Assembly: GCA_014379625.1 (NCBI GenBank)
Contig: JACMLJ010000071.1
Location: 50,756-114,755, forward strand
DNA: 64,000 nt
Origin: Ferruginibacter sp.
GTDB taxonomy: Bacteria > Bacteroidota > Bacteroidia > Chitinophagales > Chitinophagaceae
Direction: 5' to 3'
Made by a program: the position numbers and the translations under genes. Each line of letters begins with the position of its first letter. Within the stretch, counting starts at the first letter, position 1. Below are positions 1 through 64,000 of this stretch, in pieces. Under the pieces are notes generated by a model. The model was not told the DNA's origin and did no database searches. It was given only the letters and a program-made list of their open reading frames with translations.

Positions 1-2
1 CA

Positions 3-1457
3 CAGTTCAATAATAATATCGAATTTGTAATTGCAGGACAGCATGTATCAACCTCCGCTCCAACCGACCAGCTTTCACCCGCCTATACCGGTACCAATTC
101 AACCATCATACTTCCTAATTTCAGAACATGGGGACAGGCAGGAAATTTTGGCTTCACTTACGACATCGGGCAATTATGGACTACCCGGAATATTGACAAT
201 GACGGTGCAGGAACTGGCCAGGGAACGGTGGGCCTGGCCTACGTAGGCACAGTTTGTACTGCCTCCCGGTACCAGCTCCTGGAAGATTTTACCGGCCTTA
301 ATTCATCAGGTTCAGGATATGTGCTGGAAATATTAACTGCACATGAAACCGGCCACAATTTTAGCGCTACGCACGATGCAGCAGGATCGCAGTTTATTAT
401 GGCGCCCTCCGTTACAAATACCCATACCTGGAGCGCGCCAAGCATAACCGCTGTTGACGGGCATGTTGCATCAAGGACTTGCCTGGGGCAATGCAATGTT
501 TCAGCAGCATTGATAACAGATTTTATTGCCAGTCCTGCAAATACCTGTGCAGGCGGTACTATCCGGTTTGTTGACCGTACCCTGGGTGGGCCAACTTCCT
601 GGAACTGGTCCTTTGAAGGCGGTACACCGCTTACTTCCACCAACCGTAACCCGGTTGTTTCATTTGCATCAGCAGGTATAAAAAATATTGTATTAACCAC
701 CGGTAACCCCAATGGCTTTGATGTTAAGGGCAGTACGGCAATAATAAGCAATGCCCCGTCAGCGTCCTGCACCCCAACAGGAACGGGTACCAGCAATGCC
801 GGCATTAATTCCTTCAGCCTGAACACCATCAGCAAAACCACTGCGGGACTTGCCGCTGATGGCGGTAAATATTTTGATTTTTCCTGTTCAGACAATACAA
901 TATTAACGCCCGGTACTGCCTATTCTGCCACTGCGAACGTAGGAACAGCAACACCTTCCAATACATTCAACGTTGTACAATTTTTTATCGATTATAATAA
1001 CGATGGTGATTTTAGTGATGCCGATGAATTGATTTATAGTTCTGCAAACTGCTATATCGGCAATCACACATTTTCGTTTACAACCCCGTTTGCGCCCCCG
1101 GTTTTTAACCAATTGCTGAGGGCACGTTTAATTGCAAAAGATTGTATTGGTGGAATTAATGCATGCTACAATCCTACTGATGGCCAGGTAGAAGATTATG
1201 GCATAATTTTTTTAGGCGCTGAACCCCCTTGCAGCATCAACTACTGGAAAGGAACTGTATCCACCGCCTGGGAAAACTCAGCCAACTGGAGTTGTGGTTC
1301 AATCCCTGACGGATTTACAAGGGTTATCATCGGACCAGGCAAACCCAATTACCCTGAAATAAAATCAATGGCCGTTTGTAAAAGCTTACACAATGTATCC
1401 GGTACCTCCGTGAAAGTTTATACAGGCTTCAAACTTGATATTGTGGGTGTCAATTGA
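3..1457 (+). CDS. Secreted zinc metalloprotease with PKD and GEVED-like domains, 5' truncated by window edge
   Basis: Frame 3 is open from the window start (QFNNNIEFVIAGQHV...); HETGHNFSATHD zinc motif; PKD-like SWNWSFEGGTP; GEVED-like DYNNDGDFSDADE...GQVEDYG. Confidence 0.85.
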   Translation, partial: QFNNNIEFVIAGQHVSTSAPTDQLSPAYTGTNSTIILPNFRTWGQAGNFGFTYDIGQLWTTRNIDNDGAGTGQGTVGLAYVGTVCTASRYQLLEDFTGLNSSGSGYVLEILTAHETGHNFSATHDAAGSQFIMAPSVTNTHTWSAPSITAVDGHVASRTCLGQCNVSAALITDFIASPANTCAGGTIRFVDRTLGGPTSWNWSFEGGTPLTSTNRNPVVSFASAGIKNIVLTTGNPNGFDVKGSTAIISNAPSASCTPTGTGTSNAGINSFSLNTISKTTAGLAADGGKYFDFSCSDNTILTPGTAYSATANVGTATPSNTFNVVQFFIDYNNDGDFSDADELIYSSANCYIGNHTFSFTTPFAPPVFNQLLRARLIAKDCIGGINACYNPTDGQVEDYGIIFLGAEPPCSINYWKGTVSTAWENSANWSCGSIPDGFTRVIIGPGKPNYPEIKSMAVCKSLHNVSGTSVKVYTGFKLDIVGVN

Positions 1458-1677
1458 TGTAAAGCGACTGATGCGACCCGTACCTGGTAAACATATATTT
1501 ACGGTACCAATTGAGTTGGTATTCACTGTCATTTGTTCGGTGCGACATCTTTGAATTAAGAGTTTTAGTTAATTATCTTCATTCTATTAAACATTTCCAG
1601 TGAGCAGAACCAGCGATGAATTCCCGGTGCTTCACCATGCAAAACGATAGGTATGATCGCTATTCCTGAAATACTGA

Positions 1678-2757
1678 TCATCCAAATCCCTTATTCATCT
1701 CATCAAGCCTTGGTCTTAGCCGCTGCCTGCTTTTATTAAAAACCATCCGCCCTTTTTCAATTCCCTTCCTCAATTCCTTTTGCGCTTCCAATGGGAGATT
1801 AAAACTAGTTTGGCATTCTTTTGAACAACAGCCGTCAAACTTTACCGCGCATTCCGCACACTGTATAAACAATAAATGGCATCCGTCATTTTTGCAATTG
1901 GTATGCGTGTCTGCAGCATTGCCACATTGATGGCAGCTGGCAATCACATCTTCTGTGATGCGTTCGCCCAGCCTGTCATCAAACACAAAATTTTTACCGA
2001 TGAAACTACTTTTTAAACCCTTCTCCCTCGCTTCTTTCGCATAGTTGATAATGCCCCCTTCCAAATGAAAAACATTATTGAAACCATGGTGCAGCATGTA
2101 GGCGCTGGCTTTTTCACAACGTATGCCACCGGTACAATACATGATTATATTTTTATCTTTTTTATCCTGCATCATTTCAACCGCCATGGGCAGTTGCTCG
2201 CGGAAAGTATCACTGGGTATCTCCAATGCTTTTTCAAAATGCCCCACTTCGTATTCGTAATGATTCCTCATATCGATAACAATAGTATTTTCATCCTGCA
2301 TTAATTCATTCATCCCGGCAGCAGTTACATATTTTCCCTTTTGCTCCATACTGAAGCCGGGGTCATTAATACCATCTGCAACAATTTTATCCCTCACTTT
2401 TATTTTTAATACCCAAAAGGATTTGCCGCTTCCGGCTTTGTCATCCGGACGGGTATCATCGTTCACCGCAATATTTAGCCGGATCCCGTTTAATGGTTCA
2501 ACGGAGTTGAGATAATTTCTGAAGGCGGCTGCATTACTACCCGGTACGCTTACCTGCGCATTGATTCCTTCATGGGCAATATAAATTCTGCCAAACACTT
2601 TCATTGCATTCAATGCGGCATATAACTCATCCCTGAATTGCTTAGGATCGCTGATGGGGAAATACCGGTAAAAGGAGATCGTTGTGCGATCTTCCTTTTC
2701 TTCATACAATAATTTTTTCAGCTCTGCCTGCGAAACGCGGTTGTGTAGTAGTGCCAT
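1678..2757 (-). CDS. trhO: tRNA uridine(34) hydroxylase / rhodanese-domain protein (TrhO/YceA, UPF0176)
   Basis: 359 aa; rhodanese active-site segment [15 protein letters not shown] and Cys-rich C-terminus typical of the family. Confidence 0.9.
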
Positions 2758-2900
2758 GATGTTTTATTTGATCCCTTTGAAGAGAAATGAATTTTATAAC
2801 CAGCTTGTGGCCGGTGATAAAATTAATTGGATGCTTGCAGGGCAAACCAAATTTTGGCAAAGATAAGAAAAGCTACCCGTCATCCCTGCTGTGAAGCTGG

Positions 2901-5465
2901 CTAAAATGACATCGCATTGCCACCACCGCTTCCTCCGCTGGTAGAAGTTCTTTTAACACTCGCCCCGATTAAACCACCGGTTCCAATCCGAAAACCCGAA
3001 ATACCCCTCCTGCCCTCCTGGAAAGCCCACACAAAATCAACCCTGAATATTTTGAGGATATTTTCCAGGCCCACAAATAATTCGGAGTAATTGTTGTTTT
3101 CATTGATGATAAATGCATTGCCCCCTACCACCAAATTCCAGTTCAACCGGTTAAACACGGGAATTTTATTAGTCAGTAAGCCATTTAAGTGATGGTCGAG
3201 ATGGACAATGCTGTAAAAACTTGCAATGGTGCTGTTGGCATAATAAGCCGCCAATTGAAAACTGTTAAGGTATTCGCTTGCTGCTAACGACCTGTTGCCG
3301 TTGAAGTGCTGGTAATCAGGTATGAATACTGATCTGCGGTTTATAAAACCTCCCACACCTATTTTATATTTCAGGGTACCGGCCAGCTTAAAATTTTTAT
3401 CATCAAATATGGTAAAGCGCCACTTATCAAAATTTACGTCACTGCTTAAAATACCATTAAAGCCCCGGGTGTAATTAATACTGAAAGTGGGTATTTTTGA
3501 ACCGATTGAAATTTTCCTGTTCGGGAACTGGATAAATTTCTGGCCGGGCTTTATGCTAATATCAATACTTAACAAAACTGCCTGGTGCCGCGTAAATTCA
3601 GTTGCGCTGATCTTTTCAAACGGGTAGTTGGGGGTGATGTTAACACTATCCTTTTTAAAAAAAGTATATTTGGTGGTATTGTTAAGTGGTATTCTGTCTT
3701 CGTATAAAGCGTTTACATTCAGGTGCAGGCCGTTTTCAAACCTTTTGCTATACCCGATATGGGTGAAAATATTTTCATAGGTCTTCATAAAATTATCCCC
3801 AAAGAACAGGGTGTTGATGCTGTTGATCAGCGGCGTGATCGGGCTTTCTTTATTGAATTGGGTGACGCGTTTACCGCCTGAAATATTCCACGCATGCCGC
3901 CTCAGTCTTTCATCCGTATCCAAGTCGCGGGTACGCAGGCCGATATCCACCCATGCATTTAAATGCATATTGTTTAACCCGTAACGGATGTTGGGGCGGA
4001 CTAAAAGCTCATGCCCCGTTTTTTTAAAGACTTTCTCAAGAAAACCTGACGCATTTAGCGCCACCCCTTCTGCCGGATTGTATTCGAGCTTTTGAATTAA
4101 AGACCCTATGCCCCACCGGTATTGGTTAGTGTTACTGTAATGGGTACGGTTAATACCACTCCAGAATACCTGGTAAGGTTTCAATTTACCCTGTTTTTTC
4201 TTTAATGAGTCAATGGACTGCCGGCTCAGCATAGAGTCCTTCCTCAATTCATACAGGCTGTCTTTTACGCGGTAGTCTTTTATTTCTTCCTTTTCAAGCG
4301 GCATTGGGCGGATAGTATCCCAGTATGTTTTTGGCTTTTTATTCACGCCGGTATCATATTTAATGATCACTTTATCAAAATATTTTTTCGCGAAAACGGG
4401 CTGCAGGTTGTAGTTGGAATAAACACTCACAAAATTGGCTACCGCATCAATTCCAAACTGGTTATAACTAAAATGCAATAACTGGTTTTTAATCCTCCAG
4501 GCTTCATTATTTACGGGAACATGAAATTGGGTGATCTGCAGTGTATCGATAATTTCGAGCTGCGATTTTTTAGTTAATAACAGGTCGGCGCTATGTATTC
4601 GCCAGTCGCCTTCGGTGATATTGATCACACCTGAAAATAAGGGTTCGTAATTTCGGCGGGGCGTTACCCGGATGCTGTTAATTTCTTTACCGTTTTCCCA
4701 GAAACTACCCAGGAATTTAAACCGGTAATAACTGATCGCTCCATCTGCAATGGGAGAAACAAAACCACGCGGGTTCAATCTTTCCGTAAAAACGGTTACA
4801 TTGTTCTGATAAAAAGAGATGAAGGTAGGAAAGGTAAAACCAAATCCACCGCTGCCGCTTACCCGGCTGCTTTTCACTTCCATCTTAAATTTATCAGGCA
4901 GTACAGTGGCGATGGTTGAAATGGATTCCGATAAATAAATGATGCCCTGGCCCATGGTATCTACTCCCATATCCTGCCGGCTTTCATCGGTTAGTTTTCG
5001 TCCGAATATTTTTTTAGGCAGCTTTCGAAGTTTCATCATATCCTTCGTATAAAGATCGCAGGTAAATGCACTTACCTCTTTGCCATACCCCTCCCGCTTT
5101 TTTATCGCCGAACGAATAATGGCATAGGCAGGGTCTTCATCCGTATTTTTTACCAGCACTTCTTTCAGCACTAATTTTTGTTCAGCTAAAACAAATGATA
5201 TTTCTTCGTCCTGATTGGTAATGGTGATTTCTTTTTCCTTTGCAGCATAGCCAATATGCTGGCAAACCACCGTGTAAGTCCCCTTTGCAAGCGCTATTGA
5301 AAACCTTGCACGGTTATTAGCGCTTGCGCCAATGGTAGTTCCTTTAACGGTGATGGAGGAATAGGGCAATAATTCTCCTTTATCATTGAATACGGTACCC
5401 CAGATTTTTTGTGCAGAAATATTGACGGATAGGAATATAAAAAACAGCAATAAAAATGTTCGCAT
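2901..5465 (-). CDS. DUF5686 / carboxypeptidase-regulatory-like domain outer-membrane protein
   Basis: Signal peptide, N-terminal CarboxypepD_reg-like domain (GTVFNDKGELLPYSSITVKGTTIG), long beta-rich C-terminus. Confidence 0.8.
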   Translation of the reverse strand: MRTFLLLFFIFLSVNISAQKIWGTVFNDKGELLPYSSITVKGTTIGASANNRARFSIALAKGTYTVVCQHIGYAAKEKEITITNQDEEISFVLAEQKLVLKEVLVKNTDEDPAYAIIRSAIKKREGYGKEVSAFTCDLYTKDMMKLRKLPKKIFGRKLTDESRQDMGVDTMGQGIIYLSESISTIATVLPDKFKMEVKSSRVSGSGGFGFTFPTFISFYQNNVTVFTERLNPRGFVSPIADGAISYYRFKFLGSFWENGKEINSIRVTPRRNYEPLFSGVINITEGDWRIHSADLLLTKKSQLEIIDTLQITQFHVPVNNEAWRIKNQLLHFSYNQFGIDAVANFVSVYSNYNLQPVFAKKYFDKVIIKYDTGVNKKPKTYWDTIRPMPLEKEEIKDYRVKDSLYELRKDSMLSRQSIDSLKKKQGKLKPYQVFWSGINRTHYSNTNQYRWGIGSLIQKLEYNPAEGVALNASGFLEKVFKKTGHELLVRPNIRYGLNNMHLNAWVDIGLRTRDLDTDERLRRHAWNISGGKRVTQFNKESPITPLINSINTLFFGDNFMKTYENIFTHIGYSKRFENGLHLNVNALYEDRIPLNNTTKYTFFKKDSVNITPNYPFEKISATEFTRHQAVLLSIDISIKPGQKFIQFPNRKISIGSKIPTFSINYTRGFNGILSSDVNFDKWRFTIFDDKNFKLAGTLKYKIGVGGFINRRSVFIPDYQHFNGNRSLAASEYLNSFQLAAYYANSTIASFYSIVHLDHHLNGLLTNKIPVFNRLNWNLVVGGNAFIINENNNYSELFVGLENILKIFRVDFVWAFQEGRRGISGFRIGTGGLIGASVKRTSTSGGSGGGNAMSF

Positions 5466-5694
5466 AAATTATATTGAGCAGTAACGAAATTAAGGGGGAA
5501 TTTGTTTATAAAAATGCAAATGGGAGATAAATAAACCGGATTTTACTAACGACCTCTTGCTTAGTGATTGTATTGGAAACGGCAGATCGCAGCCAGTGGA
5601 TTATTAGCAGGGTTGTAGCATTTCAGAAAGCGATGAAATAACAGGCCGTCAGAAATACAAGTTAAATTGCAACTAAAGATTAAAAAAAATCAAA

Positions 5695-6036
5695 TCAATG
5701 CTTCCTTAAATAGCTTCCGCTGAGTGCTGCAAAACCCGCCACCAGCGCCCCGATTAAGGCAGTTACTACAATCAAAAGAGCCGGACTATCCATTTTTAAA
5801 ATCAACAGGGATATCCTATGCGCCAGTAAATGATCGTTGTTGCTGCTTAAGTACCAGGCCAGGTACCCCCACAATAAAAACAAAGCAATAAAACCGGAAA
5901 AAAAGGAACTGGCGGGATTTTGCGGAACCAGGGCGGCAACCAAAAAGGCCACGATGGCGATTGTCCACCAGGGTAAGTATAAACAGGCGGCCAAACTTAA
6001 TAAAGCGATAAGCGCTATGGAGACAATGAATTTCAT
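5695..6036 (-). CDS. Small hypothetical membrane protein
   Basis: 113 aa with several hydrophobic helices. Confidence 0.65.
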   Translation of the reverse strand: MKFIVSIALIALLSLAACLYLPWWTIAIVAFLVAALVPQNPASSFFSGFIALFLLWGYLAWYLSSNNDHLLAHRISLLILKMDSPALLIVVTALIGALVAGFAALSGSYLRKH

Positions 6037-6040
6037 AATA

Positions 6041-6127
6041 CAAATGTGAAAATGTGAAAATGCGAAAATCGGAAAATGTGAAAACAGTTGAATTATTCAT
6101 TGTCACATTTTCCAATTTTCAAATTGG
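6041..6127. repeat. Octanucleotide array (GAAAATNN) with facing inverted octads
   Basis: caaatgtg|aaaatgtg|aaaatgcg|aaaatcgg|aaaatgtg (6041-6080), then 6104-6127 cacatttt|ccaatttt|caaattgg in opposite sense. Confidence 0.85.
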
Positions 6128-8560
6128 CTAATTATTATTAAAACTCATCCTCCACTTCACCCTTTTATCCTTCTCCTCCCCTTTGGCCATCATCCACAAT
6201 GAATAATATTCCCCCGCAGCCCATTTATCAATAAAATTATCGTAGAACCGGCTTCCCGGGTTGCCGCTCTGGCCACCCGGATATACCCCGTAGGCGGTTG
6301 TTTGCGGAGTGAGGCTTATAATCATCCGCCAACTGGGACCATGAGTGGCTTTGGCGGCATTGATACAATGCGTTCCCCCGCCAATGGGAAGTTTTAAACG
6401 ACTCAGCGCATCCAGCCTTAGCAGGTGTTTCACACTGGTTCCCTTATATTTAGCCCATTCAATGGTGTCATTCTTTTCGGCTTGTTCTAATTCAACCCGC
6501 GAATTTTCGAGCGCAGATTTTATTTCATCTGCCAGTGTTTCCTGCTGTGGGGTTGATATATTATCTACAAACCCATAAGCCGAATCACTTAAGATGCCTT
6601 CCAGTAAATTACTTTCGTAAGGATGCATGATTACTTTTGGGGCATTTTTAAACTCATCGTCAAAAACAGCCTTGTCAAAATTTTTCCACAATACCGCAAA
6701 TACGGTTGCAGCTTTTGAACCGGGGGCATTATTATAATCCCAATATCTTAAAAGGTTGAGGTATTTCTTTTCACTATCAGTCATCGCAGTTTCGCTGATA
6801 TTTTTTAAGAACAGGGGGATGGTCATTTCGGCGAATACATTATAATTATCCGTTTGCAAAGTCATCATATCCTCCGGGGTAATATTTTCCATTGCTTCCA
6901 ATCTCCGGTTGATGGAGATACCGCGGTAAATGGAATAACCCCGCCCAAGATAATAAGGATAGGTAGAATCGGCGGGATCCTGGTTTGCACTGCTTACAAA
7001 ATTTCTTTCGGGGTTAAACTGGAAAGGGGTTTCATCGGGTGGTATCATGCCCTGCCACATATAGCTGCTATCTGTACCCGGCATAATAAAATCGCCCTGG
7101 CCCTTCCATTTTGCTGGCCAGTCCCCCTGTGTGCGCATGGCTATATCGCCCGATTTGCTGGCAAACACGAAATTCTGACCCGGGGTTTTCATATAACTGG
7201 TTGCCACCAGGTAATCCTGGTAATTTTTGGCCTTGTTCAACAGGATAAAGGCTTTTAACTCATTGCTTGGGTCATGCGCTTTCCAACGTACCGCAAAATA
7301 CCTTGAATTTGAGGTCCTGTCACCGCTAAAGGTTTTATCATACATCACGGGGCCGAATACCGTATAAGCCACCGTATCAAAATAAGTTGTTGAATCTCTA
7401 ACCCTGATTTCTTCATACCTGAATTCGGTTTTTTTCCAGGCGCTGTCAAACCAATACTCCTGCCTGCTGTCGTCCCTGAATTTAATTTCATAATAATCCC
7501 TTACATCCCTTCCGCCATTGGTAACACCCCAGGAACAACTATCATTGAACCCGATAATAATTCCCGGCGCCCCGGGAAAACTAACTCCATAAGCATTGTA
7601 GGAAGGGGTACTCAATTGCATTTCAAACCAGATAGCGGGAAGTTTTAAACTCAGGTGGGGATCATTACACAAAATAGGCGAACCGGTTTTTGTTTTGGTG
7701 CCGCTTACGGCCCAGTTATTACTCCCATTGTCTTTATCAGGTTTTTGCTCCTGTGTAACCGTTATATCTTTATTGCTGAAATAAAGGGAATCCGCTGCCG
7801 CAGGAATTTTTAGTTCCAGTTTGGGTATGCCGTAAACAGTGCCTTTGGGTATAACCGGATCCAATGAATCCTGGTGTAAGGGATACAGTTTGTCAAAATC
7901 CTCCTTACTGAAAAAACTTTTCGCATTGGTCATTTCAAAATCATCTTCACCGCCGGCTAAATTTTCCGACATATTTTTAAGGAACAGCGCCGATTTAAGA
8001 TTAGACCATTTTTCGGGCTGATAGCCGATGAGTTTATATTCCAGCGGCAAACTGCTTTCTGTCAGGGTAGCGATATAGGCATTTACGCCGGCAGTATACG
8101 CATCGCAAATTATTTTAGTGACCGGGTCGCTTTCCATCTCTTTTAATGAAGCTTCCGCGCCATATACCATGCCCAGCCGCCTGAATTCCTGGTCATGTTT
8201 AAAAGCAATACTACCCACAATTTCGCTGGCCCTTCCGGCCGCGGCATGCGTTTGCAGCTCCATTTGCCATAAACGAAATTTGGCATGAAGAAAGCCCTGT
8301 ACAAAGTAAATATCATTTTCCTGTTCGGCGAAAACATGGGGTACCAGCCGATCATCGAGGTATACGTCTACCTTCGCTTTGAGTTGAGGAAATTTCAACG
8401 TTGCATTAAAATCAACATTATTGTTTTCCGCATTCTGCCAAACGCCGTGTTGGGGGCTTAACAATTTACCCAACGGGGCGGGCAATAATAACTTTGTATG
8501 AAGGGTTACAACCAGCATGGTTGTAATTACAGAAGAAATAATCATTGGCAATACTCGCAT
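6128..8560 (-). CDS. Penicillin acylase family protein
   Basis: Ntn-hydrolase SNNWAVSGTKTKTGSPILCNDPHL; start set at MRVLPMIISS rather than the longest ORF start (8668). Confidence 0.9.
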   Translation of the reverse strand: MRVLPMIISSVITTMLVVTLHTKLLLPAPLGKLLSPQHGVWQNAENNNVDFNATLKFPQLKAKVDVYLDDRLVPHVFAEQENDIYFVQGFLHAKFRLWQMELQTHAAAGRASEIVGSIAFKHDQEFRRLGMVYGAEASLKEMESDPVTKIICDAYTAGVNAYIATLTESSLPLEYKLIGYQPEKWSNLKSALFLKNMSENLAGGEDDFEMTNAKSFFSKEDFDKLYPLHQDSLDPVIPKGTVYGIPKLELKIPAAADSLYFSNKDITVTQEQKPDKDNGSNNWAVSGTKTKTGSPILCNDPHLSLKLPAIWFEMQLSTPSYNAYGVSFPGAPGIIIGFNDSCSWGVTNGGRDVRDYYEIKFRDDSRQEYWFDSAWKKTEFRYEEIRVRDSTTYFDTVAYTVFGPVMYDKTFSGDRTSNSRYFAVRWKAHDPSNELKAFILLNKAKNYQDYLVATSYMKTPGQNFVFASKSGDIAMRTQGDWPAKWKGQGDFIMPGTDSSYMWQGMIPPDETPFQFNPERNFVSSANQDPADSTYPYYLGRGYSIYRGISINRRLEAMENITPEDMMTLQTDNYNVFAEMTIPLFLKNISETAMTDSEKKYLNLLRYWDYNNAPGSKAATVFAVLWKNFDKAVFDDEFKNAPKVIMHPYESNLLEGILSDSAYGFVDNISTPQQETLADEIKSALENSRVELEQAEKNDTIEWAKYKGTSVKHLLRLDALSRLKLPIGGGTHCINAAKATHGPSWRMIISLTPQTTAYGVYPGGQSGNPGSRFYDNFIDKWAAGEYYSLWMMAKGEEKDKRVKWRMSFNNN

Positions 8561-8680
8561 TGGATAAAATTGTAAACGTAAATTAATCAAACCTTGCTTA
8601 CTAAACCAAATTAGTACTATATTATTTAAACCACAAGTAATTTGGTGAATGCCAGCCAGCCTGAACATGGTTCAGACAGG

Positions 8681-8701
8681 GTCAGTTGTCAATGGTGAAA
8701 T
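8681..8701. repeat. Short heptad array gtcagtt|gtcaatg|gtgaaat
   Basis: Direct reading; same words recur at 40722 and 44713. Confidence 0.55.
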
Positions 8702-8745
8702 ACTGCCTATTCCCTGTGGTAATTCAATGTTGCTTACTTAAGTCC

Positions 8746-8785
8746 TGTCCTTTGCCCCGGAGAGGATTAAGGTGAGGCCGGACTG
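8746..8785. repeat. REP-like intergenic element
   Basis: cctgtcctttgccccggagaggattaaggtgagg, resembling dispersed sequences seen in Bacteroidota genomes (recall, not searched). Confidence 0.4.
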
Positions 8786-8853
8786 GCAAAAAAGATGTAA
8801 ACCGACATAGATTCCCCTGTTACAATTCAGCATTTACTTTACACTGGAACAAT

Positions 8854-8861
8854 TATTTTTG
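8854..8861 (+). promoter_or_regulatory. Candidate Bacteroidota -7 box TATTTTTG
   Basis: Matches TAnnTTTG; lies one base before the annotated miaE ATG. Confidence 0.4.
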
Positions 8862-8862
8862 C

Positions 8863-9477
8863 ATGATGATTACAGAAAGTATTGACGTAAAAAACATACT
8901 CGGACTTAAACTGCCTTCAGATCCGCGTTGGGTAAACCTTGCAGAAATGCAACTGGACGAAATTTTGACCGATCATGCCTGGTGCGAACAAAAAGCGGCA
9001 ACTACCTGCATCAGTTTGATCCAGCGGTACCCGGATAAAGAAAAATTAGTGAGTGCGTTAAGCCCGATTGTAACGGAAGAATGGGGACATTTCAGATCAG
9101 TACTGGCAGAATTACAAAAAAGAAAATTGCAGTTGGGTAAGCAAAGAAAAGATCTGTATGTAAATAAATTAATCGAATTTCAATTAAAGGGCGGTAGCCC
9201 CGATGACCGTTTGCTGGATCATTTATTAACGATGGCATTAATTGAAGCCAGGAGTTGCGAACGTTTTAAACGCCTGAGCGAAGGCTTGGATGACGGGTAC
9301 ATGCGGAATTTTTACCGGCGTTTTATGGAAAGTGAAGCGGGGCATTATACCTTATTTATTGAACTGGCTGAAACCTATATGCCTAAGGATAAAGTAAGAA
9401 AACGCTGGAACCAATGGCTGGAATACGAAAAGCTGGTGATGAATGAGGTGGAACTGCGGGGAGACAGGATACATTAG
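8863..9477 (+). CDS. miaE: tRNA-(ms2io6A)-hydroxylase (MiaE-like)
   Basis: GLKLPSDPRWVNLAEMQLDEILTDHAWCEQKAA and ferritin-like EARSCERF. Confidence 0.9.
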   Translation: MMITESIDVKNILGLKLPSDPRWVNLAEMQLDEILTDHAWCEQKAATTCISLIQRYPDKEKLVSALSPIVTEEWGHFRSVLAELQKRKLQLGKQRKDLYVNKLIEFQLKGGSPDDRLLDHLLTMALIEARSCERFKRLSEGLDDGYMRNFYRRFMESEAGHYTLFIELAETYMPKDKVRKRWNQWLEYEKLVMNEVELRGDRIH

Positions 9478-9542
9478 AATCAGGGCTGAAAAGTAAATAA
9501 GGCATATAAGCTGAGCATTCTTAACGGACGTCTTTCTTCAAC

Positions 9543-10514
9543 TTATGATTGAAAATAGATTATCTCCTCCCTGAAATCGATATAAGGATACTGTTTTTGA
9601 AGCAGATTTATTTTTTCAAGATTGGTTTGTAAAAACTTTTTGTGTTGCTCAGAACCGGGATGGAATGGCTTATGGTTTCTTGCCGCATTGATGATATTTA
9701 TTTCTTTCATTAACTTTTGTGTGGGTTCATCAATACAGGCGTTGACAAATTTTTCCCATACATAATTGGTAGCTGCATAATTTGGATGCACCATATCCTC
9801 TGCATAAAAACGATAATCCCTTAAATCATCAATCACTAATTCGTAGGCAGGGAAATAAAATATATTTTCACTGGCACCTGTTAATGTATGCACCGCCTGT
9901 ATCAATGCTGATTTACTCAGGTTGTTTTCTATAAATCCATCCCTTAAATGTCGTACCGGGCTGATGGTAAAAATTATTTTTACACCCGGGTTCACCGCAG
10001 AAAGCTCATCGACCATAGCTGTAAAGACCGTAATTACTTCTTCTATGCCCAGTAACCTTTTTTGAAATTTGTCCGTAGGAACTTTATGGCAATTGGCAAC
10101 TACTTCATGATTATACAATTCATATACAAAGGCCGAACCTACCGTTATGAATACCCAGTCGGCAGCAACTATAAAATCATGGGCAACCTGCTGTGATTGA
10201 TTGATCCCGAGTAAACATGCATCTTTTACCGGGTGTGAAAAACGGCTATGGTGCTCCCAACTGTTCCAGCATTCATTTTGGTAAAACAAGTCGGCTTCGG
10301 TATATCGTTTATTGGAAATATAGGATTTGACGGATTTTATAATGCTGATGGGATTAAATAAAATTCCATTTGGATTTTCCAGCAGGTCAAATTTGTGCTG
10401 CTTTAATTTAGTGCCGATATTTTCTGTAAAGCAGGAACCGATCATCAATAATTTCTGTTGATGACGGATGGTTGTTGCAAACTGCCTGGGAGTAAATTCC
10501 AAATGAAAGTTCAT
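9543..10514 (-). CDS. GSCFA domain-containing protein
   Basis: LMIGSCFTENIG motif; SGNH-like DMVHPNYAATNYVW. Confidence 0.9.
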   Translation of the reverse strand: MNFHLEFTPRQFATTIRHQQKLLMIGSCFTENIGTKLKQHKFDLLENPNGILFNPISIIKSVKSYISNKRYTEADLFYQNECWNSWEHHSRFSHPVKDACLLGINQSQQVAHDFIVAADWVFITVGSAFVYELYNHEVVANCHKVPTDKFQKRLLGIEEVITVFTAMVDELSAVNPGVKIIFTISPVRHLRDGFIENNLSKSALIQAVHTLTGASENIFYFPAYELVIDDLRDYRFYAEDMVHPNYAATNYVWEKFVNACIDEPTQKLMKEINIINAARNHKPFHPGSEQHKKFLQTNLEKINLLQKQYPYIDFREEIIYFQS

Positions 10515-10656
10515 GTTGCCGGTGTGACACTAATACACGAATTTACACGAATGTTTTTTAATGGGTATAATGGGCAAAATCCAGCTGATCTAAACTGCAT
10601 AAACGAACAATAATAAGTAGTGAAATGAATGACTTCAAATACACAGTACCGGGCAT

Positions 10657-11532
10657 TTAGCGAAGGTCAGCGCTAAACAGATCACCTGCCATCCTGCTGC
10701 ATTCCCTTAACGCATTCATGTTTAAATTATTCAGTACATTCAATTCATTGAAATAAGGTATCATCAGTTCCGTATCCATATTTCCCACCAGTTCATCACC
10801 GGCCATCGGGCAACCCCCCACCCCTTTCAATGCCCCGTCAAAGCGGGTACAGCCCGCATTTAAAGCTGCATCCACTTTTATCTTCCAGTTGGCTGCGGTT
10901 GAATGCAGGTGCACCCCAATGGTGGTATCAGGATAGGAAGGGATCAGGGATTTAAGCAGTGAACCCACCTGTTCCGGCGTAGCCAGTCCAACCGTATCTG
11001 CAATTGAAAGGATGCTTATATCCATAGCTACCATTTTTTCTACCCACGCTGTAACGATGGCTGCATTATATGGATCTCCGTAAGGATTTCCAAAACCCAT
11101 TGAAAGGTAAACCACGAGTTCCTTCTGATTTTTAATACATAAATTTTGTATCTCTTCCACCATTTCCAAAGATGCTGACAGGGTACTGTTTGTATTTCGT
11201 TGCTGAAAACTGGGTGAAACAGAAAATGGGAAACCAAGATAAGTTATTTCATCATATACAACCGCTTCTTCGGCCCCCCTTGTATTGGCTACAATTGCAA
11301 GCAGTTTGGTTTTCAACCGGTCAAACCGCAAACCTTTTACCACCTCCTTCGTATCGGCCATTTGAGGAATGGCTTTTGGAGAAACAAAACTGCCAAAATC
11401 AATAGTATCAAAACCAACCTCGAGTAACGCATTAATGTATGCGATCTTTTTTTGGGTGGGTATAAAAGTTTTCCATCCCTGCATGGCATCCCGGGGACAT
11501 TCTATTAAACTGATTTTACTATTTCGTAACAT
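10657..11532 (-). CDS. Hydroxymethylglutaryl-CoA lyase
   Basis: HMGL-like TIM barrel; IECPRDAMQGW, GVHLHSTAANW, GCTRFDGALKGVGGCPMAGDELVGN. Confidence 0.9.
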   Translation of the reverse strand: MLRNSKISLIECPRDAMQGWKTFIPTQKKIAYINALLEVGFDTIDFGSFVSPKAIPQMADTKEVVKGLRFDRLKTKLLAIVANTRGAEEAVVYDEITYLGFPFSVSPSFQQRNTNSTLSASLEMVEEIQNLCIKNQKELVVYLSMGFGNPYGDPYNAAIVTAWVEKMVAMDISILSIADTVGLATPEQVGSLLKSLIPSYPDTTIGVHLHSTAANWKIKVDAALNAGCTRFDGALKGVGGCPMAGDELVGNMDTELMIPYFNELNVLNNLNMNALRECSRMAGDLFSADLR

Positions 11533-11559
11533 GGCTTATTTTAAATGTGGGGATTCCCG

Positions 11560-13458
11560 TTAATAGTGCCATCTTACAAAAGCTTCCATCGCCGCATACC
11601 TTGTTAATCCCAACTTCGCATACAGGTCGGCGGTATTACTGTTTCGTTCCTCAGCCCGCAGCCAGAATTCCCTGCTATCATCGCCCTGGAAAGGCACCAT
11701 ATCTTTTTGCGACTGGTGAATAAAAATCCCGTAGCGTTTTTTCATTACCTGGTCGGGGCTCATGGGTATTGCCATCTCTATTGCTGAAATATCCCATTCC
11801 TGCCAGGCGCCCTTGTATAGCCATACCCAGCAATCCTTTATCCATTCATCTCCTTCGGCTTTTATTCTTTTGAGTGATTCAAAGATAATATCCAGGCAAA
11901 CCTTGTGCGTGCCATGCGGATCAGCGAGATCCCCGGCGCAAAATAATTGGTGGGGCTGTAATTTACGGAGTAAAACCACCGTTCTTCGCACGTCTTCTTC
12001 CGTCATTGGATTTTTTTGAATTGTGCCGGTTTCATAAAAGGGGAGGTTTTGAAAATGTATATGATCATCCTTTAATCCCACGTAACGACAGGTTGCTTTT
12101 GCTTCACATCTTCTTATTAATCCTTTGATCTGCCTGATCTGGTCAGTATCTACCTGGTTGGGTTTTTTGTTGTCAAGAAAATGCCGCGCCTTATCTAAAA
12201 TAGCAGTGGACATGCTGCTGTCGATGCCACTTAGTTCTTCAAAACCAACGGCAAAGTCAAGAAAGCGGGTTACAAATTCATCCGTTACCGCAATATTGCC
12301 GCTGGTTTGATAAGCCACGTGTACATCGTGCCCCTGGTCGTGCAAACGCATAAATGTTCCGCCCATACTAATGATATCGTCATCGGGATGGGGTGAGAAG
12401 ATCACACATCTTTTTGGCTGTATCTCACTTCTTTCCGGGTGGCCGGGGATCACCGCATGGGGTTTGCCTCCCGGCCATCCTGTGATGCTGTCACGAAGCA
12501 TATAAAATACCTGTAAATTAATTTCATAAGCATCCCCTTTTTCCACCAGCAGGTCGCCTAAGGAATAATCATTGTAATCTTTGTTGGTAAGCATTAATAC
12601 CGGTTTGCCCGTTTTTAAAGTCATATTTACCACCGCTTTGCGGATCATCAGGGGTGTCCATTCTATTTCACCGGTAAGCCATGGATATTTTATACGGGTC
12701 AGTTCAGTCGCTGCCTGCTCATCAATCACAAATAAGCAATCGCTATGGGTTTGCAACAGGCTTGCTGGCACATGCTCGGTAACATTACCCTCCACCGATT
12801 TTGCAACAATGGCCGACTTCATTCCCCATGCGAGCAAAATAATACGTTTTGCTTTCATGATGGTGCTGATACCTGCGGTAATAGCTAATCTCGGAACCCG
12901 GCTGATGTTTTGAAAATTTTTGGTGTTAGCAATACGGGTTGAATTTTCTAAGGTTACCAGTCTTGTTTTGGAATAGATACTGGAGCCCGGTTCGTTGAAA
13001 CCGATATGACCGTTATTCCCTATTCCCAGCACCTGGAGGTCGATCCCGCCTGCCGCTTCAATTTTATCTTCCAGTGCAAGGCAATGCTTTTTTATTTCCT
13101 CCTTCTTCCATTCACCATTGGGGATGTGGATATTTAAGGGTAAAATATCTACATGATTAAAGAGGTATTGGTGCATAAAACTCCAGTAGCTTTGAACCGC
13201 CTCTCTTTCCAATGGGTAGTATTCATCCAGGTTAAAACTGATTACATTGTGAAAACTTAATCCTTCTTCCCTGTGTAAACGGACCAGCTCCCGGTAAAGG
13301 CTGATGGGGGAAGAACCGGTAGCAAGGCCCAAAACACAGTTTTGCCCCAGGGATTGCTTTTGTTTTATCAGGTTGGAAATTTCACGGGCAACAAATAAGG
13401 AACCCTCTTTTGGCGTGGAAAATATTTGTACAGGAATTTTTTCAAATGATTCAACCAT
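11560..13458 (-). CDS. nagB: Glucosamine-6-phosphate deaminase (N-terminal) fused to PIG-L/LmbE-family domain (C-terminal)
   Basis: NagB motifs GLATGSSPISLYREL, FNLDEYYPL, GIGNNGHIGFNEPGS; PIG-L motif IFSPHPDDDIISMGGT. Confidence 0.9.
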   Translation of the reverse strand: MVESFEKIPVQIFSTPKEGSLFVAREISNLIKQKQSLGQNCVLGLATGSSPISLYRELVRLHREEGLSFHNVISFNLDEYYPLEREAVQSYWSFMHQYLFNHVDILPLNIHIPNGEWKKEEIKKHCLALEDKIEAAGGIDLQVLGIGNNGHIGFNEPGSSIYSKTRLVTLENSTRIANTKNFQNISRVPRLAITAGISTIMKAKRIILLAWGMKSAIVAKSVEGNVTEHVPASLLQTHSDCLFVIDEQAATELTRIKYPWLTGEIEWTPLMIRKAVVNMTLKTGKPVLMLTNKDYNDYSLGDLLVEKGDAYEINLQVFYMLRDSITGWPGGKPHAVIPGHPERSEIQPKRCVIFSPHPDDDIISMGGTFMRLHDQGHDVHVAYQTSGNIAVTDEFVTRFLDFAVGFEELSGIDSSMSTAILDKARHFLDNKKPNQVDTDQIRQIKGLIRRCEAKATCRYVGLKDDHIHFQNLPFYETGTIQKNPMTEEDVRRTVVLLRKLQPHQLFCAGDLADPHGTHKVCLDIIFESLKRIKAEGDEWIKDCWVWLYKGAWQEWDISAIEMAIPMSPDQVMKKRYGIFIHQSQKDMVPFQGDDSREFWLRAEERNSNTADLYAKLGLTRYAAMEAFVRWHY

Positions 13459-13698
13459 ATAAAAAATTTAGGCGATTAATTGAAGCGTCAAGTTAATGAA
13501 AAGATATTAATAAGGTATTTACAAAAAGGCAATAATTTTTAATGGGAAAGATAAGCCGCTTAAACCCCACCAGTAATGAAGTTTATATTAAGAAAATGTT
13601 TCCCTGAAAGTTGTTTTTCAGGCTGCTACATAATGAAGCCAATCAATTTTCCAGACAGGGTACTGTTAAACAATTCAAAACATTTTTCCTTTAAATCC

Positions 13699-13727
13699 TT
13701 GTCAAAGGGTAAATTATGGTACTTTTG
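13699..13727 (+). promoter_or_regulatory. Candidate promoter for lepB (TTG-N18-TACTTTTG)
   Basis: TAnnTTTG box with upstream TTG, ~20 nt before the ATG. Confidence 0.45.
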
Positions 13728-13747
13728 GCGCTGATAAAAATTTACTT

Positions 13748-15244
13748 ATGAGTATTGGTTGGATAATCTTCATTGTGGCCACGATCGGCTGGCATGTCGG
13801 CATGTATGGTATGTTTATAAAAGCGGGGATACCCGGGTGGAAAGCCTTTATCCCTTTTTACAATACCTGGTGCATCGTTGAAAAAATCAAACTAAAAAAA
13901 TGGTGGTTCTTTTTTCAACTTGTCCCCATTGCCGGGCAATTCGTAACCATTTGGATCACCATTAAATTTGTTGAGTTTTTTGGCCGTTTTGGATTCTGGC
14001 ACCATGCCCTTACCGTTTTTTTACCATTCATTTATTTTCCCTACCTGGGATTTTCAAAAGAGGAAAGATTTGCGGGTGAACAGGTGGTAAATAATTACAA
14101 AAAATCCGCTGCCAGGGAATGGATCGATGCGGCGGCATTCGCTATAGTTGCGGCTACGCTTATACGCACTTTTGTATTCGAGGCCTATACCATCCCAACC
14201 CCTTCGATGGAAAAGACCTTGTTAGTGAATGATTTTTTATTCGTAAGTAAATCAGCCTACGGACCGCGTATCCCTAATACGCCCTTGGCTATGCCGTTTG
14301 TCCATCATACCATTCCGGGGATCAATGCAAAGTCGTATTCTGAATGGATACACATTCCCTATACCAGGTGGTTCGCAAAGCCTGTAAAAAGAAATGACGC
14401 GGTGGTATTTAATTTCCCCACCAATGATACGTTAATCAATGATGAAGAAAATTTTGGATCTAAAATTACTTATTACCAGGCGGTAAGGGAAATGGGAAGA
14501 GACCGGGTGTGGCAGAACTTTGGCGATCTTATTATTACAAGGCCGGTGGATAAGCGTGAAAATTTTATCAAGCGTTGCGTGGCAATAGCCGGGGATAAAT
14601 TAGAAATAAAAAATACCGTTTTATATATCAATGATGTTGCACAACCGTTTCCCGCGGAATCAGAACTCGTTTATAATGTACAAACGAGCAGCCCGCTTGA
14701 TGAAGAAGAGTTGCAGTCATTCGGCATTCATACCGACCCTGAACAACGGGAATTTAACGCGTATAACAATGGGATGTATATGATCAATATGACGCAGGGC
14801 GAAAAGAAAAAAGTGGCGGAATTAAAAAATGTGATTAAGGTGGATGTACAGATCAATGCTGTTGACAATGCCCTTTATCCATACTATGATACAGCGGTTC
14901 ATTGGAGTGTGGATAATTTTGGACCATTGTGGGTTCCCAAAAAAGGCGTACCCATTCAGTTAACCCCTGATAATTATATCCGGTATGAACGTTGTATACG
15001 AACTTATGAAGGAAATGAGTTGGAAAACCGGAACGGTAAAATATTCCTGAATGGAACAGAAGCCACCAGCTATACTTTTAAGATGGATTACAATTGGTTA
15101 ATGGGGGATAACCGTCATAACTCTCTGGATAGCCGGTATTGGGGGTTTGTACCCGAAGATCATGTGGTTGGCAAAGCATCCCTGATATGGTTTAGCTGGG
15201 AAAAAGGACCCCGATGGAAAAGATTATTCAGTGCAATAAGATAA
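13748..15244 (+). CDS. lepB: Signal peptidase I with N-terminal DUF5684-like membrane domain
   Basis: Catalytic IPTPSMEKTLLVNDF, KRCVAIAGD, MGDNRHNSLDSRYWGFVP. Confidence 0.92.
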   Translation: MSIGWIIFIVATIGWHVGMYGMFIKAGIPGWKAFIPFYNTWCIVEKIKLKKWWFFFQLVPIAGQFVTIWITIKFVEFFGRFGFWHHALTVFLPFIYFPYLGFSKEERFAGEQVVNNYKKSAAREWIDAAAFAIVAATLIRTFVFEAYTIPTPSMEKTLLVNDFLFVSKSAYGPRIPNTPLAMPFVHHTIPGINAKSYSEWIHIPYTRWFAKPVKRNDAVVFNFPTNDTLINDEENFGSKITYYQAVREMGRDRVWQNFGDLIITRPVDKRENFIKRCVAIAGDKLEIKNTVLYINDVAQPFPAESELVYNVQTSSPLDEEELQSFGIHTDPEQREFNAYNNGMYMINMTQGEKKKVAELKNVIKVDVQINAVDNALYPYYDTAVHWSVDNFGPLWVPKKGVPIQLTPDNYIRYERCIRTYEGNELENRNGKIFLNGTEATSYTFKMDYNWLMGDNRHNSLDSRYWGFVPEDHVVGKASLIWFSWEKGPRWKRLFSAIR

Positions 15245-15288
15245 TTTTGATATTTTCTATGATATAATTTGTAATTTCAAAATAGATT

Positions 15289-15322
15289 ATCCTCCTTGCA
15301 GCGGTGCAGGGAGGATTTTTTA
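15289..15322 (+). terminator. Rho-independent terminator downstream of lepB
   Basis: atcctccttgca-gcgg-tgcagggaggat followed by a T run. Confidence 0.75.
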
Positions 15323-15419
15323 TCTTCATAATCATTCATCAGTTTTTGCCAGCTATCCGTTTTTTTATTAAAAAGAAACTGGCGGAAATACCCTGGTAAA
15401 ATTAAAGAACCGGAAAAAT

Positions 15420-15908
15420 ATGATTACAAAAAAGGACATTCATTTCTCGGTAGCGATATACTCTTCAGATGAAGAATTACCCCGTGGGGATGCGGATTTA
15501 TTAGCCGCCGCAAGAGCGGTTACAAAACTGGCCTATGCTCCTTATTCTCATTTTTTGGTAGGTGCAGTAGCTGCATTGGCAAATGGTAAAACCGTGACAG
15601 GTACCAACCAGGAAAATGCATCTTACCCCGTTGGCATTTGTGCAGAAAGGGTATTGCTTTCGAGCGTTGCATCCCAATACCCGGGAGTGGCAGTAAATAC
15701 CATCGCCATCAGTTACGATAACATTGACGGGCAAAGCGATCATCCCATATCCCCTTGTGGTATTTGCAGGCAAAGCCTGGCTGAATATGAAGAAAGGGTA
15801 AAACAGCCCATAAGACTGATCATGAGTGGCATGAAGGGTGAAGTATATATATTGGAAAAGGCCGGGCAGCTTTTACCACTTTCCTTTAGCGCCAGCGACC
15901 TGGGGTAA
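15420..15908 (+). CDS. cdd: Cytidine deaminase
   Basis: YSHFLVGAVA, ENASYPVGICAER, PCGICRQ. Confidence 0.92.
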   Translation: MITKKDIHFSVAIYSSDEELPRGDADLLAAARAVTKLAYAPYSHFLVGAVAALANGKTVTGTNQENASYPVGICAERVLLSSVASQYPGVAVNTIAISYDNIDGQSDHPISPCGICRQSLAEYEERVKQPIRLIMSGMKGEVYILEKAGQLLPLSFSASDLG

Positions 15909-16043
15909 TCGTGCAGGCACCAGGCTAATGCGTTGGCGAATGGTGTGATTGAATATTGTATTGACAATAAAAATATATCGAATAATTTGGATGAATGTTT
16001 GTTGATCTGGCTAAAATACAATTCCTTTGAACCGGAAATTGAG

Positions 16044-16346
16044 ATGAATATGAATACGATTAAAATGGAAAGTAAGTTTATAGAAAAAGCGATGAATGCC
16101 ATTGCAGATCCCTGCCGTTTAACCATCCTTCAGGAAATTTCACGTAAAGGGGAGATATGCTGTGGTGATGTCCAGGGGCTTACCGGCCTGTCGCAACCCA
16201 CCTGCTCTCATCATATCAGGTTACTATCAGACAGCGAACTGATTGAATGCAGGAAGGACGGGCGTAACCATTATTTTACGCTGAATAAAAATAACTTTAA
16301 AAAAGTAAGTTCTTTTCTACAAAAATTTCACCAGGAGGAGGTTTAA
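16044..16346 (+). CDS. ArsR-family winged-helix transcriptional regulator
   Basis: DPCRLTILQEISRKGEICCGDVQGLTGLSQPTCSHHIRLLSDSELIECRKDGRNHYFTL; internal ATG preferred over ORF start 15933. Confidence 0.85.
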   Translation: MNMNTIKMESKFIEKAMNAIADPCRLTILQEISRKGEICCGDVQGLTGLSQPTCSHHIRLLSDSELIECRKDGRNHYFTLNKNNFKKVSSFLQKFHQEEV

Positions 16347-16589
16347 TTCGCTTTAGGAGAAAGGTTGATCGTTGATTGGAGGAAGTTTAATTCGTGTTTA
16401 GAGAAAAGTTGATCGTTGATTGGAGGAAGCTTAATTCGTGTTTGGAGAAACGTTGATCGTTGATCGTTGCCTGGAGGAATTTTAATTCGTGTTTGAAGAA
16501 ACGTTGATCGTTGTTAGGAGGAGGTTTAATTCGTTTGAAGAAATGTTGATGGTTGACAGAAAGAAATTTAACTCGTGTTTGGAAAAACG
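16334..16589. repeat. 44-bp tandem repeat array, about 5.7 units
   Basis: Units begin ggagga..tttaattcg at 16334, 16378, 16422 (51 bp), 16473, 16517 (42 bp) and 16559 (partial). Confidence 0.9.
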
Positions 16590-16630
16590 GCGGCCAGACT
16601 CAGGAACGAGCAACAAAGAGTCATAATTTC

Positions 16631-16676
16631 TCCATTGACCATTCACCATTTCACCATTCACCATTGCCCCTTCACC
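16631..16676. repeat. Heptad array ACCATTN
   Basis: tccattg|accattc|accattt|c|accattc|accattg|ccccttc|acc, ending just before the csaA stop codon. Confidence 0.85.
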
Positions 16677-16679
16677 GCC

Positions 16680-17009
16680 CTACCCTATTTTACAACCATT
16701 TTTTACGGGCTGGGCCGGTTGCAATAATACAACTTCCTTATTTTCATTGTACACGCCCAGTACTAAGCATTCGCTAAAGAAATCAGCGATTTGTTTGGGA
16801 GGGAAATTTATTACGGCGATAACCTGTTTACCGGTGAGTGCCTCTTTCTGGTATAATTTAGTGATTTGCGCAGAAGATTTTTTTATGCCTTGTTCACCAA
16901 AATCAATGCTGAGTTGGTAGGCAGGCTGCCTCGCTTTGGGAAAGTCGGAAGCTGCTATTATAGTGCCAACCCGGATATCTATTTTTTCAAAATCATCCCA
17001 GGTAATCAT
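16680..17009 (-). CDS. csaA: tRNA-binding domain protein, CsaA family
   Basis: FEKIDIRVGTIIAASDFPKARQPAYQLSIDFGEQGIKKSSAQIT..Y. Confidence 0.9.
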   Translation of the reverse strand: MITWDDFEKIDIRVGTIIAASDFPKARQPAYQLSIDFGEQGIKKSSAQITKLYQKEALTGKQVIAVINFPPKQIADFFSECLVLGVYNENKEVVLLQPAQPVKNGCKIG

Positions 17010-17299
17010 AAAGGAGTTGTTTTAATTACAGCAGCTGTGTTTAACCTGCCAAAGATATGAGGGAATTCTTCATTTACCGAAGGGGCCAATTCGTATTTTA
17101 ATTCGGCTGTTAGTTTAGTTTCATCAATATGCAATAATATAAGTCCCTGCTGATTTTGGTAGTACCTGTCCAAAACACCTTTAACCTGGGCCGCCTTACT
17201 GGCATGTATAAAGCCTTCTATTGCCAATGAATCAGCTTCATAATATCCCTGCTGTAATGCGGTTTGCCAACGGTTTTTGGTTACTACGTGATAGATCAT
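17006..17299 (-). CDS. DUF952 family protein
   Basis: IYHVVTKNRWQTALQQGYYEADSL..GFIHASKAAQV. Confidence 0.85.
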   Translation of the reverse strand: MIYHVVTKNRWQTALQQGYYEADSLAIEGFIHASKAAQVKGVLDRYYQNQQGLILLHIDETKLTAELKYELAPSVNEEFPHIFGRLNTAAVIKTTPL

Positions 17300-18165
17300 T
17301 CGTCTAATAATTTAACCAGGGTTATTAATTCTTCCATTTTATAACGGTTGCGGTCGTTGTCAAAACATTTGCTTAACTCTTCCAGTAAAAACCGGATGAT
17401 CTGTTTATTACCTAATTGTTTAAAATAAGAAGCTGTGGGGCTTACCGATATTCGTTTAAAATAATTCTCAACATCCTTATGAGAATAGATATTTCCGTTT
17501 AAGGGATCAATAAAAAAATTTATTTTTTCAGTGCTATGAACGACGGGGTTCATAAATTCAGATTGCCGATCGAAATACCCAAGGATAAACTGCCTGGGTA
17601 TATTGGTTGCTTTCACAGGAATGTCCAACAGGTCGCACAGTACCAAATATAAGATCCCGTTACTGATGGCATTGCCTTTTTTGGATTCCAGGGTTTTGGT
17701 GATCAAAAAATCTTCTGGCTGGCTATAAGAAATTTCAACGCCTTTTTGTTTGTAATAATTATACAAAATACTGGTGAACACATTGATCTGTTCCAACGGG
17801 GTAAGATAGTTATTTAATTCCAGCCAGATATTGCGCCGCAGCTTTTCTATTTCCTGCAATGCCTGTGAGTCCTGCATTTCGGGGTAATGGTACCGGGCCG
17901 TTAACAATGCCCCCTTTAATAATTCGCACCCCTCATTTTTCCATTTTGTAAAATCTTCTGTGAGGTCCCTGAAATGTAATTTATGAATGATGGTCTCGAT
18001 CCTTTCCTGCACATCCTCCCTGTTGGTATTTTCCCACAAATTTTCAAGGTTCGGAATAATCCCCCTGCCCAGTGAAATTATCTTAGTGCTGACAGTGGTG
18101 TACACTTCTTCATCCGGGTCATCTATTAAATGAAAAAGCGCTGATATTTCTTTATTCTCTACCAA
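17296..18165 (-). CDS. Transglutaminase-like / SirB1-family protein
   Basis: NLENLWE...; NAISNGILYLVLCDLLDIPVKATNIPRQFILGY; overlaps the DUF952 start by 4 nt. Confidence 0.75.
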   Translation of the reverse strand: MVENKEISALFHLIDDPDEEVYTTVSTKIISLGRGIIPNLENLWENTNREDVQERIETIIHKLHFRDLTEDFTKWKNEGCELLKGALLTARYHYPEMQDSQALQEIEKLRRNIWLELNNYLTPLEQINVFTSILYNYYKQKGVEISYSQPEDFLITKTLESKKGNAISNGILYLVLCDLLDIPVKATNIPRQFILGYFDRQSEFMNPVVHSTEKINFFIDPLNGNIYSHKDVENYFKRISVSPTASYFKQLGNKQIIRFLLEELSKCFDNDRNRYKMEELITLVKLLDE

Positions 18166-18692
18166 AAGTTTTATTTGATAATGAATTTCGTTAAATGCTG
18201 TTATATAAAAAAAATAAAATTTTCCACAGTTGTGGATTCATGAAGATAAAAATAGTAAACCGTGGTGGTTTCATAAGTTTTGGTGGGTATCTCCCAAATT
18301 GTCATTCCATTTACAACAGGGATTAAAAAGTTGCCCATATCTGGCAACCGGATATGGAATACACCCTGCTATTTTTTGATGATCCTGAATACATTTGAAA
18401 CATTTAATTTTGAACCGGCAATCAAACAGGCAAAATTAATTCGGCTTAGGGCCTGGCAAAATACCGCCAAACATAAATAGGTACCGGCAGTTGGGCGCCA
18501 GCGGTTTAGGGCCGCTGTTAGCGCATTTGTTGTTAACTTGTAGATTATATTTTCACCAGGTAACCAGGGGATACGCTATGCAAATGCTCCCCTGTACGCC
18601 AATCATGAAAAAAGCAAATAACTGTTGGTTTTCAAAACAAAAATAGTAAACACGTAATAAACATCAGGTACCAAAAAGATTTCATCTTAAAT

Positions 18693-19811
18693 ATGAAAGA
18701 AATAAAGGCAATCATTAAAGCCTGCGATATGATTGAAAAAACCAACACGCATGCAGCACTGGCAACAGTTGTAAGAGTGGAAGGTTCATCTTATCGCAGC
18801 ACAGGTGCAAGGATGCTGGTAATGGACAATGGCAGGTGGGTTGGTGGCATAAGTGGGGGATGCCTGGAAGGTGACGCACTGAAACGGGCCAGGATAGCCA
18901 TGGCAAAATCAATATCAACACTGATTACTTATGATACAACGGAGGGTGATGCCTACCAGATCGGTGTAGGCCTGGGATGCAATGGTGTTATTGATGTATT
19001 GTTTACCCCGTTGAATTTTTCGGATAAGAATAACCCGGTAGAAATTTTAAAGTCGTGCGTCGCTGCAAGCAGGCAAACACATGTATTGATAACCATCACC
19101 CGCCTGGAAGGTAACTGGATGAATTTAATGACCGGGCAAACCATAAAATATACCAGCCCGGAAAGCCTCGGTTTTTTTGGAAATGACTGGCTGGCAGAGC
19201 AATGCATAAATACGGTTAACCGGCAACTTGCTGAAAACAAATCTGCACCACAAAATTTCCTGCTCGAAGATGGACGCAAAATAGAAACATTCATCGAAAT
19301 ACTACCCCCGGAAATCAACCTGGTAATAATGGGGTACCAGTATGATGTGTACCCACTAAGCAGACTGGTAAAAGAAATCGGTTGGCGGGTAACCATTGTA
19401 GCCAGTCCGCAAAAACTGAACGCCACCATTATTGCAATTGCTGATGAAGTGATTGAGCCCGAAAGTTTTACAAACCTGCCTGTTGATGAGCATACCGTTA
19501 TTATTTTGATGTCGCACGACTATAAAACAGACAAATACAATTTACCAAAGGCACTGGCGACAGCGGCGCCTTATATCGGGATGCTGGGACCGAGGGTACG
19601 TTCAGAAAAAATATGGCGCGAACTGGAGGAAGAAGGCATCCCGATATCGGCTGAAAATTTAAACCGCATTCACGCACCCATCGGGTTGGATATTGGCGCC
19701 GTAACACCCGAAGAAATCGCGCTGTCACTGGCCGCCGAAGTAAGGGCATCGCTCTCAAAAAGGAATGGCGGTTTCCTGAGGCTTCGAACCGCAAGTATTC
19801 ATGAACGATAG
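18693..19811 (+). CDS. XdhC/CoxI family protein
   Basis: ALATVVRVEGSSYRSTGARMLV, GGISGGCLEGD, GLDIGAVTPEEIALSLAAE. Confidence 0.92.
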   Translation: MKEIKAIIKACDMIEKTNTHAALATVVRVEGSSYRSTGARMLVMDNGRWVGGISGGCLEGDALKRARIAMAKSISTLITYDTTEGDAYQIGVGLGCNGVIDVLFTPLNFSDKNNPVEILKSCVAASRQTHVLITITRLEGNWMNLMTGQTIKYTSPESLGFFGNDWLAEQCINTVNRQLAENKSAPQNFLLEDGRKIETFIEILPPEINLVIMGYQYDVYPLSRLVKEIGWRVTIVASPQKLNATIIAIADEVIEPESFTNLPVDEHTVIILMSHDYKTDKYNLPKALATAAPYIGMLGPRVRSEKIWRELEEEGIPISAENLNRIHAPIGLDIGAVTPEEIALSLAAEVRASLSKRNGGFLRLRTASIHER

Positions 19812-19885
19812 CCGGAAGCGGATCGTAATTTTTACTAATACTTTCAAAGGATTGGTGACAGTTAAAAAGATAAGGCGCCAACTTT

Positions 19886-19906
19886 CAACCATCAACAGTC
19901 AACCAT
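19886..19906. repeat. Three-unit CAACNNN heptad array running into a start codon
   Basis: caaccat|caacagt|caaccat followed by g; the last unit supplies AT of the ATG at 19905. Confidence 0.65.
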
Positions 19907-20555
19907 GAACTTCTTATTCGACCTCAACGGCACCATGATCAATGATATGAACTATCATATTACAGCATGGCACGATATCCTAAATAGCCTCGGAGCCAAT
20001 ATTACTATGGCGCAGATGAAGGAGGAATGTTATGGTAAAAATGAAGAGCTGCTTGAACGGATATTTCCAGGCAGGTTTTCTGCAGATAAAAAAAAGCAGA
20101 TGTCCATTGAAAAAGAGAAAGCCTACCAGGAAGCATACAGGCCGGAGCTTGCGCTGATCAAAGGGCTTCCCGCTTTTTTACAGGCGGCTAAGGAGCGTGA
20201 TATACCCATGGCCATTGGTTCGGCGGCCATTCTGTTCAATATTGATTTTGTACTGGACGGATTAAATATCCGTTCTTTTTTTGTTTCCATTGTAAGCGCA
20301 GATGATGTTTCCTTCAGCAAACCTCATCCCGAAACTTACCTGAAATGTGCCAATTTACTGGGTAAAAATCCAGGTGACTGTATAGTATTTGAAGATTCGC
20401 CGAAGGGTGTGGAAGCCGTGGCCAATGCGGGGATGCGGTCTGTTGTAATCACCACCATGCACGCAAAAGAAGAATTTGGCCAATTTAACAATGTTATTTT
20501 TTTTATTGAGGATTACACCGATCAGCAGTTGAATATATTGCTCAAAAAATCGTAA
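19905..20555 (+). CDS. HAD-superfamily hydrolase, beta-phosphoglucomutase-like
   Basis: FLFDLNGTMINDM, IGSAA, KPHPETYLKCANLLGKNPGDCIVFEDSPKGVEAVANAGM. Confidence 0.88.
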   Translation: MNFLFDLNGTMINDMNYHITAWHDILNSLGANITMAQMKEECYGKNEELLERIFPGRFSADKKKQMSIEKEKAYQEAYRPELALIKGLPAFLQAAKERDIPMAIGSAAILFNIDFVLDGLNIRSFFVSIVSADDVSFSKPHPETYLKCANLLGKNPGDCIVFEDSPKGVEAVANAGMRSVVITTMHAKEEFGQFNNVIFFIEDYTDQQLNILLKKS

Positions 20556-20580
20556 ACCAATTTGCATTAATTTATACAAT

Positions 20581-20618
20581 AAAAAAAAGTCCCGGAATCC
20601 AAAGATGGATTCCGGGAC
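20581..20618 (-). terminator. Rho-independent terminator of the xyl operon
   Basis: Perfect 12-bp stem gtcccggaatcc-aaagat-ggattccgggac; on the minus strand followed by T8. Confidence 0.9.
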
Positions 20619-20659
20619 GATTATTGAATACCCGCCATATGCAGGAAATGGGATTAATT

Positions 20660-22084
20660 TTATTTTCTCCAGAGTTTACTCATATCTTCTAAAGTTTTCC
20701 CTTTGGTTTCGGGTACCATCTTCCAAACAAAGATGGCTGACAAAACGCTCATTACCCCGTACAGGCAATACGTGAATGTCATGCTAACGGATTGTAATGC
20801 AGGAAAACTGGACGACACAATAAAGTTAGAAATCCATTGGGCTGCAACAGCGATGGCAATTGCTTTTCCACGAATGGTGTTGGGGAATATTTCAGCAATC
20901 AGCACCCAGCAAATCGGCCCCCACGACATCATAAAAGAAGCGGAGTAGATGACGATGAAAATTAAAGTACTTACGCCAATAATTTGCAGGTAAGCCAATA
21001 ATCCAATAGCAAACATACCGATAGCCATACCCACCGAACCAATAATCAACAAAGGTTTACGGCCGAATTTATCTACTGTAAAAATTGCCACCAATGTGAA
21101 TATAATATTGATAAAACCCATGATAACGGTTTGATACATGGCGGCATCATTACCAAATCCAAGCCCTTTAAAAATGGTAGGCGCATAATAAAGCACTACG
21201 TTGATACCCACCGCCTGCTGGAAAACCGACAAAAGAATCCCGATAATCAAAACCTTCCAACCGTAGGCAAGTACTTTTTCAATCTTTTCATGAGCAGAAT
21301 TTTTGATATCCTGCAAAATTTCTTTGGCCTTAAGGGAACCATTGATTTTTGAAAGCACAAGCAACGCTTTTTCCTGCTGACCCGCCAGCGCAAGAAAACG
21401 GGGAGTTTCAGGAACTAAAAACAATAAGAAACCAAACAAAGCGGCAGGTACGGCATTGGAGGCAAACATATAGCGCCATCCCGTAGCATCAATCCATTCG
21501 GTAGTTTCCCCTTTTGTGATAAAATAATTTACAAAATACACGATCAGCATACCGAAAATAATTGCAAACTGGTTCCAGGAAACTAATTTACCACGAATTT
21601 CGGCGGGGGCAATTTCGGCAATATACATGGGGCAGATAGCTGAAGCCAACCCAACACCGATACCACCAATAATGCGATAAATATTGAATGCAATGAGAAC
21701 AGGGACCGAGCCATCGCCTTTTGTAAAAAAGAAAACTTCCGGGTAAGCAGCTCCCAACGCCGAAACAAAAAACAAAACGGCGGCGATCAACAGCGAATTT
21801 TTACGACCAAAATTAGTGGCAAAAACACCCGAGATAGCGCTGCCGATAATACAACCGATCAAGGCACTCGAAACGGTGGCGCCGTGATAAAATGTAGCCA
21901 TACCACCAAATGTAGCTTCATCCAAATGGAAAACTGTTTTTAACGAATCCACTGCGCCCGAAATAACGGCTGTGTCGTATCCGAATAACAAGCCACCCAG
22001 CGTAGCTACCAAAGTAATGCCGAAAATATAAGATTTACTTCCACTATTTGTGTTTATCATACTATTGATTTTGGATGTAAGCAC
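20660..22084 (-). CDS. xylE: MFS sugar porter, xylose:H+ symporter-like
   Basis: GGLLFGYDTAVISGA, GRKPLLIIGS, PETKGKTLEDM; adjacent to xylA/xylB. Confidence 0.9.
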   Translation of the reverse strand: MLTSKINSMINTNSGSKSYIFGITLVATLGGLLFGYDTAVISGAVDSLKTVFHLDEATFGGMATFYHGATVSSALIGCIIGSAISGVFATNFGRKNSLLIAAVLFFVSALGAAYPEVFFFTKGDGSVPVLIAFNIYRIIGGIGVGLASAICPMYIAEIAPAEIRGKLVSWNQFAIIFGMLIVYFVNYFITKGETTEWIDATGWRYMFASNAVPAALFGFLLFLVPETPRFLALAGQQEKALLVLSKINGSLKAKEILQDIKNSAHEKIEKVLAYGWKVLIIGILLSVFQQAVGINVVLYYAPTIFKGLGFGNDAAMYQTVIMGFINIIFTLVAIFTVDKFGRKPLLIIGSVGMAIGMFAIGLLAYLQIIGVSTLIFIVIYSASFMMSWGPICWVLIAEIFPNTIRGKAIAIAVAAQWISNFIVSSSFPALQSVSMTFTYCLYGVMSVLSAIFVWKMVPETKGKTLEDMSKLWRK

Positions 22085-22162
22085 CAGGACTGTAAAAGAA
22101 ATTCTTCTACTGGTATTGGCGCCTGGTTGGTAATTGCCTGGTTATAAATAAACCCGCTATCC

Positions 22163-23491
22163 TTAAATAAACCGGTTAACAATATTCTCAAAATATTCCT
22201 GTTTACCGCTAATGGTTGCAGGTTCGCCACTTGCTATCGCGTAGGCATGAAGGTCTTCCAAAGACAATTTGCCTTCTTCAAATTCTTTGCCTTTACCAGT
22301 ATCAAAACTTGCATAGCGCTCGGTCCGTAATTTTTTATATTCACTTTTATTCAGGATATCATCCGCTACAATCAATGCCCTTGCAAATGTGTCCATTCCG
22401 CCAATATGAGCATGAAACAAATCAGCGGCATCGGTTGAGTTACGCCTGATCTTTGCATCAAAATTGATTCCTCCCCCGGCTAACCCGCCAGCTTCTAACA
22501 CTACCAGCATCGCTTCTGCCAGTTCGTTCACATTGTTTGGAAACTGGTCGGTATCCCATCCATTCTGGTAATCGCCCCTGTTGGCATCCATACTGCCCAA
22601 TACCCCAGCATCTGCTGCTACCTGCAATTCGTGCTGAAAGGTATGGCCCGCAAGTGTTGCATGGTTTACTTCAATGTTGAGTTTAAAATCGCCCAGCAAA
22701 TCATACTGGCGTAAAAACCCAATCACTGTTTCACTGTCATAATCGTATTGATGCTTGCTGGGTTCACAGGGTTTTGGTTCTATAAAAAAAGTTCCCGTAA
22801 AGCCATTCTTTCTTGCATAATCTTTTGCGGTATGTAAAAATTTAGCGAAGTGTTCTTTCTCCCTTTTCATATTGGTATTCAGCAAACTCATATACCCTTC
22901 ACGGCCACCCCAGAAAACATAATTCTCGCCTTTCAATTCAATGGTGGCATCTAGCGCCGCTTTTAACTGTGCACCCGCATGTGCCAGTACCTGGAAATCA
23001 GGATTAGTGGAGGCGCCATTCATATACCTTTTGCTGGAAAATAAATTAGCAGTGCCCCACAACAGCTTAACGCCGCTTGCGGCCTGTTTTTCTTTTAAAT
23101 AAGCGGTGATAGCCTGTAATCTTTTTTCGTTATCCTTTACATCGCTGGTGTATTCCACCAGGTCTACATCGTGAAAACAATAAAATGGCAGGCCCAGTTT
23201 GGTTATAAATTCAAAGGCGGCATCAGCCTTTTCCTTTGCCTTTGCTACCGGGTCGGTATTGGTACTCCATGCATGCAATTGGGTTGGCTCACCAAAGGGA
23301 TCAGCGCCATTGGCGCCAAATGAATGCCACCAGGCACAGGCAAACCTCAGGTATTCTTTCATGGGTTTACCAGCCACTACTTTGTTTTCATCATACCAGC
23401 GAAATGCCAATGGATTATCGCTTTCCAGGCCCTCGAATTTTATCTGTCCGATGCCCTTAAAAAATTCTTTGTTTCCGGTTATTACTGACAT
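22163..23491 (-). CDS. xylA: Xylose isomerase
   Basis: [48 protein letters not shown]. Confidence 0.96.
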
Positions 23492-23632
23492 ATTTTTTAA
23501 TTTGCCCCTATCCGTTAGTGTTGGATAAGGAGGTTTACGATGTAGATTTGATTATTTATTATACCAACTTAAAATTTAACCTAACCTCATTTTAACTGTT
23601 GCTAAAAATTATACGCTGCGAAGACCTCCACA

Positions 23633-25108
23633 TCAGGAGCCGGGGGCCAGCAATGCCTTCCACTCGCCGTACAATTGATCATACAATACATTTTGCGTGG
23701 GCTCCACCAACGCCAGCGGGGTGGTATTCACAAAGGCTTCCTTTGCTGTTTTGTAATAACCCGCACCTATACCCGCACCTTTTGCAGCGCCTACGCTTCC
23801 GTCGCAATCATGTAACTCAACTGGGACATTCGTGGCATTCACAAAACTTTGGGTGAATACCTCACTTAAAAACATATTGGCCTTACCTGCACGGATAACC
23901 GAAGGGCGCATGCCATTCTCCCGCATGATGTCTAACCCGTACCTGAAGGCGAACGCGATACCTTCCTGCGCGGCCCTGAATAAATGGGCCGGGCCATGAA
24001 CATTAAAGTCGATATTATGGATATGGCTTTGCACTAATTTATTTTCAAGCATCCTTTCGGCGCCGTTACCAAATGGCAGCATTTGCAACCCGTTACTGCC
24101 CGGTTCAATAGCGGCTGCAGCTTCATCCATTTGCCGGTACGAATATTTATTTCCCGTAATATTTTTTATCCAACTGTTTAGTATACCGGTACCGTTAATA
24201 CAAAGCAGCACACCGATCCTTTTCTGTGCCTCCAAAAAATTCACATGCGCAAAACTGTTGATCCGTGAGCGCTGGTCGTACACTAACTGGTCGCTTACCC
24301 CGTAAATAACTCCTGAAGTGCCTGCAGTAGCGGCTACTTCGCCGGGCTCCAGCACATTTAATGACAGTGCATTATTGGGCTGGTCGCCGGCTTTATAACT
24401 AACCGGGATGCCTGTACGCAGTGATAAATGTTTAGCTATCGCAGCAGTGATGGTACCATGCGAAGTAAAAACATCTTTCACTTCGGGGATCAGCGAAGTA
24501 TCAAAAGCAAAATAATCAAATACGTCTTGGGAAAGTTGCTGCTCTTTAAAATCCCAGAATATACCTTCACTTAAAGCCGAGATGCTGGTGGTAACCTGGC
24601 CGGTCAGCTTCATGGCTATAAAATCGCCAGGCAACATTACCTTATCAATTAAAGCATAGCGTTCGGGTTCATTTTCTTTTACCCAGGCAAGCTTGGCCGC
24701 GGTAAAATTCCCGGGAGAGTTTAGCAGGTGTTGCAAAGATTTTTCATGCCCAATTGCATCGAAGGCCTTATTGCCAATTTCTACGGCCCGGCTATCGCAC
24801 CAGATGATGCTGTCACGCAATGATTGCTGGTCCTTATCTACGCATACCAATCCATGCATCTGGTAGGCGATGCCAATGGCGATGATATCTTTTGGATCGT
24901 ATTTTTTACCGGCGTGCGCTTTCAGAATGGCCTGTTGTACATTTTCCCACCACATTTCCGGACTTTGCTCGGCCCATCCTTTCTGAAGTGAAGTTATTCC
25001 CGTTTCTGAATCGGGATACTGTACTGTAGTGATACATTGTTGAGTTTGCGCATCCACGATGGCAACTTTTATGGAGGAGGTCCCTACATCAATACCTAGT
25101 AATAGCAT
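23633..25108 (-). CDS. xylB: Xylulokinase
   Basis: FGGY kinase: LGIDVGTSSIKVAIVD, GIAYQMHGLVCVD, TAGTSGVIYGV. Confidence 0.94.
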   Translation of the reverse strand: MLLLGIDVGTSSIKVAIVDAQTQQCITTVQYPDSETGITSLQKGWAEQSPEMWWENVQQAILKAHAGKKYDPKDIIAIGIAYQMHGLVCVDKDQQSLRDSIIWCDSRAVEIGNKAFDAIGHEKSLQHLLNSPGNFTAAKLAWVKENEPERYALIDKVMLPGDFIAMKLTGQVTTSISALSEGIFWDFKEQQLSQDVFDYFAFDTSLIPEVKDVFTSHGTITAAIAKHLSLRTGIPVSYKAGDQPNNALSLNVLEPGEVAATAGTSGVIYGVSDQLVYDQRSRINSFAHVNFLEAQKRIGVLLCINGTGILNSWIKNITGNKYSYRQMDEAAAAIEPGSNGLQMLPFGNGAERMLENKLVQSHIHNIDFNVHGPAHLFRAAQEGIAFAFRYGLDIMRENGMRPSVIRAGKANMFLSEVFTQSFVNATNVPVELHDCDGSVGAAKGAGIGAGYYKTAKEAFVNTTPLALVEPTQNVLYDQLYGEWKALLAPGS

Positions 25109-25210
25109 ATGGCAATTTTAAAGGCTTTCATAAAAACAATCGAACTTGAGGATGTAAAGTTTCAACTATTAAAATTTGTTTACAACTGCTATCTATAAAA
25201 TAAAGTATGC

Positions 25211-25257
25211 TATCTTATCATATTTGCATAATTTTATTGTTGATTAATGATAAGATA
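25211..25257. promoter_or_regulatory. Perfect 11-bp inverted repeat in the xylB/araC-type divergent intergenic region
   Basis: TATCTTATCAT (25211-25221) and ATGATAAGATA (25247-25257), 25-bp spacer. Confidence 0.65.
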
Positions 25258-25330
25258 ACAGCTAATCATCAGTCATGATGTATAAAGCCACAGGGAATTT
25301 GCTTTTTTCAAACACCTGATCAATATACTA

Positions 25331-26182
25331 ATGAAGACACTAATTCAAAAAATACACCTGGAAGAACACCAGTCATTTGCCTGCCGCAGTTACCGGACAC
25401 CCGATTTTGAAACCAACTGGCATAAACACGAAGAATTTGAACTGATTTTACTGGCGGAGGGATATGGCACCGCAATGATCGGCGATTATATTGGGGAGTA
25501 TAAGCCTGGCGATATTTATTTCCTCGCCGGAAATTTACCCCACTGGTTTAAAAAACAACATCACAAAATGACGGGTTGTTCGGTGGTACTTCATTTTAAA
25601 CAGAATATTTTTGGAAAGGAATTGCTGCAGCTACCTGAGCTGGAAAGCATCAACGACCTGCTAAAAAAAAATGACGGTATACAAATACAGCCGAAACTAA
25701 CAAAAGAAATATCGGCTATCATTTATGAAATGGAATCGTTGAAAGGATTTCAAAGGATAGGCTTGCTTTTACAATGTCTTCAAAAAATAAGTACCAGTCC
25801 GCATTATGTTACGGTAACGCAAAACTTTGAATCTACCAATGAAAATATTAACCCGGCAATTGAAAAGATTATCGACTTTTCATTTAAGCGATACCTAACA
25901 CCCATTACACTGCAACAGGTTGCTGATGTAGCAGCGATGAGTATCCCCACTTTCTGCCGTTTTTTTAAGAAGAATATAAAGAAGACTTATTTTGATTTTA
26001 TCCAGGACCTCAGGATCAGCCATGCCTGTAAACTGCTTACCAACAGCAATAAACCGGTGATGGAAATTTGTTACGAAAGCGGGTATAATAGCTGGGCGCA
26101 TTTCAGTAAACAGTTTAAGCAGGTAAAGAAAATGACACCCTCGGGGTTTAGGAAAGAGTTTGAGGGGAAAACCAATGTCTGA
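25331..26182 (+). CDS. AraC-family regulator with N-terminal cupin, likely xylose-responsive
   Basis: W.KHEEFELILLAEG; C-terminal AraC HTH (ITLQQVADVAAMSIPTFCRFFKKNIKKTYFDFIQDLRISHACKLL); divergent from xylB. Confidence 0.9.
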   Translation: MKTLIQKIHLEEHQSFACRSYRTPDFETNWHKHEEFELILLAEGYGTAMIGDYIGEYKPGDIYFLAGNLPHWFKKQHHKMTGCSVVLHFKQNIFGKELLQLPELESINDLLKKNDGIQIQPKLTKEISAIIYEMESLKGFQRIGLLLQCLQKISTSPHYVTVTQNFESTNENINPAIEKIIDFSFKRYLTPITLQQVADVAAMSIPTFCRFFKKNIKKTYFDFIQDLRISHACKLLTNSNKPVMEICYESGYNSWAHFSKQFKQVKKMTPSGFRKEFEGKTNV

Positions 26183-26328
26183 ACTATGATTTTTAGGATT
26201 TGATGATTGTAAGATTTGCTATTTGTAGATTGCTGATTTTAGGATTTATGGGTACATTCCAGGTGATGAAATTTTATTCATGAAATTATTAAAAAAACTT
26301 CAATCCCTTATCTTCCTTTCATTCAATC

Positions 26329-26360
26329 CGCTCATCTGCTCATCCTATCATCCTTTAATC
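26329..26360. repeat. Octad array NNNNMATC
   Basis: cgctcatc|tgctcatc|ctatcatc|ctttaatc; overlaps the last codon/stop of the dehydrogenase. Confidence 0.6.
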
Positions 26361-27315
26361 ATCTAAATCCTACTTCATTTTGCGGATGCCCCTTTAGTGC
26401 GGCTTTTACATTCTCTACAGTCGTTTGCATGATGCTGCTCCTTGCCTCAAAACTTATCCAGGCGTTATGTGGGGTTATGATGCAATTGGGCAAACCAATT
26501 AATGGATGCCCCGGCAGTGGGGGTTCTGCACTCAACACATCCAATGCCGCCCCGGCTAATTTACGTTTTTGCAAAGCGCCTGCAAGGTCCTTTTCAACAA
26601 TTAGCTGCCCCCTGGAAGTATTGATGAGAAAGCCTGTCGGTTTCATCAGTTCCAGCATTTCTTTATTGATGAAACCCCTGTTATCTTCCGTCAGCGGACA
26701 ATGAACCGAAATAAAATCAGCCTGCATAAACAACTCGTGAAGTTTAACCGGCGTCCAGTCCTTTAACCCCTTTTTGCCATGGAAATAGATCACTTTCATA
26801 CCAAATGCCATTGCTATCATCGCCACCTGCGTTCCAATTTTTCCAAGACCGATGATCCCGATTATTTTATTTTTCAGCTCTGTGAGCGGTTGCTTTGAAT
26901 AACACCAGTCGGGCGATCGGTACCATTCGCCGGCCTGCACTGAAGCTGCATTGGCACCTGCGTGATTGGATAATTCAAGCAACAAAGCGAAAGTGTGCTG
27001 GGCTACCGAATGCGTACCATAGGCGGGTACATTGCAAACGGTAATGCCCTTTTTTTTAGCGGCGGCAATATCAATCACATTATAACCAGTTGCGGTAACG
27101 GCAATAAGCTTTAGCTTACCTGCTGCTTCCATTACAGCGGAAGATACCGGTGTTTTGTTGGTGATAATCACTGTGGCATTCCTGCACCTTCCCAATACCT
27201 CATCAACCGGAGTGCGGTCATAATAGATCACTTCGCCCAGTTCATCCAATGCTTTCCAGCTCAGATCCCCGGGATTCAGCGTAAACCCATCTGTAATAAC
27301 TATCCGTAATTTCAT
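26359..27315 (-). CDS. D-2-hydroxyacid dehydrogenase (glycerate dehydrogenase-like)
   Basis: GIIGLGKIGTQVAMIAMAFGMKVI, INTSRGQLIVEKDLAGAL, HNAW. Confidence 0.9.
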   Translation of the reverse strand: MKLRIVITDGFTLNPGDLSWKALDELGEVIYYDRTPVDEVLGRCRNATVIITNKTPVSSAVMEAAGKLKLIAVTATGYNVIDIAAAKKKGITVCNVPAYGTHSVAQHTFALLLELSNHAGANAASVQAGEWYRSPDWCYSKQPLTELKNKIIGIIGLGKIGTQVAMIAMAFGMKVIYFHGKKGLKDWTPVKLHELFMQADFISVHCPLTEDNRGFINKEMLELMKPTGFLINTSRGQLIVEKDLAGALQKRKLAGAALDVLSAEPPLPGHPLIGLPNCIITPHNAWISFEARSSIMQTTVENVKAALKGHPQNEVGFR

Positions 27316-27340
27316 TTAAGTTAGCTATGTATCGCGTTAG

Positions 27341-28690
27341 TTACACATATTTTGTTATCCCGGGTATGGCAACGGGGTAGTAACCATCCGAGTTGGGTAA
27401 TATAGGGGGCAAAGCATTCCAGTCATAAATTTTAGGTTGCAGGTCGAGGCCAGAGTTAATCGCTTTGTCCCACTCTACCACCTGGCCGCTGTAACTAGCC
27501 ATGCGGCCCAGTATTGAACTCATCGTACTACGGGCGCCATTCTCCGCATCAGCGAATTTGTATTCACTTTTTGCGATAGCTGCAAACAATTCATCGTGTT
27601 CGGTTTGATAAGGTTCATTTTCTGCCGACCGGTCAAACTGGTACAAGACTTTACCTTTCAGATCCGTAATGCGGCCTGCACCCGCCTGAATTTTCCCTTT
27701 TGTACCAATCATCAGTTCATCCACCTTGCTCATGGTACCCGGGATATGCCGGCACTGGCTGTTAAGGATGCTGCCATCTGCATAGGTAAACTCCACGAAA
27801 TGATGATCAAATATTTCACCATGATCTTTTCCTTTGCGCACCTGCCTGCCCCCCATCCCCTGGGCTTTTACAGGGTAGCTGCCTTTGAACCAGTTGATGA
27901 CATCAATATTATGTACATGTTGTTCGGTAATATGGTCGCCGCATAACCAGTTAAAATAATACCAGTTTCGCATCTGGTATTCCATTTCCGACTGGGCATT
28001 TTTTCGGGGCCTTACCCATACCCCGTCATTGTTCCACCAAGCCTGCGAAGAAGTGATTTCCCCGATCATATCCTTTCGGCTGAACAATTCACGATAAGAA
28101 TGCTGGTAGCGCCTTTGAAGGCCAACCACCACATTCAATTTTTTTTGTTTGGCCAGTTCAGCCGATGCAAGCACTTTTTGTATCCCCACAGGATCAGTGG
28201 CTACCGGCTTTTCCATAAACACATGTTTACCCTGCTTAATAGCTTCTTCAAAATGTAGTGGCCTGAACCCGGGAGGAGTTGCCAGCAGCACCACATCCGC
28301 CAGCGCTATCGCTTTCAGATAACCATCAAAGCCGGTAAATTTCCTTTCTTCCGGAACATCTATTTTAGCTTTTAAATTTCCTTCTCTGCCGGATGACTCC
28401 GCAATGTCATCGCTGTTTAATGCCTTGTAGCACTTATCTAAATTGTCCCTGAAAGCGTCGGCCATGGCTACCAGCTTTACATTTTGTTTACTCACCAATG
28501 CCTGCATAGCCGCGCCGGTACCACGCCCGCCGCAACCAACCAGGGCTATTTTGATGGTATTGTCAGCACCGGAAAAGTAATTGGCTTGTGATAAAAGCGG
28601 AGCGGCAACCATTCCGCCTGCAAGGAGTGTACCCTGCCTTAAAAATTTTCTACGGGAATGATTGGTAAGTTTGGAAGCATCGTTGTTCAT
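27341..28690 (-). CDS. Gfo/Idh/MocA-family oxidoreductase, Tat-exported
   Basis: SRRKFLRQGTLLAGG Tat signal; GCGGRGTGA; EKPVATDP; start chosen at MNNDASK. Confidence 0.9.
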   Translation of the reverse strand: MNNDASKLTNHSRRKFLRQGTLLAGGMVAAPLLSQANYFSGADNTIKIALVGCGGRGTGAAMQALVSKQNVKLVAMADAFRDNLDKCYKALNSDDIAESSGREGNLKAKIDVPEERKFTGFDGYLKAIALADVVLLATPPGFRPLHFEEAIKQGKHVFMEKPVATDPVGIQKVLASAELAKQKKLNVVVGLQRRYQHSYRELFSRKDMIGEITSSQAWWNNDGVWVRPRKNAQSEMEYQMRNWYYFNWLCGDHITEQHVHNIDVINWFKGSYPVKAQGMGGRQVRKGKDHGEIFDHHFVEFTYADGSILNSQCRHIPGTMSKVDELMIGTKGKIQAGAGRITDLKGKVLYQFDRSAENEPYQTEHDELFAAIAKSEYKFADAENGARSTMSSILGRMASYSGQVVEWDKAINSGLDLQPKIYDWNALPPILPNSDGYYPVAIPGITKYV

Positions 28691-28735
28691 TGGAGATAAT
28701 ATTTGTTTGTTTAAAAATGGAATGTGTTTGTTGAC

Positions 28736-28774
28736 CTCACCCCCAACCCACCCTCGGCCCTTCGACAAGCTCAG
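28736..28774. repeat. REP-like dispersed element
   Basis: ctcacccccaacccaccctcggcccttcgacaagctcag; the cccttcgacaagctcag word is recognised as dispersed in many bacterial genomes. Confidence 0.6.
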
Positions 28775-28982
28775 TATTTCCGGGAGTTTTACCCTGCGAA
28801 TGGATACCTTTTTTTTTAATATGAATTATTATATCCACTAAAGTGAAAGTTGCTTTATGCTGATATTTTTTTTGTTCGTACTATTTAATTTAGTTCTTCA
28901 ATGAACGAATTATAATTGAAAAGATACTGTTCCAAAATATAGCCCTGGCATCCTCAAACCAGGCACCAGCATTTAAAAGTTA

Positions 28983-30047
28983 TCAATTTCCGAGATACCG
29001 TTTAAAAAATTCGTTTGCTTCTTCGATGGCGGGTTGTTGCAACGGGCAAACAATACGAAATCCCACCGAGGGTGCATCCGTGAGCCACCATTTACTTTTG
29101 GGTACCTGCGGGTCACGCCGGTTCCAGGCCGGATCTGATTTATAGCGGTCAGCGCTTCGCAATTGCCCGGCTTCATCCGGGTAACCACCACCCCGCAACA
29201 CTTTCGGATATCTTGATTTATTTGGCGGTACAAAAGGATCCTTCGTATTATCGGGTATATTTTCCAGCCGTTTTTCTTCATAATGATCAAGTGTCCATTC
29301 TGCCACATTCCCGAGCATATCAAACAGTCCCCATGCATTGGGTAATTTTAATCCTGTTTTCTGAAATTTATTTTCGCTGTTCTTTTTATACCAGGCATAA
29401 TTATCTAGTTGTTTTTCGTCGTCACCAAAATAAAAACGGGTGGTACTTCCCGCACGACAGGCATATTCCCATTCGGCTTCTGTAGGCAGGCGGTAAAAAA
29501 CACCGGTTTTATGGAACAACCACCTGCAATACATCAGCGCTGCATATTGTGACAGGCTGTTTACAGGGTAACCACCTTCTTTACCCATTCCCAGGCTAAA
29601 ATCGATATACTGGGGACTGGGCCTGGTAACCGCATCTATCGTTGAATTGTCACTCACGGTTTCATCCTTGTAAAAAATATCAAATTCATCCCTGGTTACT
29701 TCAAAGGCGCCCATCCAAAATGCGGCGATGTTCACCCTGCGCTGCGGCCCTTCATCCGTTTCCCTGTATTTTTCATTTTCGCTGCTCCCCATTAAAAAAC
29801 TGCCCTCGCTGATGGGAACCATTTTGCATTGAACCTTTGAACCGGGAACATAAAATTTGTAGGCTGAAAATATTTTGACGGAGTCTTGCGCCTTTAAACA
29901 TCCGCAACTTATAAAACCCAATAATATCAGCAATACTTTCGTCAAAATTTTAATGCAAATTTTAGATAGGAAGGTAAGAAATAATCTGAAACAATAATTA
30001 TTAAAGGCTGTCAACCTTTGCCCATGTTGTTGTCCTATCGCTTCCAA
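28983..30047 (-). CDS. Formylglycine-generating-enzyme (SUMF1)-family protein
   Basis: GSFLMGSSENEKYRETDEGPQRRV, RLPTEAEWEYACRAG, GNVAEWTLDHY; true start uncertain. Confidence 0.88.
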   Translation of the reverse strand: MEAIGQQHGQRLTAFNNYCFRLFLTFLSKICIKILTKVLLILLGFISCGCLKAQDSVKIFSAYKFYVPGSKVQCKMVPISEGSFLMGSSENEKYRETDEGPQRRVNIAAFWMGAFEVTRDEFDIFYKDETVSDNSTIDAVTRPSPQYIDFSLGMGKEGGYPVNSLSQYAALMYCRWLFHKTGVFYRLPTEAEWEYACRAGSTTRFYFGDDEKQLDNYAWYKKNSENKFQKTGLKLPNAWGLFDMLGNVAEWTLDHYEEKRLENIPDNTKDPFVPPNKSRYPKVLRGGGYPDEAGQLRSADRYKSDPAWNRRDPQVPKSKWWLTDAPSVGFRIVCPLQQPAIEEANEFFKRYLGN

Positions 30048-31042
30048 TAATGTGCAAAACCTTTGGTGGCATGATAAATAAGTTTACCCTTTTTTATTTC
30101 CGTGATCAGTACCTGGGCACCCATTTGCATAGCAAGGCGTTTTGCCCTTTTGATGGTTATTATACTGCAAGCTGTTGCCAGCCAATCGGCCGTTGCACCA
30201 TCAGCGGCTATTACCGTTACATTTCGTTGTGCCGTAACACCATAACCCGTTCCCGGATCAATGATATGTGAATACCTTTTACCTGCATGTTCCATAAACT
30301 GGTAAGCATCACCGGATGTGGTGACCGCTTTATTTTGCATCAGCAGGTTTTGCGCCAATAATTCATCCGTTTTCCCGGGTACATTTACACCAATCGCCCA
30401 ACCAGGTGAACCTGGTGGCGCCCCACTTACAACAATATCGCCACTGGCATTTACCAATGCATGCTTCACCTGCTGTGTATTTAAAAAATCAATTATTTTC
30501 TGAGCAATATAGCCCTGCGCTATACCCCCCAGGTCGAGTTGCATACCGGGGCTTAACATCCTTACTTTTTTTTGCACCGTATCAATGGTCATTTTATCAA
30601 ACCCAATTAAACTTCGGATAGATGCAACTGTTTCTTTTGATGGCCACTGCTTTGTTTTTCTTATTTTGCGCCATAATTTTACCAGCGGACCAATCGTAAT
30701 ATCAAAGGCGCCCTCACTTTTAATAAAAGCGTTTTGGGATAAAACCAATATATCCAGCAATGTAGGAGAAACGGGCACGGCTGGGGCATTTAGTACTGCG
30801 GAGGCACTCAATTTTTCAAGCTCACTACTATCTATATAATCGCTGAAAATAAAAATGAAAGAATCTGCAAGGTTAAAACAGCGCTTCGCAAGACTGGTAG
30901 CATGCAGGGTATCATCCGAATAGAATACAATCGTAAACGGGGCGCCCATTTTTGGTTCGGTAAATGAAAATCGTTTTTGTTGCGCAGGTACGGTAATGGC
31001 GATGCATAAAATAAAGACGGTTAAAAATATACGGGCGAACAA
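30035..31042 (-). CDS. apbE: FAD:protein FMN transferase
   Basis: ApbE family: MQLDLGGIAQGYIAQKI, NASGDIVVSG, HIIDPGTGYG. Confidence 0.92.
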   Translation of the reverse strand: MFARIFLTVFILCIAITVPAQQKRFSFTEPKMGAPFTIVFYSDDTLHATSLAKRCFNLADSFIFIFSDYIDSSELEKLSASAVLNAPAVPVSPTLLDILVLSQNAFIKSEGAFDITIGPLVKLWRKIRKTKQWPSKETVASIRSLIGFDKMTIDTVQKKVRMLSPGMQLDLGGIAQGYIAQKIIDFLNTQQVKHALVNASGDIVVSGAPPGSPGWAIGVNVPGKTDELLAQNLLMQNKAVTTSGDAYQFMEHAGKRYSHIIDPGTGYGVTAQRNVTVIAADGATADWLATACSIITIKRAKRLAMQMGAQVLITEIKKGKLIYHATKGFAHYWKR

Positions 31043-31054
31043 TATTTTATTTTT

Positions 31055-31792
31055 TTATAAATTTTGGCGGGATTTAATTTTAAATGCGGCGGATTTATCT
31101 AGGAACCATTCCAGTTCACCCTCAACCGGTTTAATTAACCGCGCCGGAAAATTTTCTATATCGCCTGCACCTTCGAGTATATTTGAAACGGCAGTCGCCT
31201 TTCCTTCTCCGTACACCAGGAAGGCCACGCGGCGGGCCAAATTAATTAAAGGTGCGGTAAAGCTGATCCGGTATGACTGCAGGCTGGTGATAAAAACGGA
31301 TTTTATCGTAGCCGTCTTTTCCTGCAAAATCGCTGTGAAGGGGAATAAGGAAGCCGTATGAGCATTGTCTCCCAACCCCAATAAAACCAGGTCGAAAACT
31401 GGTTCATCTCCTGTAAAATGTTGGTCGATATCTTCCATATATGCAATAGCGGCGTCGGCCGGCGAAAGGGCCGTATTAACCGGGAAAATGTGGTCGGCTT
31501 TAATTTGCAGGGGTTCAAAAAAAACCTGGTTCACCATTTTGAAATTACTTTCAGGGTCGGTTAAGGGAACATACCTTTCATCTCCCAAAAAAAAATACAC
31601 TTTGTTCCAGTCTACCCGTTCCCTGAAAGAGGGGGAAGCCAGTAACCCATATAATTTTGCAGGTGATGATCCGCCTGAAAGCGCTACAGAAAAACGGCCA
31701 TGTTCCGCAATGGATTGATTCGCTGAACCGACAAAATATTCAGCCAGGTTCGCCAGTAGCTCATCAACGGTTTCGAATATATTTAGTTTCAT
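31055..31792 (-). CDS. pgl: 6-phosphogluconolactonase
   Basis: VALSGGSSPAKLYGLL, FFLGDERYVPL; start reassigned to MKLNIFETVDE because the longer ORF translates a repeat. Confidence 0.9.
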   Translation of the reverse strand: MKLNIFETVDELLANLAEYFVGSANQSIAEHGRFSVALSGGSSPAKLYGLLASPSFRERVDWNKVYFFLGDERYVPLTDPESNFKMVNQVFFEPLQIKADHIFPVNTALSPADAAIAYMEDIDQHFTGDEPVFDLVLLGLGDNAHTASLFPFTAILQEKTATIKSVFITSLQSYRISFTAPLINLARRVAFLVYGEGKATAVSNILEGAGDIENFPARLIKPVEGELEWFLDKSAAFKIKSRQNL

Positions 31793-31800
31793 GGATGGTT

Positions 31801-31884
31801 GTTGATGGTTGGTGGTTGTTCGTTGGGTGTTGATGGTTGGGCGTTGTTCGTTGGGCGTTGGGCGTTGGGCGTTGTTCGTTGGGC
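31801..31884. repeat. Twelve-unit heptad array GTTGNNN in the pgl leader
   Basis: gttgatg gttggtg gttgttc gttgggt gttgatg gttgggc gttgttc gttgggc gttgggc gttgggc gttgttc gttgggc, exact period 7. Confidence 0.95.
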
Positions 31885-31906
31885 TTTTATTACGCACCAT
31901 TCATTA

Positions 31907-33424
31907 CTACGAATTTTTTTTATGATTATGCGGAAGTGTGAACCAATGATAGCCGTCCTGTGCAATAAGCGCTTCGGCCAGTTCGGGTCCCCAGGTATCG
32001 GCAGAATAATTGGGAAAGCTGAGGCTTTGTTTACTTTCCCATGCACTCAATATCGGCATGATCAGTTCCCAGGCAGCTTCCACCTGGTCGCCACGCATGA
32101 ATAGGGTCTGGTCACCCTGCATGGTATCCAGCAACAGCGTTTCATAGGCTTCCGGTGTTTCGGTGGGATAGGTCCCTTTATAATCAAAAATCATATCCAC
32201 CGGGTTAAGCACCATGTTTAAGCCCGGCCTTTTTGCCTGCACCTGCATGCGGATACTCATTTCGGGTTGTATGCTTATGATGAGCCTGTTTTGCTCCCAG
32301 CTTTCCGACGCTTCGGGCGGAAAAATGGAATGGGGCACATTCTTATACTGCACACTGATAACGGAGGAAGACTGCTGCATCCGCTTGCCCGTGCGAACAT
32401 AAAAAGGTACGCCCTGCCATCTCCAGTTATCAATAAAAAACTTGATCGCCGCAAAAGTTTCCGTATTGGAATCTTCCTTTACATTTTTTTCCTGGCGGTA
32501 ACCGGGTACTTCTTTTCCTTCCATCCAGCCTTCACTGTACTGGCCCCTTACCACTAATTTTTTTATGTCGCCGGGGGTAAATTTCCGCATGGCGCGCAAC
32601 ACATCTACTTTCCGGTCCCTTATTTCATCTGCGTTAAAGCTGATGGGCACTTCCATGGCAAAAATGCACAATAATTGCAGAATATGGTTCTGCACCATGT
32701 CGCGCAAAGCCCCCGAGCCTTCATAGTATTCGCCCCTGTCGCCCACGCCTAACTGCTCAGTAACCGATATCTGCACGTGATCGATATAGTTTCTGTTCCA
32801 TTGCGGTTCAAAAAGCGAATTGGCAAAACGGAAAGCCATGATATTTTGCACGGTTTCCTTTCCGAGGTAATGATCGATCCGATAAATCTGTTTCTCATCA
32901 AATATCCCCTGCAATAATCCATTTAACTTTTTCGCCGATTCAAGATCATGACCGAAGGGTTTTTCAATCACTATGCGGGTTTTGGCGATATTCTCGCACA
33001 AGGCGTTTTTAGCAATGTTTTCCGCGATGATGGGGAAAAACTGGGGGGCAACTGCTAAGTAATAAATAATATCGGCTTCCTGTTTCCAGGCTTCTTCCTG
33101 CTGCTTTATTTTTTCTGCAAATGCAGCATAGGTAGCGGGGTCTTTGATATCAGAAACCTGGTAAGAAATGTATTGTGAAAATTCCTGCCATTTTTTTTCA
33201 TCGGCTTTTCCTCTTCTTGAAAACGAATTGATACCTTCCAGCAACAGCGCCCTGAATTCTTCATCCGTTAATTTTGTACGGCCCGTTCCAATAATGGAAA
33301 ACTGCCCAGGAATCCAATCATCGAGGAATAAATTGAAAAGGGCGGGCGTTATTTTCCTTGCATTCAAATCGCCGGTGCCGCCAAAAATTATAAATATGGT
33401 GGGATGGAGGTTTGTTAATTTCAT
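31907..33424 (-). CDS. zwf: Glucose-6-phosphate 1-dehydrogenase
   Basis: FGGTGDLNARKI, RIDHYLGKETVQN; start at MKLTNLHP. Confidence 0.95.
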   Translation of the reverse strand: MKLTNLHPTIFIIFGGTGDLNARKITPALFNLFLDDWIPGQFSIIGTGRTKLTDEEFRALLLEGINSFSRRGKADEKKWQEFSQYISYQVSDIKDPATYAAFAEKIKQQEEAWKQEADIIYYLAVAPQFFPIIAENIAKNALCENIAKTRIVIEKPFGHDLESAKKLNGLLQGIFDEKQIYRIDHYLGKETVQNIMAFRFANSLFEPQWNRNYIDHVQISVTEQLGVGDRGEYYEGSGALRDMVQNHILQLLCIFAMEVPISFNADEIRDRKVDVLRAMRKFTPGDIKKLVVRGQYSEGWMEGKEVPGYRQEKNVKEDSNTETFAAIKFFIDNWRWQGVPFYVRTGKRMQQSSSVISVQYKNVPHSIFPPEASESWEQNRLIISIQPEMSIRMQVQAKRPGLNMVLNPVDMIFDYKGTYPTETPEAYETLLLDTMQGDQTLFMRGDQVEAAWELIMPILSAWESKQSLSFPNYSADTWGPELAEALIAQDGYHWFTLPHNHKKNS

Positions 33425-33460
33425 GTGTTGATGATTATTTAATGCTGCATTAATTAAAGG

Positions 33461-33481
33461 GTCAATGGTCAATGGTCAATG
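33461..33481. repeat. Three-unit heptad array GTCAATG upstream of zwf
   Basis: gtcaatg x3 in exact tandem. Confidence 0.75.
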
Positions 33482-33780
33482 ATCAGTAATTAAAAATTAA
33501 GGTGGTTGATAAAACATTTCGGGATAAATATTTCGCACAGTTTGTTTAACTACATCTATATGAAATTGTTTGGTTCTTTGTTGTAATACTTTACTTTTCT
33601 GTTCATGATTAAGATTTTAAGGAATCTGCAAAACATATAGCTTCATAAAAATCCTATTACCAAAATTTTTCACCTTAGATGTCTTAACAAAATAACTAAT
33701 GAACTAAAAACAAGTGACCAGGTATTTTTAAGCATTATTGGATCAGCAGTGTCCCTGTATCAGGCATCAAAAAACCAGCA

Positions 33781-35208
33781 TCAGGCTTCTGCACCGGGGT
33801 TCCATTCCGTATGAAAAAAACCTTCCTGTCCTCTCAGTTCGTAAGTATGTGCCCCAAAATAATCACGCTGGGCCTGTACAAGGTTGCTGGGCATATTGCC
33901 ACTGCGAATGGTGTCAAAATAGCTGATAGCAGCCGTATATGCCGGTATCGCCAACCCGGCCGTAATTGCACCTGCCACTACCGAACGTATCCCGGGCAGG
34001 GTTTCATTGATTAATGATTGCACTTCACCGTCGAGCAATAAATGCGCGAGGGTATGATCCTTTGAAAATGCTTTAAAAATTTGCTCCAGGAAGGTAGACC
34101 GGATGATACAACCGCCCCTCCAGATCTTTGCGATCTCCGCCAGTTTCAAATCATACTTATATTCCGCAGACGCTTTTGAAAGCAGGTGCATGCCCTGCGC
34201 ATAGCTGATGATCATAGCAAAATAAAACGCCTGTTCCAGCCGCGCTAAATATTGTTCCGTGCCAGCTTCTGCAAGATCAACCTGGTCGTTACCAAAGGAT
34301 GCTGAAACCTGCATACGAAGCGGTTTATATTTGGAAAGGTCCCTCATAGAAACAGCCGTATCAATAACGGTGGCGGGTAGTTCCAGATCCATCGCTACCT
34401 GCGAGGTCCATTTACCTGTTCCCTTGGCCCTGGCTTCATCTTTAATATCATCCAGCAACAAATGATCCTCACCAGGCTTTTTGAAAGCGAAAATATCTTT
34501 GGTGATCTCAATCAAAAAGGATTGCAACCTGCCTTCGTTCCATTCCGCAAATACTTTTTGTATGGCGGGGTTATCTAGTTTCAACCCCTTTTTTAAAAGT
34601 TCGTAAGTTTCCGAGATCAGTTGCATCAGCCCATATTCGATACCGTTATGAACCATTTTTACGAAATGCCCCGCAGCGCCCGGACCAATATAGGTTACAC
34701 ATGGCTCGCCATTTACTTTAGCCGCGATTGCTTCAAAAATATATTTTACATGCTGGTAAGCTTCTTTATTGCCACCGGGCATCATGCTGGGACCCTTACG
34801 TGCCCCCTCTTCGCCACCCGATACGCCCATACCGAAAAAATTTAAACCCTTTGTATCAAGGTAAGCCACCCTGCGGTTGGTATCGGTAAAATGCGAATTG
34901 CCCCCATCGATAATAATGTCGCCCTTTTCGAGTAAAGGAATCAGGTCTTCAATCACGCTGTCTACAATTTTACCCGCCGGTACCAGCATCATTACAGAAC
35001 GGGGTTTTTGTAAACTTTCAATAAATTCCGGCAAAGCGCCGAATGCTTTTACTGGTTTACCTGCCCCTTCTTTTTCGAGCAGGGCAGTTTTTTCCATGTC
35101 CTTATCATAACCGGTTACCCTGAAATCATGATCGGCCATATTCAATAACAGGCTCCTTCCCATTGTACCCAGACCAATCATACCAAAAGAATAATTAGCT
35201 TCCTGCAT
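33781..35208 (-). CDS. gnd: 6-phosphogluconate dehydrogenase (decarboxylating)
   Basis: GLGTMGRSLLLNMADHDF, GVSGGEEGARKGPSMMPGG, RDYFGAHTYE. Confidence 0.96.
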   Translation of the reverse strand: MQEANYSFGMIGLGTMGRSLLLNMADHDFRVTGYDKDMEKTALLEKEGAGKPVKAFGALPEFIESLQKPRSVMMLVPAGKIVDSVIEDLIPLLEKGDIIIDGGNSHFTDTNRRVAYLDTKGLNFFGMGVSGGEEGARKGPSMMPGGNKEAYQHVKYIFEAIAAKVNGEPCVTYIGPGAAGHFVKMVHNGIEYGLMQLISETYELLKKGLKLDNPAIQKVFAEWNEGRLQSFLIEITKDIFAFKKPGEDHLLLDDIKDEARAKGTGKWTSQVAMDLELPATVIDTAVSMRDLSKYKPLRMQVSASFGNDQVDLAEAGTEQYLARLEQAFYFAMIISYAQGMHLLSKASAEYKYDLKLAEIAKIWRGGCIIRSTFLEQIFKAFSKDHTLAHLLLDGEVQSLINETLPGIRSVVAGAITAGLAIPAYTAAISYFDTIRSGNMPSNLVQAQRDYFGAHTYELRGQEGFFHTEWNPGAEA

Positions 35209-35269
35209 GGCGGATATTTTTTATTTTTTGTGTTAGAATTAATTTAATAAAGAAGACATTTTATTAACA

Positions 35270-35878
35270 TTATAATTTCTCAATAATGCTTTTGCTGGAT
35301 TCAAAATCCTGGTGATGAAACGCATTTATTCCCAACCTCGCGGCTGCGTCTACCAGCATGGGACGGTCATCAAAATAATAGCATTGTTCAGGCGCCGCCA
35401 TCGCTACTCCCATTGCCAGTTTAAAAATACGGGGATCGGGCTTGCGCATCCCCACTTCGCAGGATGAAACAAAAGCATCGTAGCAACGATGCAGTTTAAA
35501 TTTCTTAATGCGGTAATCATTCAGCTCCTTAGGTTCGTTGTTGATTGAAATGATCCTGAAGCCACAACCGGAATTTTTCCACTGGATGATCCACTGTAAC
35601 ATACCCGGCAGCTCAAACGACTGGGCATACATAAAGGATTTAAAATCTTCCTTTGTAAACTCCCTTGGCTGGTTAAAAATTACAGTATCCAGGTATTCTT
35701 CGAGGTTCATATTGCCTATCTCATACACGTTAAAAATAAATTCGTGTATCCTGTTGAACTCATCATATTCCAGGTTAAATTCTTTCGCCGCAGCAGCGCG
35801 TGATTCGTGTCCCCATCCATTGGATAAAAGCACACCGCCCACATCCAGGAAAAGAACTTTCAGGTCTGTTTTTTCCAT
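35270..35878 (-). CDS. HAD-family hydrolase
   Basis: VLFLDVGGVLLSNGWG, SISINNEP-like motif, KPDPRIFKLA, YYFDDR. Confidence 0.88.
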   Translation of the reverse strand: MEKTDLKVLFLDVGGVLLSNGWGHESRAAAAKEFNLEYDEFNRIHEFIFNVYEIGNMNLEEYLDTVIFNQPREFTKEDFKSFMYAQSFELPGMLQWIIQWKNSGCGFRIISINNEPKELNDYRIKKFKLHRCYDAFVSSCEVGMRKPDPRIFKLAMGVAMAAPEQCYYFDDRPMLVDAAARLGINAFHHQDFESSKSIIEKL

Positions 35879-35881
35879 TGC

Positions 35882-36982
35882 CTAATCTTTAATTTTCTTT
35901 TTTTGGTTTTCAATCGCTTCCAACAATTTGTCGTAGGGCTTATTGAATTTTTCTATACCTTCTTCTTCCAGTTTTTTCGTAATGGTATCGATATCGATAC
36001 CCCCTTTTTTAAGGTCAGCCAGCACTTTTGTCGCATGCTCCAGTTTTTTTTCCAGCGTGCCCGCGGCAACTCCATGATCCCTGAAAGCATCCAGGGTTTC
36101 CATTGGAACAGTGTTTACCGTATCGGGGCCAATCAATGCTTCAACATATTTAACATCGGAAAAAGCGGGATCCTTACTACCGGTACTTGCCCACAATAAT
36201 CTTTGTGGTTTGGCCCCTTTTTCCCGGAGCTTTATAAACCGGTCGCTGCTAAAAACCCGCTGGTATATTTCATAAGCTTTTTTTGCTGATGCAATCGCTA
36301 CTTCTCCTTTCAGGCCCGGTATACCTTTTTCGTCCAGTAACGGGTCAATCATTACATCAATCCTGCTCAGGAAAAAACTCGCCACTGAAGCGATATGTTC
36401 CAATGGCTGGTTATTTTTTAACCGGTCTTCCAGGCCCGAAATATAAGCATCCGTAACTTCTTCATAGCGCGGCAATCCAAAAAGAAGGGTAACATTGATA
36501 TTAATCCCTTCGCGGATGGCTCTGCGAATGGCCGTTAACCCTTCCTTAGTTCCCGGAATTTTGATCATTACATTTTCCTTGCGTACTGATTTCCAAAGTT
36601 CAAATGCCTGTTGGGCGGTACCTTCTGTTTTGCGTGCGAGGTGGGGCGATACTTCGAGGCTTACGAAACCATCTTCTCCTTCAGACTCTTCGTATAGCGG
36701 CTTCAGCATGTCGGCGGCGCGCCTGATATCTTCTATGGCAACGCCGTAAAAAATAGCTTCATTACTCATTTCTTTTTCGGTAAGCTTCGCAATGTCGTCC
36801 TTATAATCATCACTGCTGCTGATCGCTTTTTCAAAAATGGCGGGATTAGAAGTAATGCCCCTTATACCGTCCTCATCAATCAGCCGCTTTAATTCACCGC
36901 TGTCCATGATCTTCCGGTCTATGAAATCGAGCCAGATGCTCTGACCGAAATCATGAATTTGCTTTACTTTATTTTTTTTCAT
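35882..36982 (-). CDS. tal: Transaldolase
   Basis: GQSIWLDFI, GITSNPAIFEKAI, INVTLLFGLPRYEEV, LLWASTGSKDP. Confidence 0.93.
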   Translation of the reverse strand: MKKNKVKQIHDFGQSIWLDFIDRKIMDSGELKRLIDEDGIRGITSNPAIFEKAISSSDDYKDDIAKLTEKEMSNEAIFYGVAIEDIRRAADMLKPLYEESEGEDGFVSLEVSPHLARKTEGTAQQAFELWKSVRKENVMIKIPGTKEGLTAIRRAIREGININVTLLFGLPRYEEVTDAYISGLEDRLKNNQPLEHIASVASFFLSRIDVMIDPLLDEKGIPGLKGEVAIASAKKAYEIYQRVFSSDRFIKLREKGAKPQRLLWASTGSKDPAFSDVKYVEALIGPDTVNTVPMETLDAFRDHGVAAGTLEKKLEHATKVLADLKKGGIDIDTITKKLEEEGIEKFNKPYDKLLEAIENQKKKIKD

Positions 36983-36997
36983 GACAATAAGTTTAAG

Positions 36998-37441
36998 TTA
37001 TTTTTCAAGCTGCTGTACTTTTTCCAACCGCCGTAAGTGTCTTTCTTCTCCCTTAAAGCGGGCATTTAAAAAACTACGCACTAGTTCCTGTGCTAACATA
37101 CTACCCACCACACGCCCGCCGAGGCACAGGATATTTAAATCATCATCCTCCACCCCCTGGTGAGCAGAAAAATGGTCGTTTACCAGGGCCGCCCTTGCGC
37201 CGGTAATTTTATTGGCAGCAACGGATGCGCCTACCCCACTTCCGCAAACGGCGATGCCACGCTCCACTTCCTTACTTACCACAGCCCGGGCAAGCGGGAT
37301 TACAAAATCAGGATAGTCATCCGTGTTGTTCAATTCATAGGCGCCAAAATCTTTTATGTCGTGACCCAGTGACTGCAACCAGTCATGTAATTTTTCTTTT
37401 AATTCGTAACCGCCATGATCGGCTGCTATTCCTATTTTCAT
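36998..37441 (-). CDS. rpiB: Ribose-5-phosphate isomerase B
   Basis: IAADHGGYELKEKL, GIAVCGSGVGASVAANKI, LCLGGRVVG. Confidence 0.94.
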   Translation of the reverse strand: MKIGIAADHGGYELKEKLHDWLQSLGHDIKDFGAYELNNTDDYPDFVIPLARAVVSKEVERGIAVCGSGVGASVAANKITGARAALVNDHFSAHQGVEDDDLNILCLGGRVVGSMLAQELVRSFLNARFKGEERHLRRLEKVQQLEK

Positions 37442-37587
37442 ACTGTTTATTTTAGTTATTCATCATAAAACTGCACGGCATCTGCTAAAGGCTGGGTCTT
37501 TAAATAGTTCATTCGCCTCTATCCAATAGCGGAGGAAGAAAAAAATCATCAACATTCAGGAGAACAATTTATTTAAAATGGCGCTGC

Positions 37588-39600
37588 TTATTTATTGATC
37601 AGTGCTTTGGCCCGCGATACCACGTTTTCTACCGTAAATCCAAATACTTTGAACAAATCTTCGGCGGGCGCTGATTCTCCAAAACCCGTCATCCCGATAA
37701 TATCACCTTCATCCGTTACATATTTTTGCCATCCAAGGGTTGAACCTGCTTCTACCGCTAATCTTTTTTTATTGAGTTTAGGGAAAACTTTTTCTTTATA
37801 CACGGCGTCCTGTTTTTCAAATAATTCCCAGGAAGGCATGCTCACTACCCTGGCACTGATTGATTCGGCGGCCAGTTGCTCGCGGGCCTGCATTAACAAG
37901 GTAATTTCAGATCCCGTACCGATCAAAATAATATCAGGTTCCTTTTCGCTATCCGCTAAAATGTAAGCGCCTTTTTCGAGTTCGGTTGCTTTGGTAAATT
38001 GTTCCTGGTCTATCACGGGCAGGTTTTGCCTGGTAAGTACAATTACCACCGGCCCCGTTTTGTGTTCGATAGCAACTCTCCATGCCTGTGCCGTTTCATT
38101 GGCATCAGCAGGGCGGATCACCGTTAGGTTTGGAATAGATCTTAAAGAAATGAGTTGCTCCACCGGTTGGTGAGTAGTGCCATCTTCACCCAGTCCGATA
38201 CTATCATGTGTAAATACAAATATGGCTCTAATTTTCATGATGGCGGCCAGTCGTATGGGCGGGCGCATATATTCCGAAAAGATGAGAAAGGTAGCGCCAT
38301 AAGGTATGATATTTTTAGTAAGCGCCATACCATTTAACACCGAGCCCATTGCATGCTCCCTGATACCGAAGTGAAAGTTTCGGCCACCCCGGTTACTGGC
38401 TGAAAATGAGTCGTATTTATCGAGGGTGGTGTCCGTAGATGGAGAAAGATCCGCTGAACCCCCTATCAGGCCCGGCAAACTTTCAGCAATGGCATTCAAA
38501 ACCTTACCGGAGGCTTTACGGGTGGCAATACCGCCTTTAACAGGATCAAAAACAGGGAGCTTATCCTTCCATCCATCCGGCAATATGCCATGGCTTTCCT
38601 GTTCAAATTCTGCTGCCAGTTCGGGGTATTGTAATTTGTATGCGGCAAATAATTCGTTCCATTCATATTCCAGTTCAACTCCTTTTTCACCGGCAGCCCT
38701 GTAATATTCCAGCACTTCAGCAGGTACTTCAAATGATTTTTCAGGGTCGAAACCAAAATTCTTTTTTACAAGCTTTATTTCTTCGGCTCCCAGTGGTGAA
38801 CCATGCGCACTTGCGCTATCCACTTTGTTTGGACTACCAAAGCCAATATGGGTGCGTACCTTAATTAAAGAAGGGCGACCTGTTTCGGCTTTCGCGTTTT
38901 TAAGGGCGGTTGCCAGGGCTTCCAGGTCATTTCCATCGGGTAAAACCTGCACATGCCAGTTATATGCTTCAAAACGTTGGGCCACATCCTCATCAAAGGT
39001 TAATGCGGTATCACCCTCAATAGAAATATGATTGTCATCATAGAAGTAAACCAGGTTACCTAATTTTAAATGCCCGGCGAGTGAAGCCGCTTCGGAAGAT
39101 ACGCCCTCCATCATATCCCCATCGCTGCAAATTGCATAAATGGTGTAATTGAACAGGTGATAACCCGGCCGGTTATAGCGGGCTGCGAGGTGGTGCTGGG
39201 CAATGGCAAAACCAACCCCGTTAGCAAAACCCTGGCCCAACGGACCCGTGGTAACCTCTATTCCATCCAGCAAACCGTATTCGGGATGACCCGGTGTTTT
39301 GCTGTTCAACTGGCGGAAATTTTTTAGGTCATCAAGACTAATATTGTAACCGGCCAGGTACAGGTAACTGTACTGTAACATACAACCATGACCGGCTGAT
39401 AATATAAAGCGGTCGCGGTTGGCCCAGGCCGGGTTTTTTGGATTGTAACGCATTTGATGCGCCCACAGCGCATGCCCCATTGGTGCCGCACCCATCGGAA
39501 GGCCCGGATGTCCGGAATTGGCTTTCTGTACGCCATCAATGGCTAAGATCCTGGCAGTATTAATGCCCAACTGTTCAATGTTCCCTGATTTTTTGTCCAT
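37588..39600 (-). CDS. tkt: Transketolase
   Basis: [42 protein letters not shown]. Confidence 0.96.
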
Positions 39601-39740
39601 GTTGTTCTATTAAAATTTAAGTAAGTTTTATTGGTTAAATATCCCGCCCCCGGTTTCGGCGGCCGCCTGCAACGAATGGAATAATTGGTCTGGTTCTGCC
39701 GGCATAAAGCGTTTTTCGACAGCTATATGTAATTCTATCA

Positions 39741-39775
39741 CCTCACCCCCCGCCCTCTCCGAGGGAGACCCTACC
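39741..39775. repeat. REP-like dispersed element
   Basis: cctcaccccccgccctctccgagggagaccctac with ccctc/gaggg hairpin. Confidence 0.55.
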
Positions 39776-39906
39776 CGGCAACTTATCGTGTTTTCAAAAG
39801 CGCCGGTGGAAATACATTTTCGACACAAAAAGTTTTTTTAATGGCCGGGCGTAGAATTTTCTGCCATCACTGTTTACATTAAATAACTTAAAATAATAAT
39901 GATACC

Positions 39907-40653
39907 CTATTTTTCATCCACAACTTCTAATTCCAATTCACGTTTTAACTGCCATAATTTTGCCCCGCCCTTTATGCCATCTTCATTTGACACTATCGTA
40001 ATATTTTTATCAAGCGGGATATCTATTTTACCGGAATTACCGCCACCAATATACAAATGGTCATAATTAAATACCGTTTTCAAAACTAACAAAACCTTTT
40101 GTATTCTCTTGTTCCAATTTACTTCGCCTTCTTTTTCCAGCGCTTTTTTTCCAATATAGCGGTCATAAATAATATTTGTCATAAAAGGATGTTGTGAAAG
40201 TTCGAGGTGCGGAAGCAAAATCCCGTTTAAAAACAACGCGGAACCCAAACCGGTACCGAGGGTGATCACCATTTCGAAACCCTTTCCACGCACAATCCCC
40301 AATCCCTGCATATCTGCGTCATTCACTACTTCCACCGGGCAATTAAATTCATCCTGCAATATTTGCCGGAGTTCGATGCCTCCCCATTTCTTTGGCGCAA
40401 GACTGGGAGCAGTAAACACTTTCCCGTCCTTTACAAAACCCGGGAACCCAACTGATACATTATCGTATTCAGGAAATTTGCTAACGATATCTTTTAACGC
40501 ATCCACCAATTTTTCCGGACCGGGGTTGGGTGGGGTATCTACCGTTTGAAAGCCTATTTGCAATTCTCCGGCGGCGTTTAAAATAGTTGCTTTAATGTGA
40601 GAACCTCCGATGTCGATGGAAAGGATTTTGTCACCGGATAATGATTGATGCAT
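39907..40653 (-). CDS. ROK-family glucokinase, polyphosphate-glucokinase-like
   Basis: LSIDIGGSHIKATILN, VEVVNDADMQGLG, LGTGLGSALFLNG. Confidence 0.85.
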   Translation of the reverse strand: MHQSLSGDKILSIDIGGSHIKATILNAAGELQIGFQTVDTPPNPGPEKLVDALKDIVSKFPEYDNVSVGFPGFVKDGKVFTAPSLAPKKWGGIELRQILQDEFNCPVEVVNDADMQGLGIVRGKGFEMVITLGTGLGSALFLNGILLPHLELSQHPFMTNIIYDRYIGKKALEKEGEVNWNKRIQKVLLVLKTVFNYDHLYIGGGNSGKIDIPLDKNITIVSNEDGIKGGAKLWQLKRELELEVVDEK

Positions 40654-40721
40654 ACCTGTTTTTTAATATAATTGTACTGTATTGGCGATATTCAAATAAT
40701 ATTGGTTCAAACCGCTGATTG

Positions 40722-40735
40722 GTCAATTGTGAAAT
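40722..40735. repeat. Two-unit heptad remnant gtcaatt|gtgaaat
   Basis: Same words as at 8688 and 44720. Confidence 0.4.
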
Positions 40736-40946
40736 ACGGGTCATTCATTTTTCCCTGCCCTGTTCTAATCGGTAGCATTAGCAACTCCCGGCTCATTATC
40801 TTTTCGTCTTACCGCCATTCGGAAAGTTAATCCTGTACTATTGAACTTCATGGTTAACCTGCAAATTTCAATAGTTACTGACTGATACCATTTAAAACTA
40901 TTCAATTTACCGGGAAAAACCAGCAAGCCATTTGAAAATTTAATAA

Positions 40947-41543
40947 TTAACTTTTTCTCATTGTCTTCAAAGCAGCGGCCCATTTTGCCAGTTCCGCAAG
41001 CATTAAACCCGCCGATTCAATAATGCCTTCTTCCGGCACAAAACCTTCCTGCTCATTTAAATATTTCGTAAAAAAGGGAAGGTTCACGCTCTCGGGTATC
41101 GGCATCATTTTCTGGCAGGTTACCACTTGTTTTAACATTTGTACAGACCTTGTGCCACCAGCTATTCCGCCATAACTTACAAACCCAACGGGCTTATAGT
41201 TCCATTCATTGTAAAGAAAATCCAGTGCATTTTTGATCGTCGCCGGGTAACCGTAATTGTATTCGGGGGTAACTATTATGAATGCATCCGCATTATCAAT
41301 TAAAATACTCCAGTTTTTTGTGTGCTCATGCTGATATTTTTTTAGCCGGGGGTGATGGGGTTCATCAAAAAAAGGAAGGTTTATTATGGCCAGGTCTAAA
41401 ATTGTTACCTCAAAAGCTGAATTTTTTTTTGCCAGATCATATATCCAGGATCCAATTGCAGGTCCTTTCCTTCCTGGCCTTGTGCTGGCGATAATAATTT
41501 TGAGATTAAACATGGCTGATAACTTAAATTTAAATGGCCTCAT
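40947..41543 (-). CDS. NAD(P)H-dependent FMN reductase
   Basis: IIIASTRPGRKGPAIGSWI, TPEYNYGYPATIKNALDFLYNEWNYKPVGFVSYGG. Confidence 0.92.
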   Translation of the reverse strand: MRPFKFKLSAMFNLKIIIASTRPGRKGPAIGSWIYDLAKKNSAFEVTILDLAIINLPFFDEPHHPRLKKYQHEHTKNWSILIDNADAFIIVTPEYNYGYPATIKNALDFLYNEWNYKPVGFVSYGGIAGGTRSVQMLKQVVTCQKMMPIPESVNLPFFTKYLNEQEGFVPEEGIIESAGLMLAELAKWAAALKTMRKS

Positions 41544-41790
41544 CCAACTGATGATCCATAATGACTTTACCGGAACATGGATTGTATAAAAGTTTATTTA
41601 TAATTTTATTTTCCTTCAATTAAATGATTCCGGCAAAACTACATCAATTACAAATTAATTCAGTTGATTAATTAAGTAATTGCTCCATCACCCGAAAGGA
41701 AAGAAAACCTGCAAAATAAAATTGTTTTATTGGATTATGTAGATGGTTCGCATATGCTTTTCTACATTGGGTATTTCTTTTAGAATGCTA

Positions 41791-41866
41791 ACTTTCGCCT
41801 CCCCAGCCGGCGGGGCTGCGTAACTGCAACGCAGTTGCTTTTGCAGTTACTGGTTTAAAATCGACC
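41791..41866. repeat. Bipartite palindromic element, copy A
   Basis: 34-bp arm identical to copy B (41791-41824); stem gtaactgcaa (41820-41829)/ttgcagttac (41841-41850); right tail tggt..aaaatcga. Confidence 0.8.
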
Positions 41867-41973
41867 ATGGCGCGTTTACCAAAATCATACTAGCACTGCC
41901 TTTGCGACCTATCTACTTAATCCTATTGTTTTAATTATCGTTGGGCCCTGTTGGAGATGCAGTGAATGGAGGA

Positions 41974-42927
41974 TTATTTATATTTTTCATAATCGAATGT
42001 AACGGTCGGAAGTTTTTTCTCCAGTTCAGCACGGTCATCTTCATATGCTGCCGGCAATTTCAATGCTTCGCCTAACTGTTCTTTTGTTTCATCAACTGCA
42101 AAACCCGGACCTGCAGTGGCCACTTCAAATAATACACCCCCGGGTTCGCGAAAATAAATGGAGGTAAAATAGTTCCTATCCAGTACTGGTGTGGGGTTCA
42201 GCATTCTTTTTACGATCTTTAACCTCATATCCTGTTGAGTCGCTGCATTGGGCGTGCTAAAAGCAAGGTGGTGCACCGTGCCATTTCCGGGAAGGCCCTT
42301 CAAGCTATCGGGTGAGCAAATAATATCAACATAATTTCCGGGTGAATCGGTTGCTGCAAAACGGAAGCGGTTACCCTTTTCGGCAATCAGCCGGTGATCC
42401 AGTTGTTCAGTAAGTAATCCTGCGGTACGCTCATAGCCTTCTTCCCAAATCTCCACATTAAAAAATCCTTTGATTGCATGGTCTCCGGGGATATGACCAT
42501 GCGTAAAACCCATTCTGTTATCTTTATCATTAAATACAAGTTCGAGGCCCACCCCATCTTCATCTTCAAAATAAATCACCAGTTCCCCGTCAAAACGCTC
42601 TTTGGGTGGTTTGGTGGCAATGCCCCATCGCCTGAATCTTTCCATCCAGTAACCCATTGAATCAACTGCTACGGAGAAGGCGGTAGTATTCAACATTCCT
42701 TTTCCGTGACGGCCGCCCGCCAGGCCCGGATAAGGAAAGAAAGTGAGTATGCTCCCGGGATTGCCGCTTTCATCGCCATAATAAAAATGATATACTTCGG
42801 GCGCATCAAAATTAACGGTTCTCTTTACCAGCCTCAAACCAAGGATGCCCGCATAAAAGTCAATATTTTTTTGCGCATCACTAACTACCGCGGTTACATG
42901 ATGAATGCCTGTAATCAAAGGTTCCAT
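41974..42927 (-). CDS. Ring-cleaving dioxygenase / glyoxalase-superfamily protein (MhqO-like)
   Basis: GIHHVTAVVSDAQKNIDFYAGILGLRLVKRTVNFD, VHHLAFSTPN. Confidence 0.92.
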   Translation of the reverse strand: MEPLITGIHHVTAVVSDAQKNIDFYAGILGLRLVKRTVNFDAPEVYHFYYGDESGNPGSILTFFPYPGLAGGRHGKGMLNTTAFSVAVDSMGYWMERFRRWGIATKPPKERFDGELVIYFEDEDGVGLELVFNDKDNRMGFTHGHIPGDHAIKGFFNVEIWEEGYERTAGLLTEQLDHRLIAEKGNRFRFAATDSPGNYVDIICSPDSLKGLPGNGTVHHLAFSTPNAATQQDMRLKIVKRMLNPTPVLDRNYFTSIYFREPGGVLFEVATAGPGFAVDETKEQLGEALKLPAAYEDDRAELEKKLPTVTFDYEKYK

Positions 42928-43116
42928 AAAAAAGAATAATTATTATACAGTGATGTATGGACAATCCTGTGTGGAAGTTAATTCAATTTTATAAAAAATA
43001 AACTATAGTGTGGTGATATTTTTACCTTGGGCGCATCCATTTAAAACATGTGCCTTTTCAATTGCGGAGATTTTCTTTCGCCAAGATTTTATCATAGGCC
43101 GTATCAAAAAAAACTG

Positions 43117-43371
43117 TTAGTGCTGGTAGTTAAAATTTTCTGACAATACCTTGTCAATGCCCGCTATGGTAATAGTAATAATGAGTGTGTCCTTTTGACT
43201 TGTTACCACCAATCCTTCTTCCTCCAGCAATTTTAGATGTTGCTGAATGATACTCCAATCCTGGAACTGGCGCAAAATAATTTCCCTTGGCCGGCATTGA
43301 TAAGTAGCAGGCTGGGGATCCTGATTGGTGATAGTATAAATGGTTTGCAACGTCTTGTACTGAGATTCCAT
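43117..43371 (-). CDS. Small hypothetical, possible winged-helix protein
   Basis: 84 aa, helix-rich, ...WSIIQQHLKLLEEEGLVVTSQKDTLIITITIAGIDKV. Confidence 0.55.
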   Translation of the reverse strand: MESQYKTLQTIYTITNQDPQPATYQCRPREIILRQFQDWSIIQQHLKLLEEEGLVVTSQKDTLIITITIAGIDKVLSENFNYQH

Positions 43372-43613
43372 AGAATAAATATATCTAAAAATAACCTCAG
43401 TAAAATAAAATTTTTACAACAATATTTGCTATGAAAATAGAAAAGAAGGGCATATTGGGCCGGAACCTGTTGCTGATAAGGAATGCAGTCAGTTTTTAAG
43501 ATTTGAAACTATTTTTGGTACTGGCGGGAAAAAGCTTCTCTCCGCCCACAAGTGATTAACCTGCCCCGCCGTTTTACTACTGCCCTTTATGGAGCACACA
43601 CCTGCCGTCGATT

Positions 43614-44645
43614 TCATTTCTTCAACTTTACCTGCATGATATAATCATCACAGGTCATGAACAATACCCGTTCATCCAATGATAAAGCACAGTTGGAAGT
43701 AAGCTGCCCGGTGTACAACCGGGCAATCAATTTTCCGGCGGGGTTAAATAACCAGACCCCTTCCGGACCGGTAGCAAAAAGGTACCCTCTTTTATTAATT
43801 TTCATTCCATCCGGGGCACCCAGTTTTTTGCCTTCGTAGGAATGTGCTTCATAAAAAAGGTGCTGGTTTTTTGCCAGGCCATTTGCATCCAGTTCGTATT
43901 GCATCCATATATAATTGGCGCCATCGGAACTCGCTACATACAAAAATTTCCCATCAGGTGAAAGGGCGATACCATTTGGATACCTAAGTTCTTTGGTAAG
44001 CAGGTCTAACTCACCAGTTGGTTTCAACCGGTACACACCCTGAAAGTCCAGTTCCCTTTTGGGATCATCTATTCCTTTATCCATGCCGTAGGGAGGATCG
44101 GTAAAATATAAATCACCATTGGAATGATACACTGCATCGTTGGGACTATTTAAGCGTTTGCCTTTATAGTTATCGGCCAGGGTAACAAATTCAGGCCTGG
44201 GGTTGTTTAAAGGGGCAATCATTTTTGCCATTCGCCTGTCGCCATGCTGGCACAAAACCAACTGCCCGTCGGGGTGCAGCAAAAGTCCGTTTGAACCGGG
44301 CTCTTTTGTTTCAACAACTGTAGTTTCGCTGTTTCCGGAAGGCATTAAATAAGGGGTAACCTTTTGTCCATCCTTCCATTTGTAAATTTTATTTGCGGGT
44401 ATGTCGGAGAAAATAAAATAATCCCCATCACTGATATATAATGGGCCTTCTGTCCAGTTAAACCCTTTTGCAACCACTTCTATCGTTGCTGTACTATCCA
44501 ATATACTTAATGCTTCCGGATCAATGATTGCTATTTTTGATTTCGATGAATGCTGTTGTGCTTCCTTTACTTTTGCCTGCCTGCTTTTACAACTCAAAAA
44601 AAGCATTGCTGAAAACAATACGCATAGTAATTGAATTTGTTTCAT
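43614..44645 (-). CDS. SMP-30/gluconolactonase family lipoprotein, likely sugar lactonase
   Basis: EGPLYISDGDYFIFSDIPANKIYKW, NSPNDAVYHSNGDLYFTDPPYG; LSC lipobox. Confidence 0.88.
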   Translation of the reverse strand: MKQIQLLCVLFSAMLFLSCKSRQAKVKEAQQHSSKSKIAIIDPEALSILDSTATIEVVAKGFNWTEGPLYISDGDYFIFSDIPANKIYKWKDGQKVTPYLMPSGNSETTVVETKEPGSNGLLLHPDGQLVLCQHGDRRMAKMIAPLNNPRPEFVTLADNYKGKRLNSPNDAVYHSNGDLYFTDPPYGMDKGIDDPKRELDFQGVYRLKPTGELDLLTKELRYPNGIALSPDGKFLYVASSDGANYIWMQYELDANGLAKNQHLFYEAHSYEGKKLGAPDGMKINKRGYLFATGPEGVWLFNPAGKLIARLYTGQLTSNCALSLDERVLFMTCDDYIMQVKLKK

Positions 44646-44712
44646 GATTGTCATTTTTATGAAAAATACCATTGATTTGTTAATTGTAAAGTGAGGCTTT
44701 GATTTGTGAATA

Positions 44713-44733
44713 TTGAATGGTCAATGGTGAAAT
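44713..44733. repeat. Heptad array ttgaatg|gtcaatg|gtgaaat
   Basis: Direct reading. Confidence 0.6.
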
Positions 44734-44782
44734 ATAATCACATTGGATAATTTAACACCCGTTCAATTGACATTGAATCAAA

Positions 44783-45748
44783 CTAGGTAAGTGAGCCGGT
44801 TTGCCGCATAATCGCCCATTGTCCTTTAACCAGAGCATCATCGGCATTTTTATAGCGGAGGCAATCACTTAACCCGATCACATTAAATGCCTGCATATAT
44901 ACTTCTTTGATCGCTTCACCGCAAACAAGTGTAATAGCGGAGGGTTTGGTTCCTGCTATATCTTTCAACTCATATCCTATTAATAAGCCGCTGAGATAAT
45001 TATAATTTCCCCCGGCAGTCGCCTTCTTAAACAACTGGTTGGTGCGTACATGAAAAATGCTGTTCAGTAGGTTTGATATCCTTCCCTTAATTACTCCGTC
45101 AATAAAATGAGGATCGGTGGCAGTTTGTTCCTCCTCATTTTTTTTTACGGAGGGGGAAAGAATACTTTTATTGGAAAGCAAATCAAAAAGTTCCCCGGTC
45201 ATATAGGTAGTAATGTTTTTTACCAGGCCATTTTCTACGATAATATGTTTGGAATGCGTTCCGGGGAAAATAAATATCTGTTCTGTATCCAGTTCTGTTA
45301 TATCGCAGCCGGCCAATATAGTTTCTTCCCCTCTTAGTACATCCACTTCCGAACTTGCCCCGGAGATTATTATTATTTTATGCCCGTTGTTCGTTAGGGG
45401 CTTCACAAAATGTACCACCAGGTCGGCGCCACTACACCGAAAAGGTAATTGTTTATACGGTAGTTCCATCATTCCAATACTGGAAGATGCCATGCCGGAT
45501 AAAATAATGGGTGCATCATGAAGGGGTTCATTAAAAGACATAGTGATTTTATTCACCTGTTCCAAAAGATAGGTTTCAAAAAATGCCTGCCTGCTTTCTT
45601 CCTGCAAGTTGGTTTGTTGCCAGCATTCAAAAGCAGTGGCAATACCGTAAGCGGTTTTTATTGTTGATAACACCCTTTCATTTTCCGTGTCTACCAGTCT
45701 TAACCTGAAGGTGGACGTACCCCAATCACAACTAAAAAAGAATTTCAT
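44783..45748 (-). CDS. dgoK: 2-dehydro-3-deoxygalactonokinase
   Basis: CDWGTSTFRLRLVD, LSGMASSSIGMMELPY, FPGTHSKHI, MTGELFDLL. Confidence 0.9.
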   Translation of the reverse strand: MKFFFSCDWGTSTFRLRLVDTENERVLSTIKTAYGIATAFECWQQTNLQEESRQAFFETYLLEQVNKITMSFNEPLHDAPIILSGMASSSIGMMELPYKQLPFRCSGADLVVHFVKPLTNNGHKIIIISGASSEVDVLRGEETILAGCDITELDTEQIFIFPGTHSKHIIVENGLVKNITTYMTGELFDLLSNKSILSPSVKKNEEEQTATDPHFIDGVIKGRISNLLNSIFHVRTNQLFKKATAGGNYNYLSGLLIGYELKDIAGTKPSAITLVCGEAIKEVYMQAFNVIGLSDCLRYKNADDALVKGQWAIMRQTGSLT

Positions 45749-45776
45749 GTATGGTCTTTTTGAAAATAATCTGCGG

Positions 45777-47108
45777 TCATAGCAGGGCTGATCCTTTCAA
45801 TTTTTTTGATACTTCAATACGTTCAACTTTTCCCACCAGGAAAATATAAGATAAGGCCCCTGCCAATCCAAGACAACCGACAAAAATGAGTGCCGGTGCA
45901 AACTGGCCATCACTGGCCAAAAAACCAATGACAATGGGAACAATAATGCCGGCCAACCCGCCAATAAAATTAAATACGCCGCCGGTAAGGCCAATCATAT
46001 GTTTGGGCGCCAGCGTAGAAACAAATATCCAGGTGATAGAAGCCAACCCATTTCCAAAAAAAGAAAGGCACATAAAGAAAATAATCAGCGCCGGACTATC
46101 TACATAATTTGCACCAATAATGGATACCGATAGCAGCAGGCCTGTAACAACGGGTGTCTTACGCGCAATATCTGGGGAAACATTTCTCCGGATCATGTAA
46201 TCAGAAAGAAAGCCGGATAAAAGTAAGCCCGCAAATGCAGCAAGGAAGGGCGCAGCAGCAAGGAAACCGGATTGCAGAAAATTCAATCCCCGGTATTTTA
46301 CAAGGTAGGTTGGAAACCAGGTAAGAAAGAACCATAAAGTGCCTCCCAATGCAAACTGCCCGATATAAATACCCCATAATTTCCGGTGAATAAATGCTTC
46401 TCCGAGGTCGCGCCATTGAAATCCGGGGGCATCCTTTATTTGGTCACCGCTATTTTTTTTATTAATTAGTCCGCCGCCTTTTTCAATATGATCCAGTTCT
46501 GCCTGGTTTGCTCTGGCATGTTCGGCAGGATCACGATAAAAAAAATACCAGAAAATTCCCCATACAATACCAACCAATCCGGTTATGATGAACAAGCCTT
46601 TCCAACCGGCATAATGTTCAACAGCAGTAAGTACGGGCGCTAAAAAAGCAAGACCGATAAACTGTCCCGATGTATACACGGCAATGGCAGATGCTCTTTC
46701 ATTTTCGGGGAACCAGGTAGTAACGATGCGGTTATTGGTAGGGTAAGAAGGCGCTTCAAAAACACCTATTGCCATGCGCAGCCCCAACAGCGCTCCAAAT
46801 CCTTTTGCAAATCCCTGCAGCAGTGTTACGGCCGACCACATGACCAGGCTCACGGTATAGACTATGCGCGGGCCAAAACGGTCTGCCATAATGCCTCCCG
46901 GAATTTGCAGGGCTGCATAGGTCCAGCCAAATGCAGAAAAAATAAGCCCTAATTGTATAGAAGATAAATTAAATTCATCGCTTATAAAAGGAGCGGCAAC
47001 AGAGATATTGCTCCGGTCCATATAGTTGATCACCACATTAACAAACACAGCTGCAAGAATGCTAAACCGCACCCTTGTTGGCTGATGTATGCTCCCTCTT
47101 TTATTCAT
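45777..47108 (-). CDS. MFS transporter, anion:cation symporter / hexuronate-galactonate type
   Basis: VINYMDRSNISVAAPFISDEF, PGGIMADRFGPR; embedded in the dgo cluster. Confidence 0.88.
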   Translation of the reverse strand: MNKRGSIHQPTRVRFSILAAVFVNVVINYMDRSNISVAAPFISDEFNLSSIQLGLIFSAFGWTYAALQIPGGIMADRFGPRIVYTVSLVMWSAVTLLQGFAKGFGALLGLRMAIGVFEAPSYPTNNRIVTTWFPENERASAIAVYTSGQFIGLAFLAPVLTAVEHYAGWKGLFIITGLVGIVWGIFWYFFYRDPAEHARANQAELDHIEKGGGLINKKNSGDQIKDAPGFQWRDLGEAFIHRKLWGIYIGQFALGGTLWFFLTWFPTYLVKYRGLNFLQSGFLAAAPFLAAFAGLLLSGFLSDYMIRRNVSPDIARKTPVVTGLLLSVSIIGANYVDSPALIIFFMCLSFFGNGLASITWIFVSTLAPKHMIGLTGGVFNFIGGLAGIIVPIVIGFLASDGQFAPALIFVGCLGLAGALSYIFLVGKVERIEVSKKLKGSALL

Positions 47109-47268
47109 ACGGCAAAAGCGTTTATTAGAAACTGTTAGTGTTGCTCATTTCCTAAGGGGAGGTTTATAACTGCTATTTTTTTACAGTCAGTCAAATAAAT
47201 GCGGGGATATTTGCCACCCGGGTCAATAGCAATCCAAATCAGTTAACCGCCGTTTATTTGTACAGGTA

Positions 47269-48417
47269 TCACCATTCCGCCACACTTCCATCCTCATGCC
47301 GCCACAAAGGGTTTCTCCAGTTATGGCCTGTTTCCGCCATCTTCTTTACATAGTCTTCATTTATCTCCATACCCAGGCCCGGGCCATCCGGAATTTTCAC
47401 AAAGCCATTTTGGTATTCGAACACAGATTTATCAACCAGGTAATCCAGTAAATCACTTCCCTGGTTATAATGAATTTTTAAGCTTTGCTCCTGTATAAAA
47501 ACATTATGGCAGGTGGCATCCACCTGCAGGCAGGCAGCAAGGGCTATGGGACCTAAAGGACAATGAGGGGCTGCCGCCACATCAAATGCTTCGGCCATAG
47601 AAATTATTTTTTTGCATTCGGTAATACCGCCGGCGTGTGAAAGGTCGGGTTGAATAATATCCACATAACCGTCCATCAGTAACTTTTTAAAATGCCAGCG
47701 ACTAAACATTCTTTCCCCTGTAGCAATGGGTATGGAGGTATGTTGCGCAATTTCCCTGAGGGCTTCGTTATTTTCCGGCAGCACCGGTTCTTCAATAAAC
47801 ATCGGATGAAAAACTTCGAGTTCCTTTGCCAAAACCTTTGCCATGGGTTTATGCACACGGCCATGAAAATCTATACCGATACCCACAGATTGCCCCACAG
47901 CCTCCCGCACAGTTGCTACACGCTCCAGCACCCTCGTAATTTTTTCAAAGGAATCAATGTACTGCAATTCTTCAGTGGCATTCATTTTAAGTGCTGTAAA
48001 ACCATTGGCCACGGCGTTCCTGGCTTCAGTACCTACATCAGCAGGCCGGTCACCCGCAATCCAGGAATATACCCGCATCCTGTCCCTTGCCTTTCCACCG
48101 ATCAACTGGTATATCGGCGCATTAAAATATTTTCCCTTGATATCCCACAATGCCTGGTCTATGCCGGAAATAGCGCTCATTAAAACAGGTCCCCCGCGAT
48201 AAAAAGCACTACGATACAGTACATTCCAATGATCCTCTATATTCATAGGATCTTTGCCCACCAGGTATTCCATCATTTCATCAACAGCAGTCTTTACGGT
48301 TGCGGCTTTCCCTTCCACAATGGGCTCGCCCCATCCGCTAATGCCTTCATCCGTTTCAATTTTTAAAAACAGCCAGCGGGGTGGCACCTGGAATAACTGG
48401 TGGCTTTTGATCTTCAT
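47269..48417 (-). CDS. dgoD: D-galactonate dehydratase
   Basis: Enolase superfamily: FLKIETDEGISGWGEPIVEG, GIDFHGRVHKPMA, FIEEPVLPENNEAL, AAAPHCPLGPIALAA. Confidence 0.93.
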   Translation of the reverse strand: MKIKSHQLFQVPPRWLFLKIETDEGISGWGEPIVEGKAATVKTAVDEMMEYLVGKDPMNIEDHWNVLYRSAFYRGGPVLMSAISGIDQALWDIKGKYFNAPIYQLIGGKARDRMRVYSWIAGDRPADVGTEARNAVANGFTALKMNATEELQYIDSFEKITRVLERVATVREAVGQSVGIGIDFHGRVHKPMAKVLAKELEVFHPMFIEEPVLPENNEALREIAQHTSIPIATGERMFSRWHFKKLLMDGYVDIIQPDLSHAGGITECKKIISMAEAFDVAAAPHCPLGPIALAACLQVDATCHNVFIQEQSLKIHYNQGSDLLDYLVDKSVFEYQNGFVKIPDGPGLGMEINEDYVKKMAETGHNWRNPLWRHEDGSVAEW

Positions 48418-48431
48418 GTTCTCTTTTTTAT

Positions 48432-49061
48432 TTATATAGTATTCACTGCCCTCATAAACCCTTGCGCATCAGCAATTATTTTTTGCAAATATGCGTCGTT
48501 GATTTTTTGTTGGGTATCCACCAGCGACTTTCCAATACCAAAGGCAACTGCTCCTGCTTTTATAAATTCAGCGAGATTCTCCAAACCAATTCCACCGGTT
48601 GGCATTAAGGGTATGAAGGGAAGGGGACCCTGCATTTCTTTAATAAAACCTGGTCCGGATGAACCCGGGAAGACCTTTATGATATCACCGCCGGCGGCGT
48701 AGGCTTTAAATATTTCGGTTGGTGTAAATGCACCCGGGATACTTATCGCACCCAGTTTTTTTGTTGCATGGATCGTTTCAATATCTGTTATGGGAGAAAT
48801 AATAAATTTTGCGCCCGCTGCAATCGCATCAGCTGCGGCGGCTGCATCCAGCACCGTACCGGCGCCCACTAAAATACGGCCCGCTAATTTCACAGCAATA
48901 TTTTCGATAACCTGTAGTGCCCCTGCAGAGTTAAGTGTGATCTCCATGCATTTGATACCTCCTTCATAAAGCGCCATTGCGATTTCTATAACATCTTCTG
49001 GCTTAGCTCCCCGTATGATGGCTACAATTTTGTTCGTTAGTATCTGTGAAAGGACTGTCAT
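48432..49061 (-). CDS. dgoA: 2-dehydro-3-deoxy-(6-phospho)galactonate/gluconate aldolase
   Basis: KDPG aldolase family: VAIIRGAKPEDVI, GGIKCMEITLNS, GAGTVLD, KVFPGS, PTGGIGLENLAEFIKAGAVAFGIG. Confidence 0.9.
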   Translation of the reverse strand: MTVLSQILTNKIVAIIRGAKPEDVIEIAMALYEGGIKCMEITLNSAGALQVIENIAVKLAGRILVGAGTVLDAAAAADAIAAGAKFIISPITDIETIHATKKLGAISIPGAFTPTEIFKAYAAGGDIIKVFPGSSGPGFIKEMQGPLPFIPLMPTGGIGLENLAEFIKAGAVAFGIGKSLVDTQQKINDAYLQKIIADAQGFMRAVNTI

Positions 49062-49234
49062 TCAGTATGGTATCTGGTAATTAAAAACACTGCTCTTTTT
49101 GTGGAATAAAATTAGTAGATAAATTATACTTCGCAAGGGGAAAATTAGTGACTTTTTCAAATTAAATCGTTTACTGTTTTGTTTCTTGAGCAGTATAACC
49201 TTCTAAAAAGCCACGCAAAATAGAAGACTGTCTG

Positions 49235-49262
49235 AAGGCCTTCCCTTTAGGGGCCGGGGGCA
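49235..49262. repeat. REP-like dispersed element
   Basis: aaggccttccctttaggggccgggggc in a ~690-bp intergenic gap. Confidence 0.45.
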
Positions 49263-49651
49263 CAGAAGGCAGTAGCAATTTATTGTCCGGTTTCATTAAA
49301 TAAATATATCTAAATTAAATCCAGGAATATAAAATTTACTAACAAAAAAAATTATGCAATTAAAGAAGCAGGGATATTGAGCAGTAAACAATGCAGATAA
49401 GAAACAGCAGCAATTTTGATTTTAATACTTTTTTCAATAAATGCAATTTCGCTTAAAAATGGCCCATTAATCTCCATCGCTGAAGGCTGGCAATGATTCA
49501 TTTTTATTTATCAACAGGATGGATTATTTTATTACACTCCAGGGCTATAACCCTTAAAGTAATTACCATGGTTAATTATTAGGCGCCAAGGCGATAAAAA
49601 CTGACAACAAATTTTCACTTTTTTGATTTAGCTCCTTACCTGGTATTGAGT

Positions 49652-49683
49652 CATTTTCGAATTTTCTCATTTTCACATTTGAA
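49652..49683. repeat. Octad array cattttcg|aattttct|cattttca|catttgaa
   Basis: Reverse complement is the GAAAATNN family seen at 6041. Confidence 0.7.
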
Positions 49684-49747
49684 ATTCAGGCTCTTTCCTT
49701 TAGTTTTAACCGTTCCGGGAAATTTAGCATCTTATGATCAATAAAAG

Positions 49748-50755
49748 TTATGCTAACTTTTGGGAAGCATATAAAACTTCTTTCATTTTATCAATATGTA
49801 TTTGTATGTCATCTGCTTTTTCTTTGTAATTTACTGACATCCTGGAAAAGCCTCTTTTGGCATTATCATCCTCCATTTTCTTTAGCAGGGTTTTGCGTTC
49901 TTCCATGATACGAAGCGCCGTCCACAAGGTGGATTCAAATATTTCCCCCTGCTTAATAACAAGATCAGTTTCTGAATAGGAATGGCCTATATGGCAACGA
50001 TAGCGGTCAAACTTTCCCTGGCCCTGGCCGCCTTTATTTATTTGCCAAAGCCCTCCGCCACAATCAGGGCAGGCATAAATACTTTTTTCACCTAATTTAC
50101 TTACGTTATCGTAATCAACCACTACTCTTTCCGCAATTTGTGATTCGATGATAACATCATCCGGAACAGTTTTTTCTTCGGGTGTTATTTGTGTTATACC
50201 TGAAATTACTCCCCCCATATCAGCAAGGGAAATACAATAATCCACGTCCATATTATTGAGTACAGAAAGTGGCATGTCAGGATATTCGGCTTGATTGGGA
50301 TCCTGAACAATAGTGGTTCCGCCACTTCTTTTAATGGCCAGCATACCAGTTGTTCCATCATTCAGCAAACCCGTTAAAATAACACCGATGGCCCTGGTAT
50401 TATATGCAACTGCGGCGGAACGGAACAATACATCAATGGAGGGCCGCCACCGGTTTTCTTCCGGACCCCGGCCAAGGATCATGCTGCCTTTTTTAACCAG
50501 CAAATGAAGATTGGGTGAAGCAATATAAATATGATCCTTCTCTATTAGTGCACCCTCTTTGGCAATTTCGCATGGCAATTCAGTGTGGGGTTGAAGGCGG
50601 TGCATCAAAAAATCACTGATGCTGGTCCTTGATAAATGCATCACAATAAAAACCGCGGCATCCATCCCGGTTTTTAGTTGTGCGGTAAATTCTGATAATG
50701 CATTCATTCCGCCTGCTGAGGCGCCCACTACAATTACAAATTTGGGATTATTCAT
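49748..50755 (-). CDS. CheB methylesterase-domain protein with C-terminal Zn-ribbon-like segment
   Basis: VGASAGGMNALSEF, GVILTGLLNDGTTGMLAIK; CPDCGG...CHIGHSYS; no receiver domain. Confidence 0.9.
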   Translation of the reverse strand: MNNPKFVIVVGASAGGMNALSEFTAQLKTGMDAAVFIVMHLSRTSISDFLMHRLQPHTELPCEIAKEGALIEKDHIYIASPNLHLLVKKGSMILGRGPEENRWRPSIDVLFRSAAVAYNTRAIGVILTGLLNDGTTGMLAIKRSGGTTIVQDPNQAEYPDMPLSVLNNMDVDYCISLADMGGVISGITQITPEEKTVPDDVIIESQIAERVVVDYDNVSKLGEKSIYACPDCGGGLWQINKGGQGQGKFDRYRCHIGHSYSETDLVIKQGEIFESTLWTALRIMEERKTLLKKMEDDNAKRGFSRMSVNYKEKADDIQIHIDKMKEVLYASQKLA

Positions 50756-51073
50756 ATGAGTGGTTTTAAATTATATTGCAAAATTCGTAATAATTGTATG
50801 AGATAAATCATTTAGAGCAATATTAGTTCCTTTGCACTTCCCGCGGGGTCTTAATGGATAAAGAAGCAAGGCAATTGCTGTGTCAGCATTAGCAGCCTGT
50901 TTATGGCGGGTTGGCGTTCGGCTTTTTATTCAAAATGCAAAAAATGCAGTACCGGGCGAATACCTGCCGGGGGCGCATTTCAACTAACCTGTCATTTGAA
51001 ACATAGTATCCTTTCGTAAGAAAGGCTTCAGCATTTCTAATTATCTTCATACCATTCACCAAATAAAAATAAG

Positions 51074-51694
51074 ATGCAGCACGATGAATTATTTAATTTA
51101 ATTAAACGCATCAAATCAATTTCAGATATTGGGCTGTTGTATTGCAACAATGAATACGATAAAGAACGTTATTCGGATCTGCTACAGATAAGTTATGAAT
51201 TACTACATAAAATAACGGGAAAGGAAATAACCTTATTGAAGAATTTATACCTTCAAAACACAGACTATCCGACAGCCAAAGTGGACGTAAGGGGTTTGCT
51301 TATAAAGGACAATAAAATACTGCTGGTAAAAGAAAGTACTGATAACAAATGGGCATTACCGGGAGGCTGGGCCGATATCGGTTTTTCTCCAAAAGAAGTG
51401 ATTGTAAAGGAATATAAAGAAGAAACCGGGCTGGAAGTTATCACGGAAAGATTGCTTGCAGTTTTTGATAAAAAATTTCATCCGCATCCACCTCAGCCAT
51501 TTTACGTATACAAGATGGTATTTTATTGCAGGGCAATTTCTACAACACTCACTAAGGGATTTGATATAACGGATGTTAACTACTTTGATGTAGAAAATTT
51601 ACCTGAATTATCTGAAGACCGGATACTAAAAAGCCAGGTAGAACTGGTGTTTCAAAAAGCATCGATGCCGGGTACCGATACCTACTTTGATTGA
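51074..51694 (+). CDS. NUDIX hydrolase with N-terminal helper domain
   Basis: Nudix box GGWADIGFSPKEVIVKEYKEETGLEV. Confidence 0.92.
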   Translation: MQHDELFNLIKRIKSISDIGLLYCNNEYDKERYSDLLQISYELLHKITGKEITLLKNLYLQNTDYPTAKVDVRGLLIKDNKILLVKESTDNKWALPGGWADIGFSPKEVIVKEYKEETGLEVITERLLAVFDKKFHPHPPQPFYVYKMVFYCRAISTTLTKGFDITDVNYFDVENLPELSEDRILKSQVELVFQKASMPGTDTYFD

Positions 51695-51839
51695 AGAAAA
51701 GAAATACCAGTAACCTTTTGTATTGATGATTAAGTTATTTGCAATATAAATCCCTGATGAAATTTTTTGACCAAAAAAGTAGTCAAAGACCTGCTACCTT
51801 AGGCCCGTCATACAGGGCCATGCGGTAAAGGTTATGTGC

Positions 51840-52883
51840 TTAGATTGCTGGTAAATATTTTTTATCCATCACGGTAGATGACCTGATGACCAACTCTGCG
51901 GGTAAATTGAGCTGGGTTATTGAAGTGTTCCCTTCTATTGCCTCCAGTAAAATCTTTGTTGCGAGCCGTCCCATTTCTTGCAGGGGTTGATTAATATAAG
52001 TAATAGGCGCGTAAAACAAATCCAAAGCATCCGTTTTGTCGAAGGTTGCGAGCGCAAGGCTTTCAGGTACTTTAATTTGAAGCGCATTGATATGCCTTAA
52101 TCCATGCGTGGCAATGGCGTTGGTGGCAAACAGCAAAGCATCAATGGGATGCCCGGGTGCAAGCAGAATATTGATGGCATTTTTAACGCTGGTTTCCATT
52201 TTATCATTATCATAATCAATCTCTATTAACCGGCGCTTATCAAAGTTAATCCCGCTATTTTGTAGTGCATCAATGTATCCACGCTTACGTTCCTGTATAT
52301 TAAACAGGGGGGTATTCAAACTAATCATACCTATCCTTTTAAATCCACAATTGACAAGGTGCTGTATGGCTGAGCAGGAGGCTTTATAATTATCCAGGGC
52401 AACATAATTTGTTTTGATATCCGGGAAATAACGGTCAACCAATACAAATGGAATACGTTGCTGCCGGAGTGAAAAAATTTGGGAAGCGGCATCCTCGCCC
52501 GGGGCGATTATTAAACCATCCACCTGCCTGTTTAGAAAAGTATCAACCAGTTTATTGGATCTCAACAGGCTTTCATCCGAACTTCCAAAAATAACAGTAT
52601 AGTTATTTTTATCCGCCTCATCTTCAATGATACGTGCCAGGCTGGACGAAAAAGGATTAGAAATATCGGCCACGATCAATCCGATCGTAAAAGTTTTACT
52701 CGTTTTAAGGCTTTTTGCAATCTGGTTAGTATGGTAGTTCAACTCCATCGCTACCTCCCTTATTCTTTGTGCAACAGACTTCTTTATTCTTCCTTCCTTT
52801 TTATTGTTCAAAACATATGAAACAAGCGCAGTAGAAACCCCCACTTTTTCAGCAATATCTTTTAAACAAATTTTTTTAATCAT
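51840..52883 (-). CDS. LacI-family transcriptional regulator
   Basis: CLKDIAEKVGVSTALVSYVLNNKKEGRIKKSVAQRIREVAMELNYHTNQIAKSLK. Confidence 0.95.
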   Translation of the reverse strand: MIKKICLKDIAEKVGVSTALVSYVLNNKKEGRIKKSVAQRIREVAMELNYHTNQIAKSLKTSKTFTIGLIVADISNPFSSSLARIIEDEADKNNYTVIFGSSDESLLRSNKLVDTFLNRQVDGLIIAPGEDAASQIFSLRQQRIPFVLVDRYFPDIKTNYVALDNYKASCSAIQHLVNCGFKRIGMISLNTPLFNIQERKRGYIDALQNSGINFDKRRLIEIDYDNDKMETSVKNAINILLAPGHPIDALLFATNAIATHGLRHINALQIKVPESLALATFDKTDALDLFYAPITYINQPLQEMGRLATKILLEAIEGNTSITQLNLPAELVIRSSTVMDKKYLPAI

Positions 52884-53031
52884 AATTCATTGGCCGTAGT
52901 TAAATGAACAAATTTTCAATTTAACTACTGTTATTAACAATTGTGAATAAATTTATATAAATATTGATAATCATATATTTAGAGTGGAAATAATTCCTAA
53001 AAAGACCGGTTTATAATAACTTAACCTTGAC

Positions 53032-53051
53032 TTGTTTAATCGATTAAACAA
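53032..53051. promoter_or_regulatory. Perfect 20-bp palindrome, candidate LacI-family operator
   Basis: TTGTTTAATCGATTAAACAA with central CG, between divergent lacI-type gene and 53115 ORF. Confidence 0.8.
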
Positions 53052-53058
53052 AATTACG

Positions 53059-53066
53059 TATTTTTG
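53059..53066 (+). promoter_or_regulatory. Candidate -7 box TATTTTTG downstream of the palindrome
   Basis: TAnnTTTG match. Confidence 0.45.
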
Positions 53067-53114
53067 CTTTTAATATTGGCAACATAATAACATTAATTCA
53101 AAAAAAATAAAAAT

Positions 53115-53408
53115 ATGAACACTACAAAAAATATAGGACTGATTGAATGCGGATCTTTACAAAAACCGCTTTACATTTCGCCCGAAAGTATTATAGAAGG
53201 TTACTCAATAACAAAAGTACTATCAACCGGGGAAACGAATGAAATGAATATTAAATCGAGGTACCCACTTGCGGAGATAGTAGATAATACAAGGGCTATA
53301 CTTGATGACAGTTCCATTGATCTTGTAATTGTTTCTGAACCCTCCCACGGGGATATGGGAATGGTAGGAGAAGCATTACAGGCGGGCAAACAGATAAGGA
53401 TAATTTAA
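53115..53408 (+). CDS. Truncated Gfo/Idh/MocA-like NAD-binding N-terminal fragment or standalone small protein
   Basis: 97 aa ending IDLVIVSEPSHGDMGMVGEALQAGKQIRII, where family members normally continue with EKP. Confidence 0.65.
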   Translation: MNTTKNIGLIECGSLQKPLYISPESIIEGYSITKVLSTGETNEMNIKSRYPLAEIVDNTRAILDDSSIDLVIVSEPSHGDMGMVGEALQAGKQIRII

Positions 53409-53515
53409 TAAATTTAACAGGTCTCCATTCTAAAATATATTTTTAAAAACAGTCGCCTTAGTTGAGTAATTATTGAGGGGTTACTTATATCGAACAAGGG
53501 ATAAAAAATGATGAT

Positions 53516-53548
53516 TGCCAGCTATCAAAAAATAGCTGGCAGTTTTTA
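53516..53548 (+). terminator. Rho-independent terminator
   Basis: tgccagcta-tcaaaaaa-tagctggca perfect 9-bp stem then gtttttatt. Confidence 0.9.
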
Positions 53549-53639
53549 TTGTATGCAAGTTTTTTGAACCACGGACCTTTGCTTCCGACGTTTATTTTTA
53601 CCTGGCCTGATTTAACTCATCACAAAATTACTGCTCCAC

Positions 53640-53925
53640 GGTTTTACCTTAGGCAATGCAACCCAGGTTCGAAAGGCGGTTTTGAAATGGCCCGATGGCC
53701 GGCAATTTAACCCTTTATTTAGCGGTGATGGTATGGTAGCCTGTTAGGTTTCCAGTTGGAAGTAATGTACATTACGGCCGGGGGTAAACCATTGTCCGGG
53801 ATCTAAATAAAAACTGCTTGACCCGCTGACACCAGGTTCTCCTGATTTATCCTATCCTTTATTTTCCGGGAACCGTGTATGTTTACTACGGCAAAGAGGA
53901 TGCGAAAAATATTTTATAATAAAAA
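53640..53925 (+). pseudogene. Possible decayed coding region
   Basis: Broken fragments such as GNATQVRKAVLKWPDGRQFNPLFSGDGMVAC* and GTVYVYYGKEDAKNIL*; no intact ORF. Confidence 0.25.
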
Positions 53926-53934
53926 TTAAATGAT

Positions 53935-54711
53935 ATGAAATACGGATTATTAATAGATATGGATGGGGTAATTTATGCAGGAGACGATCTGATACCCGGC
54001 GCCGATGAGTTTATACATCACCTGCTGGTGAATAATATCCCATTTAGTTTTATGACCAACAATAGCCAGCGCACAAGCCTGGAAGTAGTAAGAAAACTAA
54101 GAAAACTGGGTATAGAAATAACAGAAAACCATGTATATACAAGTGCGATGGCCACAGGGAAATTCCTTGCAGATCATGCTCCCGGCAGTACGGCCTACGT
54201 GCTGGGTGAAGGCGGTTTACTAACCAGCTTACATGAGAGTGGTTTAACATTGGTTGAAACAGAACCCGAATTTGTGGTGTTAGGTGAGGGAAGAAATTTT
54301 ACCCTCGAAATGGTGCAGCGTGCGGTTGACATGATACTTGCCGGGGCAAAATTCATTACTACCAACAGAGACCCATCGCCTAAAAAACTGGGATGGAATA
54401 ACCTGGGAATCGCGGCTACCACGGCAATGATCGAAGAGGCAACAGGCAGGAAAGCTTTTGTAATTGGCAAACCCAGCCCGGTGATGATGCGTTCGGCAAG
54501 AAAAGCGCTCGGCCTGGAGACTGCGGAAACCACCGTGATAGGTGATACCATGGACACCGATATACAAGGTGGCGTACAAATGGGCTATAAAACCATTTTA
54601 ACCCTTTCGGGTGTTTCTAAAAAAGAAGAATTGAACCGTTTTGCATTTAAGCCCGACCTTATTGTAAATTCAGTAAAAGATATTGAGTTCCCATTGAAAT
54701 GGTGGAATTAA
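53935..54711 (+). CDS. HAD-IIA family hydrolase (NagD-like)
   Basis: LLIDMDGVIYAGDDLIPGADEF, FMTNNSQRT, GKPSPVMM, VIGDTMDTDIQGGVQMGYKTILTLSG. Confidence 0.93.
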   Translation: MKYGLLIDMDGVIYAGDDLIPGADEFIHHLLVNNIPFSFMTNNSQRTSLEVVRKLRKLGIEITENHVYTSAMATGKFLADHAPGSTAYVLGEGGLLTSLHESGLTLVETEPEFVVLGEGRNFTLEMVQRAVDMILAGAKFITTNRDPSPKKLGWNNLGIAATTAMIEEATGRKAFVIGKPSPVMMRSARKALGLETAETTVIGDTMDTDIQGGVQMGYKTILTLSGVSKKEELNRFAFKPDLIVNSVKDIEFPLKWWN

Positions 54712-55128
54712 AAATTATCAGCTCCAATAAAATATTGCAAGCTTCATGTAGAATTTACATCTTTTTATTAATTGATAATAATTTTTATACTGCTGATTTT
54801 TTTATGGTACTTCCTTTTGCGTTTATTCTTAATCGCCGGGTATCCCCATTCAGCAAATGGAGAGGTTGCCCTGTAAATTCACCAAAAGTTTTAGCAGGAT
54901 GTTCAGCAATGTTTTAATACAGGATTGCTTATTTAATGTCTGCAAGAAAACTCTATGATTGACAACTGGTAAAGGTTTTAAAAGATTTTCTATTGCGAAT
55001 CTTTGCTTCACCAACCATCTATTTAAAATCAATTTTTTATTTTTATCCCCTTCAATTATTTGTCGATCATAAAATGGTTCGGCTCATTGCCGGTATTCCT
55101 TTTCTGAATAAGTTAACTTTTGTCAACT

Positions 55129-55296
55129 CGCTACTTTCGCCTCCCCAGCCGGCGGGGCTGCGTAACCGGAACGCCGCTGTTTTTGCTTCTTTCAAAAAAT
55201 TATCCGCCGCGGCTGAATTTTTTGAATGCCGCCTGCGGCGTCAGCGAACCAAAAAAGGCGGCTTATCCGGTTACTGGTGCAGAAAATCGAGTAGCG
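55129..55296. repeat. Bipartite palindromic element, copy B
   Basis: 34-bp arm 55133-55166 identical to copy A; stem gtaaccgga (55162-55170)/tccggttac (55266-55274); outer cgctact (55129-55135)/agtagcg (55290-55296); nested hairpins inside. Confidence 0.85.
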
Positions 55297-55465
55297 GTCA
55301 CATTTAAAATTTCGTAATCATGCAGATCCGTAATATTCCATTTGAGAGCTATCTTTAATTTTCAAATAAGTAACATTCAGCAGGCAAAATTCCCTAAACT
55401 TATTATTTGGAAAGGGTTTCAAAGTTTTCTTGCAAATACTATTTATTACCCGAAAAAATAAGGCA

Positions 55466-57280
55466 TCATCGTTTCATTTTTTCTCCGGCCCATCTTTCCA
55501 GCTTTTCTTCCAATACCAGTAGCGGAAGGCAACCGCTGTCCAAAACCTGTTTATGAAATTCGCCGATACTGAATTTACTTCCCAGTTTTTTATTGTATTT
55601 ATCCCGAAGCTCAGCTATTTTAAGCGCCCCTATTTTATAGGACAAAGCCTGGCCGGGATTCGACATATATCTTTCTATCTCAGCAATGGCACCGTCTTCA
55701 CTGACCGGCTCATTATCCATCATGTATTTGATCGCCTGTTCCCGCGTCATGCCTTTGCTGTGAATGGCGATATCCACCACCAGCCGGATAGCACGGTGCA
55801 TTTCATCTCCCAAAGCGCCCATATGCTGGTAAGGGTTAGTGTACAATCCCAGTTCTTTCCCCAGGCTTTCGCAATATAGCGCCCACCCTTCACCGTAAGC
55901 GCCATACCATTTATAACGGCGGAATTCAGGCAACTCAGTATCTTCCATTTGCAGCGAACTCTGGTAATGATGGCCGGGGACCGCCTCATGTAAAAAAGTG
56001 CTTTCCATACCCGATGTAATATTGAATTGGGTAGCATCAGTAATGGGTACATAAAATCTTCCGGGCCTTGAACCGTCCGCCGTTCCCTGTGCGTATTCAA
56101 TACTTGCACTCGCCGCCCTGAATGCTTCGGTCTGCACAATTTCAAAATTGCTTTTAGGAAACAGTATAAAATATTTATTCAATGCGGGCTTTATGATGGT
56201 ATAGATCCGGCGGAATGAATCCAGCACTTCGTCCGGTTTTTTAAAAGGCATAAACTGTTTACCGGTTTTCATAAATTCAAAGAAAGCCCGCAGGTCTCCC
56301 TTATATCCTACGCTGTTTTTCAGGGTTTCCATTTCCTGCTCAATCCTTTTTACTTCTGCCAGTCCGGTATTGTATATTTCATCCAGGCTTTTATCCGTGG
56401 TAGTCCAATCCTTTACGCAAAACCTGTAATAAGCCGGGCCACCCGGCAGGTCGCCTACACCGGATGTGGTGCTTGCTGCCGGCAGGTATTCATCTTTTAA
56501 AAAGACAGCCAGTTTTAAATGCGCCGGATTCAATTCGGTTTTGATAGCGGTAATGTATTCATTGGTAAGGCGCAGTTTTTCGGCGCTTGTAAATGTGGCA
56601 GGAAAACGGTTAACAGGTCCATAAAATATACTTTTGGTGTCATTCGAACTGACCAGTCCATTGCATACATTGATCATTTTTACCACCAGCGCTTTTGGCA
56701 AAACATAATGACTGGCCATGCCCTGTCTGAAATTACTGATGGCACTGTCGCACCATACCGTATACGCATGTACGCGTTTTAGCCAGTTGTCATAATCGGC
56801 AACGGTTTTAAATGGCTGCGCAGATTCGCCGGAACCATACTGGCCCATAGCGAGCACTATATTACCGGAGAGCGTATTGCCGGCATCGCCCTTTTGAGTA
56901 AAAGGAATTTTCCAGGTATCGTATTTCGTTCTTTCCAGTTCGTTCGAAATATCAAAGGCAAGTACTTTATAACTGAGCTCATCCTGTTCATTCATCCCAT
57001 CCGGATTAAAAGTTTTCAGACTGTCGGAATAACGATTGTAAAAAATTTTGACCTGATCCCGGTATGCCTGTGTAGCTGTGTTGGGAAACTGGTCATTCAT
57101 CCTGTTGTCACCAAATACGGTAGCATCCAGGGGTTTCAGCGCCATCAGGTCTTTCCAGTAATGCTGAAGCATGGCCCGGAACTTTTCAGGGTCATCCTCT
57201 TTTTTAACTGGCTGTGTACATTGGGTAAGCGCTAAAATAATAGCTACAAAAAATACCAGGCGGAAATTAATTCGCATCAT
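55466..57280 (-). CDS. DUF885 family lipoprotein
   Basis: HEAVPGHHYQSSLQMED and GEGWALYCESLGKELGLY; lipobox LALTQC; start at MMRINFRLV. Confidence 0.9.
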   Translation of the reverse strand: MMRINFRLVFFVAIILALTQCTQPVKKEDDPEKFRAMLQHYWKDLMALKPLDATVFGDNRMNDQFPNTATQAYRDQVKIFYNRYSDSLKTFNPDGMNEQDELSYKVLAFDISNELERTKYDTWKIPFTQKGDAGNTLSGNIVLAMGQYGSGESAQPFKTVADYDNWLKRVHAYTVWCDSAISNFRQGMASHYVLPKALVVKMINVCNGLVSSNDTKSIFYGPVNRFPATFTSAEKLRLTNEYITAIKTELNPAHLKLAVFLKDEYLPAASTTSGVGDLPGGPAYYRFCVKDWTTTDKSLDEIYNTGLAEVKRIEQEMETLKNSVGYKGDLRAFFEFMKTGKQFMPFKKPDEVLDSFRRIYTIIKPALNKYFILFPKSNFEIVQTEAFRAASASIEYAQGTADGSRPGRFYVPITDATQFNITSGMESTFLHEAVPGHHYQSSLQMEDTELPEFRRYKWYGAYGEGWALYCESLGKELGLYTNPYQHMGALGDEMHRAIRLVVDIAIHSKGMTREQAIKYMMDNEPVSEDGAIAEIERYMSNPGQALSYKIGALKIAELRDKYNKKLGSKFSIGEFHKQVLDSGCLPLLVLEEKLERWAGEKMKR

Positions 57281-57377
57281 AAACACAATTTGATTAAGTA
57301 GATTGATTGATGGTAACTGCAGCAATATAAGTAATGAACACCACCAATATCTAATATTTTGTACAATAAAAAACTAT

Positions 57378-57465
57378 GTGTTAAGTTAAGTATGAATCGT
57401 GAATGGTCAATATTTCACCCTTCACCATTCACAAATCGATTCGTCATTTATTCTTAACATAACAC
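57378..57465. repeat. Long imperfect inverted repeat containing phase-matched heptads
   Basis: gtgttaagttaag..gaatcg..gtgaatggt / accattcac..cgattc..cttaacataacac. Confidence 0.75.
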
Positions 57466-57591
57466 CAGGAAAGGCAATAAAAATTGAGAGGAAGGTAAAT
57501 CCTGAATTGTCGGGACTTTATTACCGGGTTTTTATATCAGCAAACTCTTTTCATTAAAGTACTATACCGTAACAATATTACCTGAAAATAA

Positions 57592-57626
57592 AAATGGGGG
57601 CAGGCAATAGAACCTGACCCCCATTT
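57592..57626 (-). terminator. Rho-independent terminator of the DUF6807 gene
   Basis: aaatgggggcagg / cctgacccccattt stem; on the minus strand followed by TTTTATTTT. Confidence 0.8.
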
Positions 57627-57748
57627 AATCATTACCCTATGAAAACAGTTGTAAAGTTAAATTTTGATCATCTTTTTGCGTTACACAATTCCTGAAATTA
57701 ATTACAAAATTTACTGATTTTTTTCCGTCTTCCGGAAATCCAGGATAA

Positions 57749-58798
57749 CTATTTTGTTCTGGCAAACTCTTCTGCTGATTCGTTCAGCTGTTCGGCAGCG
57801 ATCGTATTGCTTCCCTCATCAATGATTATCCTGTATCGAAAACTTACCGCAGTTCCTTTTTTTAGCTGAAGATTTTTAAACGTCTTGTCGTTGGTGAATA
57901 TCTTTTCTCCCAAAGGGTTAGCGGCAAATAAACCATAACCCCTTGCATGCCAGAACGTGGGGTAATTTGGATTTGCAGGATGATCAATCACAGCAACACT
58001 TATTGAATCGTTTCCCATTTTTCCATATACTTTGCACCACTTCGCCCTTGAACTCCATACATTATCCCCCTGCTTTCCTTCACTTGAAATATAATTGCCC
58101 TTTGCAATAGCATCCGTTCCCCCTTTTACAATGGTCACATTGCCTTTATCATCCGTAAATTTTTGATCTTTGTCCGTTGGCATTTGTAATGCATGCGCCA
58201 GCCTGATCCCCAATAAACCATCTTTCGCATCTGTAAAAACCAGGTCGGTATTGGCGGTTAAAACAGTTACCCTGTCTATGATGCGCTGATGGGCCGTGCC
58301 GCTAAATTCAAACAGGGTTGTTTCTTCCAGTAATATATCATTCTTTTGATTGGTCCAGTTGGCATGGTAAGACAAGATACCCTTTGCACCACCGGAGCTT
58401 TCAAGTATACGATCTGTTTTGATCCAGCCGTACAACTGCTTTTTGTCTTTCGGAATTGCATAGGAATTATTCCAGAAATCCAGGCCGTTTAAATTTTCAA
58501 AATTAAACCATATCCCGATATGGTGCGGATGATCCGTGGGATCGCCGGGTTCATCGGTTAATGGAAAACCCCTGGTGACAATGGTTCCATTGGCTGCGTG
58601 CACAGGATAAAGCACCGGCTTTTCTAAAGTGTCTGGATATAAAAAACTCGTAAATAATTTTTCCCCAATAAAAATATCGACCTTATTTTCCCCGCCTGCT
58701 TTTATAACTTTTACGGGTTCCATCTTTTGTGCGAATGAATTATACAAACCAGTTGCAGCAACTAAACCAATTGCCACACATTTTAAAGGATATCTCAT
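57749..58798 (-). CDS. DUF6807 (PmoA-like) family secreted protein
   Basis: VTRGFPLTDEPGDPTDHPHHIGIWFNFENLNGLDFWNNS; start at MRYPLKC. Confidence 0.85.
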   Translation of the reverse strand: MRYPLKCVAIGLVAATGLYNSFAQKMEPVKVIKAGGENKVDIFIGEKLFTSFLYPDTLEKPVLYPVHAANGTIVTRGFPLTDEPGDPTDHPHHIGIWFNFENLNGLDFWNNSYAIPKDKKQLYGWIKTDRILESSGGAKGILSYHANWTNQKNDILLEETTLFEFSGTAHQRIIDRVTVLTANTDLVFTDAKDGLLGIRLAHALQMPTDKDQKFTDDKGNVTIVKGGTDAIAKGNYISSEGKQGDNVWSSRAKWCKVYGKMGNDSISVAVIDHPANPNYPTFWHARGYGLFAANPLGEKIFTNDKTFKNLQLKKGTAVSFRYRIIIDEGSNTIAAEQLNESAEEFARTK

Positions 58799-58888
58799 GA
58801 TGATGCTTTTAGTATTGTCAATCAGTGAAGGGTGTATGGTTCTTTGCTTATAATTTTGCAAATCACCCGCTATTCATTACGCTTTGTT

Positions 58889-59500
58889 TTATCCCGCCGC
58901 CCGCACTTTAATCACAATTTTCTTCACCAGCTTATTGCCGCCGGGGGTAATATTGGGCCGGTGCGCATCTGAAGGAAAGAAAATAAAAAACATACCCGGG
59001 CCGGCAATATAAAATTTGCCGGGTGTAGTGTAATTGGCCACATCTTTTTTATCGTCATATTCTTTTATCACCACCGATTCTGTAATGGGGTAAACCCCCA
59101 TTTTTTCTTCGCCTGAGATAATACATTGTACATCGATAAACTTACGGTGCGATTCCCAGCCGGTGTTTTCAAAATCCTTTGTGGGGTCTTCCGTAACTGA
59201 AGCGGTAACATTGTCCCCGTCAATGGGGTACTTACCTTTTGGAAGGGAATCAAGATTATGTTGTTTTAAAAAAGTAAATGCCTTGTCCCAATACAACTTA
59301 TTAAGATGGTACTGCCGGGCAAATTCCTTTTTGTTAATCGAGGGATGCGGTTTCAACTGTGCACCGTTGAGCCATTCCTTTTTGTTAAACCATTTCTTAG
59401 TGGCATTTTTTGACCAGTCAGTCACCGCATTTTGCGCAGCCACCTGCATGCCAACAAATAACAGGAAAGAAACAATTGTACAAGCAAATTTATTTTTCAT
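58889..59500 (-). CDS. YhcH/YjgK/YiaL family protein (DUF386), secreted
   Basis: GWESHRKFIDVQCIISGEEKMGVYPI, FYIAGPGMFFIFFPSDAHRPNI. Confidence 0.88.
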   Translation of the reverse strand: MKNKFACTIVSFLLFVGMQVAAQNAVTDWSKNATKKWFNKKEWLNGAQLKPHPSINKKEFARQYHLNKLYWDKAFTFLKQHNLDSLPKGKYPIDGDNVTASVTEDPTKDFENTGWESHRKFIDVQCIISGEEKMGVYPITESVVIKEYDDKKDVANYTTPGKFYIAGPGMFFIFFPSDAHRPNITPGGNKLVKKIVIKVRAAG

Positions 59501-60091
59501 GAAGGAACCAACAAATTGTTAGGGAATGTAAATATACCGCTACTTCATCACTTTCTGCCCGGGAAATAAAATACTTTTTTTGATGCTTGGTTGCATAAGC
59601 AGCACCGGAAATTGTTTGTTGTGGAGTGGAACAGTGAACGGATAATGCTTTAAAGTTAGCGGATACCTGCGCCTTTACTTCCCCAATTTTTGCCAACTCG
59701 CAGGATACGATATTTTGGGCGTTTACACAATCGATCATTTACCCGGACCGAATAAACATCATTGAATAAAGGTCCCGAAATATTACCCAAAAACACGGCT
59801 ACTAAACGTGATGCCGGTCACCATATAAAAACCCTTGTTTCAACAAGAGGGATACAAATCAAATGATAAACTATGTAACACAAACAAAACAATTACTTAA
59901 TGTTGCCCGATTAAAAAAACTGTTAATTTTATTCACTGAAATCATCCTTAATTCCTCCCCGAAACCAGGCTATCAAAAGCTTAAAAAAAAACTCAAAAAC
60001 TAAAATAGTTTTCAACTACTTTAATATTCAGGGTTATTTATTTAGGGCTAAATTTTAAACTTGTAAATCATTTTATTAAAAACTTATAGTT

Positions 60092-61186
60092 ATGAAGACT
60101 TTATTTTTTACCTCTTTATTGATGCTTGTTTTATACAATAGTAAAGCACAGAGTGTAATTGCTGATCCGGCAGTAAGCCAGGTGTTTGTTGCCAATATTA
60201 ATAACACCAACCTCAATTCCAGCAGCATTCCCATGGACAATGTAATAGAATTAAAGATTCCTTTGTACAACAGGAATCATGTAAACGGGCTGCCTATGCG
60301 ATCCTGCAAAATAAAGATTGGCCTCGGTTCAAAAATAGTGCTGGATCCCCAGTTCAATTTATCTTCACTACCTTCCAGTAATTATTTTGACTGGGCATTT
60401 GATACCGGTTCCGGACAGGTGCAGATCATCGGAGATCTCAAAAATGAGTTGCCGCCCAACTATTCAGATAGCGTAGTATTGAAGGTAAAAGGAAGCATCC
60501 AGGGCAATTCCACTGTTACCATCAATTTCTTAGTTACCAACCACAATACCCCCATTGTGTTATCGGATGAAAACCCCACTAACAATAATTCTTTCCTGGC
60601 CTATTCTATCGTTCCCGCCGGTCCGCTGCCGGTTACATTTACGGGGTTAACTGCGGTAAACAAAGGATGTGCGGTTGATGTTGATTTTTATACAGAAAGA
60701 GAGATCAATGTTATTAAATATGAAATTGAAATAAGCAAGGATGGAGTCAGCTTTGCCAAAACCGGGGAATTAGCCGCAGCGAACCTGCCTCATTACCAGT
60801 TTAATTTTGCGATAACGGAAGCGAACAGGGCCAGTGTATTATTTGTCAGGGTAAAGTCAGTTGATAAAGATGGCAGCTTAAAATATAGTGTCACCAAATC
60901 CGTAAAAGGTTTATGCAGCAACGAATGGGAGGTAGCGGCATATCCAAACCCCGCTAATTCGGTATCAGCCATAACCATTACCGCAAGACAGGGATCTTTC
61001 AATGGTAAATATTCCGTTATTGTAACTGACCTGGCGGGCAGACAAATGATGGTAAAGCAATTGAATTTAACCAGCGTAAACAAATTCAACCTCGAAACAG
61101 GGAATTTATCCGCAGGCCAGTATATCATCAATATCCTCAACCAGGAAGAAGGACAATCATCTTCGGTAAAATGGATAAAAAATTAA
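60092..61186 (+). CDS. T9SS type A sorting-domain secreted protein
   Basis: Signal peptide; C-terminal YPNPAN...GQYIINILNQ sorting domain. Confidence 0.85.
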   Translation: MKTLFFTSLLMLVLYNSKAQSVIADPAVSQVFVANINNTNLNSSSIPMDNVIELKIPLYNRNHVNGLPMRSCKIKIGLGSKIVLDPQFNLSSLPSSNYFDWAFDTGSGQVQIIGDLKNELPPNYSDSVVLKVKGSIQGNSTVTINFLVTNHNTPIVLSDENPTNNNSFLAYSIVPAGPLPVTFTGLTAVNKGCAVDVDFYTEREINVIKYEIEISKDGVSFAKTGELAAANLPHYQFNFAITEANRASVLFVRVKSVDKDGSLKYSVTKSVKGLCSNEWEVAAYPNPANSVSAITITARQGSFNGKYSVIVTDLAGRQMMVKQLNLTSVNKFNLETGNLSAGQYIINILNQEEGQSSSVKWIKN

Positions 61187-61253
61187 CCCCTTACCACGCA
61201 TTGGTTTACTGCAATTATAAAGAACAAGATTTATATAATCCGCTTAAATTTTT

Positions 61254-61288
61254 AAACTCCCCCCGGTATAACCGGGTGGAGTTTTTCC
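61254..61288 (+). terminator. Rho-independent terminator between tandem T9SS genes
   Basis: aaactccccccggt-ata-accgggtggagttt (one mismatch) then T run. Confidence 0.8.
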
Positions 61289-61317
61289 ATTTATAACCCC
61301 TTATAAATAAAAAAGAA

Positions 61318-62436
61318 ATGAGTCAAGCCATCTTAAAAATCGCCATTCCCTGCATGCTTTTTTTACTGCTTTCTGTTCAGGGTAACTCACAGGTAGTTAC
61401 CGACCCCGCAACCGGCCAGATGGATATAACCGACCAAAACGGGGTAAGTTTAAATGCCAATTTTATTGCGCCTGCTGAAATTGTAACGCTCAAAATACCT
61501 GTGTACAATCTAAATCAACTGGTGGGCTTGCCCTTAGGAACCTGTAAATTTATAATCAGCCTGGGCAATAACATGGTATTAGATCCGTCTTTCAACCTGG
61601 CTGCCGCTCCGTTGAGTAATTATTTTTCATGGACCACGGCCATTGCAGCGGGTAAATTGCAAATAACAGGAAATTTAATATCCGCCCTTCCGCAGGATTT
61701 TGATGGGATCGCGGCATTTAAAATAAAAGCAACCAATATCCTTGGGACTTCTATGATTGAATCTGATTTTTTGGTCACCAACCATAATACCACTACCCCA
61801 CTTACGGATGAAGATCCGAATAATAATACTGCCACCCTAACCTATACGGTAACCACGCAGACGGTGCCCGTAACTTTTACCAATTTATTCTTAACAAAAA
61901 AAGGATGCCGCGTACAGGTAAATTTTACAACTGAAAATGCGATCAATGTTAACAGGTATGAGATAGAACTAAGTAAGGATGCTATCCATTACATCGAACT
62001 GGGTGAAATCGCACGAAAAAATACCATTAATTATCAGTACGATTTTACATTAACAGATGCCACCACAGCCCCCAATATATTCATAAGAATTAAATCGGTT
62101 GACCAGGATGGAAGCTTTGGATACAGCGATACCAAAAAACTAAGCGGCATTTGTGATGATAAAAAGGCGGACCTGCTGCGTATTTATCCAAACCCTATTA
62201 CGGATCAGCAATCATCCCTCGTAATTAACAAGGGTGACCAGGGTGTTTTTAATGGTCAGTATATAATATCACTGATGGATTTAGGAGGTAAAATAATTGA
62301 AAAAAAATTGTTGAAATTAAATAATGTGCAGCAAATTAATTACAGGCCAGGTATCTTAAGCGCCGGTACCTACTACATCAAAGTTCAGGGCCTTGATGAT
62401 ACAGGCAATTCAGCATTTAAAATTTTGAAACTTTAA
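61318..62436 (+). CDS. T9SS type A sorting-domain secreted protein, paralogue of the preceding gene
   Basis: Shared ADP/TDPA..Q, LKIPVYN, SNYFSW, LVTNHNT, PVTFT, YEIELSKD, IRIKSVDQDGS, YPNPITDQ. Confidence 0.85.
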   Translation: MSQAILKIAIPCMLFLLLSVQGNSQVVTDPATGQMDITDQNGVSLNANFIAPAEIVTLKIPVYNLNQLVGLPLGTCKFIISLGNNMVLDPSFNLAAAPLSNYFSWTTAIAAGKLQITGNLISALPQDFDGIAAFKIKATNILGTSMIESDFLVTNHNTTTPLTDEDPNNNTATLTYTVTTQTVPVTFTNLFLTKKGCRVQVNFTTENAINVNRYEIELSKDAIHYIELGEIARKNTINYQYDFTLTDATTAPNIFIRIKSVDQDGSFGYSDTKKLSGICDDKKADLLRIYPNPITDQQSSLVINKGDQGVFNGQYIISLMDLGGKIIEKKLLKLNNVQQINYRPGILSAGTYYIKVQGLDDTGNSAFKILKL

Positions 62437-62452
62437 TTACTCAAATTTGACT

Positions 62453-62501
62453 GTTCACCATTGACCATTGCCTATTGACATTTGACCATTCAATATTATT
62501 T
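62453..62501. repeat. Heptad array ATTNACC class
   Basis: gttcacc|attgacc|attgcct|attgaca|tttgacc|attcaat|attattt, exact period 7. Confidence 0.8.
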
Positions 62502-62516
62502 AGTTAAGCTATTTTT

Positions 62517-62562
62517 CCTTTTTCGTTCCGTAGGAACGGTATGTCGGTAGCAATGAAAAAGG
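62517..62562. other. Compact structured intergenic element
   Basis: Outer stem cctttttc (62517-62524)/gaaaaagg (62555-62562); inner hairpin cgttcc-gta-ggaacg (62524-62538). Confidence 0.6.
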
Positions 62563-62629
62563 TTATGCATTTTCGGTCTGACAAACCCTAAAATAGGTTG
62601 ACTAAAAATTAAACATTTTTAGCAATACT

Positions 62630-63013
62630 ATGGCTTACATTAAAAAGGCAGACCGCCGAAAAAATCAGTATCAAAAGGTCAGTTTCGATTTCAAACTTTC
62701 CGTCATTGACGAAATCCATAACGGACTCATTTCAATCAACCATGCCTCTAAAGTTTATAACATTTCCCGTAGCTCCATTACTTATTGGATGCAAAAATTG
62801 TCGTCCTTTGATCAAAACAAAAAAGGAATGAGCAAGAACGATGAAATAAAAAAACTAAAGGAGCGCATTGAGGCTTTAGAGTTTATTAAAGAATTGCAAC
62901 AAGATATTATTGTTGATTTTGAAAAAGTTACCGGACAGGAATTATCAAAAAAGTTCTTGCCCGAAACATTAGCAAACGAGATAGCCAGAAAGAAAAAAAA
63001 GCTTACAAAGTAA
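62630..63013 (+). CDS. IS3-family transposase OrfA (helix-turn-helix)
   Basis: SFDFKLSVIDEIHNGLISINHASKVYNISRSSITYWMQKL; coiled-coil tail. Confidence 0.9.
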   Translation: MAYIKKADRRKNQYQKVSFDFKLSVIDEIHNGLISINHASKVYNISRSSITYWMQKLSSFDQNKKGMSKNDEIKKLKERIEALEFIKELQQDIIVDFEKVTGQELSKKFLPETLANEIARKKKKLTK

Positions 63014-63069
63014 AATGGCTATACGAATGTTTCGGGCTTAGTAAACAAGCTTATTACAAAAAGTTAAAA

Positions 63070-63867
63070 GTGCAACAACAACAACAAGAGCAGGCTGAAA
63101 TAATAAAGGAAATGATACGTCCTATCCGACAACTTATGCCCCGATATGGAACTGAGAAATTACACCAGGACATACAACCGTTACTTAAAAAGCAACAGAT
63201 AAAGATGGGCAGAGATAAGTTTCTGCGCTTTTGTAGGGAAAAGCATTTACTTGTGCCCAAAACAAAGCGATTCCACATCACCACTGACTCTAAGCACTTT
63301 TTTCACAAATCACCAAACCTTATAGAAAACCTTGTACCCACACATGCAGAACAGGTTTTTGTCAGCGATATTACCTATATAGCTCTTGAGCAGGGGCATG
63401 CATATCTGGCCCTGGTAACTGATCTGTATTCCAAAAAAATAATGGGCTACAGCATGCATCACAATATGAAGGTGCCTATGGTAAAAGAAGCACTGCAAAT
63501 GGCATTGAAAAACAGTCAGTACAATCAGAAAAGCATAATTCACCACAGTGATCGTGGCATACAATACTGCTGCCCTGATTATGCCAATTACGCAACAAGT
63601 AAAGGAATGATTCTAAGCACAACTGAAAAGTACGACCCCTATCAAAACGCTGTAGCTGAAAGAATAAATGGAATTCTTAAATATGAATTCGGGTTGGCAA
63701 AAACAATCCCAAATTTAACCATAGCCAAAAAGATCATTGCACAAGCCGTGCAATTATACAATCGCAATAGAAGACATAGATCTCTTAGCATGAATACACC
63801 TGCCAGAGCGCATGAAATGAATAATCATCAATATAAATTTTATGGCAAACGCAAACAAACAGCTTAA
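63070..63867 (+). CDS. IS3-family transposase OrfB (DDE integrase core)
   Basis: VSDITYIALEQGHAYLALVTDLYSKKIMGYS, HHSDRGIQYCCPDY, NAVAERINGILKYEF; probably read as an OrfAB frameshift fusion with ...KAYKVKWLYECFGLSKQAYYKK. Confidence 0.92.
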   Translation: MQQQQQEQAEIIKEMIRPIRQLMPRYGTEKLHQDIQPLLKKQQIKMGRDKFLRFCREKHLLVPKTKRFHITTDSKHFFHKSPNLIENLVPTHAEQVFVSDITYIALEQGHAYLALVTDLYSKKIMGYSMHHNMKVPMVKEALQMALKNSQYNQKSIIHHSDRGIQYCCPDYANYATSKGMILSTTEKYDPYQNAVAERINGILKYEFGLAKTIPNLTIAKKIIAQAVQLYNRNRRHRSLSMNTPARAHEMNNHQYKFYGKRKQTA

Positions 63868-64000
63868 TCCAGGAATGTTGATAAGTCTGAAAAAATCCAC
63901 CAAAGATTTTTTTTAAGACTTATCAATGTTCCGGTAAATTTGTGAGGACTAGTAACAATTTTAATAACAAAAAATGGTCAACCTATTTCAGGGCGTGACA

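Follow-up and report, generated by a model that had tools for sequence, protein, structure and literature searches.

A palindromic cloverleaf module carried within several kinds of gene-less transposons in Chitinophagaceae

Two copies of a palindromic repeat (copies A and B) in a stretch of 64,000 nucleotides from a Ferruginibacter sp. draft genome, analysed at its full length and called the window below, belong to two different transposon families that share a structured core. This core, a cloverleaf-shaped module of about 150 nt, occurs between transposon ends of six or more kinds (classes A–F). By their features the carriers are MITEs, a known kind of element, but they are unusual in that their structured core is swappable and covaries without G-U stages. 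The account that we favour, with moderate confidence, takes the palindromic DNA module for a shared cargo of several unrelated MITEs, which would be moved in trans and have the arms of their cargo renewed at the DNA level.

Two transposons with a common core in the window

The sequence-only reading relied on a 34-bp string, identical at 41791–41824 and 55133–55166, on a stem in copy A formed by GTAACTGCAA (41820–41829) and its complement TTGCAGTTAC (41841–41850), on a different but equally complementary stem in copy B (GTAACCGGA, 55162–55170, with TCCGGTTAC, 55266–55274), and on the continuation TGGT...AAAATCGA after the stem in both copies. String, stems and continuation were all found as described, but the repeat runs on past the borders then quoted for either copy, and the single bipartite element that had been proposed has to be replaced by two transposon families with a core in common. 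Their features in the window are as follows.

41722–41729, no strand: copy A, left 8-bp target-site duplication TTGTTTTA, identical to 41926–41933
41730–41925, plus strand: copy A, whole class A MITE of 196 bp with ends TTGGATTA... / ...TTAATCCTA, defined by aligning seven members of the family that share these ends
41730–41759, plus strand: copy A, left terminal inverted repeat, imperfect, about 25–30 nt, pairing with 41898–41925
41786–41864, plus strand: copy A, cloverleaf module whose long arm has lost its interior (covariance-model match C91:92541-92619; full-length sister copies compared)
41804–41818, plus strand: copy A, hairpin H1 (CAGCC / GGCTG)
41820–41850, plus strand: copy A, stem GTAACTGCAA / TTGCAGTTAC
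41898–41925, minus strand: copy A, right terminal inverted repeat, pairing with 41730–41759
41926–41933, no strand: copy A, right 8-bp target-site duplication TTGTTTTA, identical to 41722–41729
54930–54935, no strand: copy B, left 6-bp target-site duplication TATTTA, identical to 55440–55445
54936–55439, plus strand: copy B, whole class B MITE of 504 bp with ends ATGTCTGCAAGAAAACT / AGTTTTCTTGCAAATAC, from six copies aligned end to end
55129–55290, plus strand: copy B, complete cloverleaf module (covariance-model match C91:105884-106045, 163 bits)
55146–55160, plus strand: copy B, hairpin H1
55162–55274, plus strand: copy B, long arm with P1 (55162–55170 with 55266–55274), P2, P3 and two tip hairpins
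55440–55445, no strand: copy B, right 6-bp target-site duplication TATTTA, identical to 54930–54935

The genes on either side of copy A are both on the minus strand. Four of its class A sisters have perfect 8-bp repeats of their own (TAAATTAA in L003 and L008, TAAATTTT in L004, TAATTTCA in L009). Since a longer hairpin is held by five of the six sister copies, copy A is a truncated one; the internal deletion, which among the seven members it shares with L004, partly produced its perfect 10-bp stem. Copy B is situated between convergent genes, and its 17-bp ends are unrelated to those of copy A. The right ends have diverged in two of the six aligned class B copies, and the duplication in another copy of this class (L021) reads TAATTA. 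A third family of the same genome, class C (L028, L029 and contig ends), has ends GGTTCATC... and an 8-bp duplication in L029.

The complete module comprises ACTTTCGCCTCC, hairpin H1, a long arm built from helices P1, P2 and P3 and ending in two hairpins, and finally ACTGGT...TCGA. Its fold is much more stable than that of shuffles, with z = -6.5 as RNA and z = -7.6 as DNA, and the two complete elements, copies A and B, gave z = -4.1 and -4.8 when folded as DNA. H1, the unpaired segments and the five-helix layout are conserved across many genera; the closing helix varies (GTAAC, GTACC, GTTCC, GTCAC), and in some copies other palindromes stand in place of entire loops. One of these, CCCGATAGCTATCGGG, sits in module loops at six loci (L083, L097, L098, L100, L101 and L104), as if invading the hairpin tips of another palindrome.

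The case for a mobile or structured element had been made dependent on the existence of further copies and on the complementarity of their stems, and on both counts it stands. A 27-mer core, CCTCCCCAGCCGGCGGGGCTGCGTAAC, occurs nine times at 0–2 mismatches in the 5.65-Mb draft genome and not once as a reversed control, and a covariance model built from 12 copies registered 16 in this genome, so that the shared string is not a matter of chance; the stems of the further copies stay complementary. Copies were present in 9 of the 60 genomes searched (the own genome counted), in 42 of 299 sampled Chitinophagaceae genomes representing 27 of 104 genera, and in two of 395 genomes of a class-wide sample, both of them Chitinophagaceae. 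In a named collection the module was met in Ferruginibacter, Terrimonas, one Chitinophaga pinensis MAG and unclassified relatives. Searches of Rfam and of phage, plasmid and viral-contig collections gave no match, and a literature search yielded no description of the repeat.

Some copies stand in tandem. At an orthologous site flanked by groEL and an acyltransferase-like gene, where Ferruginibacter sp. RYN_298 has one module (L100), F. paludis has four with a period of about 500 bp (L235:2100-3900); four others, with a period of about 254 bp, stand between two genes of the single-contig genome G591 (L279:1990-2915) and enclose no cassette-like ORFs. A second long repeat, GTGCTAGAAATTTTCAG...CAATCAAGGCTG...CTTGATTGTAGGATTG followed by TTTTTATTCGCAGCCTTGATT, comes after the module in L278, in the right part of L277 and in L235; it was found in RYN_298 and F. 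paludis and yields spurious ORFs.

Ends of the carriers and their mobility

Terminal inverted repeats were found in all classes from A to F; in other genomes many copies have only weak ones or none. Target-site duplications are of fixed length: 8 bp in class A, 6 bp (TANNTA) in B, 8 bp in C, 10 bp in D (L278), 8 bp in E (three perfect copies in genus g261) and 6 bp, of varying perfection, in class F of Terrimonas NS-102. In the latter genome the ends are almost always paired, about 310 bp apart, with the module between them. For class D an exact empty site is available: the locus is filled in L278 and empty, with a single ATTCACGATT, in L272 of a relative. Together with the further copies and their complementary stems this bears out the earlier view of a non-autonomous mobile, structured element. 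Another candidate pair, L271 versus L277, was not clean, since 169 unmatched bases stand in the module-free site. The flanking genes of copy A were not found in the only further genome in which a class A element was met, and no empty site was obtained for copy A or for copy B.

No transposase was found with class A ends in this genome or in 399 genomes of the family, though drafts may lack it, nor with the solitary class A ends at C39 and C47, which had been considered as possible autonomous copies. Class A-like ends in the 399 genomes belong to other gene-less elements or are single matches. Nor was a transposase found with class F ends in Terrimonas NS-102, where nearly all ends are paired around a module. 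Since none turned up with any of the end types, mobilisation in trans is inferred, and the carriers may be moved by DDE-type transposases that would act from elsewhere on the terminal repeats.

Class A-like ends of genera g249 and g261 enclose other palindromes, in which the covariance model detects no module. Since one module occurs within many ends, and class A-like ends occur with unrelated palindromes, ends and centres appear to combine freely. A further-reaching version, which we put forward only tentatively, regards ends and hairpin centres as separate interchangeable parts and the cloverleaf as a mobile or exchanging DNA palindrome, which would act in folded form, pass between carriers with different transposases and swap whole tips. 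These mini-transposons give the impression of being put together from interchangeable ends and centres, and this bears on the origin of gene-less elements. As individual cases two elements can be mentioned, both gene-less and both having class A-like ends flanked by perfect 8-bp duplications: L326:1500-1745, whose palindrome (TAAAAGAA) is a GTCATTTCGA/GAGAAATC repeat, and L330:1302-1523, whose palindrome (TAACTTCT) is a GGCTTTAGCC repeat.

Covariation, G-U pairs and genomic position

Compensatory base changes are usually read as a sign of selected RNA structure. Here base-pair covariation clearly exceeds chance: in two model-aligned sets both-sided change was registered in 29 and in 40 of the 45 pairs, in each case far more than in shuffles and slid controls. 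When 107 copies were aligned with MAFFT, which takes no account of structure, such change was seen in 39 of the 45 pairs; both-sided cells numbered 710, versus 61–154 for slid partners. G-U, nevertheless, makes up only 1–2% of the module pairs. On the given strand it is not clearly commoner than the mirror-image A-C, which is as common or commoner (G-U/A-C 45/61, 12/23, 27/37 and 55/98), so that the small excess favours the complementary strand; tRNAs, wanted as a yardstick of G-U frequency, were absent from the loci. The comparison of orthologous copies covered only about eight loci, and seven pairs from RYN_298 and F. paludis contained 21 compensated changes, 12 one-sided breaks and not a single G-U intermediate. 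Hairpin tips of orthologous copies often differ as whole blocks, while the module base stays similar. There is a tendency for tips to be like those of other copies within their genome, which in a best-of-many comparison, biased upwards, is only suggestive.

The earlier conclusion that selection or some mechanism acts on the folded form holds in part, selection being one reading only. Since G-U intermediates are lacking and tips differ block-wise, these sequence comparisons favour DNA-level exchange of arms or correction of the palindrome over classic RNA evolution, with selection for foldability possible in addition. The arms would then be renewed by exchange among copies and/or by template-switch palindrome correction, alongside selection for a foldable centre, and such a foldback centre may help to bring the transposon ends together or may shield the element downstream of genes. 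With strong covariation, almost no G-U and block-wise tips, the family-wide data set offers a direct test of whether DNA mechanisms imitate RNA covariation.

Modules are located downstream of genes in one preferred orientation. With genes predicted by a simple ORF caller, 98 contexts were usable, and in 77 of these the gene on the right has its 3' end towards the module. Of 63 modules flanked by genes that run in the same direction, 51 are antisense to these genes (p = 7e-7, an optimistic value, as some orthologous copies were counted twice). With this orientation it would be the complementary strand that is read from the upstream gene, in agreement with the small surplus of A-C over G-U, and it is possible that this strand serves as an RNA structure in 3'-UTRs. 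The orientation preference and the cross-genus conservation of H1 and the unpaired segments point to a function that lies outside the account favoured here.

Known systems and alternative explanations

With MITEs the carriers have in common that they are short, gene-less, multi-copy and intergenic and possess terminal inverted repeats and target-site duplications. They differ in that a single structured core goes with six or more kinds of ends that are unrelated to each other, and in that class A ends carry unrelated palindromic cores in other genera. REP/BIME and REPIN sequences with their RAYT (PMC3733652, PMC3116915) are likewise extragenic palindromes with complementary stem variants, a preference for positions downstream of genes and occasional tandem arrays. 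The module, in contrast, is much larger and cloverleaf-shaped, its carriers have inverted ends with target duplications, and it has no link to Y1. REPs are stem-loops of 20–40 bp with a GTAG or CGTC tag (PMC3733652), whereas no such tag was noted at the borders of the module, and G-T pairing, frequent in GTAG REPs (PMC3733652), has as its counterpart here G-U pairs that are rare. An integron attC site was considered as well and rejected, as it has a conserved AAC/GTT core and gene cassettes: the closing helix of the module varies, and the tandem units of about 500 and 254 bp in F. paludis and in the complete genome G591 hold repeats and no cassette genes.

These differences bear on the idea, in our view highly improbable, that the repeat is of the REP/BIME type and that a REP-associated tyrosine (Y1) transposase mobilises it in the form of single-stranded DNA. 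The palindromic, extragenic, multi-copy and sometimes tandem character of the repeat would fit it, and Y1 transposases are present in this genome. Against it speak the size of the module, the several unrelated kinds of inverted ends with their target-site duplications, and the distribution of Y1 genes: relatives commonly have them whether or not they carry the module, and one relative has a module but no Y1 match. The partner transposase of this type suggested earlier is not supported, since over 60 relatives the presence of Y1 does not track the module.

More weight, though still that of an unlikely alternative, falls to a transcribed structured RNA, i.e. a 3'-UTR element or small RNA, probably of the complementary strand, which would be selected for its fold and merely spread by the transposon ends. 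Like RNAs of the Rfam type, the module shows strong compensatory change within a fixed secondary structure of five helices, and both its orientation relative to neighbouring genes and the slight A-C excess would suit such an RNA. Yet G-U pairs and intermediates are hardly to be found, no Rfam family corresponds to it, transposon ends surround the unit, and entire loops are swapped for other palindromes. The opposite extreme, neutral palindromic repeats free of structural selection, whose covariation would come wholly from gene conversion among copies and quasi-palindrome template switching, seems to us slightly less credible still. Quasi-palindrome (template-switch) mutation has been described for yeast (PMC3820800) and is similarly a DNA mechanism by which both arms of an inverted repeat are made to agree in one step; in our case it is inferred from the comparison of copies only, and exchange among copies explains part of the changes too. 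The block-wise differences of tips, the lack of intermediates, the loops replaced by palindromes such as CCCGATAGCTATCGGG and the orthologous site with one module in RYN_298 and four in F. paludis all speak for neutral repeats. Against such repeats stand the conservation of H1, the unpaired segments and the five-helix layout across many genera, and the bias in orientation, by which selection or directed insertion is implied. The account preferred here, a ~150-nt palindromic cloverleaf that would be the common cargo of several unrelated gene-less MITEs in Chitinophagaceae, combines renewal of the arms at the DNA level with selection for a centre able to fold.

Other repeats of the window are an imperfect tandem repeat with 44–51-bp spacing at 16320–16534 (GTTGATCGTTGATTGGAGGAAG...) and a degenerate one with 14-bp units at 31782–31890 (TGGTTGTTGATGG / TGGGCGTTGTTCG).
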